Below the pieces are notes generated by a model that was given only the letters and a program-made list of their open reading frames with translations, was not told the origin of the DNA and made no database searches. Shown here piece by piece: positions 1-64,000 of a stretch of DNA of 64,000 bases (positions within the stretch are counted from its first letter, which is position 1; every line of letters begins with the position of its first letter). Origin of the DNA: Malaciobacter marinus. GTDB taxonomy: Bacteria; Campylobacterota; Campylobacteria; Campylobacterales; Arcobacteraceae. The position numbers and the translations under genes were made by a program. The DNA is taken from NCBI RefSeq assembly GCF_003544855.1, contig NZ_CP032101.1, forward strand, positions 2,046,001 through 2,110,000, given 5' to 3'.

Positions 1-2670
1 AGGCATAGCTATACGGTCAGGTGTCACACTGTAGTTATGATATGCTTTAATTTTAATTTTTGTTCCATGAGGTGAATGTAACCACATCATATCACCATCT
101 CTTAATCCATGTTGTGCTGCTAATTCTGGATTTATATGTGCAAACATTTCAGGAGTAATATGTGAAAGATATTTACTTGTTCTTTCTAACATACCAGCAC
201 CACTTAAATTCACAACCCTCATAGTTACAATCATTGTAGGGAACTCTTTTGACCAATCTTTTTCCATTTGTTCTGATTCAAATCTTACATCAACTCTAAA
301 GTTATTTTTTTGATCAGCATATGTTGGATACTTTTTAACTAAATCAAATCTTGGAGAATGAATTGGCTCCCTATGTTTTGGTACAGGATCAGGGAATGTC
401 CATACAATAGCTCTAGCTTTTGCATTTCCATATACACAAACACCTTTTTCTCTACATTTTTCTTGAATAATTCCACTTAAATCAACTTTCCAATTTGCAC
501 CCATTTTTCTTTTTTCTTCTTCTGTTAATGTAATTCCTAAAACTTCTTCTATATTTGCTTTTGTAATTTCGGGATATCCACCTTTAACTAAAGATTTTTT
601 TACATTTACATTATCATTTGCAAGTTGACTTTCTCCATCATGTTCTAAACCAAATCTATTCCTAAATCCCATTCCACCTTCATTTACAGGTGTATCTGGA
701 TTATAAAGAATTGGTGAACCAGGATGTTTAGTATCCCAACATGGCCAAGGTAATCCATAATATTGGTTTTTCATTTTCCCATAACCTCTTAATGTTATTG
801 GGTCAAACAAGTGCCAATTTTCTTGGTGTTCTCTTAATCTTTTTGCTGTCCATCCACCAAGTCCAATAGTTTTTACTGTTCTTGCTAATTCATCTGCTGC
901 ATCATCTGGCCAAGTAAATGTATCTTTAACTTTTTTTATCTCACCATCTTTTATGTCAAGTTTCATACCTCTAGTAAACTCATCATAAAAACCAAATTTT
1001 TTAGCGAATTCAAACATGATTTCATGGTCTGGTTTAGATTCATATAAAGGATCAACGATTTTACTTCTCCATTGCGATGATCTATTACTTGCTGTTACAC
1101 TACCTTCTGTTTCAAACTGTGTAGCTGCTGGAATAATATATATACCATCTTTTCTATCTGTTAAAATTGCTGCTTCATTTACAAATGGTTCTGCAATAAC
1201 AATTAAATCAAGTTTATTAAGTGCTTTTTGGATTTTTTCTTGTTGAGACATTGAAGTAATACCAGTACCTTGAACCCATAAAGCTCTAATAGGACTTGAA
1301 GAATATGTTTTTTCTTCTTGTAATACACCTTGCCACCATTTTGCAAGTGAAAAACCTTTTTCATGCATCCATTTTGGAGAGTGAAATCTTCCTTGTAACC
1401 AATTAAAATCAATACCCCATGCTTTTGCATAATATTTCCACGCATCTTCACTTAAACCATAATAACCAGGAAGTGAATCTGCAAGATTACACATATCAGT
1501 AGAACCTTGTACATTATCATGTCCTCTAATAATGTTACATCCTCCACCTTCTTTACCAGCATTTCCTAATACCAATTGAAGTATTGGAATGATTCTTGTA
1601 TTTGATGTACCTGTACTATGTTGTGTAATACCTAATGCCCAAACAGCTGTAGCTGGTTTTGTTTTTGCAAAGATAGTAGTAATTTGGATAATTTTTTCAG
1701 CTGGAATACCTGTAACATCTGCTGTTATTTCTGGTGTCCATTTTTTAGCTTCTTCTCTTATTTTATCCATTCCATAAACACGGCTTTCAATAAAATTTTT
1801 ATCTTCCCAACCATTTTTAAATATTAAATGTAACATTCCATAAACAAATGCAACATCTGTACCTGTTCTGATTCTTAAATAATGGTCAGCTTTTGCAGCA
1901 GATTTTGTATATACTGGATCAACAACTATTAGCTTAGCATTGTTTCTATCTTTTGCTTTAAGGAAATGTTTAAATCCAATTGGACAAGCAGAAGCTGAAT
2001 TTGCTCCAATCATCAAAATCGCTTTAGAGTGCCCAACAACATCACCAAAGTGATTTGTCATTGCTCCATAGCCCCATGTATTTGCTGCTCCTGCAACAGA
2101 AGCACTATGACAAACTCTAGCTACGTGATCGATATTGTTTGTACCCCATAAAGCAGCAAATTTACTAAAATAAAAAGATTGTTGTAAATTAAACTTTGCT
2201 GAACCTAAAAACATTGCTGAATCAGGACCATTTTCAGCTCTTAACTCAAGCATTTTTTCAGAAATCTCATCAATCGCTTGTTTCCAAGATATTCTTTCCC
2301 ACTTTCCATTTACTTTTTTAAGTGGATGTTTTATTCTTTGTTTACTTTTTACTAAATCAATTTGATCAATACCTTTACAACAGTGACTTCCTTCACTAAT
2401 TGGATGATCTTGAGCTACATCTTGTCTTACCCAAACACCATTTTGAACTTCTGCTACAATTCCGCAACCTGCAGAACAAATACTACAAATTGATTTTACT
2501 TTCTTTGAACCTGGAAAAGGATTTTTTATCTCTTCTTTTGTTGCTTCTCTTACAGTATTACCAGAAGCAAACATTGATGTTGCCCCTACTCCTGCACCGA
2601 TTGAAGCAAGTTTAAGAAAATTTCTTCTTCCTATTTTCAAAGATATGTCGTTAAACTCGTTTTTACCCAT
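1..2670 (-). CDS. fdhA: Formate dehydrogenase, catalytic (molybdopterin) subunit, C-terminus beyond the left edge
   Basis: Periplasmic formate dehydrogenase large subunit, oxidising formate to CO2 on a Mo/W-bis-MGD cofactor and feeding electrons to the respiratory chain. The reading frame is open from the ATG at 2670 to the window edge (890 residues; the family is usually about 930-1000, so a short C-terminal part is missing). It begins with a twin-arginine signal (IGRRNFLKLASIG, R15-R16), then a 4Fe-4S cluster motif CSICSAGCG with a later CC near residues 60-95, then the active-site segment VARVCHSASVAG. The residue at the usual selenocysteine position is Cys187 (codon TGT, 2110-2112), not UGA. 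A strong ribosome site (AAGGAG) precedes the start. The gene lies 13 bp downstream of a small Tat partner gene. Family assignment is firm; formate as substrate is inferred from the family and neighbour. Confidence 0.93.
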   Translation of the reverse strand, partial: MGKNEFNDISLKIGRRNFLKLASIGAGVGATSMFASGNTVREATKEEIKNPFPGSKKVKSICSICSAGCGIVAEVQNGVWVRQDVAQDHPISEGSHCCKGIDQIDLVKSKQRIKHPLKKVNGKWERISWKQAIDEISEKMLELRAENGPDSAMFLGSAKFNLQQSFYFSKFAALWGTNNIDHVARVCHSASVAGAANTWGYGAMTNHFGDVVGHSKAILMIGANSASACPIGFKHFLKAKDRNNAKLIVVDPVYTKSAAKADHYLRIRTGTDVAFVYGMLHLIFKNGWEDKNFIESRVYGMDKIREEAKKWTPEITADVTGIPAEKIIQITTIFAKTKPATAVWALGITQHSTGTSNTRIIPILQLVLGNAGKEGGGCNIIRGHDNVQGSTDMCNLADSLPGYYGLSEDAWKYYAKAWGIDFNWLQGRFHSPKWMHEKGFSLAKWWQGVLQEEKTYSSSPIRALWVQGTGITSMSQQEKIQKALNKLDLIVIAEPFVNEAAILTDRKDGIYIIPAATQFETEGSVTASNRSSQWRSKIVDPLYESKPDHEIMFEFAKKFGFYDEFTRGMKLDIKDGEIKKVKDTFTWPDDAADELARTVKTIGLGGWTAKRLREHQENWHLFDPITLRGYGKMKNQYYGLPWPCWDTKHPGSPILYNPDTPVNEGGMGFRNRFGLEHDGESQLANDNVNVKKSLVKGGYPEITKANIEEVLGITLTEEEKRKMGANWKVDLSGIIQEKCREKGVCVYGNAKARAIVWTFPDPVPKHREPIHSPRFDLVKKYPTYADQKNNFRVDVRFESEQMEKDWSKEFPTMIVTMRVVNLSGAGMLERTSKYLSHITPEMFAHINPELAAQHGLRDGDMMWLHSPHGTKIKIKAYHNYSVTPDRIAMP

Positions 2671-2683
2671 TATCTTTTACTCC

Positions 2684-2890
2684 TTAATAACTAGCTTTAT
2701 AAAAAGCTTCCCATTGGGCTGTTTCTTTATATAAAATCTCTTTTTTAGGAGATTTTCCAACAACGACACCATTTGAACTTGAAACACTGCTATTTGCACT
2801 GCTTGCCATTACAGGAATTGCACTTCCTGCAGCTACAAGAGCACTTGCACCTAGAGTTTTTTTTACAAAACTCCGTCTTTCTTCTTTCAT
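2684..2890 (-). CDS. Formate dehydrogenase region Tat-target small protein
   Basis: Protein of 68 residues with an N-terminal twin-arginine motif (ERRSFVKK), a short hydrophobic Ala-rich segment and a small polar tail ending in AFYKASY. It matches the small Tat-signal protein family that commonly sits just upstream of fdhA in Campylobacterota; its biochemical role is not established to my knowledge. A longer reading frame starts four codons upstream, but GGAGGAAAG at 2892-2900 places translation at the ATG at 2890. It is the first gene of the fdh transcript, with fdhA starting 13 bp after its stop. Confidence 0.82.
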   Translation of the reverse strand: MKEERRSFVKKTLGASALVAAGSAIPVMASSANSSVSSSNGVVVGKSPKKEILYKETAQWEAFYKASY

Positions 2891-3224
2891 ACTTTCCTCC
2901 AAGCAATCTTTCTCTTTTTTTCAACATCTATTTTGTGCTGTTTTTGCATATTAGTATTTAAATAAAACATGATATTATTGCTCTTTAAATACTATAAAAT
3001 AGGCATTTAAAAATAAAATAAAATTTACTCATATTTAAAAAAGTCATTTTGAAATCCCTTTTTGGTAAAATTTTATTTACCAAATTCTATTCCTTAGTTT
3101 CTTAACTTATACTTAAAAGTTAATATTTTTTTACCAAAAAAAATTAATTTTCTAATTTAAGTCCTATAATATATTATTTTTAGATGATTGAAGATATTAA
3201 ACATTTTTTTTGTAAAATATCTTT
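2891..3224. promoter_or_regulatory. Divergent control region between the fdh operon and the sensor triad
   Basis: 334 bp, very AT-rich, with no plausible gene. It must hold both divergent promoters. On the + strand TATAAT at 3165-3170 is a good -10 for the binding-protein gene at 3225. On the - strand candidate -10 hexamers such as TATAGT lie near 2995-3000. A perfect inverted repeat (3061-3084) and a third copy of its half-site (3130-3138) are listed separately. Confidence 0.5.
3061..3084. promoter_or_regulatory. Candidate operator: 9-bp perfect inverted repeat TTTGGTAAA-N6-TTTACCAAA
   Basis: Arms at 3061-3069 and 3076-3084 are exact reverse complements separated by ATTTTA. The same half-site TTTACCAAA recurs at 3130-3138, 54 bp further on (about five helical turns) and just upstream of the -35 area of the promoter whose -10 is at 3165. 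Arrangement and location suggest a transcription factor site. The regulator is unknown; the response regulator at 5943 is one candidate. Confidence 0.45.
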
Positions 3225-4367
3225 ATGACTAAAAAATTATTTATATTAATATCAATTTTACTTACAATCTATTTCATATTTAAAGATAAAGAGTATAGAA
3301 ACCCTTCTATTAAACTTGGAGGTTCAATTCCTAAAACAGGAGTAATCAAAGAATGGGGAGAAGCTGTTACCCTAGGAGCAAACTCATATTTTAATTATTC
3401 AAATGACAATAAGCTTCTTGGAAACAAAAAGATAGAGTACATTATTTATGATGACAAATATGAACCAAAACTAACTATGAAAAATACAAATAAGCTTCTT
3501 TATCAAGATGAAGTTTTTGCTCTTTTTGGTTATGTTGGCACACCAACAGTAAAAAGTGTTTTACCAACTGTTGAAATTGAGAATATTCCTTTTATATCAT
3601 CTTTTACAGGAGCTGGTTTTTTAAGAAATAAAAATCAAAACAATTTTTTAAATTTTAGAAGTTCATATCAAGAAGAGATAGAAGTATTAATAAAATATTT
3701 ACATTACAATAAAAAGATATCTAAATTTGCAGTATTTTATCAAAATGATGATTATGGAGAAGAAGGATATGTATCTGTTATTAAATCTTTAAAAAAAAGG
3801 AAATTAAAACTAATAGCAGAAGGAAGTTATAAAAGAAATACACTTTCAATAAGCCATGCATTCAATGAAATAAAAAATGCAAATCCCCAAGCAATTATAA
3901 TGATAGGAGCAAATAAAGCAAATGCCCTATTTATAAAAAAAGCAAAAGAGAATCCAAAATTCAAAGATACTTTATTTTGTAATATCTCTTTTGGAGATGC
4001 TAATGCAATGATTAAAGAGTTAAAACAAAGCAATACAAATAATTTGATTTTTTCTCAAGTTGTTCCAAACTTTCAAGATAGAACAATTCCTGTTGTAAAT
4101 GAATACTATGAAGTTTTAAATAAATATAATAAAGATTTTGAACCTGGATTTATATCATTAGAAGCTTTTTTGTCAGCTAAACTTGTAGTATCAGCACTAA
4201 AAGATATAAAAGGTGCATTAACAAAAGAAAATTTTATTACAGCTTATAAAGAACTTCCTGAAAACACATTAAAAGGAATAAAAATAGATTTTGAAAATAA
4301 ACAATTGTTAAATAAAATTTATCTTTTCACATATGAAAACAATAGATTTAAAGAGATTAATAAATAA
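3225..4367 (+). CDS. Periplasmic ligand-binding protein (branched-chain amino acid ABC type), sensor-associated
   Basis: Protein of 380 residues with an N-terminal hydrophobic segment (residues 4-19) acting as signal or membrane anchor, followed by a type I periplasmic binding protein fold. It contains GGSIPKTGV near the N-terminus, FALFGYVGTPT and FAVFYQNDDYGEEGY, typical of the Peripla_BP_6 / LivJ family. No ABC permease or ATPase follows. Its stop overlaps the start of a histidine kinase (TAATG at 4365-4369), so it probably acts as an extracytoplasmic sensor subunit. There is no clear Shine-Dalgarno; TAAAAT sits six bases before the ATG. Ligand unknown. Confidence 0.8.
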   Translation: MTKKLFILISILLTIYFIFKDKEYRNPSIKLGGSIPKTGVIKEWGEAVTLGANSYFNYSNDNKLLGNKKIEYIIYDDKYEPKLTMKNTNKLLYQDEVFALFGYVGTPTVKSVLPTVEIENIPFISSFTGAGFLRNKNQNNFLNFRSSYQEEIEVLIKYLHYNKKISKFAVFYQNDDYGEEGYVSVIKSLKKRKLKLIAEGSYKRNTLSISHAFNEIKNANPQAIIMIGANKANALFIKKAKENPKFKDTLFCNISFGDANAMIKELKQSNTNNLIFSQVVPNFQDRTIPVVNEYYEVLNKYNKDFEPGFISLEAFLSAKLVVSALKDIKGALTKENFITAYKELPENTLKGIKIDFENKQLLNKIYLFTYENNRFKEINK

Positions 4368-5956
4368 TGTTTAAAAAAATACTTTCATACTTTGATAATT
4401 TTAATTTTTCACTAAAAACAAATATATTAATATTTATTATTTCAGGTGGAATGTTAAGTATTGTTGTTCTTTCACTTATGTCAACTTTTTCTATTAAATA
4501 TGATTTTGATAAGTTATATGAACAAAGAACAAAACCTTTAATAAAATTAGAAAGCATTAAAGATACATATACAGTAAATATTCAAGATACTTTATATGAC
4601 ATAGAAAATAAAAACATTACTTATATGCAAGCAAAAGAAGTTATTAATCTTGCATTACAATTAATACAAACAAACTGGGGAGAGTATAAAAAAGCCAAGG
4701 ATATAAAACAACCTGCCATTTATATTGGTGATTTTATAAAAAAATTCTTAGTTACACAACATCAATACTACAAAAATGAGACACTACATAAAAGTATTTC
4801 TAAAAATATTGATAAAAAGATGATTAATATAAATGCAAGACTTCATAATCTTGAAATTGCAAATCACAATAAAGATCTTGTAAAAGAGTTTGCAAAACTT
4901 CATCTTGAAATAAATGCTATAAATATATATATAACAAGTTTGATAAATTATGATTTAACCTTAGCTTTAAATGAAAAAAGAGATACAGAAAAAGTTTTTG
5001 AAGTTATTATTACTGTTTCAATGTTTTCAATAGTTTTAATATTCCTCTTTTCAGTGATACTTTCTGTTTTATTAATAAACCACTTCAAAAGACTTCATAA
5101 ACTTCTTGAAGCAAAAGTAGAAAGTAAAACAAAAGAATTGGTTGAATTAAATAACTCACTTGAAAAAAGAGTTGTGCAAGAAGTGAAAAATAATAGAAAA
5201 AAAGATATTATCATGTTTCAGCAAGCAAGGCTTGCAAGTTTAGGAGAGATGTTAAATAATATAGCTCACCAATGGAGACAACCACTTGGTTCAATTACTA
5301 TGATTATACAAAGCTTTCAAACAAAAATGCAACTTGGTAAATTAACAGATTCATTTATTGATGATAAAGTAAAAGATGCTTTATTTTTAGCTGAAAACAT
5401 GTCTAATACACTAGATGATTTTAAAAACTTTTTTTCACCTGATAAAACAAAAAAAGAGTTTAGTATAAAAGAGTGTATTGAACACTCTTTTGAATTATCA
5501 AAATATGCTTTAGAAAAAGCTGGTATAAAAACCTATTTAACAATGAAAAAAGATATAAAAATAAATAGTTATTACAATGAGTTATCTCATGTTTTTTTAA
5601 ATTTAATAAATAACTCTAAAGATGCTTTATACACAAATATAAATAAAAATGATAGAATTATAAAAGTAATTATAAAACAATACAAAGATGATGTAGTAAT
5701 CAATTTTATTGATAATGGAGGGGGAATTCCTCAAGATATTGCTCCTAAAATTTTTGAACCATATTACACAACAAAATATAAAAGTGCTGGTACAGGAATT
5801 GGATTATATATGTCTAAACAAATAATTGAAAAACATATGTATGGTTCAATTTATCAAAAAAATATAATTCATAAAATCACTAAAGACAAAAACTATAACT
5901 GTAGTTTATTTATTATAAAAATACCAATATTAAAAGAGGAAAATGATGAAAAATAA
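4367..5956 (+). CDS. Membrane sensor histidine kinase of a three-part sensing system
   Basis: Protein of 529 residues. A first transmembrane segment near residues 19-40, a mostly helical periplasmic domain and a second transmembrane segment near 205-232 are followed by a coiled coil, an H-box (NIAHQWRQPLG, H301) and a HATPase domain with N-box (NNSKDAL), DNGGGIP and GTGIGLYMS motifs. It autophosphorylates and passes phosphate to the regulator encoded next. The start overlaps the stop of the binding-protein gene and the end overlaps the regulator start, indicating translational coupling. The helical periplasmic domain could contact the binding protein. Kinase identity is certain; the stimulus is unknown. 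Confidence 0.9.
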   Translation: MFKKILSYFDNFNFSLKTNILIFIISGGMLSIVVLSLMSTFSIKYDFDKLYEQRTKPLIKLESIKDTYTVNIQDTLYDIENKNITYMQAKEVINLALQLIQTNWGEYKKAKDIKQPAIYIGDFIKKFLVTQHQYYKNETLHKSISKNIDKKMININARLHNLEIANHNKDLVKEFAKLHLEINAINIYITSLINYDLTLALNEKRDTEKVFEVIITVSMFSIVLIFLFSVILSVLLINHFKRLHKLLEAKVESKTKELVELNNSLEKRVVQEVKNNRKKDIIMFQQARLASLGEMLNNIAHQWRQPLGSITMIIQSFQTKMQLGKLTDSFIDDKVKDALFLAENMSNTLDDFKNFFSPDKTKKEFSIKECIEHSFELSKYALEKAGIKTYLTMKKDIKINSYYNELSHVFLNLINNSKDALYTNINKNDRIIKVIIKQYKDDVVINFIDNGGGIPQDIAPKIFEPYYTTKYKSAGTGIGLYMSKQIIEKHMYGSIYQKNIIHKITKDKNYNCSLFIIKIPILKEENDEK

Positions 5957-6611
5957 AGATTTAAATATATTAAACAAATTTAATATTTTATATCTTGAGG
6001 ATGATGAAGACTTACTAAGACATACAACAGATGTGCTTGAAGATTTTGTAAATAATATATTTGCAGCTAAAACATCAAAAGAAGCATTAGAGATATTAAA
6101 AAATAAAAAAGTTGATGTCATTATCTCAGATATTTTACTTGAAAATGAAAATGGAATTGATTTTTTAAAATTAATAAAAGAACAAAAAGGCATATCTATT
6201 CCAACAATTTTAACAACGGCACACACAGATACAAAATATCTTTTAGATGCAATTAAACTAAAAGTTGAAAACTACATAGTAAAACCTATTAATATAAAAG
6301 AGTTATTAAACTCATTGCATGATATATTACTTCCTGTTGTTCAAGAAAAAGAGATAAGAAGAAATACAAATGTTATTAGAACAATCTCAGCTATTACTGA
6401 TAGTAAACAAGTTGATATAATCAAGTTTATTATAAATAACCTTGATAATAATAATCTATTCTCAGCTTCATATAGTGATATCATGGATCATATAAATATT
6501 TCAAAGCCTACATTAATTAAACTTTTTAAAGAGTTAGCAGAAAAAAATATTTTAGTTAAAGTTCAACATAAAACATATAGATTTAATGAATTAGCTTTAG
6601 AAGAAATTTAA
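5943..6611 (+). CDS. Response regulator with receiver domain and winged-helix output
   Basis: Protein of 222 residues. The N-terminal receiver domain (about residues 12-125) has the acidic pair ED-DED near 19-23, phosphoacceptor D63 in VIISDILL, a Thr in the TTAH strand and Lys in VKPI. The C-terminal part (about 140-222) contains a helix-turn-helix region, DIMDHINISKPTLIKLFKEL, with a possible wing. It does not look like a standard OmpR, NarL or NtrC output. Two adjacent ATG codons (5943, 5946) follow AGAGGA. It overlaps the kinase gene by 14 bp and ends tail-to-tail (4-bp overlap) with the MerP-like gene. Confidence 0.85.
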   Translation: MMKNKDLNILNKFNILYLEDDEDLLRHTTDVLEDFVNNIFAAKTSKEALEILKNKKVDVIISDILLENENGIDFLKLIKEQKGISIPTILTTAHTDTKYLLDAIKLKVENYIVKPINIKELLNSLHDILLPVVQEKEIRRNTNVIRTISAITDSKQVDIIKFIINNLDNNNLFSASYSDIMDHINISKPTLIKLFKELAEKNILVKVQHKTYRFNELALEEI

Positions 6612-6871
6612 GGTTTTATAACCTTTCCCTCATATGATGTAGTCTTTATAGCTTCTAAGATAGTTTTTATATCTGTCTTAGATTCATCATAATTTACTGT
6701 AGCTTTTTTAGTATTTAATCTAACACTAACTTTTTTTACCCCATCAACTTTTTTAATTGCTTTTTTCACCATTGTTGTACATAAAGGGCAATGCATTTTT
6801 TCAACTTCTATTTCAACTTCTTTAGCAAAAACACTTAACGATAAAAATATAAACAATAATAATTTCTTCAT
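6608..6871 (-). CDS. MerP-like periplasmic heavy-metal-binding protein (HMA domain)
   Basis: Protein of 87 residues: a cleavable signal peptide (KKLLLFIFLSLSVFA) followed by a single heavy-metal-associated domain. The metal site is MHCPLCTTMV (CxxC). The rest follows the beta-alpha-beta ferredoxin-like pattern of MerP/CopZ proteins (VKKVSVRLNTKKATVNYD). Its start is 8 bp beyond the stop of the MerT-like gene, so the two are co-transcribed. MerP proteins capture Hg(II) in the periplasm and hand it to MerT. No mercuric reductase is visible here, so the metal may differ. Confidence 0.8.
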   Translation of the reverse strand: MKKLLLFIFLSLSVFAKEVEIEVEKMHCPLCTTMVKKAIKKVDGVKKVSVRLNTKKATVNYDESKTDIKTILEAIKTTSYEGKVIKP

Positions 6872-6879
6872 AAAAAACC

Positions 6880-7197
6880 TTAATCTACAAAATAAACTAA
6901 AAACTCTGGATAAAATAATAGTATAAAAAACAAAACTACAAATAAGCTTGTAATCATTATAATTTTTCCTTTGTTCTCACAAGCACAACTTATATTTGTT
7001 TTACTTTTCTTATACGCTAAAAAAAGAAGTAAAATAGTTAAAATTCCAAAAGGAATTCTTAGATATCCAAGTTCACTCAAAAATGACAAACTTCCAACGC
7101 TTATTCCAAAAAAAAGAAATAAAAAAACTGGTAAACAACAAAGTGTAGATAGTACAGCAGTTATTACTGCTGATACTATTAAACTTATACTTCTCAT
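6880..7197 (-). CDS. MerT-like mercuric/heavy-metal transport membrane protein
   Basis: Protein of 105 residues with three predicted transmembrane segments. The first contains the vicinal cysteine pair of MerT (STLCCLPVFLFLFFG). A second cysteine pair (SCAC) lies in the cytoplasmic loop before the third segment, as in MerT. The start overlaps the stop of the transglutaminase gene by 4 bp (ATGA), showing tight operon coupling. MerT passes Hg(II) from MerP across the inner membrane. With no merA or merR recognised nearby, the transported metal and direction are open. Confidence 0.75.
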   Translation of the reverse strand: MRSISLIVSAVITAVLSTLCCLPVFLFLFFGISVGSLSFLSELGYLRIPFGILTILLLFLAYKKSKTNISCACENKGKIIMITSLFVVLFFILLFYPEFLVYFVD

Positions 7198-8291
7198 AAA
7201 ACTTCTTGAGAAGTATAAGAGTATCCAAACTCTTTTGGATTATAATAATTTACTACATCTTCACCCATTTCTGCATATGGATAACCTAACATATTTAATG
7301 GATATTGAGCTGGTTTTGGATTTAATACAAAATCTCTTGCATAATTAAATGCAAGCCAATTCATTTCCCAATTTCCAAAGAAATATTTTCTTAAATCCTT
7401 AATCTTTTTATCATTATTTGTAAGTTTTTCTTGTTTTCTCACTTTTGTAACATCAGCTGGGTCTGCTGGAATCCATCCTGCACCATCAAGATAAAATTCT
7501 GCTCTACAATGTTGACCACCTGTGATTTTTGCAAAACCTTCGTCATTTGCTTTTCCACAAGATTTTGAAATTTTAGATTTACCTACTCTAACTCCAAAAA
7601 TCTCCCTTGCTGGAATACCTGCATTTCTTAAAAGTGCCACAAAAACAGAACTTACATCTGTACATTTTCCACCAAATAATTTTTTCTCAATAATTCTTGT
7701 AGCATCACCAACACCACACCCTATAACACTTTCATCTCTATACATATTATCAACTGTCCAATCATAAATTGCTTGTGCTTTTTCTAATTGAGTTTTTGAA
7801 TTTTTTGTAAGATTAGTTGCAAAATCTGTTAAAGTTTTATTTACAGGAGTATGAGAAGTTCCCTTTAAAAATAGTTTTATATTTTCTGGAAAATTTGTAC
7901 TATTTGTAGCTTTTGAAAGATTTGATGTTCGCTCTTGCATTATAACATCAAACTTAACAACTAATTTTCTTGATTTAGAATTTTTATTCCATTTTGCATA
8001 TAAAAGTTTTGTATTATATTCATTATTATTTGAAATAAATGCTTCATCAAAATCACCATCATATGATATTTTCAATACTTTTTGATAACTTGAATCTAAA
8101 GGAAGTGGAACCCAAAGTCTAGCAATTTCATCATTTGTTTGCAAATCAAAACTATTTGTAACTGTAAATTTTCTTGGTTTTTTTGTAATTCCAAATGGAT
8201 TTGCTTTTGTATTAGATAATACAATTGAGGGAGTAATTACCATAGTAGTTCCTACTACTGTAGCACTTTTTAAGAATGTTCTTCTTTGCAT
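7194..8291 (-). CDS. Tat-exported transglutaminase-like (papain-fold) protein
   Basis: Protein of 365 residues. It starts with a twin-arginine signal (MQRRTFLKSATVVGTT) and carries a transglutaminase-like core with the triad candidates C210 (GGKCTDVSSVFV), H261 (GGQHCRAEFYL) and D277 (GWIPADPAD). The N-terminal 130 residues look like a beta-rich domain that often precedes this core. Such proteins are predicted periplasmic peptidases or amidases. It is the first gene of a three-gene operon with MerT-like and MerP-like genes (4-bp overlap with the next). A -10 TATAAT on this strand near 8320-8325 overlaps a palindrome. Confidence 0.82.
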   Translation of the reverse strand: MQRRTFLKSATVVGTTMVITPSIVLSNTKANPFGITKKPRKFTVTNSFDLQTNDEIARLWVPLPLDSSYQKVLKISYDGDFDEAFISNNNEYNTKLLYAKWNKNSKSRKLVVKFDVIMQERTSNLSKATNSTNFPENIKLFLKGTSHTPVNKTLTDFATNLTKNSKTQLEKAQAIYDWTVDNMYRDESVIGCGVGDATRIIEKKLFGGKCTDVSSVFVALLRNAGIPAREIFGVRVGKSKISKSCGKANDEGFAKITGGQHCRAEFYLDGAGWIPADPADVTKVRKQEKLTNNDKKIKDLRKYFFGNWEMNWLAFNYARDFVLNPKPAQYPLNMLGYPYAEMGEDVVNYYNPKEFGYSYTSQEVL

Positions 8292-8307
8292 ATTTTATGC
8301 CTCTTTT

Positions 8308-8350
8308 TAATGAATAGTTCATTATAAGAGATAAAGTAAGTTCTACTTTA
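8308..8350. promoter_or_regulatory. Two adjacent palindromes at the transglutaminase-merTP promoter
   Basis: TAATGAA-TAG-TTCATTA (8308-8324) and TAAAGTA-AGTTC-TACTTTA (8332-8350) are both perfect with 7-bp arms. The first overlaps the - strand TATAAT -10 and probable start point; the second lies just upstream between -10 and -35. This is a typical place for a repressor or MerR-type activator, but neither matches a named consensus that I recognise. Confidence 0.4.
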
Positions 8351-8524
8351 AATCAACCATAACCTATGGCCTTGAACTTTTGTTTATTTTAAAATAATAT
8401 TATAGTGTATATGAAAGCTACCTTAATAATAGATTTTTACTTGTATATATTTAATTCAAGTTTAACATGATTAAAAGTAAAATAATTTTTACAATTAAAT
8501 ATCAATAATTATTTAAGGAAAAGA

Positions 8525-9562
8525 ATGAATAACCAATATCAACTAACAAAGTTCGTAAGAGCTGCTGGTTGAGCTGCAAAGATGGGTCCGGGGGATCTAA
8601 AACAAACTATTTGCAACTTACAACCAAATGATAGTAGAATCTTAGTAGGCTTTGATACAAGTGAAGATGCTAGTGTATATCAAATAAATGAAACACAAGC
8701 AATAGTACAAACACTTGATTTTATTACACCTGTTGTTGATGATCCATATATTTATGGACAAATTGCTGCTGCAAATGCATTAAGTGATGTATTTGCAATG
8801 GGAGCAGAAGTTAAAACAGCTTTAAATATAGTAGGATTTGATAAAAAAAATCTTTCAACAGATGCCTTAGGTGAGATACTAAATGGTGGAAATGAAAAAA
8901 TAAAAGAGTGTGGAGGTGTTTTACTTGGTGGACATACAATTGAATCACCAGAGATGTATTATGGACTAAGTGTTACAGGAATGGTACACCCAAATGAAAT
9001 AATTAGAAATAATACAGCAAAAATTGGAGATGTCTTAGTTCTTACAAAACCTATAGGAATGGGAATTTTAACAACAGCTATAAAAAGAGATCTATTACCA
9101 ATGGATATGATGAAAAAATGTAGTGAAATAATGGCTGCATTAAATTATTTACCATCAAAAGTTATGAAAAAATATAGAGTTAGTTCTTGTACTGATATTA
9201 CTGGATTTGGATTATTAGGTCATGCATTAGAGTGTGTAAATGAATTAGTAACTTTTAGTTTAGATTGTAAAAGCATACCTGTATTAAATGAAGTAATAGA
9301 ATTATCAGAAAAAGATGTAGTTCCAGGAGGAACTAAGAAAAATTTAAAATATATAGAAGATAAAGTAACTTTTATGAGTAGTGTTGCAAACTATTGCAAA
9401 CTAGTATTAAGTGATGCACAAACATCAGGTGGATTATTAATAGCTATGAATAAAGATGATGCTAAAGAATATATAAAAGAAATAGAAGAGATGACTTTAG
9501 GTTACGCTTGTATCATAGGAGAAGTGATACCAAAAGGGACTAAAGATATTATCGTTCATTAA
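8525..9562 (+). CDS. selD: Selenophosphate synthase, itself a selenoprotein (UGA at codon 16)
   Basis: Makes selenophosphate from selenide and ATP, the selenium donor for tRNA-Sec. Translation starts at ATG 8525 (ribosome site AAGGAAAAG just upstream). The in-frame TGA at 8570-8572 is read as selenocysteine, giving the active-site segment RAAGUAAKMGPGDL with U16 and the essential K19. Taken as an ordinary stop, this codon would make the gene appear to start at 8582 and lose its catalytic site. The full product is 345 residues, the usual SelD length. Later motifs include DFITPVVDDPY and LGGHTIESPE. It heads the selD - (tRNA-Sec) - selA - selB group and is followed by a terminator hairpin. Confidence 0.95.
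8573..8615 (+). promoter_or_regulatory. Candidate bacterial SECIS element in selD mRNA
   Basis: Immediately after the UGA (8570-8572), TGCAAA (8575-8580) can pair with TTTGCA (8610-8615), and inside it AGAT (8580-8583) with ATCT (8595-8598), leaving a G-rich apical loop GGGTCCGGGGG. Bacterial SECIS elements lie directly downstream of the UGA within the coding region and bind SelB, so the position is right. The pairing was found by eye, not by folding. Confidence 0.5.
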
Positions 9563-9581
9563 AAGTGCATCTTGCACTTTT
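9561..9581 (+). terminator. Hairpin terminator after selD
   Basis: AAAAGTGCA-TCT-TGCACTTTT is a perfect 9-bp stem with a 3-nt loop that includes the last bases of the selD stop codon and ends in a T run. It suggests selA is transcribed from its own promoter. Confidence 0.7.
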
Positions 9582-9725
9582 AATCTTTCAAACTAGTAAA
9601 ATCATGTTTACCTAAATTAAGCTTTATAGTATTGAGTATAAGATATAATCTTTCAAAATATTTATAATAATTTTTTAGTGAAATTTCAAATTAACTTTAA
9701 AAATAGTTGATTTTTTGGGAAGTTT

Positions 9726-9823
9726 TGGCGAGAAGGTGTAGGAATCGAACCTACCTCCAGACTAACACTAGCCCAGACATCGGGGTTGAAGCCCGTGGTG
9801 TCCACCAGGATCACATACCTCCC
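9726..9823 (-). tRNA. selC: tRNA-Sec (UCA anticodon)
   Basis: A 98-nt gene on the opposite strand to selD and selA. It has a 3'-encoded GCCA end, a T arm (GTAGG TTCGATT CCTAC), an anticodon loop CTTCAAC (anticodon UCA) and an extra-long variable arm in which GGGCTA near 9767-9772 pairs with TAGTCTGG across a GTGT loop. Length, anticodon, variable arm and location all fit tRNA-Sec. By eye the acceptor pairing has mismatches or needs a shifted register, and the anticodon stem shows only four clean pairs. The exact 5' end is therefore uncertain by one base. Confidence 0.9.
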
Positions 9824-9876
9824 AAAAGATTTGAAATTGTACTATATATTAATTTAAAAGATTCTAAAGGCAAAAA

Positions 9877-11223
9877 ATGGATTTACTAAAATCAATTCCG
9901 AAAGTTGATAAGTTTATCAAAAACAAAACTTTCGAGAATTATTCTATAAAACTTATAACAAAAATTGCAAAAGAGCAAATAAACCAATTAAGAGAAGATA
10001 TACTTTCAAATAAAACTAACAATTTCAATGAAGAACAGTTAATAGAAAATACAATCAATGAATATGAAAAAATAACAAAACCTTCACTTCAAAACCTGAT
10101 AAATGCAACAGGTATTATTGTACATACAAATTTAGGAAGAAGCCTAATAAGTCAAGAAAGTTTTGATAAAGTAAAAAAAGTTGCAAGCTCTTACAATAAC
10201 TTAGAGTATGATTTACAAGCTGGTAAAAGAGGTGAAAGATACTCTCATATAGTAAAAGCATTACAAAATCTTACAGCTTGTGAAGATGCAATTGTTGTAA
10301 ACAATAATGCAAGTGCAGTTTTTTTGATATTAAATACTTTTTCAAAAAATAAAGAAACTGTTGTAAGCAGAGGTGAACTTGTTGAAATTGGTGGGAGTTT
10401 TAGAGTTCCTGAAGTTATGACTCAAAGTGGAGCAATATTAAAAGAAATAGGAACTACAAATAAAACTCACAAAAAAGATTATGAAAATGCAATAAATGAA
10501 AACACTTCAATTCTTATGAAAGTTCACAAATCAAACTATTCAATTGAGGGCTTTACAAGTGAAGTTGAATTAAAAGATATTATTGAAGTTGCAAATAAAA
10601 ACAATGTAATTGATTATTTTGATATGGGTAGCGGTCATATGATTGACTTACCATATAATCTTGACTCAAAAGAGCCATCAATTTTAAAGATTATGGAAAA
10701 TAATCCTTCACTTTTAAGTTTTTCAGGAGATAAACTTCTAGGAAGTGTACAAGCTGGTGTAATAATTGGTAAAAAAGAACTTATTGAAAAAATTAAAAAA
10801 AATCAACTATTAAGAATGTTAAGGGTTGATAAAATAACTCTATGTTTATTAGAAGAGCATTTAAACTCTTACTTAAAAGATGAATTAAATAATATCCCTA
10901 CTTTAAAGATGCTTCATACTTCAATAGATGAGCTAAAAAAAAGAGCAACTTATGTAAAAAACTCTTTAGAAGATATTTGTAAATGTGAAGTAATAAATAC
11001 TCAAACACTAATAGGAGGAGGAACTACACCAAATAAAAAAATTCCTTCTATTGCAATTACAATTGAATATAAAGATTATAAACCAAACAAAATAGAAAAA
11101 CTTTTAAGAGAAAATGGAGTAATTTCAAGAATTGAAAATGAAAAAGTTTTATTTGATTTTAGAAGTATTCAAGAGTGTGAATTAGATGAGATTATAGCAA
11201 TAGTAAGAAAGGTTTTTAAATGA
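9877..11223 (+). CDS. selA: L-seryl-tRNA(Sec) selenium transferase
   Basis: PLP enzyme of 448 residues converting Ser-tRNA(Sec) to Sec-tRNA(Sec) using selenophosphate. Features include INATGIIVHTNLGRS near residue 75-90, NNNASAVFLILN, the TTNKTHKKDY segment, and the PLP-lysine motif FSGDKLLGSVQAG (K286). Family length is normal (about 450-465). The start at 9877 is the first ATG after a weak AAAGGC ribosome site. Its stop overlaps selB by 4 bp (ATGA), so SelA and SelB are translationally coupled. The tRNA-Sec gene lies in the 5' region on the other strand. Confidence 0.95.
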   Translation: MDLLKSIPKVDKFIKNKTFENYSIKLITKIAKEQINQLREDILSNKTNNFNEEQLIENTINEYEKITKPSLQNLINATGIIVHTNLGRSLISQESFDKVKKVASSYNNLEYDLQAGKRGERYSHIVKALQNLTACEDAIVVNNNASAVFLILNTFSKNKETVVSRGELVEIGGSFRVPEVMTQSGAILKEIGTTNKTHKKDYENAINENTSILMKVHKSNYSIEGFTSEVELKDIIEVANKNNVIDYFDMGSGHMIDLPYNLDSKEPSILKIMENNPSLLSFSGDKLLGSVQAGVIIGKKELIEKIKKNQLLRMLRVDKITLCLLEEHLNSYLKDELNNIPTLKMLHTSIDELKKRATYVKNSLEDICKCEVINTQTLIGGGTTPNKKIPSIAITIEYKDYKPNKIEKLLRENGVISRIENEKVLFDFRSIQECELDEIIAIVRKVFK

Positions 11224-13061
11224 GTAATATTATAATAGGAACAGCTGGACATATTGACCATGGTAAAACTTCGCTTATTAAAGCACTAAATGGTTATGAA
11301 GGTGATGAAACAAAAGAAGAGAAACAAAGAGGTATTACAATTGACTTATCTTTTTCAAATTTAAAAAGAGCACAACAAAATATTGCATTTATTGATGTTC
11401 CAGGTCATGAAAAACTTGTAAAAAATATGATTGCAGGAGCTTTCTCTTTTGATTGTGTTATGCTTGTAGTTGCTGCTAATGAAGGTATTATGCCACAAAC
11501 AGTTGAACACATAGAGATTATGAGTTTACTTGGGGTAAAAGAGTTAATTGTAGCAATAACTAAAAAAGATTTAGTTTTAAAAGAAGATTTAGAATTACAA
11601 AAAAATAGAATCAAAAATTTTTTAGAAGATTTTGATTTTGATTTAAAGTTTATATCTTGTGTTTCAACACATGATGAAAAATCAATTGAGTCATTAAAAG
11701 AGAAACTATTTACTTTAAAAAATACAAATAAAACTCAAGAAAACTTTTTTAGATACTATGTAGATAGGGTTTTTTCAGTAAAAGGTATTGGTACAGTTGT
11801 AACAGGAACAGTTTTAGGGAATAAATGTGAACTTGATGAAAAAGTTTTTATTCCACACCTAAATAAAGAAACAAGAATAAAAAATATTCAAGTGCACAAT
11901 CAAAATGCAATTGAAGCAAATATTTCAAATCGTACAGCATTAAACCTTCAAAATATAAAAGCTGTAGATTTAAAAAGAGGTGATTTAATCTCTAAAAAAG
12001 GTTTCTTAAGAGGTTTTGATACTTTAGATATTAGTTTTAAATGCTTAAAAGGAAAGCAACTTCATCATAATAGAACTTACTCTTTATTTATAGGTTCAAA
12101 AAAAGTTGAAGTTAAAGTTTTACTATTTGATTCAATTGCTAGTTTAGAAAGTGGCTTTGCAACAATAAAAGCAAAAGAACCTTTTTTTAGTATTTATAAA
12201 GAAAAAATTATATTAAGAGAATCAAATCATACTATTGCAGGTGGTATTGTATTAAACTGCGTAAATGATCCCATGAAAAAATCACAAAAGAAATTTCTTT
12301 TAAAATCTTTAGATGAAGCTGATTATAAGCAATCATACAAAATATTACTAGATGCTCATAAAAAAGGTTTAGGATTAATCTCATCAGCACAAAGATTTGC
12401 ACTAAGCCATGATCAAGCAGTAGAGTTTGGTAAAAATTTAGAAAATGTATTTTGCGATGAAAAAGAATTAGTTATTTATCCAATAGAAACAAAAGAGTAT
12501 ATAAAAAAACAAATAAAAGATATTTATACTAAAAATAAATATGCTTTGCTTTCAAATGCTGCTATTAAACTTAGAATCAAGTGGGCAAGTAGTTCTTTTA
12601 TACAAAGTGTTCTTGATGAGTTAGAAGAAGAAAAGTTTTTAGTAAAAGAGAGAAGTTTATATAAAAATGCAAATATTAAAGAAGATTTTTCAAAAAATTT
12701 AGAAGATATTGTAAGTAAAAGATTGGAAGAAGAAAATTTATCTCCAACGGCTCCATATAATATCTATGATGATTTAGATATTGATAGAAAACTAGGAGAT
12801 ACAATATTAAAGTCTCTTTGTTCAAAAAAACAAGTCTTTAGAATGCAACACAATTTATTTATTCATGCAAATAGTTTAACAAAGATTGTTCAAGAAATGA
12901 AAAATATAATAAAAGAAGATGGATATATTGATATAAAAAACTTTAAAGAAAGATACCCTCTAAGTAGAAAATATCTTATTGCATATCTTGATTATCTTGA
13001 TAACTTTTCACAAATAAAAAAAGTTGATAATAAAAGAGTATTTTTAAGTGAGTTTGTATAA
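11220..13061 (+). CDS. selB: Selenocysteine-specific translation elongation factor
   Basis: GTPase of 613 residues delivering Sec-tRNA(Sec) to the ribosome at UGA/SECIS. G1 is GHIDHGKTS (residues 10-18), followed by the switch region with RGITIDLSF, DVPGHEKLV (G3) and TKKDL (G4), then EF-Tu-like beta-barrel domains and C-terminal winged-helix repeats that recognise SECIS RNA (about residues 380-613). Length matches bacterial SelB. It overlaps selA by 4 bp. It is followed by a short hairpin (13048-13067, GTGAGTTT/AAACTCAC). Confidence 0.95.
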   Translation: MSNIIIGTAGHIDHGKTSLIKALNGYEGDETKEEKQRGITIDLSFSNLKRAQQNIAFIDVPGHEKLVKNMIAGAFSFDCVMLVVAANEGIMPQTVEHIEIMSLLGVKELIVAITKKDLVLKEDLELQKNRIKNFLEDFDFDLKFISCVSTHDEKSIESLKEKLFTLKNTNKTQENFFRYYVDRVFSVKGIGTVVTGTVLGNKCELDEKVFIPHLNKETRIKNIQVHNQNAIEANISNRTALNLQNIKAVDLKRGDLISKKGFLRGFDTLDISFKCLKGKQLHHNRTYSLFIGSKKVEVKVLLFDSIASLESGFATIKAKEPFFSIYKEKIILRESNHTIAGGIVLNCVNDPMKKSQKKFLLKSLDEADYKQSYKILLDAHKKGLGLISSAQRFALSHDQAVEFGKNLENVFCDEKELVIYPIETKEYIKKQIKDIYTKNKYALLSNAAIKLRIKWASSSFIQSVLDELEEEKFLVKERSLYKNANIKEDFSKNLEDIVSKRLEEENLSPTAPYNIYDDLDIDRKLGDTILKSLCSKKQVFRMQHNLFIHANSLTKIVQEMKNIIKEDGYIDIKNFKERYPLSRKYLIAYLDYLDNFSQIKKVDNKRVFLSEFV

Positions 13062-13067
13062 ACTCAC

Positions 13068-13400
13068 CTACTCTTCACACTGTGCAACTACATTTGAATC
13101 TTTTGCATAATAAATAGTAAAAGCTTTTAAGTATGGAACTATTTTCTCAAATTTTGCTGTTTTCATAAACTCTTTCATTTGTCTGTTTTTTGAAAATTTT
13201 TCTTTAAATTTCTTACTATTGTTTGAGAAAAGCTCTCTCCATTGCTTTTGTGTATAAAGTTTAGTAAACTCTTCACCTTTTATATTAAGTTTTTCATAGA
13301 GTATAAACTTATAATATGTCTGACCCTTATCTACATCAGCTTCATTTATTGCATACACAAAAATAGGTAATAAAAACAATAAGACTATTTTTTTTATCAT
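13068..13400 (-). CDS. Small secreted protein of unknown function
   Basis: Protein of 110 residues with a clear signal peptide (IKKIVLLFLLPIFVYA) and a mature part rich in Lys, Phe and Tyr (YTQKQWRELFSNN, YLKAFTIYYAKDS). It ends VAQCEE with a single Cys. I do not recognise the family. The helical KGQTYYKF...W..LF pattern faintly recalls small c-type cytochromes, but there is no CxxCH haem motif. It is transcribed leftward, tail-to-tail with selB and divergent from the PhoH gene. Confidence 0.6.
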   Translation of the reverse strand: MIKKIVLLFLLPIFVYAINEADVDKGQTYYKFILYEKLNIKGEEFTKLYTQKQWRELFSNNSKKFKEKFSKNRQMKEFMKTAKFEKIVPYLKAFTIYYAKDSNVVAQCEE

Positions 13401-13485
13401 TTGATTTCCTTATTATAAAAATAATTATAGCAAATTTTACTTTTTGTGTTATTAAGATGTAACCAAGCAAGATTACAATTATTTT

Positions 13486-14868
13486 ATGAAAGAAAAAATA
13501 TATGTACTAGACACTAATATTATCTTACAAAACATTCAAAATCTAAATAGAATTTCAGATAATAAAAGCAATAAAATTGTAATTCCTGAAACCGTTTTAT
13601 TAGAACTTGAAGATAAGAAAAAATTAGTTAATGAATTAGGTTTTTATGCAAGAGAGTTTGCTAGATTATTAGCTAAAATGAAAATCAAAGAAGTTGATTA
13701 TAAAACTGGATATAAAGTAGTAAAGCTTTTCAATAAAGAGATTAGTTTAGATATTATTTCAAAAAATACCTATGAATCACAAATTGAACAAGCACACATA
13801 AGTGAAAGCAATGATAAAAGAATCATTGAAACAGCTGCTTTAGCACAAGAATATTACAAAGGAGCACAAACTATTTTTGTCTCACTTGATGTTTATGCTA
13901 GAACGTTTGCTCTTTTTAAAGGTTTAAAAGCTGAAACATTACATGATGATAAATCAACAGTTCCCACTTTTGAATTTATTAAATATATAAACTTGGATTC
14001 TTCCTTATTTAATAGTTTAGAACAAGTAGATATAAAAACCATTGATAAAAATTACACCAATGAAAACTTTTCTTACTGCTTTGAAAGTAATGATGGAAAT
14101 AAAGTATTTGCACTTATAATAAATGAAAAAATAAACCTTTTAAATGAGTCTGATTTTAAAGCTTTAAATGTTAAACCTGTAAACTTAAAGCAAAAACTTT
14201 TTATGAAGGCTATTTTATCAAATATGTATGATTTGCTTGTGATTGATGCAAAAGCAGGAAGTGGTAAAACATTGATATCAGTAGTATCAGCAATGAGACT
14301 AATTGATTTAGGTTTTTATGACAAGATAGTTTATGTAAGAAACTCTATAGAATCCCTAGATAAAGGTGCAGATATAGGATATCTAGCTGGAAATGATGAA
14401 AAATTTAGAATATATAATATGGCATTATCAGATACATTAGAGTTTATTGCAAAAAAACAGCTAAGAAAAAATGAGAATAAAGAGAATAAAGAATCAATTG
14501 AATCAAAAATAAGTGAACTTACTTCAAAATATTGCATAGAAACATTATGGCCTGGAGAAGCAAGAGGAAGAACTTTAAATAGTTCAATAGTAATCATGGA
14601 TGAATGGCAAAATTCAAGTGAAAAAACAAGTCAACTAATTTTAAGTAGATTAGATGAATCTTGTATGGCAATAGTCATTGGTTCTAATAGACAAATAGAT
14701 AATTTATATTTAAATAAATATAATAATGGACTTACATCATTATTAAAACAAACATCAAAAAAACATGAAGAGATAAATATGTTTGCAATAGAATTAGACA
14801 AAGCAGTAAGAGGGAAATTCGCAGAATTTACAGAAAGAATTTTTGAAAAAGTAAAAAATAGAGTATAA
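13486..14868 (+). CDS. PIN domain - PhoH-type ATPase fusion protein
   Basis: Protein of 460 residues. The N-terminal PIN nuclease-like domain (residues 1-140) has KIYVLDTNIIL with the first acidic site and a later SNDKRIIETA region. The C-terminal PhoH ATPase has Walker A AKAGSGKTLISV (about residues 255-266), a Walker B-like IVIMDEWQNSS and an arginine-bearing DKAVRGKFAEF near the end. These PhoH2-like proteins are thought to be RNA-processing ATPases or RNases. No ribosome site is visible; TACAAT lies exactly six bases before the ATG, so the mRNA may be leaderless. It ends at a bidirectional terminator. Confidence 0.88.
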   Translation: MKEKIYVLDTNIILQNIQNLNRISDNKSNKIVIPETVLLELEDKKKLVNELGFYAREFARLLAKMKIKEVDYKTGYKVVKLFNKEISLDIISKNTYESQIEQAHISESNDKRIIETAALAQEYYKGAQTIFVSLDVYARTFALFKGLKAETLHDDKSTVPTFEFIKYINLDSSLFNSLEQVDIKTIDKNYTNENFSYCFESNDGNKVFALIINEKINLLNESDFKALNVKPVNLKQKLFMKAILSNMYDLLVIDAKAGSGKTLISVVSAMRLIDLGFYDKIVYVRNSIESLDKGADIGYLAGNDEKFRIYNMALSDTLEFIAKKQLRKNENKENKESIESKISELTSKYCIETLWPGEARGRTLNSSIVIMDEWQNSSEKTSQLILSRLDESCMAIVIGSNRQIDNLYLNKYNNGLTSLLKQTSKKHEEINMFAIELDKAVRGKFAEFTERIFEKVKNRV

Positions 14869-14881
14869 AACTCTATTTTTT
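14853..14881. terminator. Bidirectional terminator between phoH-like and Cys-rich genes
   Basis: AAAAAATAGAGT (14853-14864) and ACTCTATTTTTT (14870-14881) are perfect complements with a 5-nt loop, giving A and T runs on both sides. The stem contains the stop codons of both convergent genes. Confidence 0.8.
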
Positions 14882-15001
14882 ACTTGAGCAGTTTCCTCCA
14901 CCGCCACAACCACAATCACCTTTTTTCTTAAAAGTTTTTCTGTATAAATAAAATAAGCAAGCAATTGCAATACCAATAATAATATAATCTTCTGTTGTCA
15001 T
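14873..15001 (-). CDS. FeoB-associated-type Cys-rich small membrane protein
   Basis: A 42-residue protein: a short N-terminus (MTTEDY), one transmembrane helix (IIIGIAIACLFYLY), a basic stretch (RKTFKKKG) and a Cys/Gly-rich tail (DCGCGGGGNCSSKK). This is the pattern of the FeoB-associated Cys-rich membrane protein family, small proteins usually next to the ferrous iron transporter FeoB. The start at 15001 has a good ribosome site (AAGGATATTGA). No feoA or feoB gene is in the window, so this copy is an orphan here. An iron or other metal role is inferred only from the family. Confidence 0.75.
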   Translation of the reverse strand: MTTEDYIIIGIAIACLFYLYRKTFKKKGDCGCGGGGNCSSKK

Positions 15002-15148
15002 TCAATATCCTTATTAATAATCATTATTAAAATAATACTCTTTTTTAACTTTAGTAATTATAATGCAATAAATTTTTGTAATAATATATAATTAAGCAAT
15101 TTTATTGTTAGATAAAAATATAATAATAAAAAACAAAAGGGATTTATA

Positions 15149-16825
15149 ATAATACACAATAGATTAATAAATGATACTATATACAATCATATAGAATATA
15201 CTAAATTAGAAGATAAACTATTACAAACTAAAATAGTTAACAGGTTACAATTTATTACACAAAATGCATTAGCATACTTTTCTTATCCATCAATAACAAC
15301 AAAAAGATTTATTCATTCTTTAGGAACAATGCATTTAAGTTCATTTATGTTTAAAAACTCACTTTTAAATGCAGATAAAGATACTAAAGATGAGTTTTTA
15401 AAACAAGCAAAAGCAGTAATAAAAAGTATAATAAAAGAGAATAAATTAGATTTACAAATAAAAGATTTAGAGTATTTTGATAATAAAGCACTATATCAAT
15501 TTACAATTCCTACAAAATCAAAATCACAAAGAGCAGTGTATACAATACTACTTCAAACAATGAGAATTGTTGGATTACTCCATGATGTAGGACACTTACC
15601 CTTCTCTCACCAAGTAGAACATGCTTTAAAAAAAGTCTATATAAAGATTTTAGAAAAAGATACTTTACTTGAAAAAGAAAAAGAGTTTAAAAGAGTTTAT
15701 GAAGAAATTACTAATAACTCAACTTTAGTTTTACATGAAGCAATAGGAAAAAAACTTTTAGATTTACTTTTTGACTTTGAACTTACAAAACTTGTAAAAA
15801 AAAGTTCAAATAAAGATTATATACAACTTCTAAAAATAGTTGCAAAATATATACTTGAAGATAAAAATTACAATGGTTTTGATTTTGCTGTATTACATAA
15901 ATATATTGATGGAACTGTTGATTCTGATAGATTAGATTACATAAATAGAGATATGTTATCAAGTGGTTATATAACTGGTCCAATTGATCATATTAGAATT
16001 ACAAAACAGACAATCTTAGTAAAAAAATATGATAAATTTGTACTTAGTTTTTTAGATATGTCATTGATTGATATCGAACATATGCTAGAACTTAGATTCA
16101 ATCTTTATAAAAAAGTAATCTATAACCATGGCATTGCAAAAACAGATGCAGTTTTAGAAAATGTTGTACAATATTTATCAGATAATTACTTTAATAGTGA
16201 AAAAAAGATTGAAAAACTTTCACACTCTATTTCTATGCTTTGGAAGTTTTTAGATGAAAAAGAGATATCAAATAGCTTAGATACAGTAAGTTTACTTGAT
16301 GAAAATTGGTTAATTAGTCTTTTTAAAGATGAATACTTTAAAATCAAAAATAGTAAATCTTTAACAAGAAGAGATCAAAAATATTTATATTGTTTTGAAG
16401 AGGTTCTTTTTGGCAAAAGAGTATTTTCAAGTCCTTGGAAAAACTTAAATGAATTTTATAAAGTATTAGATTTTACAACAGTAGAAAGATACAAATTTAG
16501 AGAAAGTTTTGGATATATAACAGATTTTAGAATGAAAAAACTACAAAAAGCTCTTGATTGTTTTGTAAATAAATGGGAAGTTGAAAAAAAAGAAGCTTTT
16601 TTAACATATAAAATTGTATCTTTTAGTTTAGGAGTTGAAAAAGATTTTTGTTTTTATGATGGTGATGAATTAGTAAATATAGATGAAGTATCAACACTTA
16701 GAAAAAGACTTAAATACTCTATGAGAAATACTGTTCCATTTTATATTTATATCAATAAAAAATATTTAACTAAACAAATGAAAGAAGAGTTAAAGACAAT
16801 ACTATTTAATATCTTTAGTGAATAA
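15149..16825 (+). CDS. HD-domain phosphohydrolase (dGTPase/SAMHD1-like), non-AUG start
   Basis: HD-superfamily metal-dependent phosphohydrolase with LLHDVGHLPFSHQ as the HD motif (H145-D146 with this start) and later DSDRLDYINRD. The first ATG in frame is at 15329, but the frame is open back to a TAA at 15113. The codons before 15329 encode conserved family sequence (LEDKLLQTKIVNRLQFI, then TTKRFIHSLGTMHLS, equivalent to the RLR...HSLGV region of SAMHD1-type proteins). No ATG, GTG or TTG occurs there. AAAGGGA (15136-15142) precedes three ATA codons (15146, 15149, 15152), so AUA is the probable start; 15149 is chosen for spacing. The product is about 558 residues. Substrate unknown. Confidence 0.8.
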   Translation: MIHNRLINDTIYNHIEYTKLEDKLLQTKIVNRLQFITQNALAYFSYPSITTKRFIHSLGTMHLSSFMFKNSLLNADKDTKDEFLKQAKAVIKSIIKENKLDLQIKDLEYFDNKALYQFTIPTKSKSQRAVYTILLQTMRIVGLLHDVGHLPFSHQVEHALKKVYIKILEKDTLLEKEKEFKRVYEEITNNSTLVLHEAIGKKLLDLLFDFELTKLVKKSSNKDYIQLLKIVAKYILEDKNYNGFDFAVLHKYIDGTVDSDRLDYINRDMLSSGYITGPIDHIRITKQTILVKKYDKFVLSFLDMSLIDIEHMLELRFNLYKKVIYNHGIAKTDAVLENVVQYLSDNYFNSEKKIEKLSHSISMLWKFLDEKEISNSLDTVSLLDENWLISLFKDEYFKIKNSKSLTRRDQKYLYCFEEVLFGKRVFSSPWKNLNEFYKVLDFTTVERYKFRESFGYITDFRMKKLQKALDCFVNKWEVEKKEAFLTYKIVSFSLGVEKDFCFYDGDELVNIDEVSTLRKRLKYSMRNTVPFYIYINKKYLTKQMKEELKTILFNIFSE

Positions 16826-16854
16826 AATAGACTTCTTTTGAAGTCTATTTTATT
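16821..16854. terminator. Bidirectional terminator between HD gene and dctM
   Basis: A 15-bp perfect stem AATAAAATAGACTTC / GAAGTCTATTTTATT with TTTT loop (16836-16839). A/T-rich flanks make it work in both directions for these convergent genes. Confidence 0.85.
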
Positions 16855-18136
16855 ATTTAAAAGCTAAATCTCTTAAAAAAAGTGCTATTTGAGGGAAAAA
16901 GATAAGTAATGCAGTTACAAAAAACAGTATCAATACAAAAGGTAAAGTACCTCTAATAACTTCAAGATAAGGTCTTTTAAATACAGCAATTGCTGTAAAA
17001 ATATCACAACCAAAAGGTGGGGTTGCAGAACCTATTGCTACTTGCAGAGTAACTAAAGTACCAACTAAAACAGGGTCAAGTCCTACTTCTTTTACAACTG
17101 GTGCAAAAATTGGTACAAGAATTAGTATTACAACAATAGGATCAACAAACATACACCCTACAAAAAATGCAAGTGAAATTACAAATAAAATCTGTTTAGG
17201 TCCCATTTCACTAATTCCTATTGAAGCTAATAACTCTTGAGGAATTTGAGCAAATGATATAACCCATGAAAATGCAGCTCCAGCTGCAACTAATATAAAT
17301 ACAACTCCTGTAATAAGTCCTGTTGATTTTGCAGTATCAAAAATATCTTTAAAACCCATTGTTTTAAATACTAAACCTTCTAAAATTAAAGCATATAAAA
17401 CACAAACAGAAGCAGCTTCTGTTGGACTAAAAATACCACCATAAATACCACCAACTATAATAACAGGAAATCCAAGTGGCCAAAGAGCATCTCTTACAGC
17501 TTTTAACCTCTGGGCTGCACTAGCCTTTGGTTCTGTTGGAACATCATTTATAACAGCATAGATTACACTATAAATTGAGAAAAGTACAAGTATTAAAAGT
17601 CCAGGCCCAATTCCTGCAATAAATAACTCTGCAATTGAAGTTTCAGAAATTACTCCATAAATAATCATCCCAATACTAGGAGGAATTAAAAAAGCAATAT
17701 CACTAGAATTAATAATCAAAGCTAAAATAAATGAGTCTTTATATCCAGATTTTAACATCTTAGGACGTAAAGGAGAACCAACAGCTACAACTGTAGCTTG
17801 TGTTGAACCTGATACTGCACCAAAAAGAGTACATGCTGTTGCTGTACTAACAGCTAAACCACCTTTTATATGTCCAATAAATTTCATAACCATATCAATC
17901 AATCTATTTGCTGATTGACCTCTTGTCATAATATCAGCTGCAAAAATAAACATAGGAACAGCAACTAAAGAAGCTGGTTTAATACCTGCTAAAAATTGCT
18001 GTATTACAAATTCCATTTTACTAACATCACCAAAAATTTCTAAAAATCCAACAAAAGTTCCAGCAACTAAAGGTACAATCATTGGAAAACCAAGTAGCAG
18101 AAGAACCAACATAACTGAAAAAATTAATAAAGCCAT
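16853..18136 (-). CDS. dctM: TRAP transporter large permease subunit (DctM)
   Basis: Inner membrane protein of 427 residues with about 12 hydrophobic segments, the ion-coupled transport subunit of a tripartite TRAP system. Typical DctM segments are present: GFPMIVPLVAG near the N-terminus, LFGAVSGSTQATVVAVGS, PPSIGMIIYGVISETS and the C-terminal VGSATPPFGCDIFTA-type region. It is last in the dctP-dctQ-dctM operon, 15 bp after dctQ. TRAP systems import organic acids driven by Na+ gradients; the substrate cannot be set from this subunit. Confidence 0.93.
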   Translation of the reverse strand: MALLIFSVMLVLLLLGFPMIVPLVAGTFVGFLEIFGDVSKMEFVIQQFLAGIKPASLVAVPMFIFAADIMTRGQSANRLIDMVMKFIGHIKGGLAVSTATACTLFGAVSGSTQATVVAVGSPLRPKMLKSGYKDSFILALIINSSDIAFLIPPSIGMIIYGVISETSIAELFIAGIGPGLLILVLFSIYSVIYAVINDVPTEPKASAAQRLKAVRDALWPLGFPVIIVGGIYGGIFSPTEAASVCVLYALILEGLVFKTMGFKDIFDTAKSTGLITGVVFILVAAGAAFSWVISFAQIPQELLASIGISEMGPKQILFVISLAFFVGCMFVDPIVVILILVPIFAPVVKEVGLDPVLVGTLVTLQVAIGSATPPFGCDIFTAIAVFKRPYLEVIRGTLPFVLILFFVTALLIFFPQIALFLRDLAFK

Positions 18137-18151
18137 TTTATTCTCCCACTT

Positions 18152-18715
18152 TTAATCAACATCATAATATTCATCAATAACTTCTGTTGATAAATATACA
18201 TCGTCTTTTTGTATCAAATTTTTTATTGTTGTTAAAAAATATTGAACGCCCGTAACAAAAAAACCTACTGGAACCCAAACATATGTTATATATACAGGTA
18301 TTTGTAAAGCAGGTAAAATTCTTCCTGAATCCATTAGTTTATCAATATATCCCAATGAAAAATAAAAAAGTCCAAACATAATAATAGAAGTACAAAGTGT
18401 AATAAAAACCATAAACACTTTTCGAAGTTTCTTTGGTAAAGCGTCGTAAAGAGCAGACATTCTAATATGTCTTCCTTTTCTTGCAGCATATCCAATACCT
18501 GCAAAAGTAATAAGAACAATTAAAATTCTATTTAATTCACCACTAAAGAAAAAACTGTGGTCAAAAACAAATCTTCCAATAACATTAATAATCGTATTAG
18601 CTGCCATTAAAAGAACACCTGTGCCAAGCAAGATTGATTCTATCTTGCTTAAGCTGTTATCTACTAAATCAAGTAGATTTTGAAAGGTTTTAGAAGCTTT
18701 CCTATAATAATCCAT
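18152..18715 (-). CDS. dctQ: TRAP transporter small permease subunit (DctQ)
   Basis: Protein of 187 residues with four transmembrane helices, the small membrane partner of DctM. The diagnostic arginine-rich loop with GYAARKGRHIRMSALYD is present between helices 2 and 3, and a Trp/Pro-containing last helix (YVWVPVGFFVTG). The start lies 4 bp after the dctP stop, so it is translationally linked to the binding protein. Length is normal for the family. Confidence 0.92.
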   Translation of the reverse strand: MDYYRKASKTFQNLLDLVDNSLSKIESILLGTGVLLMAANTIINVIGRFVFDHSFFFSGELNRILIVLITFAGIGYAARKGRHIRMSALYDALPKKLRKVFMVFITLCTSIIMFGLFYFSLGYIDKLMDSGRILPALQIPVYITYVWVPVGFFVTGVQYFLTTIKNLIQKDDVYLSTEVIDEYYDVD

Positions 18716-18719
18716 AATA

Positions 18720-19721
18720 TTACTTAGAAGCCTCTTTTAAATCTTCAAGCATTTGATTTAATATTTTTTCACCACTTTTACCAGTTAACTCAACAAATTT
18801 TTTATAAACTTTTTGAGCTCCTTTTCTAAATGGTTCTCTTTGTTCATCTGTTAAAGTTACAAATTTAATTGATGGTTTATCTTTTTTGATTTTTTCTTTT
18901 GCTTTTTTGATTATACTTTTTTGATAATCTAAAATATAATTAAATGCATGTTCACTTGCATTTTTAACTAATTTTTTATTTTCTTTAGAAAGTGAATCAA
19001 AAAATCTCTTGTTTGCCATTACAGCTGTAGTAAAGATATTATGTCCTATATCAGTTATAACTTCTGATACTTCATAAAGTTTTGCAGATTCAATCCAAAA
19101 CATTGGATTTTCTTGCCCATCAATAATCTTTGTTTGTAGTGAACCATATACCTCACCCCAAGCTAAAGGAGTTGGAACAGCTCCAAACTCTTTATAAGTT
19201 TCAACCAATAATGGTGAAGTCATTACACGAATTTTTTTACCATTTAAATCCGCAGGTTTAGTAAAAGGTTCTTGTGTTGTAATAGAAACAGCACCTTCTG
19301 GAAACATTTTTAAAAGTTCTAAACCTTGTTTTGCATAAAGCTTAGGAAACATTTCATTGATAGCTTTTGAATTTTTGAAAAAATTATCAATTGCTTTACT
19401 GTTTTCAGGGAAAACATAAGGAAGTAAAAATGCTTGTGCTTCTGGAATTAGTGTTCCTGTAAATCCAGGTGATTGATCAACAAATTCCAAAATCCCAGCT
19501 TGAGCTTGTTCCATTACATCTACAGACTCACCAAGTGTTCCATAAGGATAAATTTTGATCTTATGATCAGAATTTTTTTCAATGTATTCTTTGAATTTAG
19601 TTGCATAAACTCCTTGTACATCAGTTATACTCTCTTCAATAGCATACTTCCATGTAGCAGCTTGTGTAGATACGGCTAAGATACTACTAACTAATAGCCC
19701 TTTAATAAACTTGTTTTTCAT
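18720..19721 (-). CDS. dctP: TRAP transporter substrate-binding protein (DctP)
   Basis: Periplasmic solute receptor of 333 residues. A signal peptide (MKNKFIKGLLVSSILAVSTQA) is followed by the DctP fold with IRVMTSPLLVETYKEFGA (the conserved arginine that binds the carboxylate), PLAWGEVYGSLQTKIIDGQE and the ESAKLYEV region. A longer frame begins 37 codons upstream, but AGGAGA just before 19721 and the signal peptide fix the start here. First gene of the operon; -10 TATAAT on this strand at 19804-19809. C4-dicarboxylates or related acids are likely substrates by family. Confidence 0.92.
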   Translation of the reverse strand: MKNKFIKGLLVSSILAVSTQAATWKYAIEESITDVQGVYATKFKEYIEKNSDHKIKIYPYGTLGESVDVMEQAQAGILEFVDQSPGFTGTLIPEAQAFLLPYVFPENSKAIDNFFKNSKAINEMFPKLYAKQGLELLKMFPEGAVSITTQEPFTKPADLNGKKIRVMTSPLLVETYKEFGAVPTPLAWGEVYGSLQTKIIDGQENPMFWIESAKLYEVSEVITDIGHNIFTTAVMANKRFFDSLSKENKKLVKNASEHAFNYILDYQKSIIKKAKEKIKKDKPSIKFVTLTDEQREPFRKGAQKVYKKFVELTGKSGEKILNQMLEDLKEASK

Positions 19722-20020
19722 TGTATTTCTCCTAAATTTATCTAAAATGATTTTAAAGTAAACAATAAAATTCACTAAATACAAGATACAACGCTTATTG
19801 CATATTATATCAATCCTATAAAAATTTAACATGTTTATGATAACTTTTTTCTTAATTACAAATCATTTTTTACACATTTTGTGTAATTTTTACACGCATA
19901 GAGTACCAAAAGTTGCACTATTTAGTAAAAAAATGACATTAAAATTGTAAATTTCTAAATTTATAAAAAAAGTAACAAAATTTTAGATAATTAGTAGGTA
20001 GTTAATATTTATTGTAAAGT
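19722..20020. promoter_or_regulatory. dctPQM promoter region with palindrome TTACACA-TTT-TGTGTAA
   Basis: The leftward promoter has TATAAT at 19804-19809 (- strand), giving a leader of about 75 nt. A perfect 7-bp inverted repeat lies at 19870-19886, roughly 80 bp upstream of the start point, where an activator could bind. A further TTTTTACACG follows at 19887-19895. Nothing else recognisable. Confidence 0.4.
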
Positions 20021-20046
20021 TCTCTTTAGGTTAAAACCTAAAGAGA
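20021..20046 (-). terminator. Hairpin downstream of cytochrome c peroxidase
   Basis: TCTCTTTAGG / CCTAAAGAGA with a 6-nt loop, a perfect 10-bp stem just past the ccp stop. The T run after it is poor, so it may act with Rho or as a 3'-end stabiliser. Confidence 0.55.
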
Positions 20047-20056
20047 TATAATATTT

Positions 20057-21082
20057 TTAGTTAAAATCAGGTCTTGGAGTATCAAGAGTTGATTCAGGTA
20101 ATTGTGGATAACTAATTGCAGGTTTTCTACCTTTTAATGCTTTTAAGAAAGTTACAATCTCTTTTGCTTCACTATCAGAGATTTTAATTCCTAATTGAGT
20201 AGATCCCATTTCTTTAACTGCTTTACTTAAAGACCAAACTTGTCCATTATGAAAATATGGAGCTGTTTCAGTAATATTTCTTAAAGTAGGAGTTTTTGCC
20301 ATTCCATTTTTATCACCTTTAAAATCTCCAGCTTTTGCAAATGAATACTTAGCTACAGTTTCAAATGGTTGCATTGTTCCACCTAAAGCAATTCCATTGT
20401 GACAAGAAGCACAACCTTTATCAATAAATGTATTTAAACCTTTTTTCTCAGCTTTACTTAAAGCATCTGATTTTCCATTCATAAAATCATCAAATTTTGA
20501 AGGAGTTACTAATACTTTTTCAAAAATTGCAATAGTTGATGTAATTCTATCAAAATCAATTTTTACATTATCTCCATATGCTTTTTTAAACTCTTCTACG
20601 TATTCAGGAATTGAATTAATTCTTTTTTCAACTAAACCTTTTGGAGAAGCCATTTCAGGACCTGCTTGAACTGGACCTTGAGCTTGATCAGCTAAATGTG
20701 CACTTCTTCCATCCCAAAATTGTGCATCAAAAAATACTGAGTTATAAACTGTTGGAGAGTTTAAGTGATGAGGATTTGCAGTCCATTTATGACCAACTGC
20801 AGCAGCAACACCATCTGCACCACCTAGACCTATGTTATGACATGTATTACATGAAATAATTCCACTTTTCGAAATTCTTGGATCAAAATACAATTTTTTA
20901 CCCAACTCTACTTTTTCATCAGTAATTGGATCATTTTTATCATCAATTAGTTTTAATAATTCTAATTGACTTTGAGGTATTGGTTTTATACCACTATTTT
21001 GTGCTTTCGTTACTAAAGAACTACTTGCAAACATAACACTTGCACTTAATGCAAAAATACTTAAAGTCTTAATTAACTTCAT
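20057..21082 (-). CDS. Di-haem cytochrome c peroxidase
   Basis: Periplasmic enzyme of 341 residues reducing H2O2 to water with electrons from c-type cytochromes. A signal peptide covers residues 1-20. Haem motifs are CNTCH (residues 78-82) and CASCH (224-228), with FDPRIS before the first, WDGRSAHLADQAQGP, and PTLRNITETAPYFHNG (a distal haem-ligand region), all typical of CcpA/MauG. The usual length is 320-350. A PerR-like site lies at its promoter. It is monocistronic, with a hairpin after the stop. Confidence 0.94.
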   Translation of the reverse strand: MKLIKTLSIFALSASVMFASSSLVTKAQNSGIKPIPQSQLELLKLIDDKNDPITDEKVELGKKLYFDPRISKSGIISCNTCHNIGLGGADGVAAAVGHKWTANPHHLNSPTVYNSVFFDAQFWDGRSAHLADQAQGPVQAGPEMASPKGLVEKRINSIPEYVEEFKKAYGDNVKIDFDRITSTIAIFEKVLVTPSKFDDFMNGKSDALSKAEKKGLNTFIDKGCASCHNGIALGGTMQPFETVAKYSFAKAGDFKGDKNGMAKTPTLRNITETAPYFHNGQVWSLSKAVKEMGSTQLGIKISDSEAKEIVTFLKALKGRKPAISYPQLPESTLDTPRPDFN

Positions 21083-21111
21083 CTCATTCCCCTTATATTA
21101 AAATAATTTTA

Positions 21112-21130
21112 ATTATAGGATAATTATTAT
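21112..21130 (-). promoter_or_regulatory. ccp promoter with PerR/Fur-like palindrome ATAAT-T-ATTAT
   Basis: On the - strand TATAAT occupies 21112-21117, about 30 bp before the ccp start codon. The palindrome ATAATTATTAT (21120-21130) ends two bases upstream of it, between -10 and -35. PerR boxes have ATAAT-N-ATTAT as core, so this position suits repression of a peroxide-defence gene. The call is inferred from sequence similarity only, in an AT-rich context. Confidence 0.4.
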
Positions 21131-21193
21131 TAATTGAAAATTAATTTTTATAAAATATTTACATTATTTAATAAAATTAATCATTTTTTAAGT

Positions 21194-23335
21194 CTAGTAA
21201 ATGTTTTTTGCTACTATTTCATCTTTTCCTTCAAAAAGTTTATCATCTGTTGCTTTTAATGCTTTGATTGCTAATTTATTTGTTTTTTGTGCAATAATAT
21301 TTGTATTTTCTGCTGTTTTTGCATTTTTTTGTGTATTTACATCTAATTCTGACATTGTTGAATTAATTTGAACCATAACTTCACTCTGTTCTTTTGATGT
21401 TTTTGAAACATTTTCAACTAATTTTGTTGTTTCAGATATTTTTAATTCAAGTTTTTCAAAACCTTTAATCATTTCATTACTAATAGTTTTACCATCACTT
21501 GTTTTTAAAGTTGCATTTTGAACTAATTCTTTAATCTCTTTAGCAGCTTGTGCACTTCTACTAGCTAGGTTTCGTACTTCTTGAGCAACAACTGCAAAGC
21601 CTTTTCCAGCTTCACCAGCAGTTGCAGCTTCTACTGCTGCATTTAATGAAAGTATATTTGTTTGAAATGATATTTGATCTATTACACTTATGGCTTCATT
21701 TATATTAGTTACTGTTTCATTTATATCTTCCATGGATTCAACTGTTTTTGATGCCATGCTTTTACCACTTAAAGCTGCTTGTTTAGTTTCATTTGAGATT
21801 TTTGACATTTTAATTGATTGTCTTGTTGTATTTTCGATATTTGTAGTAACTTCTTCTATTGCAGCAGCTGTTTCTTCTAAACTTGCAGCTTGTTGAGTTG
21901 AAATTTGTGATAATGTTTTTACATATTGTGTTAAAGAATTAGAATCATTTTCCAAATAAACTCCAGTTTTTCTACTATCTTTTAACATTTGAGTTATTGT
22001 ATGCCCTACACTGTTTACATCTTGTGCTAATTTTTCCATACTTCCTTGCATTTTAGAAGAATCTACAAACTTAGTATAATCATAATCTCTATAACTTCCA
22101 AGAACATTCATTATAGTTAAAATATTTTGTCTCATATTTTCTAACATTTGATTAATCACATCTTTTAATTCATTTAATGTTTCATTATTTGAACTAACAG
22201 ATATTTTCTTACTTAAATGTCCTTGTTTTATCATATTTGCAACACTTGTAGTATCTGCAATTAATTCTGATTCTTTTTTTATATTCTCTTTTGTATTTTC
22301 AATATTTTCATTAATAATCTTAGCCATACTTCCAAATTCATCTTTTGAATTAATTTTTATAAGTTCAACGCTTTTATTCTGATGATTATTTAAAAAATTG
22401 AAAAATCCAACTAATCCTTTATGAAATTTGCTAATATTAAAAACAACTTGATTAGCAATATAATAAGAAGAAAAAAGACAAAGTATTATCATCACAGAAG
22501 CTAAAATAAAAGCAAAAGTTTTAAGTTTATTAACCTTTTCTTTGGATTGAGTTAAAACTTCATTTACAGCTGTTTTAAGTATTGCTTCACTTTTTAAAAC
22601 AATATCTTTCATATCTTTTAAAAGTCCTTCATTATTTGAAAGTCCCTTAATCTCTTCAGCTTGAACCAATGCTAAAAAATCTTCTCTATATTTTTTTAAG
22701 CTTGAATATATTTGTTTTTTTTGTTCTTTATTAATATGTGTTTTATTACTTCTTACAACAAATCTTAATTTTCTAATTGTTAAATTAAATTTATCTACAT
22801 AAGATTTATCTTTTCTTAGCATAAAATCTTTTTCATGTCGTCGTAATTCAAGAAGTTTAACATTCATGGTTTGGTAACCCACCTCATCACCAATTTTTTG
22901 AACTTTATGAACTGTATGCCTTAAACTTCCATATAATCCATCTTTATGGTTTAAACCTATCTCTTTTTGTTTACTTACTACTTTTTCAAAAATAGTTTTA
23001 TACTTTTGTAATGATTCTAAAAATTTATCAATTTGCTTTGTACTAATTGAATTTGATACAAGCAAACTATTAAGATTGTTTGAATGAGTAACTAATTCCT
23101 TATAATCTTTTAATAATTCTGTTGCAAAATTTATATTTAAACTATTTAAAAAATTTTTCTCATTAATTCTTAGTTTTAGCATTTTTGATTGAAGAATTTC
23201 TATATCTTGGGAAGCTTTATTAATATTACTTACATTTGAAATTGCTAAAAACATCAACATAGTAATAGCAACAAGGCCAAACACTGCTATTATTGTTGAT
23301 ATTGATAGCTTTAATTTAACAGAAAGATTTTTCAT
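21194..23335 (-). CDS. Methyl-accepting chemotaxis protein
   Basis: Chemoreceptor of 713 residues. A transmembrane helix near residues 10-35, a long helical periplasmic sensor (about 40-270, with motifs [10 protein letters not shown] and RINEKNFL resembling a helical bimodular sensor), a second transmembrane helix near 275-300, a HAMP-like region and the cytoplasmic signalling tip [24 protein letters not shown]-type sequence. A frame extending five codons upstream exists, but AAGGAAAAAA before 23335 marks this ATG. It lacks a C-terminal CheR-binding pentapeptide. Ligand unknown. Confidence 0.93.
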
Positions 23336-23401
23336 TTTTTTCCTTGACATTAATATTGGCAGATTTTGCCAAAATAATGTTACAAGTTGATTACAATATA
23401 A

Positions 23402-23977
23402 TCATAAAAAATGCCCAAAATACTCCTTCTTTGTATTTAAATAATTTTCATTGTATATATTTGATTCTGTTATTGCTGGTATTCTTTGGCTAATTTTTAC
23501 ACCTAAAGATTCAACATACTCTATTTTCTTAGGATTATTTGTTATTAATTTTATTGATTTAATATTTAAATCTTTAAAAATAAAATCAACAACACTATAA
23601 TCTCTTTCATCTTCTTTAAATCCAAGTTCTAAATTTGCTTGAACAGTATCCCTACCTTTATCTTGCAAAGCATAAGCATTTACTTTATTTAATAAACCAA
23701 TATTTCTACCTTCTTGCCTATGGTAAATAATTAGTCCACCTTTTTCACCTATAAATTTCAATGCTAACTCAAGTTGATTTTGACAATCACATTTTAAACT
23801 ACCTAAGGTATCCCCTGTCAAGCATTCTGAATGTATTCTTACATAAGGAGACTCTATTTGTTCAAAATCTTCTGACATAATTACAAGATGTTCTTGATTT
23901 TCTTGTTTATAAGCTTTTATTCTAAATTTTCCATGTTTACTAGGTAAATTTGCTATATTTGATGTTTTTATATTCAT
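23402..23977 (-). CDS. ribA: GTP cyclohydrolase II
   Basis: First enzyme of riboflavin synthesis, opening GTP to the diaminopyrimidine product. Protein of 191 residues, usual for stand-alone RibA. Zinc ligands are C52, C63 and C65 in ECLTGDTLGSLKCDC. The active-site segment is YHRQEGRNIGLLNK and the C-terminal part has LITNNPKKIEYVESLGV. It is separate from RibB rather than a RibBA fusion. A 7-1-7 palindrome lies in the upstream region at 24035-24049. Confidence 0.95.
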   Translation of the reverse strand: MNIKTSNIANLPSKHGKFRIKAYKQENQEHLVIMSEDFEQIESPYVRIHSECLTGDTLGSLKCDCQNQLELALKFIGEKGGLIIYHRQEGRNIGLLNKVNAYALQDKGRDTVQANLELGFKEDERDYSVVDFIFKDLNIKSIKLITNNPKKIEYVESLGVKISQRIPAITESNIYNENYLNTKKEYFGHFL

Positions 23978-24034
23978 AATAATCTTCTTTATATTTATAA
24001 TAGTTTTTTTGAATTATATAACTTTTTTCTTAAG

Positions 24035-24049
24035 TGCAACTAAGTTGCA
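24035..24049. promoter_or_regulatory. Perfect palindrome TGCAACT-A-AGTTGCA between ribA and SHOCT gene
   Basis: Arms 24035-24041 and 24043-24049 are exact reverse complements around one base. It sits in the 170-bp divergent region between ribA (- strand) and the SHOCT gene (+ strand). The shape fits a dimeric repressor site. I cannot name the regulator. Confidence 0.4.
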
Positions 24050-24147
24050 TAATTAATATTTTATTCTTTAGTTTAAAGTTTTTTGTTAATATATCAAATA
24101 CACAAGATTTTTAGATAGTTAGTATATAATTAAAAAAAGGATTATTA

Positions 24148-24345
24148 ATGTATGCACACGGTTTTATGCATTCAAGTTATTATTTAGCTTTGTTTTTTAT
24201 TTTCTTAGTGATATTTATTATTATTTTTTCAAAAAAAAGAAAAAATAAACAAAAAAATTTAGAAAAACTAAAACAAAGATATATAAAAGGTGAAATAAGC
24301 AAAGAAGAGTATGAAGATTTAAAAAAATCAAGCTATAAAAAGTAA
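24148..24345 (+). CDS. Small membrane protein with SHOCT domain
   Basis: Protein of 65 residues: one transmembrane helix (residues 10-28, LALFFIFLVIFIIIF), a basic KKRKNKQK stretch, then a SHOCT (short C-terminal) domain LEKLKQRYIKGEISKEEYEDLK. Such proteins are common, with poorly defined roles, possibly oligomerisation at the membrane. Ribosome site AAAAAAGGA precedes the ATG. It ends back to back with dbpA with no gap. Confidence 0.8.
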   Translation: MYAHGFMHSSYYLALFFIFLVIFIIIFSKKRKNKQKNLEKLKQRYIKGEISKEEYEDLKKSSYKK

Positions 24346-25716
24346 TTACCTTTTATAGACTTGATATTTTTTACCTTTGATTTTATTGTTATTCAATTCT
24401 TTTAAAACTTTTAATTCATACTCTTTTTTTATTGCAACATAAGAATGAAATGTAAAAATATCAATATTACCAATATCCTCACTTTTTAAACCTACTTGAT
24501 GAATCAATGCACCAACAATATCTCCAGCTCTTAATTTATTTTTTTTACCACCATTAATATATAAAGTTCTATATTCAGGTATTAAATTATAAGATAAATC
24601 ATCTTCTAAATTTTGTATTGAACTAAATTCAATATCATTATAAAGCTCTTTTATTTCTTCAATTTCATATTCATTAGTATATAAAGTAATAGCTTTACCC
24701 TTTGCTTGTGCTCTTGCAGTTCTTCCAATTCTATGAGTATGAACTTTTTCATCTTTTGCTACATCATAATTTATAACTAAATCAATATCATCAATATTCA
24801 ACCCCCTTGAAGCAACATCTGTTGCAATCATAATAGGATAAGATTTATTTGAAAAAAGTACAACAGTTTCATCTCTTTGCTTTTGATCCAAATCACTATT
24901 TAAAACAACACAATCAAATCCCAATTCAAATATTTCATCTGCTAACTCTTCACAAGTTACTTTTCTATTACAAAAAATCAAAACAGAACTTGCTTTATTT
25001 GATGAAATTAAAGAAGGAATAAGTGAAGTTTTTGAAGCTTGAGTAATCTTATAAAAAGCTTGAGTAATTTTTTGATTAGAGTGTATATCTTCATCTTGTA
25101 TAAATACTGGATTATTTAAAATATCTTTTGCTAAAACTTTTATATTTTCTTCAAAAGTTGCAGAAAATAATGAAGTCTGTCTATTATCTTTTGGCAATTC
25201 ATTAACTATTGAAATCACATCTTCATAAAATCCCATATCAAGCATTTTGTCAGCTTCATCTAAAACTAATGTCTTAATATTTTCTAACTCTATATTATTT
25301 TCACTAATATGTTTTAATAATCTTCCAGGAGTTCCAACTACAATATGTGCTTTATGCTTTAATGAAGCTGCTTGTGGCTTAAAAGGAACTCCTCCACATA
25401 AAGTTAAAACTTTTACATTATGAATATGCCTACAAAGTTTTTTAATCTCTTGTGCAACTTGATTTGCTAGTTCTCTTGTTGGGCAAATCACCATTGATTG
25501 AATTGTAAACTTTTTTACTTCTAACTTTTCAACAAGAGGAATACTAAAAGATATGGTTTTTCCACTACCTGTTTTTGCTTGTGCTATTACATCACTATTA
25601 TTAAGTAATAAAGGAAGAGTTTTTTCTTGAATTTTAGTCATATTTTTAAACTCTAAAGAGTTAAGATTTTCTAAAAGTTCTTTAGAAATATTAAGAGAAT
25701 TAAATGTTGAGATAAT
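24346..25716 (-). CDS. dbpA: DEAD-box RNA helicase DbpA, apparent AUU/AUC start
   Basis: ATP-dependent RNA helicase for 23S rRNA/50S assembly. Motif I is AQAKTGSGKT, then PTRELANQ, VLDEADKMLD (DEAD), SATFE, and HRIGRTARA (VI). The C-terminal domain (about the last 75 residues) is the DbpA RNA-binding RRM that recognises 23S helix 92. The first ATG (25641) would remove the Q motif region. The frame is open upstream to a stop, reading FNSLNISKELLENL, which is normal DEAD N-terminal sequence. It contains no ATG, GTG or TTG. AAAAAGG (ending at 25721) precedes ATT (25714-25716) and ATC (25711-25713). The product from 25716 is 456 residues. Confidence 0.88.
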   Translation of the reverse strand: MISTFNSLNISKELLENLNSLEFKNMTKIQEKTLPLLLNNSDVIAQAKTGSGKTISFSIPLVEKLEVKKFTIQSMVICPTRELANQVAQEIKKLCRHIHNVKVLTLCGGVPFKPQAASLKHKAHIVVGTPGRLLKHISENNIELENIKTLVLDEADKMLDMGFYEDVISIVNELPKDNRQTSLFSATFEENIKVLAKDILNNPVFIQDEDIHSNQKITQAFYKITQASKTSLIPSLISSNKASSVLIFCNRKVTCEELADEIFELGFDCVVLNSDLDQKQRDETVVLFSNKSYPIMIATDVASRGLNIDDIDLVINYDVAKDEKVHTHRIGRTARAQAKGKAITLYTNEYEIEEIKELYNDIEFSSIQNLEDDLSYNLIPEYRTLYINGGKKNKLRAGDIVGALIHQVGLKSEDIGNIDIFTFHSYVAIKKEYELKVLKELNNNKIKGKKYQVYKR

Positions 25717-25865
25717 GAAACCTTTTTAATTAGTATTATAACATATTTTATAAAATAATAAACAAATACTTTAAAAAGCTATTAAGCAATATTTATATAA
25801 TCTAATTAATAATAAATAAAGAAGTAAAATGAGAGAAAAAAATAAGTGTCAAAAAAGGGGTTACA

Positions 25866-28226
25866 ATGCTTTCTAAAATGTCGATAAAGCAAAAGCTTAT
25901 ATTAATAATGTCAATACCTTTATGCGTAGTTATTCTACTAGCAGCAAAATTAGGTTATGACTCATATAAATATAATGACAATTTAAAACAACTAGATAAA
26001 GTCATTATTTTATCTACAAAAATTGGTGCGTTAGTACATGAAACTCAAAAAGAAAGAGGTATGACAGCTGGTTATTTAGGGAGTAAAGGAACAAAGTTTG
26101 AAAATAAGCTTCCAAGCCAACGAAACTTAACAAATAATAGATTAGAAGAGATAAAAACTTTTTTATCAAATTTTAACAAAAATAACTACTCGCAAGAATT
26201 TAGAAGTAATCTTGAAAATAGTTTACAAAATCTTACAAGATTATCAAAGATTAGATCAGAAGTTACAAATTTACAAATAAAAACTTCTGATGCAATAGGC
26301 TATTATACAAATACAAATGCAATGCTTTTAAATACTATTAGTAGTATTACAAAACTTTCAAGTAATGCCAAAGTTTCACAAGATTTGATTGCATACATGA
26401 ACTTTTTACTTTCAAAAGAAAGAGCAGGAATTGAAAGAGCTGTTGGTACAAATACTTTTGCAAGGGACAATTTTGGACCTAAAATGAAAGCAAAGTTTTA
26501 TAATCTTATTGCAGCACAAAACTCTTACATGGATTCATTTTTAAAAGTTTCTGACACCTTAGCAAAAAATTTTTACACACAAACTGTAAGAGGAAAAGCT
26601 ATTGAAGAAGTAAACAAAATGAGAGATATTGCACTTTATAGTCAAAAAGATTCAAATTTTGGAGTAGATGCAGCATATTGGTTTGATACAATCACTGATA
26701 AAATAAATTTATTAAAAAAAGTAGAAAATTTTTTAGCTGAACATTTAATTGAAACAATTGATAAAGAGATGAATGATGCTAGATTTGAGATGATTCTTTT
26801 TGGAATATTAAGTGCCATAGGTGTTATGTTAACTCTAATTTTAGCAAGAACTATTGCATTTACAATATTAATAGATGTTGATTTAGTAAGAAAAGGTTTG
26901 ACAGACTTTTTTGCCTTTATTAACTTTGAAAAAGATGATATTAATTTAGAGATTGTTGATTCAAAAGATGAGTTAGGAATGATGTCTAAACTTATTAATG
27001 AAAACATTAATAAAACAAAAGCAAATATCCAAGCTGATAAAAGATTAATTGCAAATACTATTGAAGTTGCAAATAAGATTAATAAAGGTCATTTGGATAC
27101 AAGAATTTCTGAAGATTCAAATAATCCTGCTTTAAGTGAATTAAAAGATATTATAAATCAAATGCTTGAAACGTTAAATTCTAACTTTGAAAATATTATG
27201 ACAGTTCTTAATTCTTATTCAAAATTAGATTTTAAACCAAAACTTGAAGATAATAACCTTGAGGGTATAATAAAAGAACTTGAGGATGATGTAAATATTT
27301 TAAGAGATGTGATTACAGAAACATTAGTGGAAAATAAAAAAACAGGCTTAGTTCTTAATCAAAGTGCAAATACACTAACTTTAAACATGGATCAAATTGC
27401 AAATGCTGCAAATAGTCAAGCAACATCACTTGAAGAAACAGCTGCAAGCTTAGAAGAGATAACATCAAATATCAAAAATAATACAGAAACAACTGTTCAA
27501 ATGGCTAGTTATGGTGAAAAAGTTAAATACTCTGTATCATCAGGAAGAGAGTTAGCAAATAGCACAGCTAACTCTATGGAAGATATAAATAATCAAACTA
27601 ATGCAATTACAGAAGCAATTACAGTAATTGATCAAATCTCATTTCAAACAAATATCCTTTCATTAAATGCAGCTGTTGAAGCTTCAACAGCAGGTGAAGC
27701 TGGAAAAGGCTTTGCAGTTGTTGCTCAAGAAGTAAGAAATCTTGCAAATAGAAGTGCAGAAGCAGCAAAACAAATTAAAGATTTAGTTGAACAAGCACAA
27801 CAAAAAACAACTGAAGGTAAAAAAGTTGCTGATAATATGATTACAGGGTATGAAGAATTAAATGAAAATATTAATAAAACTTTAGACTTAATAGACAATG
27901 TTACAATTGCTAGTAAAGAACAATCAACAGGTATGATTCAAATAAATGATGTAGTAAATAACTTAGATAAAATAACACAAGAGAATGCACAAAATGCTTC
28001 ACAAGCTGATGTTATTGCTAAAAAAACCCTTGAAATATCAAATATGATTATCGAACATGCAGATGCAAAAGATTTTGATGGAAAAAATAGTATCACAATA
28101 GAAAAAGAAGAAAACAGAACAAATCATAACTTTCAAAATAAAAAAAACTCTAAAGTAAAAAAGAGAATAAAAAGTGATAATAATTTTTCAGATAATACAT
28201 CAAATGATGATTGGGAAAGTTTCTAA
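25866..28226 (+). CDS. Chemoreceptor with NIT (nitrate/nitrite-type) sensor domain and C-terminal DWESF peptide
   Basis: Protein of 786 residues. A transmembrane helix near residues 10-28 is followed by a NIT domain (about 45-300, with [18 protein letters not shown] as signature), a second transmembrane helix near 305-330, a HAMP-like region and the MCP signalling domain with [18 protein letters not shown]. After the signalling domain a basic, Asn-rich linker ends in DDWESF, resembling the NWETF CheR/CheB docking pentapeptide of enteric receptors. The ribosome site GGGG lies 5 nt before the ATG. NIT domains are associated with nitrate or nitrite sensing; the ligand here is inferred. Confidence 0.9.
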
Positions 28227-28238
28227 TACTTTTTCTTT

Positions 28239-28265
28239 TATAGAAGTAGATTATCTACTTCTATA
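28239..28265. terminator. Bidirectional terminator between NIT receptor and sbcC
   Basis: TATAGAAGTAGA / TCTACTTCTATA with TTA loop, a perfect 12-bp stem. It overlaps the last codons of sbcC and is flanked by T-rich sequence toward the receptor gene. Confidence 0.8.
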
Positions 28266-30633
28266 CTTCAATTAATCTTTCAAACATCTCTTTAATTTCT
28301 GTTTCATGACTGATTAAAAATATCTGTCTATATTGTTCTTTTATTGTATGAAAGGCCTCAAGTATTTCTAGTCTTCTAGTTTCATCTTGACTTCCAAAAA
28401 CTTCATCAAATGCTAAAAATCCAATTTGAGAGCTTCCATTTAATTCCATTAAAGTTTTTGAAATAGCAATTCTTAAAACTAAATTTGCTAAATCAACCTC
28501 TCCACCACTAAATCTTTCAATTGGGTATTTTTTACCATCATCATAAATATAAAAATCAAAATCATTTGAAACTTCTATAAATTGATATTTTCCTTTTGTA
28601 ATTTTAGAATACATAATTGATGCAATCTGAGATATTTTTGGAGCAATTTTTGAATTAATATTTGTTTTAAACTCAGCCATTGATAGTTTTAATTTTGTAT
28701 AATCATTTAAATCTTCAATCTTAACCTGAAGTTTTATTTTTTGCTCTTCATTCTCTTTTAATCTGTTATTTATACTATTTATCTCACCATTAATTTTTGA
28801 TTCTTGAAGTTTTTTATTATAAAGTAATTCTGTTAAATCATCTTTTTTTCTAAGAGTTTCATCTAAATTTTTTTTCAACAAAATATGAGTATTCTCATCA
28901 TATAATATCTCTTTTTCATCATTTTTCAATTGACTTATTTTTAAAACTAAAGATTCTTTTTCTTTTACTGCTTCTTTTAAAGAGATGAGTAATTTATTTT
29001 CACCTTGCAATTGTGCTTCTAAACTTATTAAATATTCATATTCAACTTTTAAATTTTGAAACTTTTCAATCATATCTTCATGTAGTTTTTTATCATATAC
29101 ATACTCTTGAAGTTTTTCAATAGCTTCGTTATTTCCTTTTCCTCTTGTTTCTATATCATTTAAATATGATTTACTTTTTAATAAATCTTTTTTTCTTTCG
29201 TTTAAAATATTTAATTTTGAATGAATATCTTTCTCTTTTAATACAGTTTTATCATACTCATCTTGTTTTATTTCAATTCTTTTATTTAATTCTTCTAATT
29301 TAGATTCATAAATATAAATATTTTTTTCATAAGTTTTTTCTATTAGCTCATACAATGAATTTAAAACCTTATCATAATCATCTAATAGTTCTCTAGTACA
29401 AGTAGGACACTTAGAGTTTTTACCTAAACTTTGAATAGTTTGAATCTTTGATTTAGTATCTTTAATTAGATTTTGTTCTCCTGCTATTTTATCCCTAAGC
29501 TCTCGTTCATCAATCTTTTTATCTTGTAGCTGTTTTTGATACAACTTTATTTTATCTTTTAGCTCTTTTTGTTCTAATTGCACAGAATTAACATTTACTA
29601 TTTCTTCTTCTAAAAACTTAATCTCATCTTTTTGTTTTTTATATGCAAGTCTTAACTCATCTCTTTCTTTTATAAGTCCGATTTTTTTTAAATATTTTTC
29701 TTTTAAATCATCTTGTTGTTTTAAGTTATTTACTATTTTTTCATACTCATTTTTCACAATTTTTTTTATTTTATACTCTTCTTTTTTTGCTTCTAATTGA
29801 GTTTTTTGAGTTTGCAGTTCATTTATATTTTTTATTGTTGATTCTAATTTTGATTCATAAAGTTTAATTTTATTTTGATAATCATTTTTTTGTTCTTTTA
29901 TCTTCTCAAAACGAATTAGCTGTTCTTTAATTGATTTCTCTTCATCTATAAGTTTTTGTTTTTGTTCTTCTCTTAAGTTGATTTTCTCTTTTAGTATTTT
30001 TAATGACTCTTGATAACTTTTAATATGTGTTTCATATTCATCTACTTGCTCAATATTTAATAAAAAAGAAGAAAAACTCTTTATCTCTTTGTTTAAATCT
30101 GAAATGCTTTCTTTTAAAAATTTCTCAATTTGATCAATTTTTTCTAATCCTAAAAGCTTTCTTATCATCTTTTTACGATGTTCATTATCTAAACTACTAA
30201 GACTTGTTAACTCTTTTTGTGAAGCAAATAGTGTATTTAAAAACGCATCTTTTGTCATTTTAGTCATATTAATAATATACCTAGTTACATCTTTTGCACC
30301 ATTTACAATTAATTCATTATTTTTATAAAGTTTTGCAATTGCATTTAAATTTTTTCCTCTAAACTCTCTTACTACCTTATAATCAAGATTATCAAACTCA
30401 AATTCAAGTAAAACAATTAATTCATCTTTACTATTTGCTCTTACATTTTTAACAAGTTCTTTTGAACCTTTTGATTTAAGCTCCCCATACAATGCAAATA
30501 ATATTGCTTCAAAAACAGTTGATTTTCCACTTCCATTTTTTCCAATTATTCCAGTAAGGCCATCATAAAAGTCTATTTCAAAATTTTTATATTTCTTGAA
30601 GTTTTTCAAACTAAGTTTAGTTAATATCATCAT
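28261..30633 (-). CDS. sbcC: Exonuclease subunit SbcC (Rad50-like SMC ATPase)
   Basis: Protein of 790 residues forming the ATPase/coiled-coil half of the SbcCD nuclease that cleaves hairpins and DNA ends. Walker A GKNGSGKST lies near residue 30, a long coiled coil is broken by a zinc hook CPTC in the middle (about residue 405), and the C-terminal half has signature FSGGEVDLANLVLR and Walker B FLAFDEVFGSQD. A longer frame begins at 30663, but GAGGAAAG at 30636-30643 places the start at the ATG pair at 30633/30630. It overlaps sbcD by 17 bp. Shorter than the E. coli protein, as usual for Rad50-type SbcC. Confidence 0.92.
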   Translation of the reverse strand: MMILTKLSLKNFKKYKNFEIDFYDGLTGIIGKNGSGKSTVFEAILFALYGELKSKGSKELVKNVRANSKDELIVLLEFEFDNLDYKVVREFRGKNLNAIAKLYKNNELIVNGAKDVTRYIINMTKMTKDAFLNTLFASQKELTSLSSLDNEHRKKMIRKLLGLEKIDQIEKFLKESISDLNKEIKSFSSFLLNIEQVDEYETHIKSYQESLKILKEKINLREEQKQKLIDEEKSIKEQLIRFEKIKEQKNDYQNKIKLYESKLESTIKNINELQTQKTQLEAKKEEYKIKKIVKNEYEKIVNNLKQQDDLKEKYLKKIGLIKERDELRLAYKKQKDEIKFLEEEIVNVNSVQLEQKELKDKIKLYQKQLQDKKIDERELRDKIAGEQNLIKDTKSKIQTIQSLGKNSKCPTCTRELLDDYDKVLNSLYELIEKTYEKNIYIYESKLEELNKRIEIKQDEYDKTVLKEKDIHSKLNILNERKKDLLKSKSYLNDIETRGKGNNEAIEKLQEYVYDKKLHEDMIEKFQNLKVEYEYLISLEAQLQGENKLLISLKEAVKEKESLVLKISQLKNDEKEILYDENTHILLKKNLDETLRKKDDLTELLYNKKLQESKINGEINSINNRLKENEEQKIKLQVKIEDLNDYTKLKLSMAEFKTNINSKIAPKISQIASIMYSKITKGKYQFIEVSNDFDFYIYDDGKKYPIERFSGGEVDLANLVLRIAISKTLMELNGSSQIGFLAFDEVFGSQDETRRLEILEAFHTIKEQYRQIFLISHETEIKEMFERLIEV

Positions 30634-31732
30634 AACTTTCCTCATACTTAGCAAAAAGTTCATCTGATTTAAATTTCAATCTTTCATATTCATCTTTTGC
30701 ACAATACTCTTCTAAAAACTCTGTAAAATACTCTTTTAAAGATATTGCTTGTATATCATCAACTTTGAAATCTTCTTCTTTTATAAACTCTCTTTTGACA
30801 ACAACTTGTAAACAATTTGTAAAATACTCTTTAATTTGATGATTTGATATATCTATTGATTTTAAAGCTGTCAAATTATTAATAACAACTTGTATAATTG
30901 CTCCATTAAGATTTGATTTATCAATTGAACTTAATTCTTTTTCAAAATTATTTCCATCAATTTCAAAACTATAAAAAGGCCTAATTGAAATATGTTTAAA
31001 ATTAACTTCTAAACTATTATTTAGATTTACTAAAATATATCCCTTGTTGTTTCTTTTATCATTTAAAGAAGTCCTTTCACTACTTCCACTATAAAATACA
31101 TTCTCATATTTTCCAACTTTTGAAAATCCATGCCAATGTCCAAGGGCTACATAATCCATTTTCTCAAAAATATACTCTTTATCTTTAGGGTAAACAAACT
31201 CTCCAAACTCACTCATTAAATATGAAGCTCCAACACTACAATGTAACATCATAATATTTTTTTTATAATTGTTAATAGAAGATTCTAACTTATCAAGTTC
31301 ATTATAAATACCACTTTCCTCATTTAAATGAGGAATAGTATGAAATACAATATTATCAAATTCAAAAGTTTCATATTTAGATGAGTAAGCACAGTAAATA
31401 TTACTAAAATTATCAAATATTGAAAGAATTGGTTTTGATGTTACAGTTCTTGGAGTAGAATGATTTCCTGCAATTAAAATAATAGGTATATTCAAACTAT
31501 TTAAATACGCAAATTTATCTAGGGCAAATGCAATTGCCCTATTACTTGGACTACTTCTATGAAATAAATCTCCTGTATGAATAATATAATCAGGTTTAAT
31601 CTTAATAATACTTTGAACTATATCATCAAATGCTTTATAAAAATCAACTTCACGCTGATTTATACCATCACTATTTAAAATATCTAAATCATTAAAACCT
31701 AAATGAGTATCACTAAAATGTATAATCTTCAA
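30617..31732 (-). CDS. sbcD: Exonuclease subunit SbcD (Mre11-like phosphoesterase)
   Basis: Nuclease subunit of 371 residues pairing with SbcC. Metallophosphoesterase motifs are in order: FSDTHLGF (residues 5-12), HTGDLFHRS, AGNHSTPR, MLHCSVG and ALGHWHGFSK. It starts at the ATG right at the operon head and its last codons contain the sbcC ribosome site, so expression is coupled. Confidence 0.93.
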   Translation of the reverse strand: MKIIHFSDTHLGFNDLDILNSDGINQREVDFYKAFDDIVQSIIKIKPDYIIHTGDLFHRSSPSNRAIAFALDKFAYLNSLNIPIILIAGNHSTPRTVTSKPILSIFDNFSNIYCAYSSKYETFEFDNIVFHTIPHLNEESGIYNELDKLESSINNYKKNIMMLHCSVGASYLMSEFGEFVYPKDKEYIFEKMDYVALGHWHGFSKVGKYENVFYSGSSERTSLNDKRNNKGYILVNLNNSLEVNFKHISIRPFYSFEIDGNNFEKELSSIDKSNLNGAIIQVVINNLTALKSIDISNHQIKEYFTNCLQVVVKREFIKEEDFKVDDIQAISLKEYFTEFLEEYCAKDEYERLKFKSDELFAKYEESYDDIN

Positions 31733-31792
31733 AATTTATCCATTCATTATAAAATTAGAGTAAAAAGTCACAATAATTTTACTTATTAAAAA

Positions 31793-31798
31793 TATAAT
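31793..31798 (+). promoter_or_regulatory. -10 element for the 24-codon ORF
   Basis: TATAAT about 27 bp before the ATG at 31825, followed by AAAAGGTG at 31813-31820 as ribosome site. ACCTTTT (31801-31807) could pair with AAAAGGT (31813-31819) and hide that site if the transcript begins early enough. Confidence 0.4.
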
Positions 31799-31824
31799 AT
31801 ACCTTTTAAATCAAAAGGTGTGTT

Positions 31825-31899
31825 ATGTTAAGTTTTTCAGCTTTATTAGTAATAGTTATTGGACTATACCTAGCTTTAATAGCAACATTGCTTATATAA
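31825..31899 (+). CDS. Possible 24-residue single-helix membrane peptide
   Basis: ATG-initiated frame of 24 codons, MLSFSALLVIVIGLYLALIA followed by TLLI, almost entirely hydrophobic and the length of one transmembrane helix. It has a consensus -10, a short leader and a ribosome site at good spacing, which is more than expected by chance for an intergenic ORF. It sits alone between sbcD (divergent) and a hypothetical gene (convergent, 3 bp away). I do not recognise it. Function unknown; it could also be a spurious frame. Confidence 0.45.
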   Translation: MLSFSALLVIVIGLYLALIATLLI

Positions 31900-31902
31900 G
31901 TA

Positions 31903-32439
31903 TTATTTCAATAAATAAGGCAAATCTCTTTTTAGACTGTCAAGTAAACCTTCATTTAAAAATAGTTTTGCATACTTCTTATTTTGATTTTTATAAGCAT
32001 ATGCACAAACATATCTATTCTTTTGAATAATAGAAATAGCATGTTCTAAATTTACTTTATTCTCTTCATTTGAATTATAGTATTTATACATCTGTTCTAA
32101 GGGCTTTTCAAAATTAGTATCTTTTAAAAATACAATACTTTCATCTAAAAACTCAATAACATTTTCTTTTCCAGATTTTATATTACAAAATGCAGCTTTC
32201 ACATCATCCATCATTACATCAAATTTATAACCTGCTAAAAGCAATTTTTTTACATTTTCTATATCATTTTCTTGAAAATAATATTGTAATAGAAGTTTAC
32301 AATAATGATTTAACAAATCCTCTTCTTCATTTGCTAGTTCATCTAATACAATATCAACATCTTTAATCTTATCATTTTTAATAAATTCATTATGAAATAT
32401 TCCTATTTGACCAATTATTTCATGTAGCCTATCACTCAT
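31903..32439 (-). CDS. Hypothetical protein, cytoplasmic, all-helical
   Basis: Protein of 178 residues with no signal peptide or membrane segment. Leu- and Asn/Lys-rich helices dominate (NHYCKLLLQYYFQENDIEN, KKLLLAGYKFDVMMDD, YVCAYAYKNQNKKYAKLF). The pattern weakly suggests helical repeats, but no family motif is recognised. The start at 32439 has AAGGAAAAATA upstream. It lies downstream of the rRNA operon terminator on the same strand and is convergent with the small hydrophobic ORF. Confidence 0.7.
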   Translation of the reverse strand: MSDRLHEIIGQIGIFHNEFIKNDKIKDVDIVLDELANEEEDLLNHYCKLLLQYYFQENDIENVKKLLLAGYKFDVMMDDVKAAFCNIKSGKENVIEFLDESIVFLKDTNFEKPLEQMYKYYNSNEENKVNLEHAISIIQKNRYVCAYAYKNQNKKYAKLFLNEGLLDSLKRDLPYLLK

Positions 32440-32620
32440 TATTTTTCCTTATTAAATATCCTTTATTATATCTACTATATTTTAATATGATGTTAATTAG
32501 ACAAAGAAACTGCCTGGCTTCTAATAAGAAACAATAATAAAAAAGTAAAAAGGTAAACCAGCAAGGATAATAAAAATAAGAAGGTAAAAAATATAGGATA
32601 AAAAAGGCAAAAACGAAGGC

Positions 32621-32676
32621 AAAAAAAAAAGCCCATAACTAAGATAACTGAAAAAAGTTAAAATAGATAAGGGCTT
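32621..32676 (-). terminator. rRNA operon terminator
   Basis: Downstream of 5S on the - strand, AAGCCC (32671-32676) pairs with GGGCTT (32629-32634) around an internal smaller AACT/AGTT hairpin, and is followed by a run of ten T residues (32621-32630 as A on +). This is a strong Rho-independent stop. Confidence 0.8.
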
Positions 32677-32689
32677 AAAAAAACTCAAG

Positions 32690-32807
32690 AGCTGGCAGAG
32701 GCCTACGTTTCCACACCTGAAAGGTGCAGTATTATCAGCGCAGAAGTGCTTGACTTCCAGGTTCGGTATGGATCTGGGTATTTCCACTTCGCTATATCCA
32801 CCAGCAA
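32690..32807 (-). rRNA. rrf: 5S ribosomal RNA
   Basis: About 117 nt. The 5' end GCTGGTGGATATAGCG and 3' end CCTCTGCCAGC pair to form helix 1, and the conserved CCGAACCTGGAAGTCAAGC segment is internal. It lies 3' of 23S and before the operon terminator. Ends are approximate by a few bases. Confidence 0.9.
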
Positions 32808-32850
32808 TATGAGTATACAATGAATTTTATTATTCACTCTATACTCATAT
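32807..32850 (-). repeat. Stem-loop in 23S-5S spacer
   Basis: ATATGAGTATA (32807-32817) and TATACTCATAT (32840-32850) are perfect 11-bp complements with further TGAAT/ATTCA pairing inside. A second TGAGTATA at 32853-32860 could compete for pairing. Probably a processing signal at the 5' side of 5S. Confidence 0.6.
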
Positions 32851-32879
32851 TTTGAGTATATTAATGTTAAAGTCTCTTT

Positions 32880-32922
32880 GAACACAACTTTAGTAAACTT
32901 AATAAGATAGTAAACCAAGTAT

Positions 32923-32930
<8 letters not shown>
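32880..32930 (-). repeat. 3' arm of pre-23S processing stem
   Basis: This segment is a near-complete reverse complement of 35881-35927 (shared TACTATCTTATTAA and GTTGTGTTC blocks), so the precursor closes into a long helix around 23S, the usual RNase III substrate. Confidence 0.75.
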
Positions 32931-35845
<2,915 letters not shown>

Positions 35846-35880
35846 TTTAATTAGATCTTACTCTAACCTTTTTTGATAAT

Positions 35881-35927
35881 TATTCCTTGGCTACTATCTT
35901 ATTAAATTTAATAAAATAGTTGTGTTC
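35881..35927 (-). repeat. 5' arm of pre-23S processing stem
   Basis: Complement of 32880-32930 across the 23S gene; see that entry. The run CTACTATCTTATTAAAT with the TAGTTGTGTTC block defines the arm. Confidence 0.75.
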
Positions 35928-36078
35928 TTCTTCTTTTCTTGAAATTGCTTTCTTTTCTTAGAAAAATTTTTGACTTTAACATTATATTTTTAAATAACTC
36001 TTTAATCTTCTCATCTCTGAAAAAATTAAATATAAATTCAATCTTCGTTGAACTTATATTTAACTTCTTCTTATTTGT

Positions 36079-36154
36079 TGGTGGAGAATAGCGGGATCGA
36101 ACCGCTGACCTCCTGCGTGCAAGGCAGGCGCTCTCCCAGCTGAGCTAATTCCCC
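36079..36154 (-). tRNA. tRNA-Ala (UGC)
   Basis: 76 nt with encoded CCA. The acceptor begins GGGGAATTAGCTCAGC, the anticodon loop reads TTGCA, and the T loop GTTCGATCC is standard. It lies in the 16S-23S spacer. Confidence 0.97.
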
Positions 36155-36190
36155 AACTTTTTAATCTCTTCTTTTAAGATTATTTAATCA

Positions 36191-36267
36191 TGGTGGGCCT
36201 ACCAGGACTTGAACCTGGGACCTCACGATTATCAGTCGAGCGCTCTAGCCAGCTGAGCTATAGGCCC
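36191..36267 (-). tRNA. tRNA-Ile (GAU)
   Basis: 77 nt with encoded CCA. The 5' end is GGGCCTATAGCTCAGC, the anticodon loop is CTGATAAT, and the T loop GTTCAAGTC is standard. First tRNA in the 16S-23S spacer, the usual Ile-Ala order. Confidence 0.97.
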
Positions 36268-36290
36268 TCTCACCTATCTTTTAAATAACC

Positions 36291-36314
36291 TTTATAAACT
36301 GAATATATATTGAC
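36291..36314 (-). repeat. 3' arm of pre-16S processing stem
   Basis: Complementary to 37985-38009 on the far side of 16S with a single-base bulge (shared TATATATTCAGTTTATAAA). Expected RNase III cleavage stem for 16S maturation. Confidence 0.8.
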
Positions 36315-36354
36315 TTTTTGATTAAGAGTTTTGACTCTCTTAATCTTTTCTCTG

Positions 36355-37869
<1,515 letters not shown>

Positions 37870-37984
37870 GTGTTTGTTCTCTGACTAATTATGTATTTCT
37901 ATACAAAATTAATTACTCATTGTTTTATCATACTTTTTTGTATGATATTATAGACGAAGAATTTGTATTCTTCTTTTTTTTCTT

Positions 37985-38009
37985 GTCATATATATATTCA
38001 GTTTATAAA
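37985..38009 (-). repeat. 5' arm of pre-16S processing stem
   Basis: Pairs with 36291-36314; see that entry. It lies about 115 nt before the 16S 5' end. Confidence 0.8.
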
Positions 38010-38036
38010 AGTTACTTCTCTTACAAACTTACTTTG

Positions 38037-38047
38037 TGTTAAAGAAC
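38037..38047 (-). promoter_or_regulatory. boxA-like antitermination site
   Basis: On the - strand GTTCTTTAACA, close to the E. coli rrn boxA TGCTCTTTAACA, placed in the leader between promoter and 16S, where NusB/NusE-dependent antitermination complexes assemble. Confidence 0.6.
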
Positions 38048-38102
38048 TCAATCCCTTCTTCAGCTCTCAATCTCTTGTTTGCCTCAGCGAATTTGGACGG
38101 GA

Positions 38103-38131
38103 ATTATAGACAAATTCTTTCCCTTTGTCAA
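38103..38131 (-). promoter_or_regulatory. rrn promoter, perfect -35/-10 consensus
   Basis: On the - strand TTGACA (38126-38131), 17-bp spacer and TATAAT (38103-38108). Downstream the discriminator reads TCCCGTCC, GC-rich as in promoters under stringent (ppGpp) control. The upstream region is A/T-rich like an UP element. Confidence 0.85.
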
Positions 38132-38258
38132 GGGTTTAGTCTTAATTTTGGCTTAAATTTTTGAGGTTTTACCTATATTTTTTGCTTTCTCTATATTTTA
38201 TGGGGTTTATTTATAGTATGATAGTTTTTTATTGTTAGTAATTAAGTATTTTTAAGAT

Positions 38259-38289
38259 AAAAAGAGAGAAGTTAGACTTCTTTCTTTTT
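38259..38289 (-). terminator. Terminator after mtnN
   Basis: AAAAAGAGAGAAGT / ACTTCTTTCTTTTT with TAG loop, 14-bp stem with one G-U pair, directly beyond the mtnN stop. The rrn promoter begins about 130 bp further on. Confidence 0.75.
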
Positions 38290-38292
38290 AAT

Positions 38293-38988
38293 TTATTTAT
38301 TTAGTTTTTTAGCTATTTTTAAAATATAATCAGCTGAAATTTGTGCACTAGATTTTAAAAATTCATCAAAATCAAAATTTGCTTCCATATCTGCACTATC
38401 AGAAATTGATCTTAAAATAAAAAATGGAATATTTAATGAATCACATATAACAGCAACACTAGCACCTTCCATTTCAAGTGCATCAGCTTTAAATGTATTT
38501 TGAATAAAATCTTTTCTTTCATTAGAGTGAACAAATTGATCTCCTGTTGCTATAGTTCCTTCTATAACTTTTAAAGAGTTCTCTTCTGCAACTTCTTTAG
38601 CTACATTTCTTAGTTCTTGTGAAGTTTCAACAAAAACTTTTCCTCCTGGAACAAAACCATGTGGATGTCCAAAAGCTGTAATATCTAAATCATGTTGGCA
38701 AAGTTTATCAGCAATTATAAGATCACCAATTTTTAGTTGATTATTTACAGCACCTGCAACACCAGAAAAAAGTAGTGTATCACAAGAAAATTTCTCTATC
38801 ATAGTAGTTGCAGTTAAACTTGCAAACACTTTTCCTATTTTTGAGTGTGCTATTACAATATCTAATCCATCTAATGAAACTTCGTAATATTTATTATCTG
38901 CATATTCTGTAACTTTAATATCTTCAAAGTTTGCTAAAAGAGGTTCAATCTCTTCTTGCATAGCGCCCATTATTGCTAATTTATTCAT
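38293..38988 (-). CDS. mtnN: 5'-methylthioadenosine/S-adenosylhomocysteine nucleosidase
   Basis: Enzyme of 231 residues cleaving MTA, SAH and, in Campylobacterota, often aminofutalosine. It opens with LAIMGAMQEEIEPLL (the catalytic Glu12 region), has FSGVAGAVN, the substrate segment ATGDQFVHSN, and ends with ALEMEGASVAVIC and ISDSADMEANFDF (catalytic Asp), as in MTAN. It overlaps fabD by 8 bp and is the last gene before a terminator. A role in the futalosine menaquinone pathway is possible but not shown here. Confidence 0.95.
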   Translation of the reverse strand: MNKLAIMGAMQEEIEPLLANFEDIKVTEYADNKYYEVSLDGLDIVIAHSKIGKVFASLTATTMIEKFSCDTLLFSGVAGAVNNQLKIGDLIIADKLCQHDLDITAFGHPHGFVPGGKVFVETSQELRNVAKEVAEENSLKVIEGTIATGDQFVHSNERKDFIQNTFKADALEMEGASVAVICDSLNIPFFILRSISDSADMEANFDFDEFLKSSAQISADYILKIAKKLNK

Positions 38989-39913
38989 TTAATTCCTCTA
39001 TAGTTTTTTCTAAAGAACTCATATCACTTACATTTAGAGTTGCTTTTTTTGTAATTTTTCTATTTAAACCTTTTAAAACAATTCCATTACCAAATTCAAT
39101 AAATAGATCTACATCTGATTCTTTTGATAAAATAGAATGTTTGTATTTAACAGGATTGATTAATTGCTCTGACAATAAATCTATTGCCTCTTCTTTTGTA
39201 TTATAAGCTTGTGCCGTAACATTTGAAATAGTATCAACAGTAAAAGTATCTAATAAAAATTCATCTAAATATGGTCTCAAGTTTTCAACTGCACTTTCCA
39301 ATAACTCACAATGACTTGCAACTGACATATCAAGTACAATAGCTCTTTTTGCTCCAGCTTCTTTAAAAGTATCAATTAAACTTTCTAAATCATCTTTTAA
39401 CCCAGCAAGAACCAATTGTCCATCCATATTATAATTAGCTGGCCAAACTTTTAAACCATTTTTTCTTTGATTTTCACATATTTCTTCAACTTGTTCATCA
39501 TCTAAACCTACAAGTGCCATCATTCCAGCACCAGCACCTGCGCATGCATCATTCATAAATTTTCCTCTTTTATGAACTAATTCAATTGCATCTAAATAAT
39601 CAATTGCACCAGCACTTACTAATGCTGAAAATTCACCTAATGAATGTCCAAGTACAAATTCAGGTTTAATATTACATTTATCTTTAAAAATTGCATTTGC
39701 AATTGATGAAACTAATAATATAGCTGGTTGAGTATATTCAGTTTTACTTAACATCTCATTCTCTTCAAAAAGCAATTCTTCAAAGTTTATACCTAATCTT
39801 TCACTTGCTTTTGATATCATCTCTTTTGCTATATCGTTATTATCAAAAAAATCTTTTCCCATTCCAATTTTTTGACTTCCTTGACCTGGAAAAATAAAAG
39901 CAACTTTTTTCAT
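38981..39913 (-). CDS. fabD: Malonyl-CoA:ACP transacylase
   Basis: Protein of 310 residues loading malonyl groups onto acyl carrier protein for fatty acid synthesis. FPGQGSQKIGMG lies at residues 8-19, the nucleophile in GHSLGEFSAL (S91), and VASHCELL carries the catalytic His. C-terminal FIEFGNGIVLKGLNRK matches the FabD end. Ribosome site AAGGTAAAAAT precedes the ATG. It overlaps mtnN by 8 bp; two hairpins lie between it and slyD. Confidence 0.95.
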   Translation of the reverse strand: MKKVAFIFPGQGSQKIGMGKDFFDNNDIAKEMISKASERLGINFEELLFEENEMLSKTEYTQPAILLVSSIANAIFKDKCNIKPEFVLGHSLGEFSALVSAGAIDYLDAIELVHKRGKFMNDACAGAGAGMMALVGLDDEQVEEICENQRKNGLKVWPANYNMDGQLVLAGLKDDLESLIDTFKEAGAKRAIVLDMSVASHCELLESAVENLRPYLDEFLLDTFTVDTISNVTAQAYNTKEEAIDLLSEQLINPVKYKHSILSKESDVDLFIEFGNGIVLKGLNRKITKKATLNVSDMSSLEKTIEELNE

Positions 39914-39946
39914 ATTTTTACCTTATTTTAAATTTAACTCTAGTTT

Positions 39947-40019
39947 AAAACTATTTTTTAAAAGTAAGTATTACTTCTAAAAAATAGTTTTGCCCAAAAG
40001 TGAAACACTTTTGGGCAAA
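39947..40019 (-). terminator. Two overlapping hairpins between slyD and fabD
   Basis: Hairpin A: TTTGCCCAAAAGTG / CACTTTTGGGCAAA, 39989-40019, 14-bp stem with 3-nt loop, followed on the - strand by a T-rich run, a good terminator for the Tol-Pal/slyD transcript. Hairpin B: AAAACTATTTTTTA / TAAAAAATAGTTTT, 39947-39991, 14-bp stem with a smaller AAGTAA/TTACTT stem in its loop. They share three bases (39989-39991). Confidence 0.75.
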
Positions 40020-40042
40020 TAATTCTTAATATAAAAAGGGGT

Positions 40043-40612
40043 TTAGTGACAACCGCAACCACCACCTGATTGACCTTGTGGCTCAGAACTACAACAACCA
40101 CCTTCAGAACCATGATCATGGTGTCCACCACCACAACAACCGCCACCCATAGCAGCCATTCCACCAACAACACCAGTTTCCATTTCTTCATCAGTAGCAT
40201 CTCTTAAAGAAACAATAGAAACTGAGAACATTAAGCTTTTTCCAGCCATTGGATGATTGTAATCAATTGTAACTTCATCATCTGTAAATGATTTAACAGT
40301 TACTTGTACAGTTTCTCCATTTTCTCCTGTACCATAAAGACTCATACCTTCTTGTAACTCAATACCAGCAAATTGTTCTTTTGGTAATGTTTGTGCAGCT
40401 TCATCATTATATTCACCATATGCTTCTTTTGGTTCAACTAATACATCAGCTTCATCATTTAATTTCATTTCAACTAATTTTTCTTCTAATCCAGGAATTA
40501 TTTGACCTTTTCCTGAAACGAATTCTAATGGAGCAGCTCCAACGTTTGTATCTAAATGCTCACCTGTATTTGCATCTTTTAATGAATATTCTATTCCTAT
40601 AACTTTTGACAT
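40043..40612 (-). CDS. slyD: FKBP-type peptidyl-prolyl isomerase / metallochaperone SlyD
   Basis: Protein of 189 residues. The FKBP half has IEYSLKDANTGEHLDTN, PLEFVSGKGQIIPGLE and VEPKEAYGEYND; the inserted-in-flap domain follows; the last 45 residues are Gly/His/Cys-rich (GGGCCGGGHHDHGSEGGCC and GGGCGCH), a nickel-binding tail for hydrogenase or urease maturation. A longer frame starts 25 codons upstream, but AGGAGAAATT before 40612 fixes this start. It follows cpoB by 16 bp in the same operon. Confidence 0.94.
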   Translation of the reverse strand: MSKVIGIEYSLKDANTGEHLDTNVGAAPLEFVSGKGQIIPGLEEKLVEMKLNDEADVLVEPKEAYGEYNDEAAQTLPKEQFAGIELQEGMSLYGTGENGETVQVTVKSFTDDEVTIDYNHPMAGKSLMFSVSIVSLRDATDEEMETGVVGGMAAMGGGCCGGGHHDHGSEGGCCSSEPQGQSGGGCGCH

Positions 40613-40628
40613 AATTTCTCCTATAAAT

Positions 40629-41600
40629 TTATAATTTTGATATATTTTTAGTCGCTGTTTTTGCTTCTTTTGAACTTGGATAAACATCTATTAATGTACT
40701 GTAAAATTTAGTAGCATTTTTATAGTCTTTAATGTTTTCAAAAGATATAGCACTATGTAGCAACAACCTTGGCATCCAAGAAGCTTTATCATATAAAACT
40801 GCCGATTTTTTGAAATAATCAATTGCCTTTTCATATTTATCCCTGTAATACCACATCTCACCAAGATAGTAGTTTGCTTCTGCAGGTTTAAAGTTCAATT
40901 CAGCTAATTCTTCAAAAATTGGTATCGCTTTTGTAAAATAGTCTTTCTTGAATAACTCTTTTGCTTCATTAAGCATCTCTTCTTTTTGCGCGTATGATAA
41001 CTTTTTTGTTTTAGTAGTTGATTTTGTTTTTACACTAGTTTTTTTACCTAAAGTTTTTTTAAATGCATTAAATTCTTCAACAGTTATAAACTGTTTCATA
41101 TTTTTTTTCATTTCGGTAAATGATACATATTCTTTATTTATTTTAATTAATTGCTTTGATAACTTATCCATCGCTTCTTTTAAAGTAGCTAGGTTTTTTC
41201 TATTTTCTGAAGAAATTTCTTCTTGCATTGTTAGTAATTGATTTGTAACATTTTTCAAATTTTCAATGTCAGTAGTATTTTTTGAAGTAATATTCTTTAT
41301 TTCTTCTATTTGTTTTACTATTTTATTTAATTTAATAACTGTTTTATTTAATTTTTGTGAATCACCTTCATAAATAGACTCTAGTCCATCTATTCGTTCA
41401 CTTACAGTTTCTAAAGTTGTTTTCACACCTTTAAACTTAGTATCTATTTTTCCTAATTCATTCTTATTTTTTAAGATATATTTTTCTGTAGAATTCAAAC
41501 CATATGGTTCATTTGAATTTAAATCTCCAGCTCCAAATACTGAGACTTCATTAGCAAAAGCTAGTGAAGTCAGCATTATCGTTAGGGTAATTTTTTTCAT
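40629..41600 (-). CDS. cpoB: Tol-Pal system protein CpoB/YbgF-like, coiled-coil and TPR
   Basis: Periplasmic protein of 323 residues: signal peptide (KKITLTIMLTSLAFA), a long coiled coil (about residues 50-180), a Lys/Thr linker, then TPR-like repeats (AKELFKKDYFTKAIPIFEEL, AEANYYLGEMWYY, and a third copy). CpoB couples the Tol machine to peptidoglycan synthesis. Located 24 bp after pal in the Tol operon. The coiled coil is longer than in E. coli YbgF. Confidence 0.82.
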   Translation of the reverse strand: MKKITLTIMLTSLAFANEVSVFGAGDLNSNEPYGLNSTEKYILKNKNELGKIDTKFKGVKTTLETVSERIDGLESIYEGDSQKLNKTVIKLNKIVKQIEEIKNITSKNTTDIENLKNVTNQLLTMQEEISSENRKNLATLKEAMDKLSKQLIKINKEYVSFTEMKKNMKQFITVEEFNAFKKTLGKKTSVKTKSTTKTKKLSYAQKEEMLNEAKELFKKDYFTKAIPIFEELAELNFKPAEANYYLGEMWYYRDKYEKAIDYFKKSAVLYDKASWMPRLLLHSAISFENIKDYKNATKFYSTLIDVYPSSKEAKTATKNISKL

Positions 41601-41624
41601 GTTTTATAATACTAATCAAGTCAA

Positions 41625-42197
41625 TTATGGTAAAAGCTTATGTTCAGCTCTTCTATTCTTTTGCCAACAATTTTTATTTTTTTCATTACAAACTGGATTA
41701 CTCTCACCAAAACTTACAAGAGAAATTGAATCTTCATTTATACCTTCTGAAATAAGTGCATCTTTTGTAGCCTTAGCTCTTTTTAAACCTAATGCATAGT
41801 TATATTCATCAGTTCCCCACTCATCGCAGTTACCTTCAATTTTTATTTTAGTAGTTTCTTTAATACCTGAAAGTTTTTGAGCATTATCTTTTGCTTTTTC
41901 AATCATATTTGAATCTAATTTATATTTATCAAATCCAAAATAAATATTTTCAATAAAAACTTTTTCTCCATTAATCATGTAATAATAACCATTTTCAGCT
42001 TTTTCAGCTAATGTATCATTTGAAACTTCTTCTTGAATATTACTATTATCAATATTATCTAAAGTTGCTTCAGAGTTATTAATTTCACTTTGGTTCTCTT
42101 GGCTTGCAGAACTTCCATCCATTTCAACATTTTTTTGACTACAACCAGTAAATAAAACTGCTGCAATTAAAAAAGAGTAAATACCAATCTTTTTCAT
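41625..42197 (-). CDS. pal: Peptidoglycan-associated lipoprotein Pal
   Basis: Outer membrane lipoprotein of 190 residues. Lipobox LFTGC gives lipidated C19, a low-complexity linker follows, then an OmpA-like peptidoglycan-binding domain (about residues 80-190) with IYFGFDKYKLDSN, IEGNCDEWGTDEYNYALGL (binding Asp) and KRAKATKDALI. Ribosome site AAGGGAAAT. Works with TolB and TolA in outer membrane constriction. Confidence 0.95.
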   Translation of the reverse strand: MKKIGIYSFLIAAVLFTGCSQKNVEMDGSSASQENQSEINNSEATLDNIDNSNIQEEVSNDTLAEKAENGYYYMINGEKVFIENIYFGFDKYKLDSNMIEKAKDNAQKLSGIKETTKIKIEGNCDEWGTDEYNYALGLKRAKATKDALISEGINEDSISLVSFGESNPVCNEKNKNCWQKNRRAEHKLLP

Positions 42198-42313
42198 AAC
42201 ATTTCCCTTATTTAAAATTTAATTGATTTTACAAAAATAAAACTTAATTATAAATTACAATAATTACATATAATATATACTATATATATATTATATAGTT
42301 TTATTAAAACTTA
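42198..42313. repeat. tolB-pal spacer with AT-only stem
   Basis: The 116-bp spacer holds ACTATATA (42279-42286) and TATATAGT (42292-42299), an 8-bp stem with 5-nt loop in an A/T-only stretch. It could stabilise RNA between tolB and pal; no terminator T run on the - strand. Confidence 0.35.
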
Positions 42314-43582
42314 TTACCAATCAATTGATTGTATTTTTCCACTTCTTAATGCAAATGTAAATGATTTTTCATAATTTAATCTAATAATACCTAAATAACT
42401 TTTTCCATTAATAGTTTTTGTATGTAAAATTGACTCTCCATCTGATGAAAATTTTGGAAATTGGTTAACACCTGTTGCTGTTAATCTTCTTAATGAATCA
42501 CTTTTTGTTGATACCAAATATAAATTAAATGTTCTTAAACCAAATTCATTTGCTTTATCTCTACTTGAATAAACAACATAATTTTTATGTGTAGTAACTG
42601 CTGAATTATTAGTTCCATGATAAACTAATCTTTGAACACCTCTTTGTCCAATTTTTTTAGCAAAAATATTTGGATAATTTAACCTGTCAGATACAAAAAC
42701 TATTTTAGTATCATTTTCAACAAAATGTGCACCAACATCGATTCCTTTATATCTAGTTAATCTCTGTTTTGTTCTTGTTTTTGTATTAAATAAATAAATA
42801 TCAGCTTGACCATAAGGAGATGCAGTTACTAATACTTTAGATTCATCACTACTAATATCAGAAGCAATAACCATTCCCTCACTTTTCATTATCGTTTCTT
42901 TCTTACCTGTATAAAGATTTGCTTTTACTAATGTTGGAACACTGTTAATATATGTTGTATAATAATAACTATCTTGCTTTTTACTAGCCCACTTAGGGAA
43001 AATATTTAATCCTCCACTAACTATTCTTTTTTGATATGTCAATGTATAATCACCAATATAAATATCAGCTTTTTTTGATTCTTTGTACACTGAAAAAATA
43101 ACAAATTTATCCATCCAATCAATTGATGGAGCGTTTAAGTATTTGTTAATTGATATTGCTACTCTATGTGATAAAAAAGGATATCTATTTTCTTGTTTTG
43201 TTGAGAATGTTTTATTTAAAACTAATGATTTACTATTTATATCAAAAAGTTTAGTATTTAATATAAATCCACCAAAACCACTGATTTGTGAATCAATATT
43301 TAAATATAAATCAACTCCTTCTTTTTGAAGTTTATATAAGTCAGGTCTTTGATTATAGTTTGTTTTTACATTGCTAGAAAGTACTTCAAAATGTCCACTA
43401 ACTTTTAAATCTTTTTCTATTACTCTTTTAATTTTAGATAAAAAATTAATATCATTACTATTTTCAGAAATAGAAATAACAATTTTGGGTAAACTTTTAG
43501 ATTTTTTTACAATCTCTAATTTTGCATCAACTGCAAATGCAATATTAAAAAAACATAATAGTACAACTATCATTTTTTTCAT
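42314..43582 (-). CDS. tolB: Tol-Pal system protein TolB
   Basis: Periplasmic protein of 422 residues: signal peptide (KKMIVVLLCFFNIAFA), an N-terminal anticodon-binding-like domain (to about residue 150), then a WD40-type beta-propeller with repeats such as ASDISSDESKVLVTASPYG, KIVFVSDRLNYPNIF and FPKFSSDGESILHTK. TolB contacts Pal and TolA. Start at 43582 preceded by AAGGATAATTGAC. It lies 5 bp after tolA. Confidence 0.94.
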   Translation of the reverse strand: MKKMIVVLLCFFNIAFAVDAKLEIVKKSKSLPKIVISISENSNDINFLSKIKRVIEKDLKVSGHFEVLSSNVKTNYNQRPDLYKLQKEGVDLYLNIDSQISGFGGFILNTKLFDINSKSLVLNKTFSTKQENRYPFLSHRVAISINKYLNAPSIDWMDKFVIFSVYKESKKADIYIGDYTLTYQKRIVSGGLNIFPKWASKKQDSYYYTTYINSVPTLVKANLYTGKKETIMKSEGMVIASDISSDESKVLVTASPYGQADIYLFNTKTRTKQRLTRYKGIDVGAHFVENDTKIVFVSDRLNYPNIFAKKIGQRGVQRLVYHGTNNSAVTTHKNYVVYSSRDKANEFGLRTFNLYLVSTKSDSLRRLTATGVNQFPKFSSDGESILHTKTINGKSYLGIIRLNYEKSFTFALRSGKIQSIDW

Positions 43583-43587
43583 GTCAA

Positions 43588-44343
43588 TTATCCTTTAGAT
43601 TTAAATGTTACCTCAATATTTGTTTTAGAACCTTTTTTATGAGGTGGGTATAAAAGAGTTTTTTGCTGTTGTAAAAACTCTTTTAAAAGAGTATCAAATT
43701 TTTCATTAGTAGAATATTTTAAAAATTTATAATCAAAAACTCCATCATTGGAAATTATAACTAAAACCTTGGCTTCTAAACCATCTTCTATTAGTATTGG
43801 GTTCCATCTTTGTGCTAGTATTTCATATATTTTAGAATAATAAGGGTCATTAGCGTGATTAGAAGAAGTAGAAATTGATAAACTTCTTTTTTCTGCTTTT
43901 ACCTCACCTAACATATTAGATACATTTAAATCACTATTCGTTCTTTTTTCTCTTTCAAATTTTGATCTAAATCTACTTGATACATTTGATGATTTTACAT
44001 TATTCACTTCTTTTTTTACAACTTTTTTTTCTTTCGTTTTAACATTTGCAAAAAGTGATTTCAAATCTGATTTTTGTTCTGAACTTTTAGATGTTGATTT
44101 TTTAATAATTTTTTCTTGGGTTTTTTTCTCAATTTTCATTTTAGGTTTATTTTTTACCTTACTATCAGCTAAAACTACATCTAATCTAAATACTGTAGCT
44201 TTTTTAGATGAATCAAATATTTTAGCATTATTTGAGTCTAAATAAAGTAAAAAAAGGACAAATACAAAAATATAAATAAATAAAGCTAAAAGGCCAGATA
44301 AATAAAAATTACCTTTATCATAATCTGAAAAATAGTTAATCAT
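43588..44343 (-). CDS. tolA: TolA/TonB-like energy-transducing protein
   Basis: Protein of 251 residues with one N-terminal transmembrane helix (FYLSGLLALFIYIFVFVLFLLY), a Lys/Ser-rich periplasmic linker (about 60-165) and a C-terminal domain with YSKIYEILAQRWNPILIEDG and EVTFKSKG, characteristic of TonB/TolA C-termini. Placed between tolR and tolB, it links the TolQR motor to Pal/TolB. Shorter than E. coli TolA, as is usual in Campylobacterota. Confidence 0.85.
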   Translation of the reverse strand: MINYFSDYDKGNFYLSGLLALFIYIFVFVLFLLYLDSNNAKIFDSSKKATVFRLDVVLADSKVKNKPKMKIEKKTQEKIIKKSTSKSSEQKSDLKSLFANVKTKEKKVVKKEVNNVKSSNVSSRFRSKFEREKRTNSDLNVSNMLGEVKAEKRSLSISTSSNHANDPYYSKIYEILAQRWNPILIEDGLEAKVLVIISNDGVFDYKFLKYSTNEKFDTLLKEFLQQQKTLLYPPHKKGSKTNIEVTFKSKG

Positions 44344-44350
44344 TTAAATC

Positions 44351-44740
44351 CTAACCATCAGTTATAAGTGAAACTTTAAAAAAACCAGCTTCTTTTATTG
44401 TTCTTAAAACAAAAATTATATCATCATATACTAAAGTTTTATCAGCTCTTATATGAATTGGAGTATTTCTGTCTTTAGACTTTGCATACAAAATAAAACT
44501 ATCTGCAAAATCATTTATATCGTATTTATTTTTATTTACTTTAACTTCTCTATTTTCATTTATAAAAACTGTGATTTTTTTTACATTTTGAACTTGTACT
44601 GATTTACTTCCACTAGGAAGATTAATCTGTTCTTCAAATTCTAGTACTGGTGCTGTAACCATAAGTATTGCTAAAAGAACTAGCATAATATCAACTAGTG
44701 GAGTAATATTTAAATCAGGCTTTTGGTTAAAATCATACAT
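44351..44740 (-). CDS. tolR: Biopolymer transport protein TolR/ExbD
   Basis: Protein of 129 residues with a short cytoplasmic N-terminus, one transmembrane helix carrying the proton-path Asp (LNITPLVDIMLVLLAILMV) and a periplasmic domain. Length and motif are typical of ExbD/TolR. AAGGTTAATAA precedes the ATG. It follows tolQ by 3 bp and precedes tolA by 7 bp, so TolR rather than ExbD is favoured. Confidence 0.92.
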   Translation of the reverse strand: MYDFNQKPDLNITPLVDIMLVLLAILMVTAPVLEFEEQINLPSGSKSVQVQNVKKITVFINENREVKVNKNKYDINDFADSFILYAKSKDRNTPIHIRADKTLVYDDIIFVLRTIKEAGFFKVSLITDG

Positions 44741-44743
44741 TTA

Positions 44744-45304
44744 TTAACCTTTTGCTATTAAAATTTCAGCTTGTGCCTTTATATAAGTATTTAGTTCATA
44801 AACTTTTCTTACTAATATTTGATGAAAAGTATATGCAAAAATAGCAACAAATATACCAGCAGCAGTTGCTACTAAAGCTTCACTAATAGCTGGTGCTATA
44901 ATTGAAAAACCAACTTTTGAATGACTAGAAAATTTTGCAAATGACTCTAAAATACCAACAACTGTTCCAAATAAACCAACAAATGGAGCAGTAGAAGAGA
45001 TAATTGAAAGCCAAGAGATTCCAAAACTAGCATCTTTAATTATTGATATTTCACAAGCTTTTAATATATGTTTTGAAGTTGAACCATTTGAACATTTATA
45101 TAAAGAAGACAGCGGATTTACTGTTGTATTTCGTGATGTTAAAGACTCTAATGATTTTTTTTCATTTACAATAAATGAATTTAATGAAAGAAGTCTATAT
45201 ATAAAAATCCAAAAAACTGTTACTAAATAAATAGATAGCAGCACTAACACAAGAATTGCGATAGCGCTACTATTACTTAGATAATCTAATATCGTGTCAA
45301 TCAT
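44744..45304 (-). CDS. tolQ: MotA/TolQ/ExbB proton channel protein
   Basis: Protein of 186 residues with three transmembrane helices. Conserved segment SIISSTAPFVGLFGTVVGILESF and SEALVATAAGIFVAIFAY carry the pore-lining Thr and Ala residues. It forms the proton-driven stator with TolR. It begins 9 bp after atpC, so the Tol operon is probably read through from the ATP synthase operon; a weak ribosome site is seen. Confidence 0.92.
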   Translation of the reverse strand: MIDTILDYLSNSSAIAILVLVLLSIYLVTVFWIFIYRLLSLNSFIVNEKKSLESLTSRNTTVNPLSSLYKCSNGSTSKHILKACEISIIKDASFGISWLSIISSTAPFVGLFGTVVGILESFAKFSSHSKVGFSIIAPAISEALVATAAGIFVAIFAYTFHQILVRKVYELNTYIKAQAEILIAKG

Positions 45305-45313
45305 AAGATATTT

Positions 45314-45691
45314 CTACGCAAATGAATTGATTTTTGCTTCAACTGAAGCAAGCGAAACATTTGAGTCTTTAACAGAACTCACTAAATCTTTGGCTGCTTC
45401 AATATTTTTAGCAATATTAGAGTCTTCACCTTGTGTTAATGCAATAGCACCATCTGCTAATACATCAACTGTACTTTCACTTACTTTAACGTGTCCCCAA
45501 TTTATAGCAACAGCCTCAGTAGAATTTGCTTTTTCAATAACAATTACACCAACTGTTAAAGAAGAAACTAATAATGAGTGACCTGGTAAAACACCAAACT
45601 CTCCCTCTTTTCCAGGAAGAGTTACAGTTTTAACGTCATCATTAAAGATTTCTCCATTTGGTGTAACTATTGATAATCTAATTGTCTCCAT
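45314..45691 (-). CDS. atpC: ATP synthase epsilon subunit
   Basis: Protein of 125 residues, central-stalk and inhibitory subunit of F1. N-terminal beta-sandwich with LSIVTPNGEIFND and PGKEGEFGVLPGHS, then a C-terminal helical pair. Follows atpD by 9 bp. Confidence 0.96.
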   Translation of the reverse strand: METIRLSIVTPNGEIFNDDVKTVTLPGKEGEFGVLPGHSLLVSSLTVGVIVIEKANSTEAVAINWGHVKVSESTVDVLADGAIALTQGEDSNIAKNIEAAKDLVSSVKDSNVSLASVEAKINSFA

Positions 45692-45700
45692 AGGCTAACC

Positions 45701-47119
<1,419 letters not shown>

Positions 47120-48007
47120 TTATTTTAATGATTCAACACCACTGATAATTTCTATCAGCTCTGTTGTAATTGCAGCTTGTCTAGCTTTGTTATATTCAAC
47201 TGTTAAAGTATCAACTCTTTCTTTTGCATTATTAGTTGCAGCTTCCATTGCTTGCATTCTTGCAGAATGTTCAGCTGCTAAAGAGTCAATTAATGAATAA
47301 TACATATTAAAATCTAAGTATTTTGCTGTTAATTCATTTAATACTTCTTCATCATCATCAGGTTCAATATAAAGCATAGAGTTATCTTCTTCTTTAGTTT
47401 CAACATCTTCTAAACTAATAGGTAAAAGATCTCTTACTCTTAACTCTTGAGTTAACATATTTAAAAACCCATTATAAACTAAAATTACTTTTTCTGTAAT
47501 TCCATTGTTAAAATCTTCTACAGCTTCACCAATGAATTCAGAAGCTCTGTCATAATCTGGGGCTGAAGATAAATCTGAAACTTTTTGAGTTAATTCAATA
47601 CCTTGAAAAGAGAAAAAATCAATTCCCTTTCTTCCAGCAACTCTTAATCTTACTTTTGCACCCTTATTTTCATAATCAGCTTTGATTTTATTAACAGTCT
47701 TAATTGTCGCCATATTAAAACCACCGCAAAGACCTTTATCAGCAGTAACAAAAACAATATCTACTGTTTTTGGATTGTCATTAGGAATAAATGCTTTATC
47801 AACATTATCATCTTCATGAACTTTGCTAACTCGATTTGCGATATCAGAAAGAACATCATTTATCTTATTTGCATAACTTCTAGCTTGAGCAGATAACTGT
47901 CTAGTTCTAGTAAGTTTTGCAGAAGATACAAGCTTCATAGCTTTAGTTGTCTTCTGAGTATTCTTTACACTACCGATTTTTAGTTTAATCTCTTTTAAGT
48001 TAGCCAT
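47120..48007 (-). CDS. atpG: ATP synthase gamma subunit
   Basis: Central rotor shaft of F1, 295 residues. N-terminal LKEIKLKIGSVKNTQKTTKAM and C-terminal MQAMEAATNNAKERVDTL with NKARQAAITTELIEI are the conserved coiled-coil ends. VTADKGLCGGFN marks the middle domain. An acidic stretch (EPDDDEEV, about residue 215) is an insert typical of the group. Ten bp after atpA. Confidence 0.97.
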   Translation of the reverse strand: MANLKEIKLKIGSVKNTQKTTKAMKLVSSAKLTRTRQLSAQARSYANKINDVLSDIANRVSKVHEDDNVDKAFIPNDNPKTVDIVFVTADKGLCGGFNMATIKTVNKIKADYENKGAKVRLRVAGRKGIDFFSFQGIELTQKVSDLSSAPDYDRASEFIGEAVEDFNNGITEKVILVYNGFLNMLTQELRVRDLLPISLEDVETKEEDNSMLYIEPDDDEEVLNELTAKYLDFNMYYSLIDSLAAEHSARMQAMEAATNNAKERVDTLTVEYNKARQAAITTELIEIISGVESLK

Positions 48008-48017
48008 ATGCTAATCC

Positions 48018-49535
48018 TTATTTTGCACTGAATACAGTTTTAAACTCATTTAATGCAGATTTTAATGCAGACTCAATCTCGTCATCAATCTTTTGTTTTG
48101 ATTTAATTGATTCTAAAATATTTGAATATTTTTGCTCAAAGAATGCATGTAATTCATCTTCAAATTTAACAACATCTTCAACAGCAACATCATTTAAATA
48201 ACCTTTAGTACCAGCATAAATGATAACAATTTGTTTTTCAATAACTAATGGTTTATTAACACCTTGTTTTAGTACTTCAACCATTCTTTGACCAAGCTCA
48301 AGCTCTTTTCTTGTTGATTCATCAAGATCAGATGCAAACTGTGCAAATGCCTCAAGTTCTCTATATTGTGCAAGAGATAATTTTAATGTACCAGCAACTT
48401 GCTTAGTAGCTTTAATTTGTGCAGAACCACCAACTCTTGATACTGATAAACCAACGTTAATAGCAGGTCTAATACCAGAGTTAAAAAGGTTAGTTTCTAA
48501 GAAGATTTGTCCATCTGTAATAGAAATAACATTTGTTGGAATATATGCAGCAACATCACCTGCTTGAGTTTCAATAATAGGTAAAGCAGTCATTGACCCA
48601 GCACCTAATTCATCACTCATTTTAGCAGCTCTTTCTAATAATCTTGAGTGTAGATAGAATACATCCCCTGGGAATGCCTCTCTACCTGGAGGTCTTCTTA
48701 ATAATAAAGACATTTCTCTATATGCAACTGCATGTTTTGATAAATCATCATAAACAATTAATGCATGTTTTCCATTATCTCTAAAATATTCACCAATAGT
48801 AACACCTGTATATGGAGCTAAAAATTGTAAAGCTGAAGATTCAGAAGCACCAGCATTAACAACAATTGTATAATCCATAGCACCAGCTTCTTCTAAAGTT
48901 CTTACAACATTAGCTACAGAAGATGATTTTTGTCCAATAGCAACATAAATACAAACAACATCTTCACCTTTTTGGTTAAGAATTGTATCAATTGCAACTG
49001 TTGATTTACCAGTTTGTCTATCACCAATAATAAGTTCTCTTTGCCCTCTACCAATTGGAACAAGTGCATCAATTGCTTTAATACCAGTTTGTAATGGTTC
49101 ATGTACAGATTTTCTAGCCATAATTCCAGGAGCTTTTTCTTCAACAAATCTTTTTTCTGTTGATTCAATAGCACCTTTCCCATCAATTGGTTCACCAAGA
49201 GAATTTACAACTCTTCCTACCATAACTTCACCAACTGGTGTTTCTAGTAATTTACCTAATCTTTTACAAGAAGTACCTTCTGTAAGACCTTCTCCATTAC
49301 CAAGAACAACAACACCAACTGCTGATTCTTCTAAGTTAGAAGCTAAACCTCTTTCCCCATTTTCAAACTCTACAAGCTCACCAGCCATAACATTTTTTAG
49401 CCCGTAAACTTGAGCAATACCATCTGCAAAAGAGATGATTTTACCAGTTTCATTTACATCTACATTTAATTCAAAGTTTTCGATTCTTTCTTTTATAATA
49501 GAACTGATTTCATCAGCTTGAATCTTTGCACCCAT
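48018..49535 (-). CDS. atpA: ATP synthase alpha subunit
   Basis: F1 nucleotide-binding regulatory subunit of 505 residues. N-terminal [15 protein letters not shown], Walker [14 protein letters not shown] (about 169-181), and the signature [17 protein letters not shown]. Complete. 21 bp after atpH. Confidence 0.98.
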
Positions 49536-49556
49536 TCAAATTCTCCTTTATAAGTT

Positions 49557-50087
49557 CTAAACTGCTTTTAAAATATGATCAATCATTTGAGATTTCAATC
49601 TATCTTTTGAAAAAGATATTTCAACCCCAAGTCCATCAATATCAACTTTAATACCATTATAATCACAAATATTTTGTGACAATGATAAATCTACATTAAA
49701 TTTTTTACTAAACTCTTTTTCAATTGATGAAATATATTCTGCAGCTAACTCTTTATTTGTATAAATTACTCCATTATACGAGTTATTCATAACAGCAAGT
49801 TGAGCTTCTAACTCATCTGCAATTACAGGAATAATATCTAATCTTTTGTTATTACTTAGTAATTTAATAAGATTTTGTAAAGTATCACTACAATTATCTA
49901 CAAGTGAGATAATTAACTCAACTTTATCATTATTTTTTACTTCAGTAGATGATATAATAGCTATAAATTTAGCATCATTATAAGCTGAAGAAATTTCTCT
50001 CAATTCTTTGCTAAGAGCAGTTATAGAATCAATATCTCTTCCATCTAATAAAGCTTTTACATATCTTTTTGCTACTAAATCAATCAT
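49557..50087 (-). CDS. atpH: ATP synthase delta subunit
   Basis: Peripheral-stalk subunit of 176 residues connecting F1 to the b subunits. N-terminal VAKRYVKALLDGRDI is typical, with LLSNNKRLDIIPVIADEL mid-protein. C-terminal domain is short, as common in Campylobacterota. The start overlaps the atpF stop by one base. Confidence 0.94.
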   Translation of the reverse strand: MIDLVAKRYVKALLDGRDIDSITALSKELREISSAYNDAKFIAIISSTEVKNNDKVELIISLVDNCSDTLQNLIKLLSNNKRLDIIPVIADELEAQLAVMNNSYNGVIYTNKELAAEYISSIEKEFSKKFNVDLSLSQNICDYNGIKVDIDGLGVEISFSKDRLKSQMIDHILKAV

Positions 50088-50605
50088 TATGCTACCTTTT
50101 TAAGTACAATATTTGATAACTCTTCTTGAGTTAATTCTACATCGCCTGAATTAAATAGCTCTTCAAGAACTTCAGCAACAACTTCTTTTTTTGCTTTTCT
50201 TACTTCAATATTAATTTTTTCATCAAAGTTTTTTTCTAGTTGAGCAATTTCAGCATCAACAGTAGCTGCTACTTTTTGCTTGATTGAATCAACATCTGTT
50301 TTTGCATTTTCTACAATTTCTGCAGCAAGTACTTTTGCTTCTTCTAATTGTTTATTAGCAGAATCGATCTTACTTTGTGAAGCTTTTAAAGTATCTTGTA
50401 CTTTATCAAGCTCAGCTTGAACAGATAAACTTCTATCTGCAAAAAAAGCTTTAATTTTATCAGCAAGCAAATACCATAAAATTCCAGCAAAAATTATAAA
50501 GTTAACGGTTCTTTGAATAATATCGTAATCAGTTTCCGCACCTTCACCACTAGCAAGTAACGCAATTGGACTTAAAGCTAAACCTAATAATAATATTTTT
50601 TTCAC
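50087..50605 (-). CDS. atpF: ATP synthase b subunit
   Basis: Peripheral stalk subunit of 172 residues. It has a signal-like hydrophobic N-terminus (KKILLLGLALSPIALLAS), a membrane helix (TVNFIIFAGILWYLLADKI), then a long Lys/Glu/Ala helix. Campylobacterota carry this b with a second b' gene just upstream. Follows b' by 10 bp. Confidence 0.94.
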   Translation of the reverse strand: MKKILLLGLALSPIALLASGEGAETDYDIIQRTVNFIIFAGILWYLLADKIKAFFADRSLSVQAELDKVQDTLKASQSKIDSANKQLEEAKVLAAEIVENAKTDVDSIKQKVAATVDAEIAQLEKNFDEKINIEVRKAKKEVVAEVLEELFNSGDVELTQEELSNIVLKKVA

Positions 50606-50615
50606 TTTAATTCCT

Positions 50616-51038
50616 TTATATCGAGCTAAGCTTAGCTTTTAAGCTCTCATTAAATTGAGGCATAGAAGCTATTAATGAATCTTTTAATGCTTTTGTATCA
50701 TTTTGCATGCTCTTAGCAAATTCATCAGATTTCTCTTCTAAATTAACTTTTGCATTTGCAAGTTTCGCATCAGCACTCTCTTTTGCTTCATTGTAAGCTT
50801 TTTCTCTTATTGAAGCTGCTTCTTTTTTTGCAGCAGCAATTACATCATTTGCTTCAGCCAGCATGCCATCTACATTTGCACTATTTGATTTCGCATTCTC
50901 TAAATCTCTTTTAATAGAATCTGCTCTATCATCCATATGCTTTAGTAGAGGCTTGAATAGACAACTGTTTAGTCTGGCAACAACTAACAAAAAGATGATA
51001 CCAGAGCTAAGCAACAATACAGGACTTATGTCTAACAT
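50616..51038 (-). CDS. atpF': ATP synthase b' subunit
   Basis: Second peripheral stalk subunit, 140 residues: membrane helix (VLLLSSGIIFLLVVARL) followed by the conserved FKPLLKHMDDRADSIKRDL and a long amphipathic helix. First gene of the ATP synthase operon, after a 102-bp spacer from parB. The a and c subunit genes are not in the window, as is usual in this phylum. Confidence 0.92.
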   Translation of the reverse strand: MLDISPVLLLSSGIIFLLVVARLNSCLFKPLLKHMDDRADSIKRDLENAKSNSANVDGMLAEANDVIAAAKKEAASIREKAYNEAKESADAKLANAKVNLEEKSDEFAKSMQNDTKALKDSLIASMPQFNESLKAKLSSI

Positions 51039-51140
51039 TCATTCCTCCATATTTATACAGTTTAGTTTGACTAAAACTGATTAATTTTATCAAAAATATT
51101 TATAAAATTGTATTAAAATGAAGGATAATGTTACGTAAAT

Positions 51141-52010
51141 TTATAAAGTGTTACGAAAATAATTAGAAATCTTTTCTATATCTTCTTGAGAAGTTATTTC
51201 AATCTTAAAATAATCTTTTTCAGCTTTAACTTTTAAGTCATTTTCTTTCAAAGTTTTTAAAACATTATTTAAAGGTTTAAAATCATAGTTTTTATTTTTT
51301 TTATTACTTTGTACTTTTTTTGTACTAGGTTCTTTTATTTGTTTTACTAATTTTTCTGTTTCTCTAACTGACAATTTTTGTCCAACAACAGAATCAGCTA
51401 CAAGTTTTTGCTGATGTTCATCTAAACCAAGCATTATCTTTGCATGACCCGCACTAATTTTACTATTTGCTAACAATTGTTGTACATAAGAGCTAAGTTG
51501 TAAAAGTCTTAAAGTATTTGTAATTGATGTTCTACTTTTGAACACTTTTTTTGATAATTCATCATGTGTAATATTATGATCATTTATTAATTGTGCATAT
51601 GAATAAGCAAGTTCAATAATATTTAAATCATCTCTTTGAATATTTTCAATTAAAGCTAATTCTCTTAATTTAAACTCATCAATATCAAGAACAATTGATT
51701 TAATTTTATCAATTTTTGCAAGTTTATGAGCTCTTAATCTTCTCTCACCTGAAATCAAAGTAAAACTAGTATCGCTATTTTGTATTACAACAATTGGTTG
51801 CAATAGTCCATGTTCAATTATTGAGTCGCTTAACTCTTTTAATTTATCTTCATCAAAAATTTTTCTTGGTTGATTTGGATTAGATTTAATTAGTTCAGTT
51901 TCAATATCAACAATTGTACCAATTTTTTCTAATGTATCTTTACTATTGCCATTTTCATAAGCAATTTCTACTTCACCAAGTAATTCTCCAAGTCCTCTTC
52001 CTAATGCCAT
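51141..52010 (-). CDS. parB: Chromosome partitioning protein ParB
   Basis: CTPase and parS-binding protein of 289 residues. N-terminal MALGRGLGELLGE, NPNQPRKIFDED, the CTP-binding GERRLRAHKLAKI, ENIQRDDLNIIELA, a helix-turn-helix (HDELSKKVFKSRTSITNTLR) and SAGHAKIMLGL. C-terminal dimer domain follows a Lys/Ser linker. It follows parA by 3 bp. No parS site was recognised in the window. Confidence 0.96.
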   Translation of the reverse strand: MALGRGLGELLGEVEIAYENGNSKDTLEKIGTIVDIETELIKSNPNQPRKIFDEDKLKELSDSIIEHGLLQPIVVIQNSDTSFTLISGERRLRAHKLAKIDKIKSIVLDIDEFKLRELALIENIQRDDLNIIELAYSYAQLINDHNITHDELSKKVFKSRTSITNTLRLLQLSSYVQQLLANSKISAGHAKIMLGLDEHQQKLVADSVVGQKLSVRETEKLVKQIKEPSTKKVQSNKKNKNYDFKPLNNVLKTLKENDLKVKAEKDYFKIEITSQEDIEKISNYFRNTL

Positions 52011-52013
52011 ATT

Positions 52014-52790
52014 CTATCCTGCTATTGCTCTTGCTAAATTTGTATATGCTTTAGTACCTGTTGCGCTTGCATCATAAAGCATAATTGGTTTTCCAAAACT
52101 TGGACTTTCTGCAAGTTTAATATTTCTTGGAATAACAACATAAGATGTTTCATCTATCTTAAAAAGTTTACTTTCAAAATGTTGTGCTAAATCTGCAAAT
52201 ACTTGTTTTGAAAGATTATTTGTAGAACTATACATTGTAGGTAAAAAACCTCTTATTTGTAATTGTCTATTAATTGTTTGCTTAACAAGTTTAATAGTAT
52301 TAAGTAATTGTGCTAAACCCTCAAGTGCAAAAAATTCACATTGGATTGGAATAAGTACTGAATTTGAAGCACTTAAAGTATTTATTGTAATTGGTCCAAG
52401 AGCAGGAGGTGAATCTATAATTATATAATCAAAATCTTTTTTAATTGGATCGATTTTTCTTTTCAAGATTAACTCTCTATCTTTATTATCTTTATAAAAC
52501 TCTTTTTCAATTCCTACTAAGCCAATATTTGAAGGTGCTACTTTTAGATTTTCAATTTCTGAATCTAAAACTATTTCACTTAATTCTTTAGTTCCTAACA
52601 TTACATGATACAAATTATATTCATAAGTATCTCTATGAAAACCCAAACTAGTTGTAGCGTTAGATTGTGGATCCGCATCAATTAAAAGTACTTTTTTACC
52701 TCTTAAAGCTAAAGCTGCACTTAAATTAACGGCTGTAGTCGTTTTACCTACACCACCTTTTTGATTTGCTATTGATATTATTTCTGTCAT
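52014..52790 (-). CDS. parA: Chromosome partitioning ATPase ParA/Soj
   Basis: Protein of 258 residues. Deviant Walker A KGGVGKTTTAVN (residues 10-21), DADPQSNAT, and the Walker B region DYIIIDSPPALGP. Drives ParB-parS segregation. The start overlaps the birA stop by 4 bp, so it is in the birA-parA-parB transcript. Confidence 0.97.
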   Translation of the reverse strand: MTEIISIANQKGGVGKTTTAVNLSAALALRGKKVLLIDADPQSNATTSLGFHRDTYEYNLYHVMLGTKELSEIVLDSEIENLKVAPSNIGLVGIEKEFYKDNKDRELILKRKIDPIKKDFDYIIIDSPPALGPITINTLSASNSVLIPIQCEFFALEGLAQLLNTIKLVKQTINRQLQIRGFLPTMYSSTNNLSKQVFADLAQHFESKLFKIDETSYVVIPRNIKLAESPSFGKPIMLYDASATGTKAYTNLARAIAG

Positions 52791-53422
52791 CGTAAACTAA
52801 AAACCTTTTTTTTATCTATATTTATAGAACCATCACTATTTAAAATAGCTTTTTCTAATGATTTTTTCTTATTATTGATTGTAACGTGGAATTTTCTACT
52901 ATTTTGAAATTCTACCTTAAAATCACTAAAAATTTGCTTCCATGAAATCTTATTTTCTATATTATTAAAATACTCACCAAGTGTTTTATCAATATCAATA
53001 TTAATATCTAATTTACCAAACTCGTTATTAACAAGTTTTAAATTCAAACCTATCCCACAAAGTACTATATTATTGGATATAGTAGTAATTGTACCACCTA
53101 TTTTTTTATTATCTATATAAAAATCATTAGGCCATTTTATCCAAACTTTTGAGCCTTTATTTTTCAATATACTTTTTAATAAATATGAAAAATAAATTGA
53201 ACAACTTTGAAGTGGCAAATCATTTGTTAATTGTTCTTTTTCAAAAGCAAAAGAAAAAAATAAATTTCCCTCAACTCCACTCCAACTATTTCCTCTACTA
53301 CCTACTCCATTAGTTTGAAAATTAGTTATTATACATGTAGGTTCAAAATTATTGATATTTTTTATGTACTCTTTTAAATATGTATGTGTAGAATCTACTT
53401 CTTTTAACTTTATAATTTTCAT
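52787..53422 (-). CDS. birA: Biotin-[acetyl-CoA-carboxylase] ligase
   Basis: Class I biotin protein ligase of 211 residues without the N-terminal repressor domain. KEVDSTHTYLKEY, the biotin-binding TNFQTNGVGSRGNSWSG, KWPNDFYIDNKKIGG and CGIGLNLKL are present. A frame starting at 53437 adds five residues, but ATG 53422 begins the conserved MKIIKLKEVDST. There is no ribosome site. A perfect TATAAT (53429-53434) ends six bases before this ATG, so the mRNA may be leaderless. Confidence 0.9.
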   Translation of the reverse strand: MKIIKLKEVDSTHTYLKEYIKNINNFEPTCIITNFQTNGVGSRGNSWSGVEGNLFFSFAFEKEQLTNDLPLQSCSIYFSYLLKSILKNKGSKVWIKWPNDFYIDNKKIGGTITTISNNIVLCGIGLNLKLVNNEFGKLDINIDIDKTLGEYFNNIENKISWKQIFSDFKVEFQNSRKFHVTINNKKKSLEKAILNSDGSINIDKKKVFSLR

Positions 53423-53428
53423 AAAAAT

Positions 53429-53434
53429 ATTATA
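53429..53434 (-). promoter_or_regulatory. birA -10 element, six bases before the ATG
   Basis: TATAAT on the - strand with ATTTTT between it and the start codon, which would put the transcription start at or next to the A of ATG. No ribosome site is seen upstream of the alternative ATG either. Confidence 0.5.
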
Positions 53435-53505
53435 CAAAAAGTTACTACAAGAATATATTAATACTATTGTATATATAATATTTTAAAATCACAAAAGAGA
53501 GTTTA

Positions 53506-54399
53506 ATGTTAGATCCAGTTTTACCAATAGCCATCTACTTATTACTTGGTTATTTATTTAAAATATATTTTAAAGATAATTCAAAAGAGTTAATCGAGTT
53601 TATCATTTACTTTTCACTTCCTGCAATTGTATTTAATAAAATCTACAACTTAGAATTAACCTTTGAAATATTTAAATTAATAGTTATGTTTAATGCAATA
53701 ATATTTTTAAACCTTATACTCGCATTTTTACTTGGTAAACTTTTAAAACTTGATAAAAAGCTACTTGCCACATTTGTTATTATTGCTACTTTTGGTAATA
53801 CCTCATTTATCGGCTTTTCATATATTGATGCTTTTTATGGACAAGATTATGTAGTTTATGCCCTAATTTATGATTTATTTGGTTCATTTTTAATATTAGT
53901 TAGTTTAGGAATGATAATTATAAACTGGGGTAGTGGACAGCAGGTTAATTTTAGAGCAATTTTAAAAAGCGTTTTATATTTCCCTCCTATAGTTATGTTT
54001 TTTATTACTATTTTTACTAAACTATTTGAGGTTCCTATTTTTATTATAAATACAACTGAAACCTTAGGTGCGACGCTTGTTCCTCTTGCTATGATTGCAA
54101 TAGGAATGAAACTTCAAATAAAAAATATTTTTTATAAATTTAAAGCTGTTTTTATTGCCATGTTCTTAAAAATGATTATTATTCCAATAATAGTATATTT
54201 AGCTTTTTTAATATTTTATAATGTTGATGATACTTGGAGTAAAGTTACAATAGTTGAAGCAGCTATGCCACCTATGACAATGGCTGTTGTTTTAGCTATT
54301 AAAGGTGGACTTGATGAAACTTTTGCAATAAATGCTTTGGTATTAGGAGTTTTAGGAAGTTTATTAACAGTTACTGGCTTTTATTACTTTTTAGCATAG
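53506..54399 (+). CDS. AEC (auxin efflux carrier) family permease
   Basis: Inner membrane protein of 297 residues with about ten transmembrane helices. N-terminal DPVLPIAIYLLLGYLFK, mid GNTSFIGFSYIDAFYG, and C-terminal VEAAMPPMTMAVVLAIKGG with LGVLGSLLTVTGFY are typical of the AEC (Mem_trans) family, secondary transporters of organic acids or amino acids. AAGAGAG lies 6 nt before the ATG. Substrate unknown. Confidence 0.85.
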   Translation: MLDPVLPIAIYLLLGYLFKIYFKDNSKELIEFIIYFSLPAIVFNKIYNLELTFEIFKLIVMFNAIIFLNLILAFLLGKLLKLDKKLLATFVIIATFGNTSFIGFSYIDAFYGQDYVVYALIYDLFGSFLILVSLGMIIINWGSGQQVNFRAILKSVLYFPPIVMFFITIFTKLFEVPIFIINTTETLGATLVPLAMIAIGMKLQIKNIFYKFKAVFIAMFLKMIIIPIIVYLAFLIFYNVDDTWSKVTIVEAAMPPMTMAVVLAIKGGLDETFAINALVLGVLGSLLTVTGFYYFLA

Positions 54400-54400
54400 A

Positions 54401-55765
54401 CTAAAAAGTAATAGTAAAACAAGCACCTTTATAATTTTTATCATTAAAAATAAACTCTTCATTTGAAACACTTATTGTGGCATTCATATGCTTTTCAATT
54501 ATCTCTTTTACCATAAAAAGTCCTATTCCTGTTCCACCATTTTGAGATTTAGTAGTAAAATGCTGCAAAAATATTTTATCTAAAAGATTAGTTGGAATAC
54601 CCTTTGCATTATCTTTGATTTGAAGAATATTATTGTTATCTTTTTTATATAAATCAATAAATATATACCTTTTTTCTTCAACATTTATATTCTCAACAAG
54701 TGCATCTTTAGCATTTGTAAGTAAATTTAAAAGAGATTGAGTAAACTCATTTCTCAAGCCATATGTAGTTAATTTTTCATCAAGATTTAAAACAAATTTT
54801 ATATAAGAACTACTCATTGTTGCAATAGACAAAGATACACTTTTATTCACTGCATCTGAAAGATTGAAATCTTCTTTTGCTCTATCAACTTTATAAAAAC
54901 TTCTAAAATCATCTATTGTTTGAGATAAGTATTTTGTTGTATCAACAATTTGTTTAAGTTGTGTTATAGCTTGGTGTTTTTCAAAATTTTTCATCTCAAT
55001 ATTTAAAGACATTCCACTAGCAATTGTACTAATGCTACTTAAAGGTTGTCTCCATTGATGGGCAATATTACCTATCATCTCTCCCATACTAGCCATTTTT
55101 GACTGATGAAAAATGATAGCGCTCATTTTTTCGTTTTCTTTAACTTCTTTTTCCACTCTTGATTCAAGTTTTTTATTCGCAACTTCTAATTGATTATTTA
55201 ATCTTTTTAATCTTTGTACATCATTTTGTGCTTTAGCAATTGAAAGTGAGATAAAAGAGCTAATCATTGAAACAATATCTTTATCTTTTTTAGTAAAAAC
55301 ACCAATTTTATTATCTATTTTTTTATTTAAAAGTTGAATAACACCTAGTTTTGTTTTTTCTCTTGGATGAATTAAAGGAACTGTAATAATTGAGTAAGTT
55401 TTATAATCAAATATTTCATCAAACTCTTTTACTCCTAAAAGTTCATAACCTGTTGTTTTATATGCATTATCAATTATTATAATTTTATTTAATTCTAAAG
55501 ATTCAACAGCTAAATATTTTCTTGAATCATGTAAAGGTAATTGTAAATCTTTTATATTGCAGTATTGTTTAAAAATATTTTCATAAGTTAAAGCATCATT
55601 TTGAAATACATGAAAGGCTAAGTAGTCTTTTTCTTTCATATATATACTTCCTGCTTCACAAGAGACAAGCTCTCTTGTGTGTTTTAAAATTTCATGTAAT
55701 AATACATCTAAATCTTCAATTGTAAAAATACTCAAATCATAAAAATGCTTTAATTCTTTATCCAT
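54401..55765 (-). CDS. GAF-domain sensor histidine kinase
   Basis: Soluble kinase of 454 residues, no membrane segment. An N-terminal GAF domain (about residues 15-175, IFTIEDLDVLLHEILKHTRE, CEAGSIYM, TVPLIHPREKTKLGVIQLLN) precedes a coiled coil, H-box GNIAHQWRQPLSS (H236), N-box NAKDALVEN, KDNAKGIP and GTGIGLFMVKEII. Its catalytic half resembles the kinase at 4367. No adjacent response regulator. Signal unknown. Confidence 0.9.
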   Translation of the reverse strand: MDKELKHFYDLSIFTIEDLDVLLHEILKHTRELVSCEAGSIYMKEKDYLAFHVFQNDALTYENIFKQYCNIKDLQLPLHDSRKYLAVESLELNKIIIIDNAYKTTGYELLGVKEFDEIFDYKTYSIITVPLIHPREKTKLGVIQLLNKKIDNKIGVFTKKDKDIVSMISSFISLSIAKAQNDVQRLKRLNNQLEVANKKLESRVEKEVKENEKMSAIIFHQSKMASMGEMIGNIAHQWRQPLSSISTIASGMSLNIEMKNFEKHQAITQLKQIVDTTKYLSQTIDDFRSFYKVDRAKEDFNLSDAVNKSVSLSIATMSSSYIKFVLNLDEKLTTYGLRNEFTQSLLNLLTNAKDALVENINVEEKRYIFIDLYKKDNNNILQIKDNAKGIPTNLLDKIFLQHFTTKSQNGGTGIGLFMVKEIIEKHMNATISVSNEEFIFNDKNYKGACFTITF

Positions 55766-55798
55766 ATATTTTACTCTTTTTACATATTTTAATAGATA

Positions 55799-56722
55799 TT
55801 AGATTAAAGTATCATTTACAGTTAACCTCTTTCCTCTTAAGTAATCTGTAATATGTACAGCTTTTTTTGAAGGAGCTTGAACTGTAGTCACTTTTATTGA
55901 ACCTTTAGCACAAGCTATAATTGCAAAATTTTCATTAATATTTAAAATTTTTCCTTCTTTGTTTGATGAAGTAGTTTCATTTAATTCTACTTCTTTTAGT
56001 TTTAAACCACTTTGTAAAAAAATTCCTGGCCAAAAACAGTAAGCTTTATATTTCAAATAAAGTTTTTTTGAATCAAAAAGAGATACTAATCCATCATCTT
56101 TTCTAATTTTTTTACAAAAACTAACTTCTGAATTATTCTGTTTTTTAGCTTGGATTTTTTCATAATTATCAAGTGTTGTAATTGTTAAACTTGCAGCTAT
56201 ATTTGACAATTTATTAAATACTTCATCAACTAGCATATTTTCTGTCAATTTTAAATACTGCATTCCAAGAAGATCTCCACTATCAAGTCCTTCTTCCATA
56301 AGCATTGAAGTTACACCAGTATATTTATCATCATTTAAAATTGATTCTTGTATAGGACTTGCTCCTCTATACTTTGGTAAAATAGAAGCATGTAGGTTTA
56401 TGCAAGGAGCAATATTCAAAATCTCTTTTGGTAAAATTTGTCCATAAGCTGCAACAATTATAAAATCAGGATTTAAGTTTTTTAAAACATCTACCATTTC
56501 AATATTGTTTTTTAGTGTTATTGGTTGATAAATTGGTAAATCAATACTATTGTCAATACAATATTTTTTAATATGAGGAGGTGTTAAAATCTGCTTTCTT
56601 CCAACTTTTTTATCAGGTTGAGTAAATAAAGATACAATTTCATATGAATCATTTTTTATTAGCTTATCAAAGATTATCGTTGCATAATCTGGTGTTCCCA
56701 TAAATACAATTTTTTTAGACAT
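55799..56722 (-). CDS. fmt: Methionyl-tRNA formyltransferase
   Basis: Protein of 307 residues formylating initiator Met-tRNA. N-terminal KIVFMGTPDYATIIFD, the folate-site CINLHASILPKYRGASPIQ with GVTSMLMEEGLDSGDLL, and a C-terminal OB domain. Follows proB by 8 bp. Confidence 0.96.
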   Translation of the reverse strand: MSKKIVFMGTPDYATIIFDKLIKNDSYEIVSLFTQPDKKVGRKQILTPPHIKKYCIDNSIDLPIYQPITLKNNIEMVDVLKNLNPDFIIVAAYGQILPKEILNIAPCINLHASILPKYRGASPIQESILNDDKYTGVTSMLMEEGLDSGDLLGMQYLKLTENMLVDEVFNKLSNIAASLTITTLDNYEKIQAKKQNNSEVSFCKKIRKDDGLVSLFDSKKLYLKYKAYCFWPGIFLQSGLKLKEVELNETTSSNKEGKILNINENFAIIACAKGSIKVTTVQAPSKKAVHITDYLRGKRLTVNDTLI

Positions 56723-56730
56723 TTAATCCC

Positions 56731-57528
56731 CTATTCTGATTTAAATAATGTTCCACTAATATGATTATCATTTAATAAAAAATCATAAGCATTTGTTAAA
56801 TCAAATCCAGAAGACATAAACATAGGTATATTTCTATTTATTAAAAAGTTTGCGGCTTTTAGTTTAGTAACAATACCACCTGTTGCAAATTCTGAATTTG
56901 GAGTATGAACCATTTGAAGTTGACTCTCTTCTATATTTGTAACTATTTTTTGCATCTTTGCATCTTCATATTCTCTTGGGTTCTTATCATAATACCCATC
57001 AATATCTGACAATATAACTAAAAGATCAGCATTAAAATAATAAGCAACATGCGCAGCAAGTTGGTCATTGTCTCCAAAAAGTAATTCATCATTTGCAATA
57101 ACATCATTTTCATTAATAATTGGTATTACATTATTTGAAAGTAAAATTTCCATTACTTTTTGTGCATTTTTTGTTCTTTTTCTTGAATCAAAATCGTTTT
57201 CAATTAAAAGCATTTGAGCACAATTTATATCATAATCATGAAATCTTTTTTTATAATGCTTCATTAATAAAGGTTGTCCAATAGCTGCTAGTGCTTGTCT
57301 ATTTGCGATTTGTGTTTTGTCTAATTGAAGCTTAGTATTTCCAGCACCAACTGCACCAGAACTTACTAATATAAGTTCATATTTTTTTTCATTTTTAAGC
57401 TTTGAGATTAAGTCAACTAAATTACTTAATCTTTCTAAAGCTAATTCATTATTTTGAGTTAAAACAGCTGTTCCAACTTTAATAACAATTCTTTTTTTTT
57501 CAAGTAAAACTTCACTATCTTCTATCAT
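56731..57528 (-). CDS. proB: Glutamate 5-kinase, without PUA domain
   Basis: First enzyme of proline synthesis, 265 residues. [41 protein letters not shown], and [13 protein letters not shown] identify the amino-acid kinase domain. The C-terminal PUA domain of the about 370-residue enterobacterial enzyme is absent, as in other Campylobacterota. Overlaps obgE by 4 bp. Confidence 0.95.
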
Positions 57529-58616
57529 TTATTTTTACCTAAGAATTCATAAAGTGCATAACCAATAGGTTTTGTATTTAGATGTGTTACAGAAGAAATA
57601 GGTAGTACAAAATATGGTTTATTTTTATCATATCTATTCATAGTTAAATCTTGAATATAATAAGGATATTTTTTATCAAATCCAAAATCATTCGAATTTG
57701 AAACTTCTAAATCTAACTCATTTATAAACTCATTTATATCTTTCATTAAATCTTCACCATAATATGCATCAACTTTTGTTAGTGCAATTGCATAGTTTCT
57801 TCCACTTAATTCAACTGAAAACTTTTTAAGCTCTTCTTTTAAAATCTTAAATTGTTCTATGATTGTTCTATGATTTGATACATCAATAGTAAAAAGAAGT
57901 GTTTTTGTTCTTTCAATATGTTTTAAAAATTCAATTCCAAGACCTCTTCCATCACTTGCACCATCTATAATTCCAGGTATATCAGCCATAACAAATGAAC
58001 TATATTCCCCTACTTCAACAACTCCCAATTTTGGAGTTAATGTAGTAAACTCATAATTTGCAACCTCAGGTTCAGCATTAGAAATTGTTGAGATCAATGT
58101 AGATTTCCCTACATTTGGATATCCAACTAGTCCAACATCTGCAATTAATTTCAACTCTAGTCTTATCTCTTTTGTTTCACCTGGAAGTCCTGGTTGAAAG
58201 TAAGTTGGTCTTTGATTTCTAGAGTTTTTAAAGTGAACATTTCCAAGTCCACCTTTTCCACCTTCTAAAAATTTAACCTCTTGACCCTCTTCTAAAAGAT
58301 CTAATAATACTTCTTTTGTATCTGCATCAATTACTTGTGTTCCAGGAGGTACTGTAAGTGTAAGTGTCGGTGCTGATTTTCCAGTCATCTTTTTACCCAT
58401 ACCTTGCTTACCATTTTCAGCTTTAAGTACAGTTTTACCTTTATACCAAGAAAGAGTATCTGTGTTATTATCTACTTTAAAATAAACATCTCCACCTTTT
58501 CCTCCATCTCCCCCATCAGGACCACCTTTTACAACAAATTTCTCTCTTCTAAAAGAGGCACAACCTTGACCACCTTTTCCAGATGAAATTTTAAATTTTA
58601 CACTATCTATAAACAC
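57525..58616 (-). CDS. obgE: Obg family GTPase
   Basis: Ribosome-associated GTPase of 363 residues. A Gly-rich OBG domain ([18 protein letters not shown], about 1-155) precedes a G domain with [12 protein letters not shown] and [20 protein letters not shown]. Acts in 50S assembly and the stringent response. Starts after a terminator following rpmA. Confidence 0.97.
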
Positions 58617-58634
58617 TTTTTTCTCCTAAACTAA

Positions 58635-58666
58635 AAAAGGGTGTAGGCAAAGCCATACACCCTTTT
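58635..58666 (-). terminator. Terminator between rpmA and obgE
   Basis: AAAAGGGTGTA / TACACCCTTTT with an inner GGC/GCC pair and one bulged A. On the - strand it ends in a six-T run, so it should separate much of the ribosomal transcript from obgE-proB-fmt. Confidence 0.75.
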
Positions 58667-58690
58667 AAAAAGCAGCTAATACCTCAAAAA

Positions 58691-58945
58691 TTATGAAGCG
58701 TAAACTGATACTTTTTTTCTTTTTTTATCTTTAACTTCGAATTTAACTACACCGTCAATTAAAGAGAAAATTGTATGATCTTTACCAATCCCTACATTTT
58801 CTCCAACGTGTACTTTAGTTCCTCTTTGTCTTACAATGATGTTTCCAGCTCTTACAACTTCTCCACCAAATTTTTTTACACCAAGTCTTTTACCAGCTGA
58901 ATCTCTATTATTCTGTGTACTACCTTGACCTTTCTTGTGAGCCAT
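58691..58945 (-). CDS. rpmA: 50S ribosomal protein L27
   Basis: 84 residues, [21 protein letters not shown] start, as in L27. No N-terminal cleavage extension as found in Firmicutes. Lies 17 bp after rplU in the usual order. Confidence 0.98.
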
Positions 58946-58962
58946 CGTTTATCTCCTTAAAA

Positions 58963-59280
58963 TTATGCAGCGATTTTAGTAATTTTAATTTTTGTGAAGC
59001 TTTTTCTAAAACCTCTTTTTAATTTACTATCTTTTCTTCTTCTTTTTTTGTAAATGATAACTTTTCTGTCTCTATTTACACCTGTACCATCAAGTACTAC
59101 TTCTGCTTCAACTTTTGCAGATGAAACAGCGTCACCTGTCTTAAGTTCTCCGTCATTAACTGCAAGAACATCTGAAATTTCTAAAGTTTCTTTTGCAACT
59201 TTTCCTAAATAATCTACATTTAGGATATCACCTTCTTGAACTTTATATTGCTTTCCAGCACATTTAATAATTGCGTACAT
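58963..59280 (-). CDS. rplU: 50S ribosomal protein L21
   Basis: 105 residues; [21 protein letters not shown] at the N-terminus and [17 protein letters not shown] at the C-terminus are typical of L21. First gene of the rplU-rpmA pair, after a 99-bp spacer. Confidence 0.98.
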
Positions 59281-59379
59281 TACTTATCCTCTAACTATCT
59301 ATATCTATCAAATACGTATTTTTTTGTGAAGCGAAATACTATCTTATATTAGTTTAAACTTTGTTTAAGCGAAAGATTT

Positions 59380-59763
59380 TTATTGATAATCGTATGGTAA
59401 AGCGATTACATCCATCTCTATTAGTACATTTTTGGGTAATGTTTTAACAGCAATTGTACTTCTAACAGGTTTATGTTCACCAAATGCTTCAGCATACAAT
59501 ACATTAACTATACCAAAATCTTCCATATTTTCCAAATATATTGATACTTTTACTACTTTATCCATGCTACTTTGACAATCTTCTAATAACATTCTAATAT
59601 TTTCTAAAACTTGTCTTGTTTGTTTTTTAATATCATTTTCTACTAATTCACCATTTGCTTTTAATGGGATTTGTCCTGATGTATAAATTAAACCATTAGC
59701 TTTAACTGCTTGTGAATAAGGTCCAATTGCAGCTGGTACTCTATCTGTATGCAAAAACTCCAT
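59380..59763 (-). CDS. ridA: RidA-family 2-iminobutanoate/2-iminopropanoate deaminase
   Basis: 127 residues, hydrolysing reactive enamine/imine products of PLP enzymes. PAAIGPYSQAVKANGLIYTSGQIPL, the substrate Arg in HKPVRSTIAV, and LPKNVLIEMDVIAL match RidA trimers. Confidence 0.95.
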   Translation of the reverse strand: MEFLHTDRVPAAIGPYSQAVKANGLIYTSGQIPLKANGELVENDIKKQTRQVLENIRMLLEDCQSSMDKVVKVSIYLENMEDFGIVNVLYAEAFGEHKPVRSTIAVKTLPKNVLIEMDVIALPYDYQ

Positions 59764-59809
59764 TTTTCTTCCTCTAAAATTTTTTAAGTATTTTACAGTA
59801 AAAAAGCAG

Positions 59810-61462
59810 TTATTTCAATAAATCTATATCAAAGCTAACTAATTTTCCTTTTTTTAACTGTGAAACATTATCTTTTAACTTTCTTATTATATTAGCTTTT
59901 TTTCTAAAATCTATATCTTTTTCATATAATACTTTATTTAACTGTTTTGAATAAAATTTAATTAATAAAATCAATAATTCATTTTCTAATCTTTTATCAT
60001 CATAATCTTCTAATCTTTCATTTAAAACTATTGAATTTAAAGAAGGATTATTTATATCCTCTAAAAGTAATTGAAATTCATTATTATGATATTCAAACAT
60101 CGAAGCATCAATTAAATCTAAAACCAAGTCAAGTCTGCTAGGTTTTTCCAAAATTGCTTTTATAATGCAAAGTTCTGCTATATCAATTTTAGTTGAACTA
60201 TTATCAAACTTTACCCTACTTTTATCATTTGTAACTTTTATTAAGTTTTCTCTAATATTCAATTTTTGAGCAATATATCTTTTATATTCATCTTGATAAA
60301 GCATACTTAAACTTTTTAAATAATCATTAGATTCATGTAAGGCTTTTTGTTTTTGCATTGGATCATTTGTCTCATATTTTGAAATAATATAATCAATAGC
60401 ATAGTTAATAAAAGGGGTAGGATTTGAAAAAATTTCATTTAACTTCTCTATTTGTCCATCTTTTACCATATCAGCAGGATCTTTGCCCTCTTCAAATATA
60501 ATAACACCTCCTTCAAACTCACTTTGACTTAACATAACAGAAGCTTTGAAAGCTGCATTTAAACCTGCTTTATCTCCATCATATGCAACTATTACTTTAG
60601 GTTCTCCTCTTCTTAAAATTGGCAAATGATCTTTAGTAAGAGCTGTACCTAAAGTTGCAACGGCTGTATTAAAACCTGCTTGATGAAGCATTATTACATC
60701 TAAATAACCTTCTGTAACAATTATTCTATTTTTTTTATAAATATTCTCTTTTGCTAAGTTATATCCATATAAAAGCTTAGATTTATTAAATAGTTTTGTT
60801 TGAGGAGAATTAACATATTTTGCATTATGTCCTGTAATTGTCCTTCCACCAAAACCTACAATTTTACTATTTAATCCATAAATGGGGAAAGTAATTCTTT
60901 CAATAAATCTAGAATACAAACCATTTTGTCCAGAGTCAATTACTCCTAAGTCTTTTGCATCTGCTAAATTTAAAAAATTACTTTTTAAATAATTAATTGT
61001 TTCTATTGATTTAGGAGCATAACCTATTTCAAATTTCTCAATAGAAAATTCAGATATTCCTCTACTTTTTATATAATCTTTTGCAATTGTATTATTTGTA
61101 AAAAGCTTTTGATAGTATTGATTAATTGTTTCTAAAACTTTTAAATCTAGTTTTGGTTTACTATTTGTTTCGTCATAATTTAAAGTAACATTATACATTG
61201 AAGCTAGTTTTTCTAAGGCTTCTGGATAAGTTAATTTTTCATATTCCATAACAAACTTTATAGCATCTCCACCAGCACCACAACCAAAACAATGATATAT
61301 TTGTTTTGCTGGACTTACTACAAAAGAAGGAGTATCTTCGCCATGAAAAGGACAACAAGCTTTAAAGTTTGCTCCTGATTTTTTTAATTCAAGTGATTGG
61401 GAAACTACATCTACTATTTCAAGATGATTTTTTAAATTGTCAATTGATTCTTTTGTTATCAT
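59810..61462 (-). CDS. dnaG: DNA primase DnaG
   Basis: Primase of 550 residues. The N-terminal zinc-binding domain has CCPFHGEDTPSFVVSP and YHCFGCGAGGDAIKF (C-C-H-C type). The TOPRIM core includes IVTEGYLDVIMLHQAG and VIVAYDGDKAGLNAA. The C-terminal helicase-interaction domain is present and helical. No ribosome site; TACAAT (61470-61475) lies seven bases before the ATG, so a leaderless mRNA is possible. Confidence 0.96.
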   Translation of the reverse strand: MITKESIDNLKNHLEIVDVVSQSLELKKSGANFKACCPFHGEDTPSFVVSPAKQIYHCFGCGAGGDAIKFVMEYEKLTYPEALEKLASMYNVTLNYDETNSKPKLDLKVLETINQYYQKLFTNNTIAKDYIKSRGISEFSIEKFEIGYAPKSIETINYLKSNFLNLADAKDLGVIDSGQNGLYSRFIERITFPIYGLNSKIVGFGGRTITGHNAKYVNSPQTKLFNKSKLLYGYNLAKENIYKKNRIIVTEGYLDVIMLHQAGFNTAVATLGTALTKDHLPILRRGEPKVIVAYDGDKAGLNAAFKASVMLSQSEFEGGVIIFEEGKDPADMVKDGQIEKLNEIFSNPTPFINYAIDYIISKYETNDPMQKQKALHESNDYLKSLSMLYQDEYKRYIAQKLNIRENLIKVTNDKSRVKFDNSSTKIDIAELCIIKAILEKPSRLDLVLDLIDASMFEYHNNEFQLLLEDINNPSLNSIVLNERLEDYDDKRLENELLILLIKFYSKQLNKVLYEKDIDFRKKANIIRKLKDNVSQLKKGKLVSFDIDLLK

Positions 61463-61539
61463 AAATACAATTGTACTCTTTTATTATTTTATATGTGCTT
61501 TTATGTTAATATATTAAGATTTTATAAAAAAGGTATTAA

Positions 61540-62589
61540 TTGGACAGTTTGGTTTTAGACTATAGAGATCCACTTTTTAGTGTTATTATATTTTTTACTT
61601 TAATTTTCTTAATCTCTTTTATTACATACTCTTTTGGACTTTATAAAGAGAAGAATGCTAGGAAAGATTACAGAAGACTACTTAATCGATTTGAATTGGG
61701 TAAATTAAAAGAAGAAGATTATGTACATTTATATAAAACATATAATTTGCCATTTGATTCAATTATATTATTAGCTTCAAGTTTTTTACACAAAGGTGAT
61801 TATAGTAAAGCAATATCAGTATATCTTGCCTTACTTGAGCATGTTACAGATAGAGTAAAAAAAGAAGAACTTTTAGAACTTTTAGGTTCGACTTATTTTA
61901 AAGGTGGCTTCTTACAAAGATCAAAAGAGATATATTTAAAAATTTTAAAATTTTCTCCTAGAAATGAAAAAGCCTTAAAACACTTATTAATAATAAATGA
62001 AAAGTTAAAAGATTATGAAAAAGTATTAGAAGTTATTCAAGCTTTAGACGAATTAGAAATAGATGTAATAAGAGAAAGAATACATATAGAAACACTTAAA
62101 ATACTAAATAATAATGAATTAACATATGAAGAAAAAACAGATAAATTATACTCATTTTACAAAATGAATCATATAATAGAAAGACTTTTTGTACAATTTT
62201 TAATTCAATATAACAAAGACTTTTTATGGAAACATATAGATGAATTTGATGTAAATAAATTTACTGACTTATTGTGGTATTTAGATTTCAATGATATTGA
62301 CTTTGATATTGTTGCTAATAATGAACAATTAAATCAAATATATAATGCAAAAGGTTATTTACAAACATGTAATCATAGTAGTGATTTTGTATTTGATATT
62401 TTAATAGCTTTAAATAAACACGAGCACAAAATTCCTGTAACACTAGACTTTGAATTTATTTGTACTTCATGTAAGCACACTCACCCTATCTATGAATCAA
62501 GATGTCCACATTGTCATAATATTTTAACTTATAAAGTAAAACACAATTTAGCTAAGGATTTAAATGAAAGAAATCAATCTTTACAGTGA
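61540..62589 (+). CDS. LapB-like protein: membrane anchor, TPR repeats and C-terminal rubredoxin-like zinc domain
   Basis: Protein of 349 residues beginning with TTG after AAAAAAGGT. One N-terminal transmembrane helix (SVIIFFTLIFLISFITYSFG), TPR repeats (about residues 70-200, FLHKGDYSKAISVYLALLEH and following), then CxxC (C308, C311) and CPHC (C322, C325) forming a rubredoxin-type metal site. The order matches LapB/YciM, which tunes LPS synthesis by controlling LpxC turnover in gammaproteobacteria. Here the role is inferred. It overlaps rnhA by 26 bp. Confidence 0.7.
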   Translation: MDSLVLDYRDPLFSVIIFFTLIFLISFITYSFGLYKEKNARKDYRRLLNRFELGKLKEEDYVHLYKTYNLPFDSIILLASSFLHKGDYSKAISVYLALLEHVTDRVKKEELLELLGSTYFKGGFLQRSKEIYLKILKFSPRNEKALKHLLIINEKLKDYEKVLEVIQALDELEIDVIRERIHIETLKILNNNELTYEEKTDKLYSFYKMNHIIERLFVQFLIQYNKDFLWKHIDEFDVNKFTDLLWYLDFNDIDFDIVANNEQLNQIYNAKGYLQTCNHSSDFVFDILIALNKHEHKIPVTLDFEFICTSCKHTHPIYESRCPHCHNILTYKVKHNLAKDLNERNQSLQ

Positions 62590-63019
62590 TGGTTCAAGTT
62601 TAGGAAATCCAGGCCCTGGAGGCTGGGGAACAATACTTGAATATAAAGGTACTGAAAAAGAGTTTTGTGGTGGAGAATATAATACTACAAACAATAAAAT
62701 GGAATTAATAGGTGTTATAGAAGGCTTAAAAGTATTAAAAGAGCCATGCATTGTAAATGTAATATCTGATTCAACTTATGTTGTAAAAGCTATAAATGAA
62801 TGGCTAGTAAATTGGGAAAAAAACAATTGGAAAACTGCTTCAAAGAAACCTGTAAAAAATGTAGAGCTTTGGCAAGAGTACATAAAAGTTTCGAAACAAC
62901 ACAAAATTAATGCTTTTTGGGTAAAAGGCCACGCAGGGCATGAGCATAATGAAAGATGTGATATACTTGCAAGAGAATTTGCAGAAAATTTAAAATTAAA
63001 AGGAAAAGAAAATGAGTGA
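62564..63019 (+). CDS. rnhA: Ribonuclease HI
   Basis: 151 residues, cleaving RNA in RNA-DNA hybrids. [18 protein letters not shown] (first catalytic Asp), [13 protein letters not shown] (Glu), VISDSTYV (Asp), [18 protein letters not shown] (His and Asp). Starts inside the end of the LapB-like gene and overlaps rnc by 8 bp. Confidence 0.97.
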
Positions 63020-63689
63020 CTACTCAAAATTAGAAAAGTGTTTGGATTATCAGTTTAAAAACAAAGATCTGATAATCGAAGCACTTACACATAAAAGTTT
63101 AAAAAAACCATACAATAATGAAAGATTAGAATTTCTTGGTGATGCTGTACTAAATTTAATAGTAGGAGAGTATCTATATACGAACTTTCCCCATTCAAAT
63201 GAAGGAGAGCTTTCTAAAATAAGAGCATCCCTTGTGAACGAAACTGGTTTTACAAAATTGGCAAATGACATAAAATTAGGTGATTATATTTTTATTTCAA
63301 CTGCAGAAGAAAGAAATAAAGGAAGAACAAAAGCCTCTATTCTTTCTGACGCTTTTGAAGCAATTATGGGAGCAATATATTTAGAATCAGGCCTTGAGAC
63401 TTTAAAGCCAATAATTTTAGATTTACTTGAAAAATCATATGATAAAATAAATTTAGATGTACTTTTTAGTGATTATAAAACTGCATTACAAGAGATAACA
63501 CAAGCAGAGTTTGGGACAATTCCTGATTATAAAATAGAAGGTTCTTATGGACCAGATCATAAAAAAGAGTTTGAAGTTTCAATTTGGATTGATGGTAAAA
63601 AATACGGACAAGCAAGAGGAAAAAGTAAAAAACTAGCTCAACAAGCAGTAGCAAAAATTGCCCTTGATCAATTTAAGGATCCAAAATAA
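63012..63689 (+). CDS. rnc: Ribonuclease III
   Basis: 225 residues, dsRNA endonuclease processing rRNA precursors, such as the stems seen around 16S and 23S in this window. RNase III signature [18 protein letters not shown], catalytic [14 protein letters not shown], and a C-terminal dsRBD ([34 protein letters not shown]). Its stop overlaps the aroC start by one base. Confidence 0.97.
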
Positions 63690-64000
63690 TGAATACATTT
63701 GGTCATAAATTTAGATTTACAACTTTTGGTGAAAGTCACGGAAAAGCACTGGGTTGTGTAATTGATGGTGTTCCAGCTGGTATAAAAATTGATGAAGAAT
63801 TTATTCAAAATGAAATGAATAGAAGAAAACCAGGTCAAAATAAATATGCAACTGCTAGAAAAGAGAGTGATAGTGTTGAAATTTTAAGTGGTGTATTTGA
63901 AGGACTTACAACAGGAACACCAATTTCAATGGTTATTTTCAATGAAAATCAAAAAAGTAAAGATTATTCAAATGTAAAAGATCTTTTTAGACCAGGTCAT
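63689..64000 (+). CDS. aroC: Chorismate synthase, N-terminal part (cut by right edge)
   Basis: First 104 residues of the last enzyme of the shikimate pathway. [20 protein letters not shown] (with the catalytic His), [20 protein letters not shown] and [15 protein letters not shown] are diagnostic. Starts at the TAATG overlap with rnc and continues beyond the window. Confidence 0.96.

Follow-up and report, generated by a model that had tools for sequence, protein, structure and literature searches.

The window analysed here is a stretch of 64,000 nucleotides from Malaciobacter marinus, whose genome (G000) consists of one 2.92-Mb contig and is 100% complete. It carries the only copy in this genome of a gene for an HD phosphohydrolase (the HD gene), with an open frame that runs from 15116 to 16825 on the forward strand. 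The features that bear on the start of this gene are as follows.

13486 to 14868, forward strand: gene for a PIN-PhoH-like ATPase (phoH), which adjoins or overlaps the HD gene in many relatives and lies ~280 nt from it here.
15113 to 15115, forward strand: in-frame TAA stop, read from the sequence, that bounds the HD frame upstream.
15136 to 15142, forward strand: Shine–Dalgarno (SD) sequence AAAGGGA; its AAGG is 8 nt from the ATA at 15149, and its predicted pairing with the 16S tail is −5.3 kcal/mol.
15149 to 15151, forward strand: likeliest start codon, ATA; the pattern AAGG-N8-ATH is preserved in 6/6 genomes of the genus.
15152 to 15154, forward strand: alternative start codon, ATA, homologous to the AUH, TTG or ATG start codon of other genera.
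15149 to 16825, forward strand: HD phosphohydrolase gene of the SAMHD1-like dNTPase superfamily, ~558 codons plus stop, with the motifs H (RFIHSLG), HD (LLHDVGH) and D (DSDRLDY).
15329 to 15331, forward strand: first in-frame ATG, placed by homologue alignment after the first catalytic His and coding for a conserved internal Met (GTMHL).

Reading of the frame confirmed the observation of the first-pass annotation that no ATG, GTG, TTG or CTG occurs from the stop at 15113 until the ATG at 15329, 71 codons past the TAA. For the open reading frames of the window, the median distance from the stop to the first start is 3 codons, and longer start-less stretches number only three, within short ORFs of 128–152 codons that look like chance frames. 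The annotation had also noted AAAGGGA ahead of three ATA codons (15146–15154). The arrangement is as described. Alignment with relatives places the start not at the first of these codons but at 15149 or 15152, the second or the third. Of the two, 15149 is preferred because the pattern in the genus is AAGG-N8-ATH-ATA-CAC/CAT.

The 60 codons that precede 15329 can be aligned to SAMHD1 and to HD phosphohydrolases of bacteria, and the aligned part takes in RFIHSLG, where the first metal-binding His lies. This bears out the earlier description of the region as SAMHD1-like. The H...HD...D metal-binding motif is found in an HD fold, and residues H56, H145, D146, D258 and D260 are invariant (alignment A1). 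An AlphaFold2 model built from 33 homologues has a mean pLDDT of 81 and a pTM of 0.82, with the first 13 residues poorly modelled. Foldseek matches the model to SAMHD1, to 4lrl/2o6i of E. faecalis and to BT4208 (2q14), all with a probability of 1.0 and identities of 13–17%. The curated family cut-offs are not reached: there is no Pfam (HD) match, and the NCBIfam (dGTPase) score of 18.7 bits falls short of the cut-off, 393. From its fold and motifs, the protein would be a dNTPase. It has both in common with SAMHD1 and the bacterial SAMHD1-like proteins (4lrl/2o6i, 2q14 and 2hek of A. aeolicus), but with identities to that set of only 13–17% it forms a family of its own, whose members come from Arcobacteraceae and from a small number of the order's other families. 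A product begun at 15329 would be without H56.

The HD gene is present in 68/104 Arcobacteraceae genomes, and we read the N-termini of 67 homologues. In 59 rows of the alignment, drawn from about a dozen genera, the start codon is AUH or TTG (ATA 41, ATT 9, ATC 7, TTG 2, ATG 0), and in the other 8, from genera g2, g7 and g12, it is ATG, with exact alignment in L024 and L071. Two HD homologues from another family, f16 (L164/L165), also have ATG at the homologous position. In the 59 rows this position lies four codons ahead of [L]INDTI and is mostly followed by CAA or CAC, AAT and AGA. The protein is conserved from the AUH codon onward, and upstream of it only the SD is conserved. In a tree from which the first 15 residues were left out, a single branch separates the ATG rows from the AUH/TTG rows. 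The third base has changed ~13 times in the AUH clade, and 0 of these changes gave ATG. Comparison of the rows thus shows the predicted AUH start to be old in the clade, and the occurrence of ATA, ATC or ATT at the homologous place supports the proposal of the first-pass annotation that the HD gene is initiated at AUA.

Codons 2–60 have a dN of 0.00–0.04 and a dS of 0.56–2.7 against relatives of the genus and of two other genera and, because dN is low against dS, are taken to be translated and constrained. Neither ATG at the start nor a frameshift was seen in any AUH-clade row, and the genomes of the same genus agree with G000, so an error in base calling is not the cause. Sequencing or assembly errors, or a frameshifted or decaying gene, are frequent explanations for oddities of single genomes, but 59 genomes, including several single-contig assemblies, show the pattern independently and the frame is intact across 558 codons with low dN, so that such an explanation has next to no probability here. 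It is also most improbable that translation begins at the ATG at 15329 and gives a shorter protein. This ATG is the first canonical start and is ATG in 57/57 homologues. Against this, the homologues do not begin there, the Met is accounted for as an internal residue of GTMHL, outgroup homologues with a normal ATG begin at the AUH position, and purifying selection is stronger on the 60 codons ahead of 15329, among them that of the first catalytic His, than on the remaining gene.

A further possibility is that the frame is entered in some other way, from an upstream non-AUG start, by stop readthrough or by frameshifting from phoH, the AUH codon then being a plain Ile codon. In many relatives phoH either overlaps the AUH or ends no more than 26 nt from it, and an internal Ile codon would likewise never be ATG. 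However, phoH ends 230–314 nt upstream in the genus of the window and in others, and in several relatives it was not found within 1.5 kb upstream of the HD gene. Moreover, several genomes have stops 0–3 codons 5′ of the AUH. In L015 an in-frame TAG immediately precedes the ATA, and a stop lies three codons 5′ of the AUH in L007, L009, L010, L045–L047, L049 and L068, with GGA TTT AAA, GAG AAA ACT and similar codons between, none a plausible start. Finally, TTG and ATG are found at the homologous codon, and its third-base usage is unlike that of Ile codons. We therefore consider entry from upstream highly improbable. Coupling to phoH as the cause of the AUH start was also rejected; AUH is kept where phoH is ~280 nt away or was not found.

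The region between phoH and the HD gene holds, on the opposite strand, a small frame resembling a Cys-rich membrane protein (~14884–14999). Upstream, selA and selB lie within the window at 9877–13061. Elsewhere in G000, a formate-dehydrogenase-like frame (C1:1998656–2000476, reverse strand) opens after an in-frame TGA preceding HAPTVAGLAKT, and this TGA looks like a selenocysteine codon.

An AAGG or AGGA is found 7–11 nt 5′ of the start, mostly 7–8 nt, in 59/59 rows of the AUH clade. The predicted pairing with the 16S tail has a mean of −5.5 kcal/mol in the clade and −1.1 kcal/mol in the ATG homologues (Mann–Whitney p ~5e-6, kinship ignored). For scale, the median over 502 ATG genes of G000 is −4.65 kcal/mol, and AAGG occurs in 279/606 genes of this genome, 7 nt being its commonest spacing. 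The SD is strong in the AUH genes and weak in the ATG homologues, and therefore a gain in the SD accompanied the loss of AUG. The initiator tRNA is present as three identical conventional copies (C1–A72, three G–C pairs, anticodon CAU). Among the tRNA genes read, none had a UAU anticodon. A variant initiator reading AUA was rejected on the same grounds, no initiator with another anticodon having been found.

At the start codon itself, ATA makes up ~70% of the codons against 27–39% of Ile codons in the same genes (the rows are related and no p-value is claimed). The absence of a third-base G suggests selection against AUG, but was dropped as stand-alone proof of it, since at fourfold sites of the same genes, where 19% of changes end in G, 5/23 comparably variable sites also never have G.

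Taken together, the AUA start of the HD gene is well supported by the sequence comparisons, and can be put down neither to sequencing error nor to a local peculiarity. We consider it very likely that the gene is translated from AUA at 15149 or 15152.

The HD gene is no isolated case: with the dbpA-like gene of the window and five more from a survey of start codons over 1.205 Mb (41%) of G000, covering 1,062 ORFs and requiring AAGG 7–9 nt before AUH, at least six further genes of the genome look alike. The screen was limited to non-overlapping genes, as antisense shadow frames swamp a raw scan of conserved ORFs, and it can detect a gene only if the next canonical start lies far downstream; its conservative total of seven AUH genes in 1.2 Mb (HD, dbpA and five others) is thus an undercount. 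The identities of the five others come from Pfam. The six genes, the first in window coordinates and the others in those of contig C1 of G000, are listed below.

24346 to 25713, reverse strand: dbpA-like DEAD-box helicase gene with AAAGG-N7-ATC, the ATC at 25713–25711; the open frame is 24349–25725 (reverse strand) and its first ATG is codon 29.
1992119 to 1993405 (L278), forward strand: RhlE-like DEAD-box helicase gene; its first canonical codon lies 65 codons into the frame.
2118344 to 2118682, reverse strand: rnpA, with an apparent ATT start immediately after the rpmH stop.
1642137 to 1642850, forward strand: Aat-like Leu_Phe_trans gene with an AAAGG-N7-AUH leader.
2349143 to 2349898, forward strand: alpha/beta hydrolase gene with an AAAGG-N7-AUH leader, read in G000.
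2350991 to 2351887, reverse strand: DUF234 gene with AAGG 7–9 nt before AUH.

All six seem to need AUH starts. The leader of the dbpA-like gene reads AAAGGTTTCATT-ATC, and its first ATG is close to where the helicase domain begins (residue 30 for Pfam DEAD). Manual reading of 30 loci of this family gave 23 in which AUH is needed, 4 with ATG and 3 with TTG. The RhlE-like gene has AUH in 28/30 family loci (ATC in 20), with AAGG-N7 in 27 of those. For rnpA the start is ATT in 22/25 placed loci, across families of the order, and ATT is visible in others too; this gene may be translationally coupled to rpmH, whose stop it adjoins. The DUF234 gene (L348–L367) has AAAGG-N7-AUH in most genera, with a stop one codon before the AUH in some. 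AUH thus extends across genera for dbpA, RhlE-like, rnpA and DUF234 and is kept mainly within the genus for the Aat-like gene, where it is found in 6/6 genomes and replaced by ATG, GTG or TTG in many others.

We propose that the ordinary initiator tRNA (CAU) would initiate at AUA with the aid of a strong, well-spaced SD. Because the third base of the codon mismatches the anticodon, initiation would be weak and IF3 could reject it, and the output of a potentially dNTP-depleting hydrolase would stay low and vary with the condition of the initiation machinery. A weak start rescued by a strong SD would keep synthesis low and sensitive to IF3, in the manner of infC, pcnB and ccpN of S. aureus. A few genes of these bacteria seem to use the same device, AAGG mostly at 7 nt and AUH, several of them in RNA processing (dbpA, RhlE-like and rnpA).

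Precedents come from other bacteria. E. coli infC and pcnB start with AUU. They have a conserved weak AUH start like that of the HD gene and are tied to translation or RNA metabolism. E. coli infC, however, autoregulates through IF3, which the HD gene cannot do, and the infC start in these bacteria is TTG (28/30 loci shown from the order, L076–L105; not AUU, AUA or AUC), so that autoregulation through an AUH infC was rejected. The S. aureus genes ccpN (AUA), cvfC1 (AUU), citZ (AUA) and infC (AUA) resemble the HD gene in having AUH starts with extended or strong SDs, and for ccpN and cvfC1 the AUH is likewise kept among relatives (PMC13009471). They are other genes in another phylum, and the SD of the HD gene is of ordinary length (AAAGG/AAGGA). 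The S. aureus AUU and AUA starts with strong SDs give ~10% of the output of AUG reporters, with ccpN reaching up to 30% in rich medium; their lowered output was established by initiation profiling and reporters (PMC13009471). In Streptomyces, sigR has a non-canonical start with a strong ribosome-binding site, conserved in the genus and misannotated to a canonical codon, as with the HD gene; its start is GTC rather than AUH, and its repression by IF3 is proven, where for the HD gene such control is inferred (PMC5472188). By analogy with these systems, reduced output from the AUH start of the HD gene is probable. Control of the gene by IF3 in vivo, for which the analogy is with other bacteria, is a tentative proposal that we would put a little below an even balance.

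The principal alternative is a real AUH start with no regulatory role, in which the SD was strengthened, AUG drifted away and stabilising selection on output maintains the pair. The compensatory pattern of weak SDs with AUG homologues and strong ones with AUH is as expected from this, the absence of a third-base G is statistically weak, and the Aat-like and dbpA genes alternate between AUH, ATG and TTG from genus to genus. On the other hand, AUH has been kept through about a dozen genera and ~12 third-base changes with 0 reversions to AUG, and the AUH state is common to several unrelated genes, with the rnpA ATT found across families of the order. Such an unregulated start is a substantial possibility, though one we lean against. 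As to the regulatory reading, the Arcobacteraceae, joined in the case of rnpA by further families of the order, may keep a standing class of AUH genes that share the signature AAGG, mostly 7 nt, AUH, are enriched in RNA processing (two DEAD-box helicases and the RNase P protein) and act as a regulon set by IF3 outside infC; we hold this view with some reserve, leaning slightly against it as it stands.

AUH starts are commonly regarded as a peculiarity of infC and a handful of other genes. As a device they are already known (infC, pcnB, ccpN and sigR); the breadth, with several unrelated genes in one bacterial family, would be the new part. We found no earlier report of AUH starts in Arcobacter or its relatives in the open-licence literature, although one may exist. 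Gene finders that accept only ATG, GTG and TTG truncate such proteins, and in the HD gene a catalytic His is lost. If IF3 sets their output, these genes would provide a multi-gene natural test of start-codon discrimination in these bacteria, one that extends to a possible coupling of RNase P and RNA helicases with the initiation machinery.
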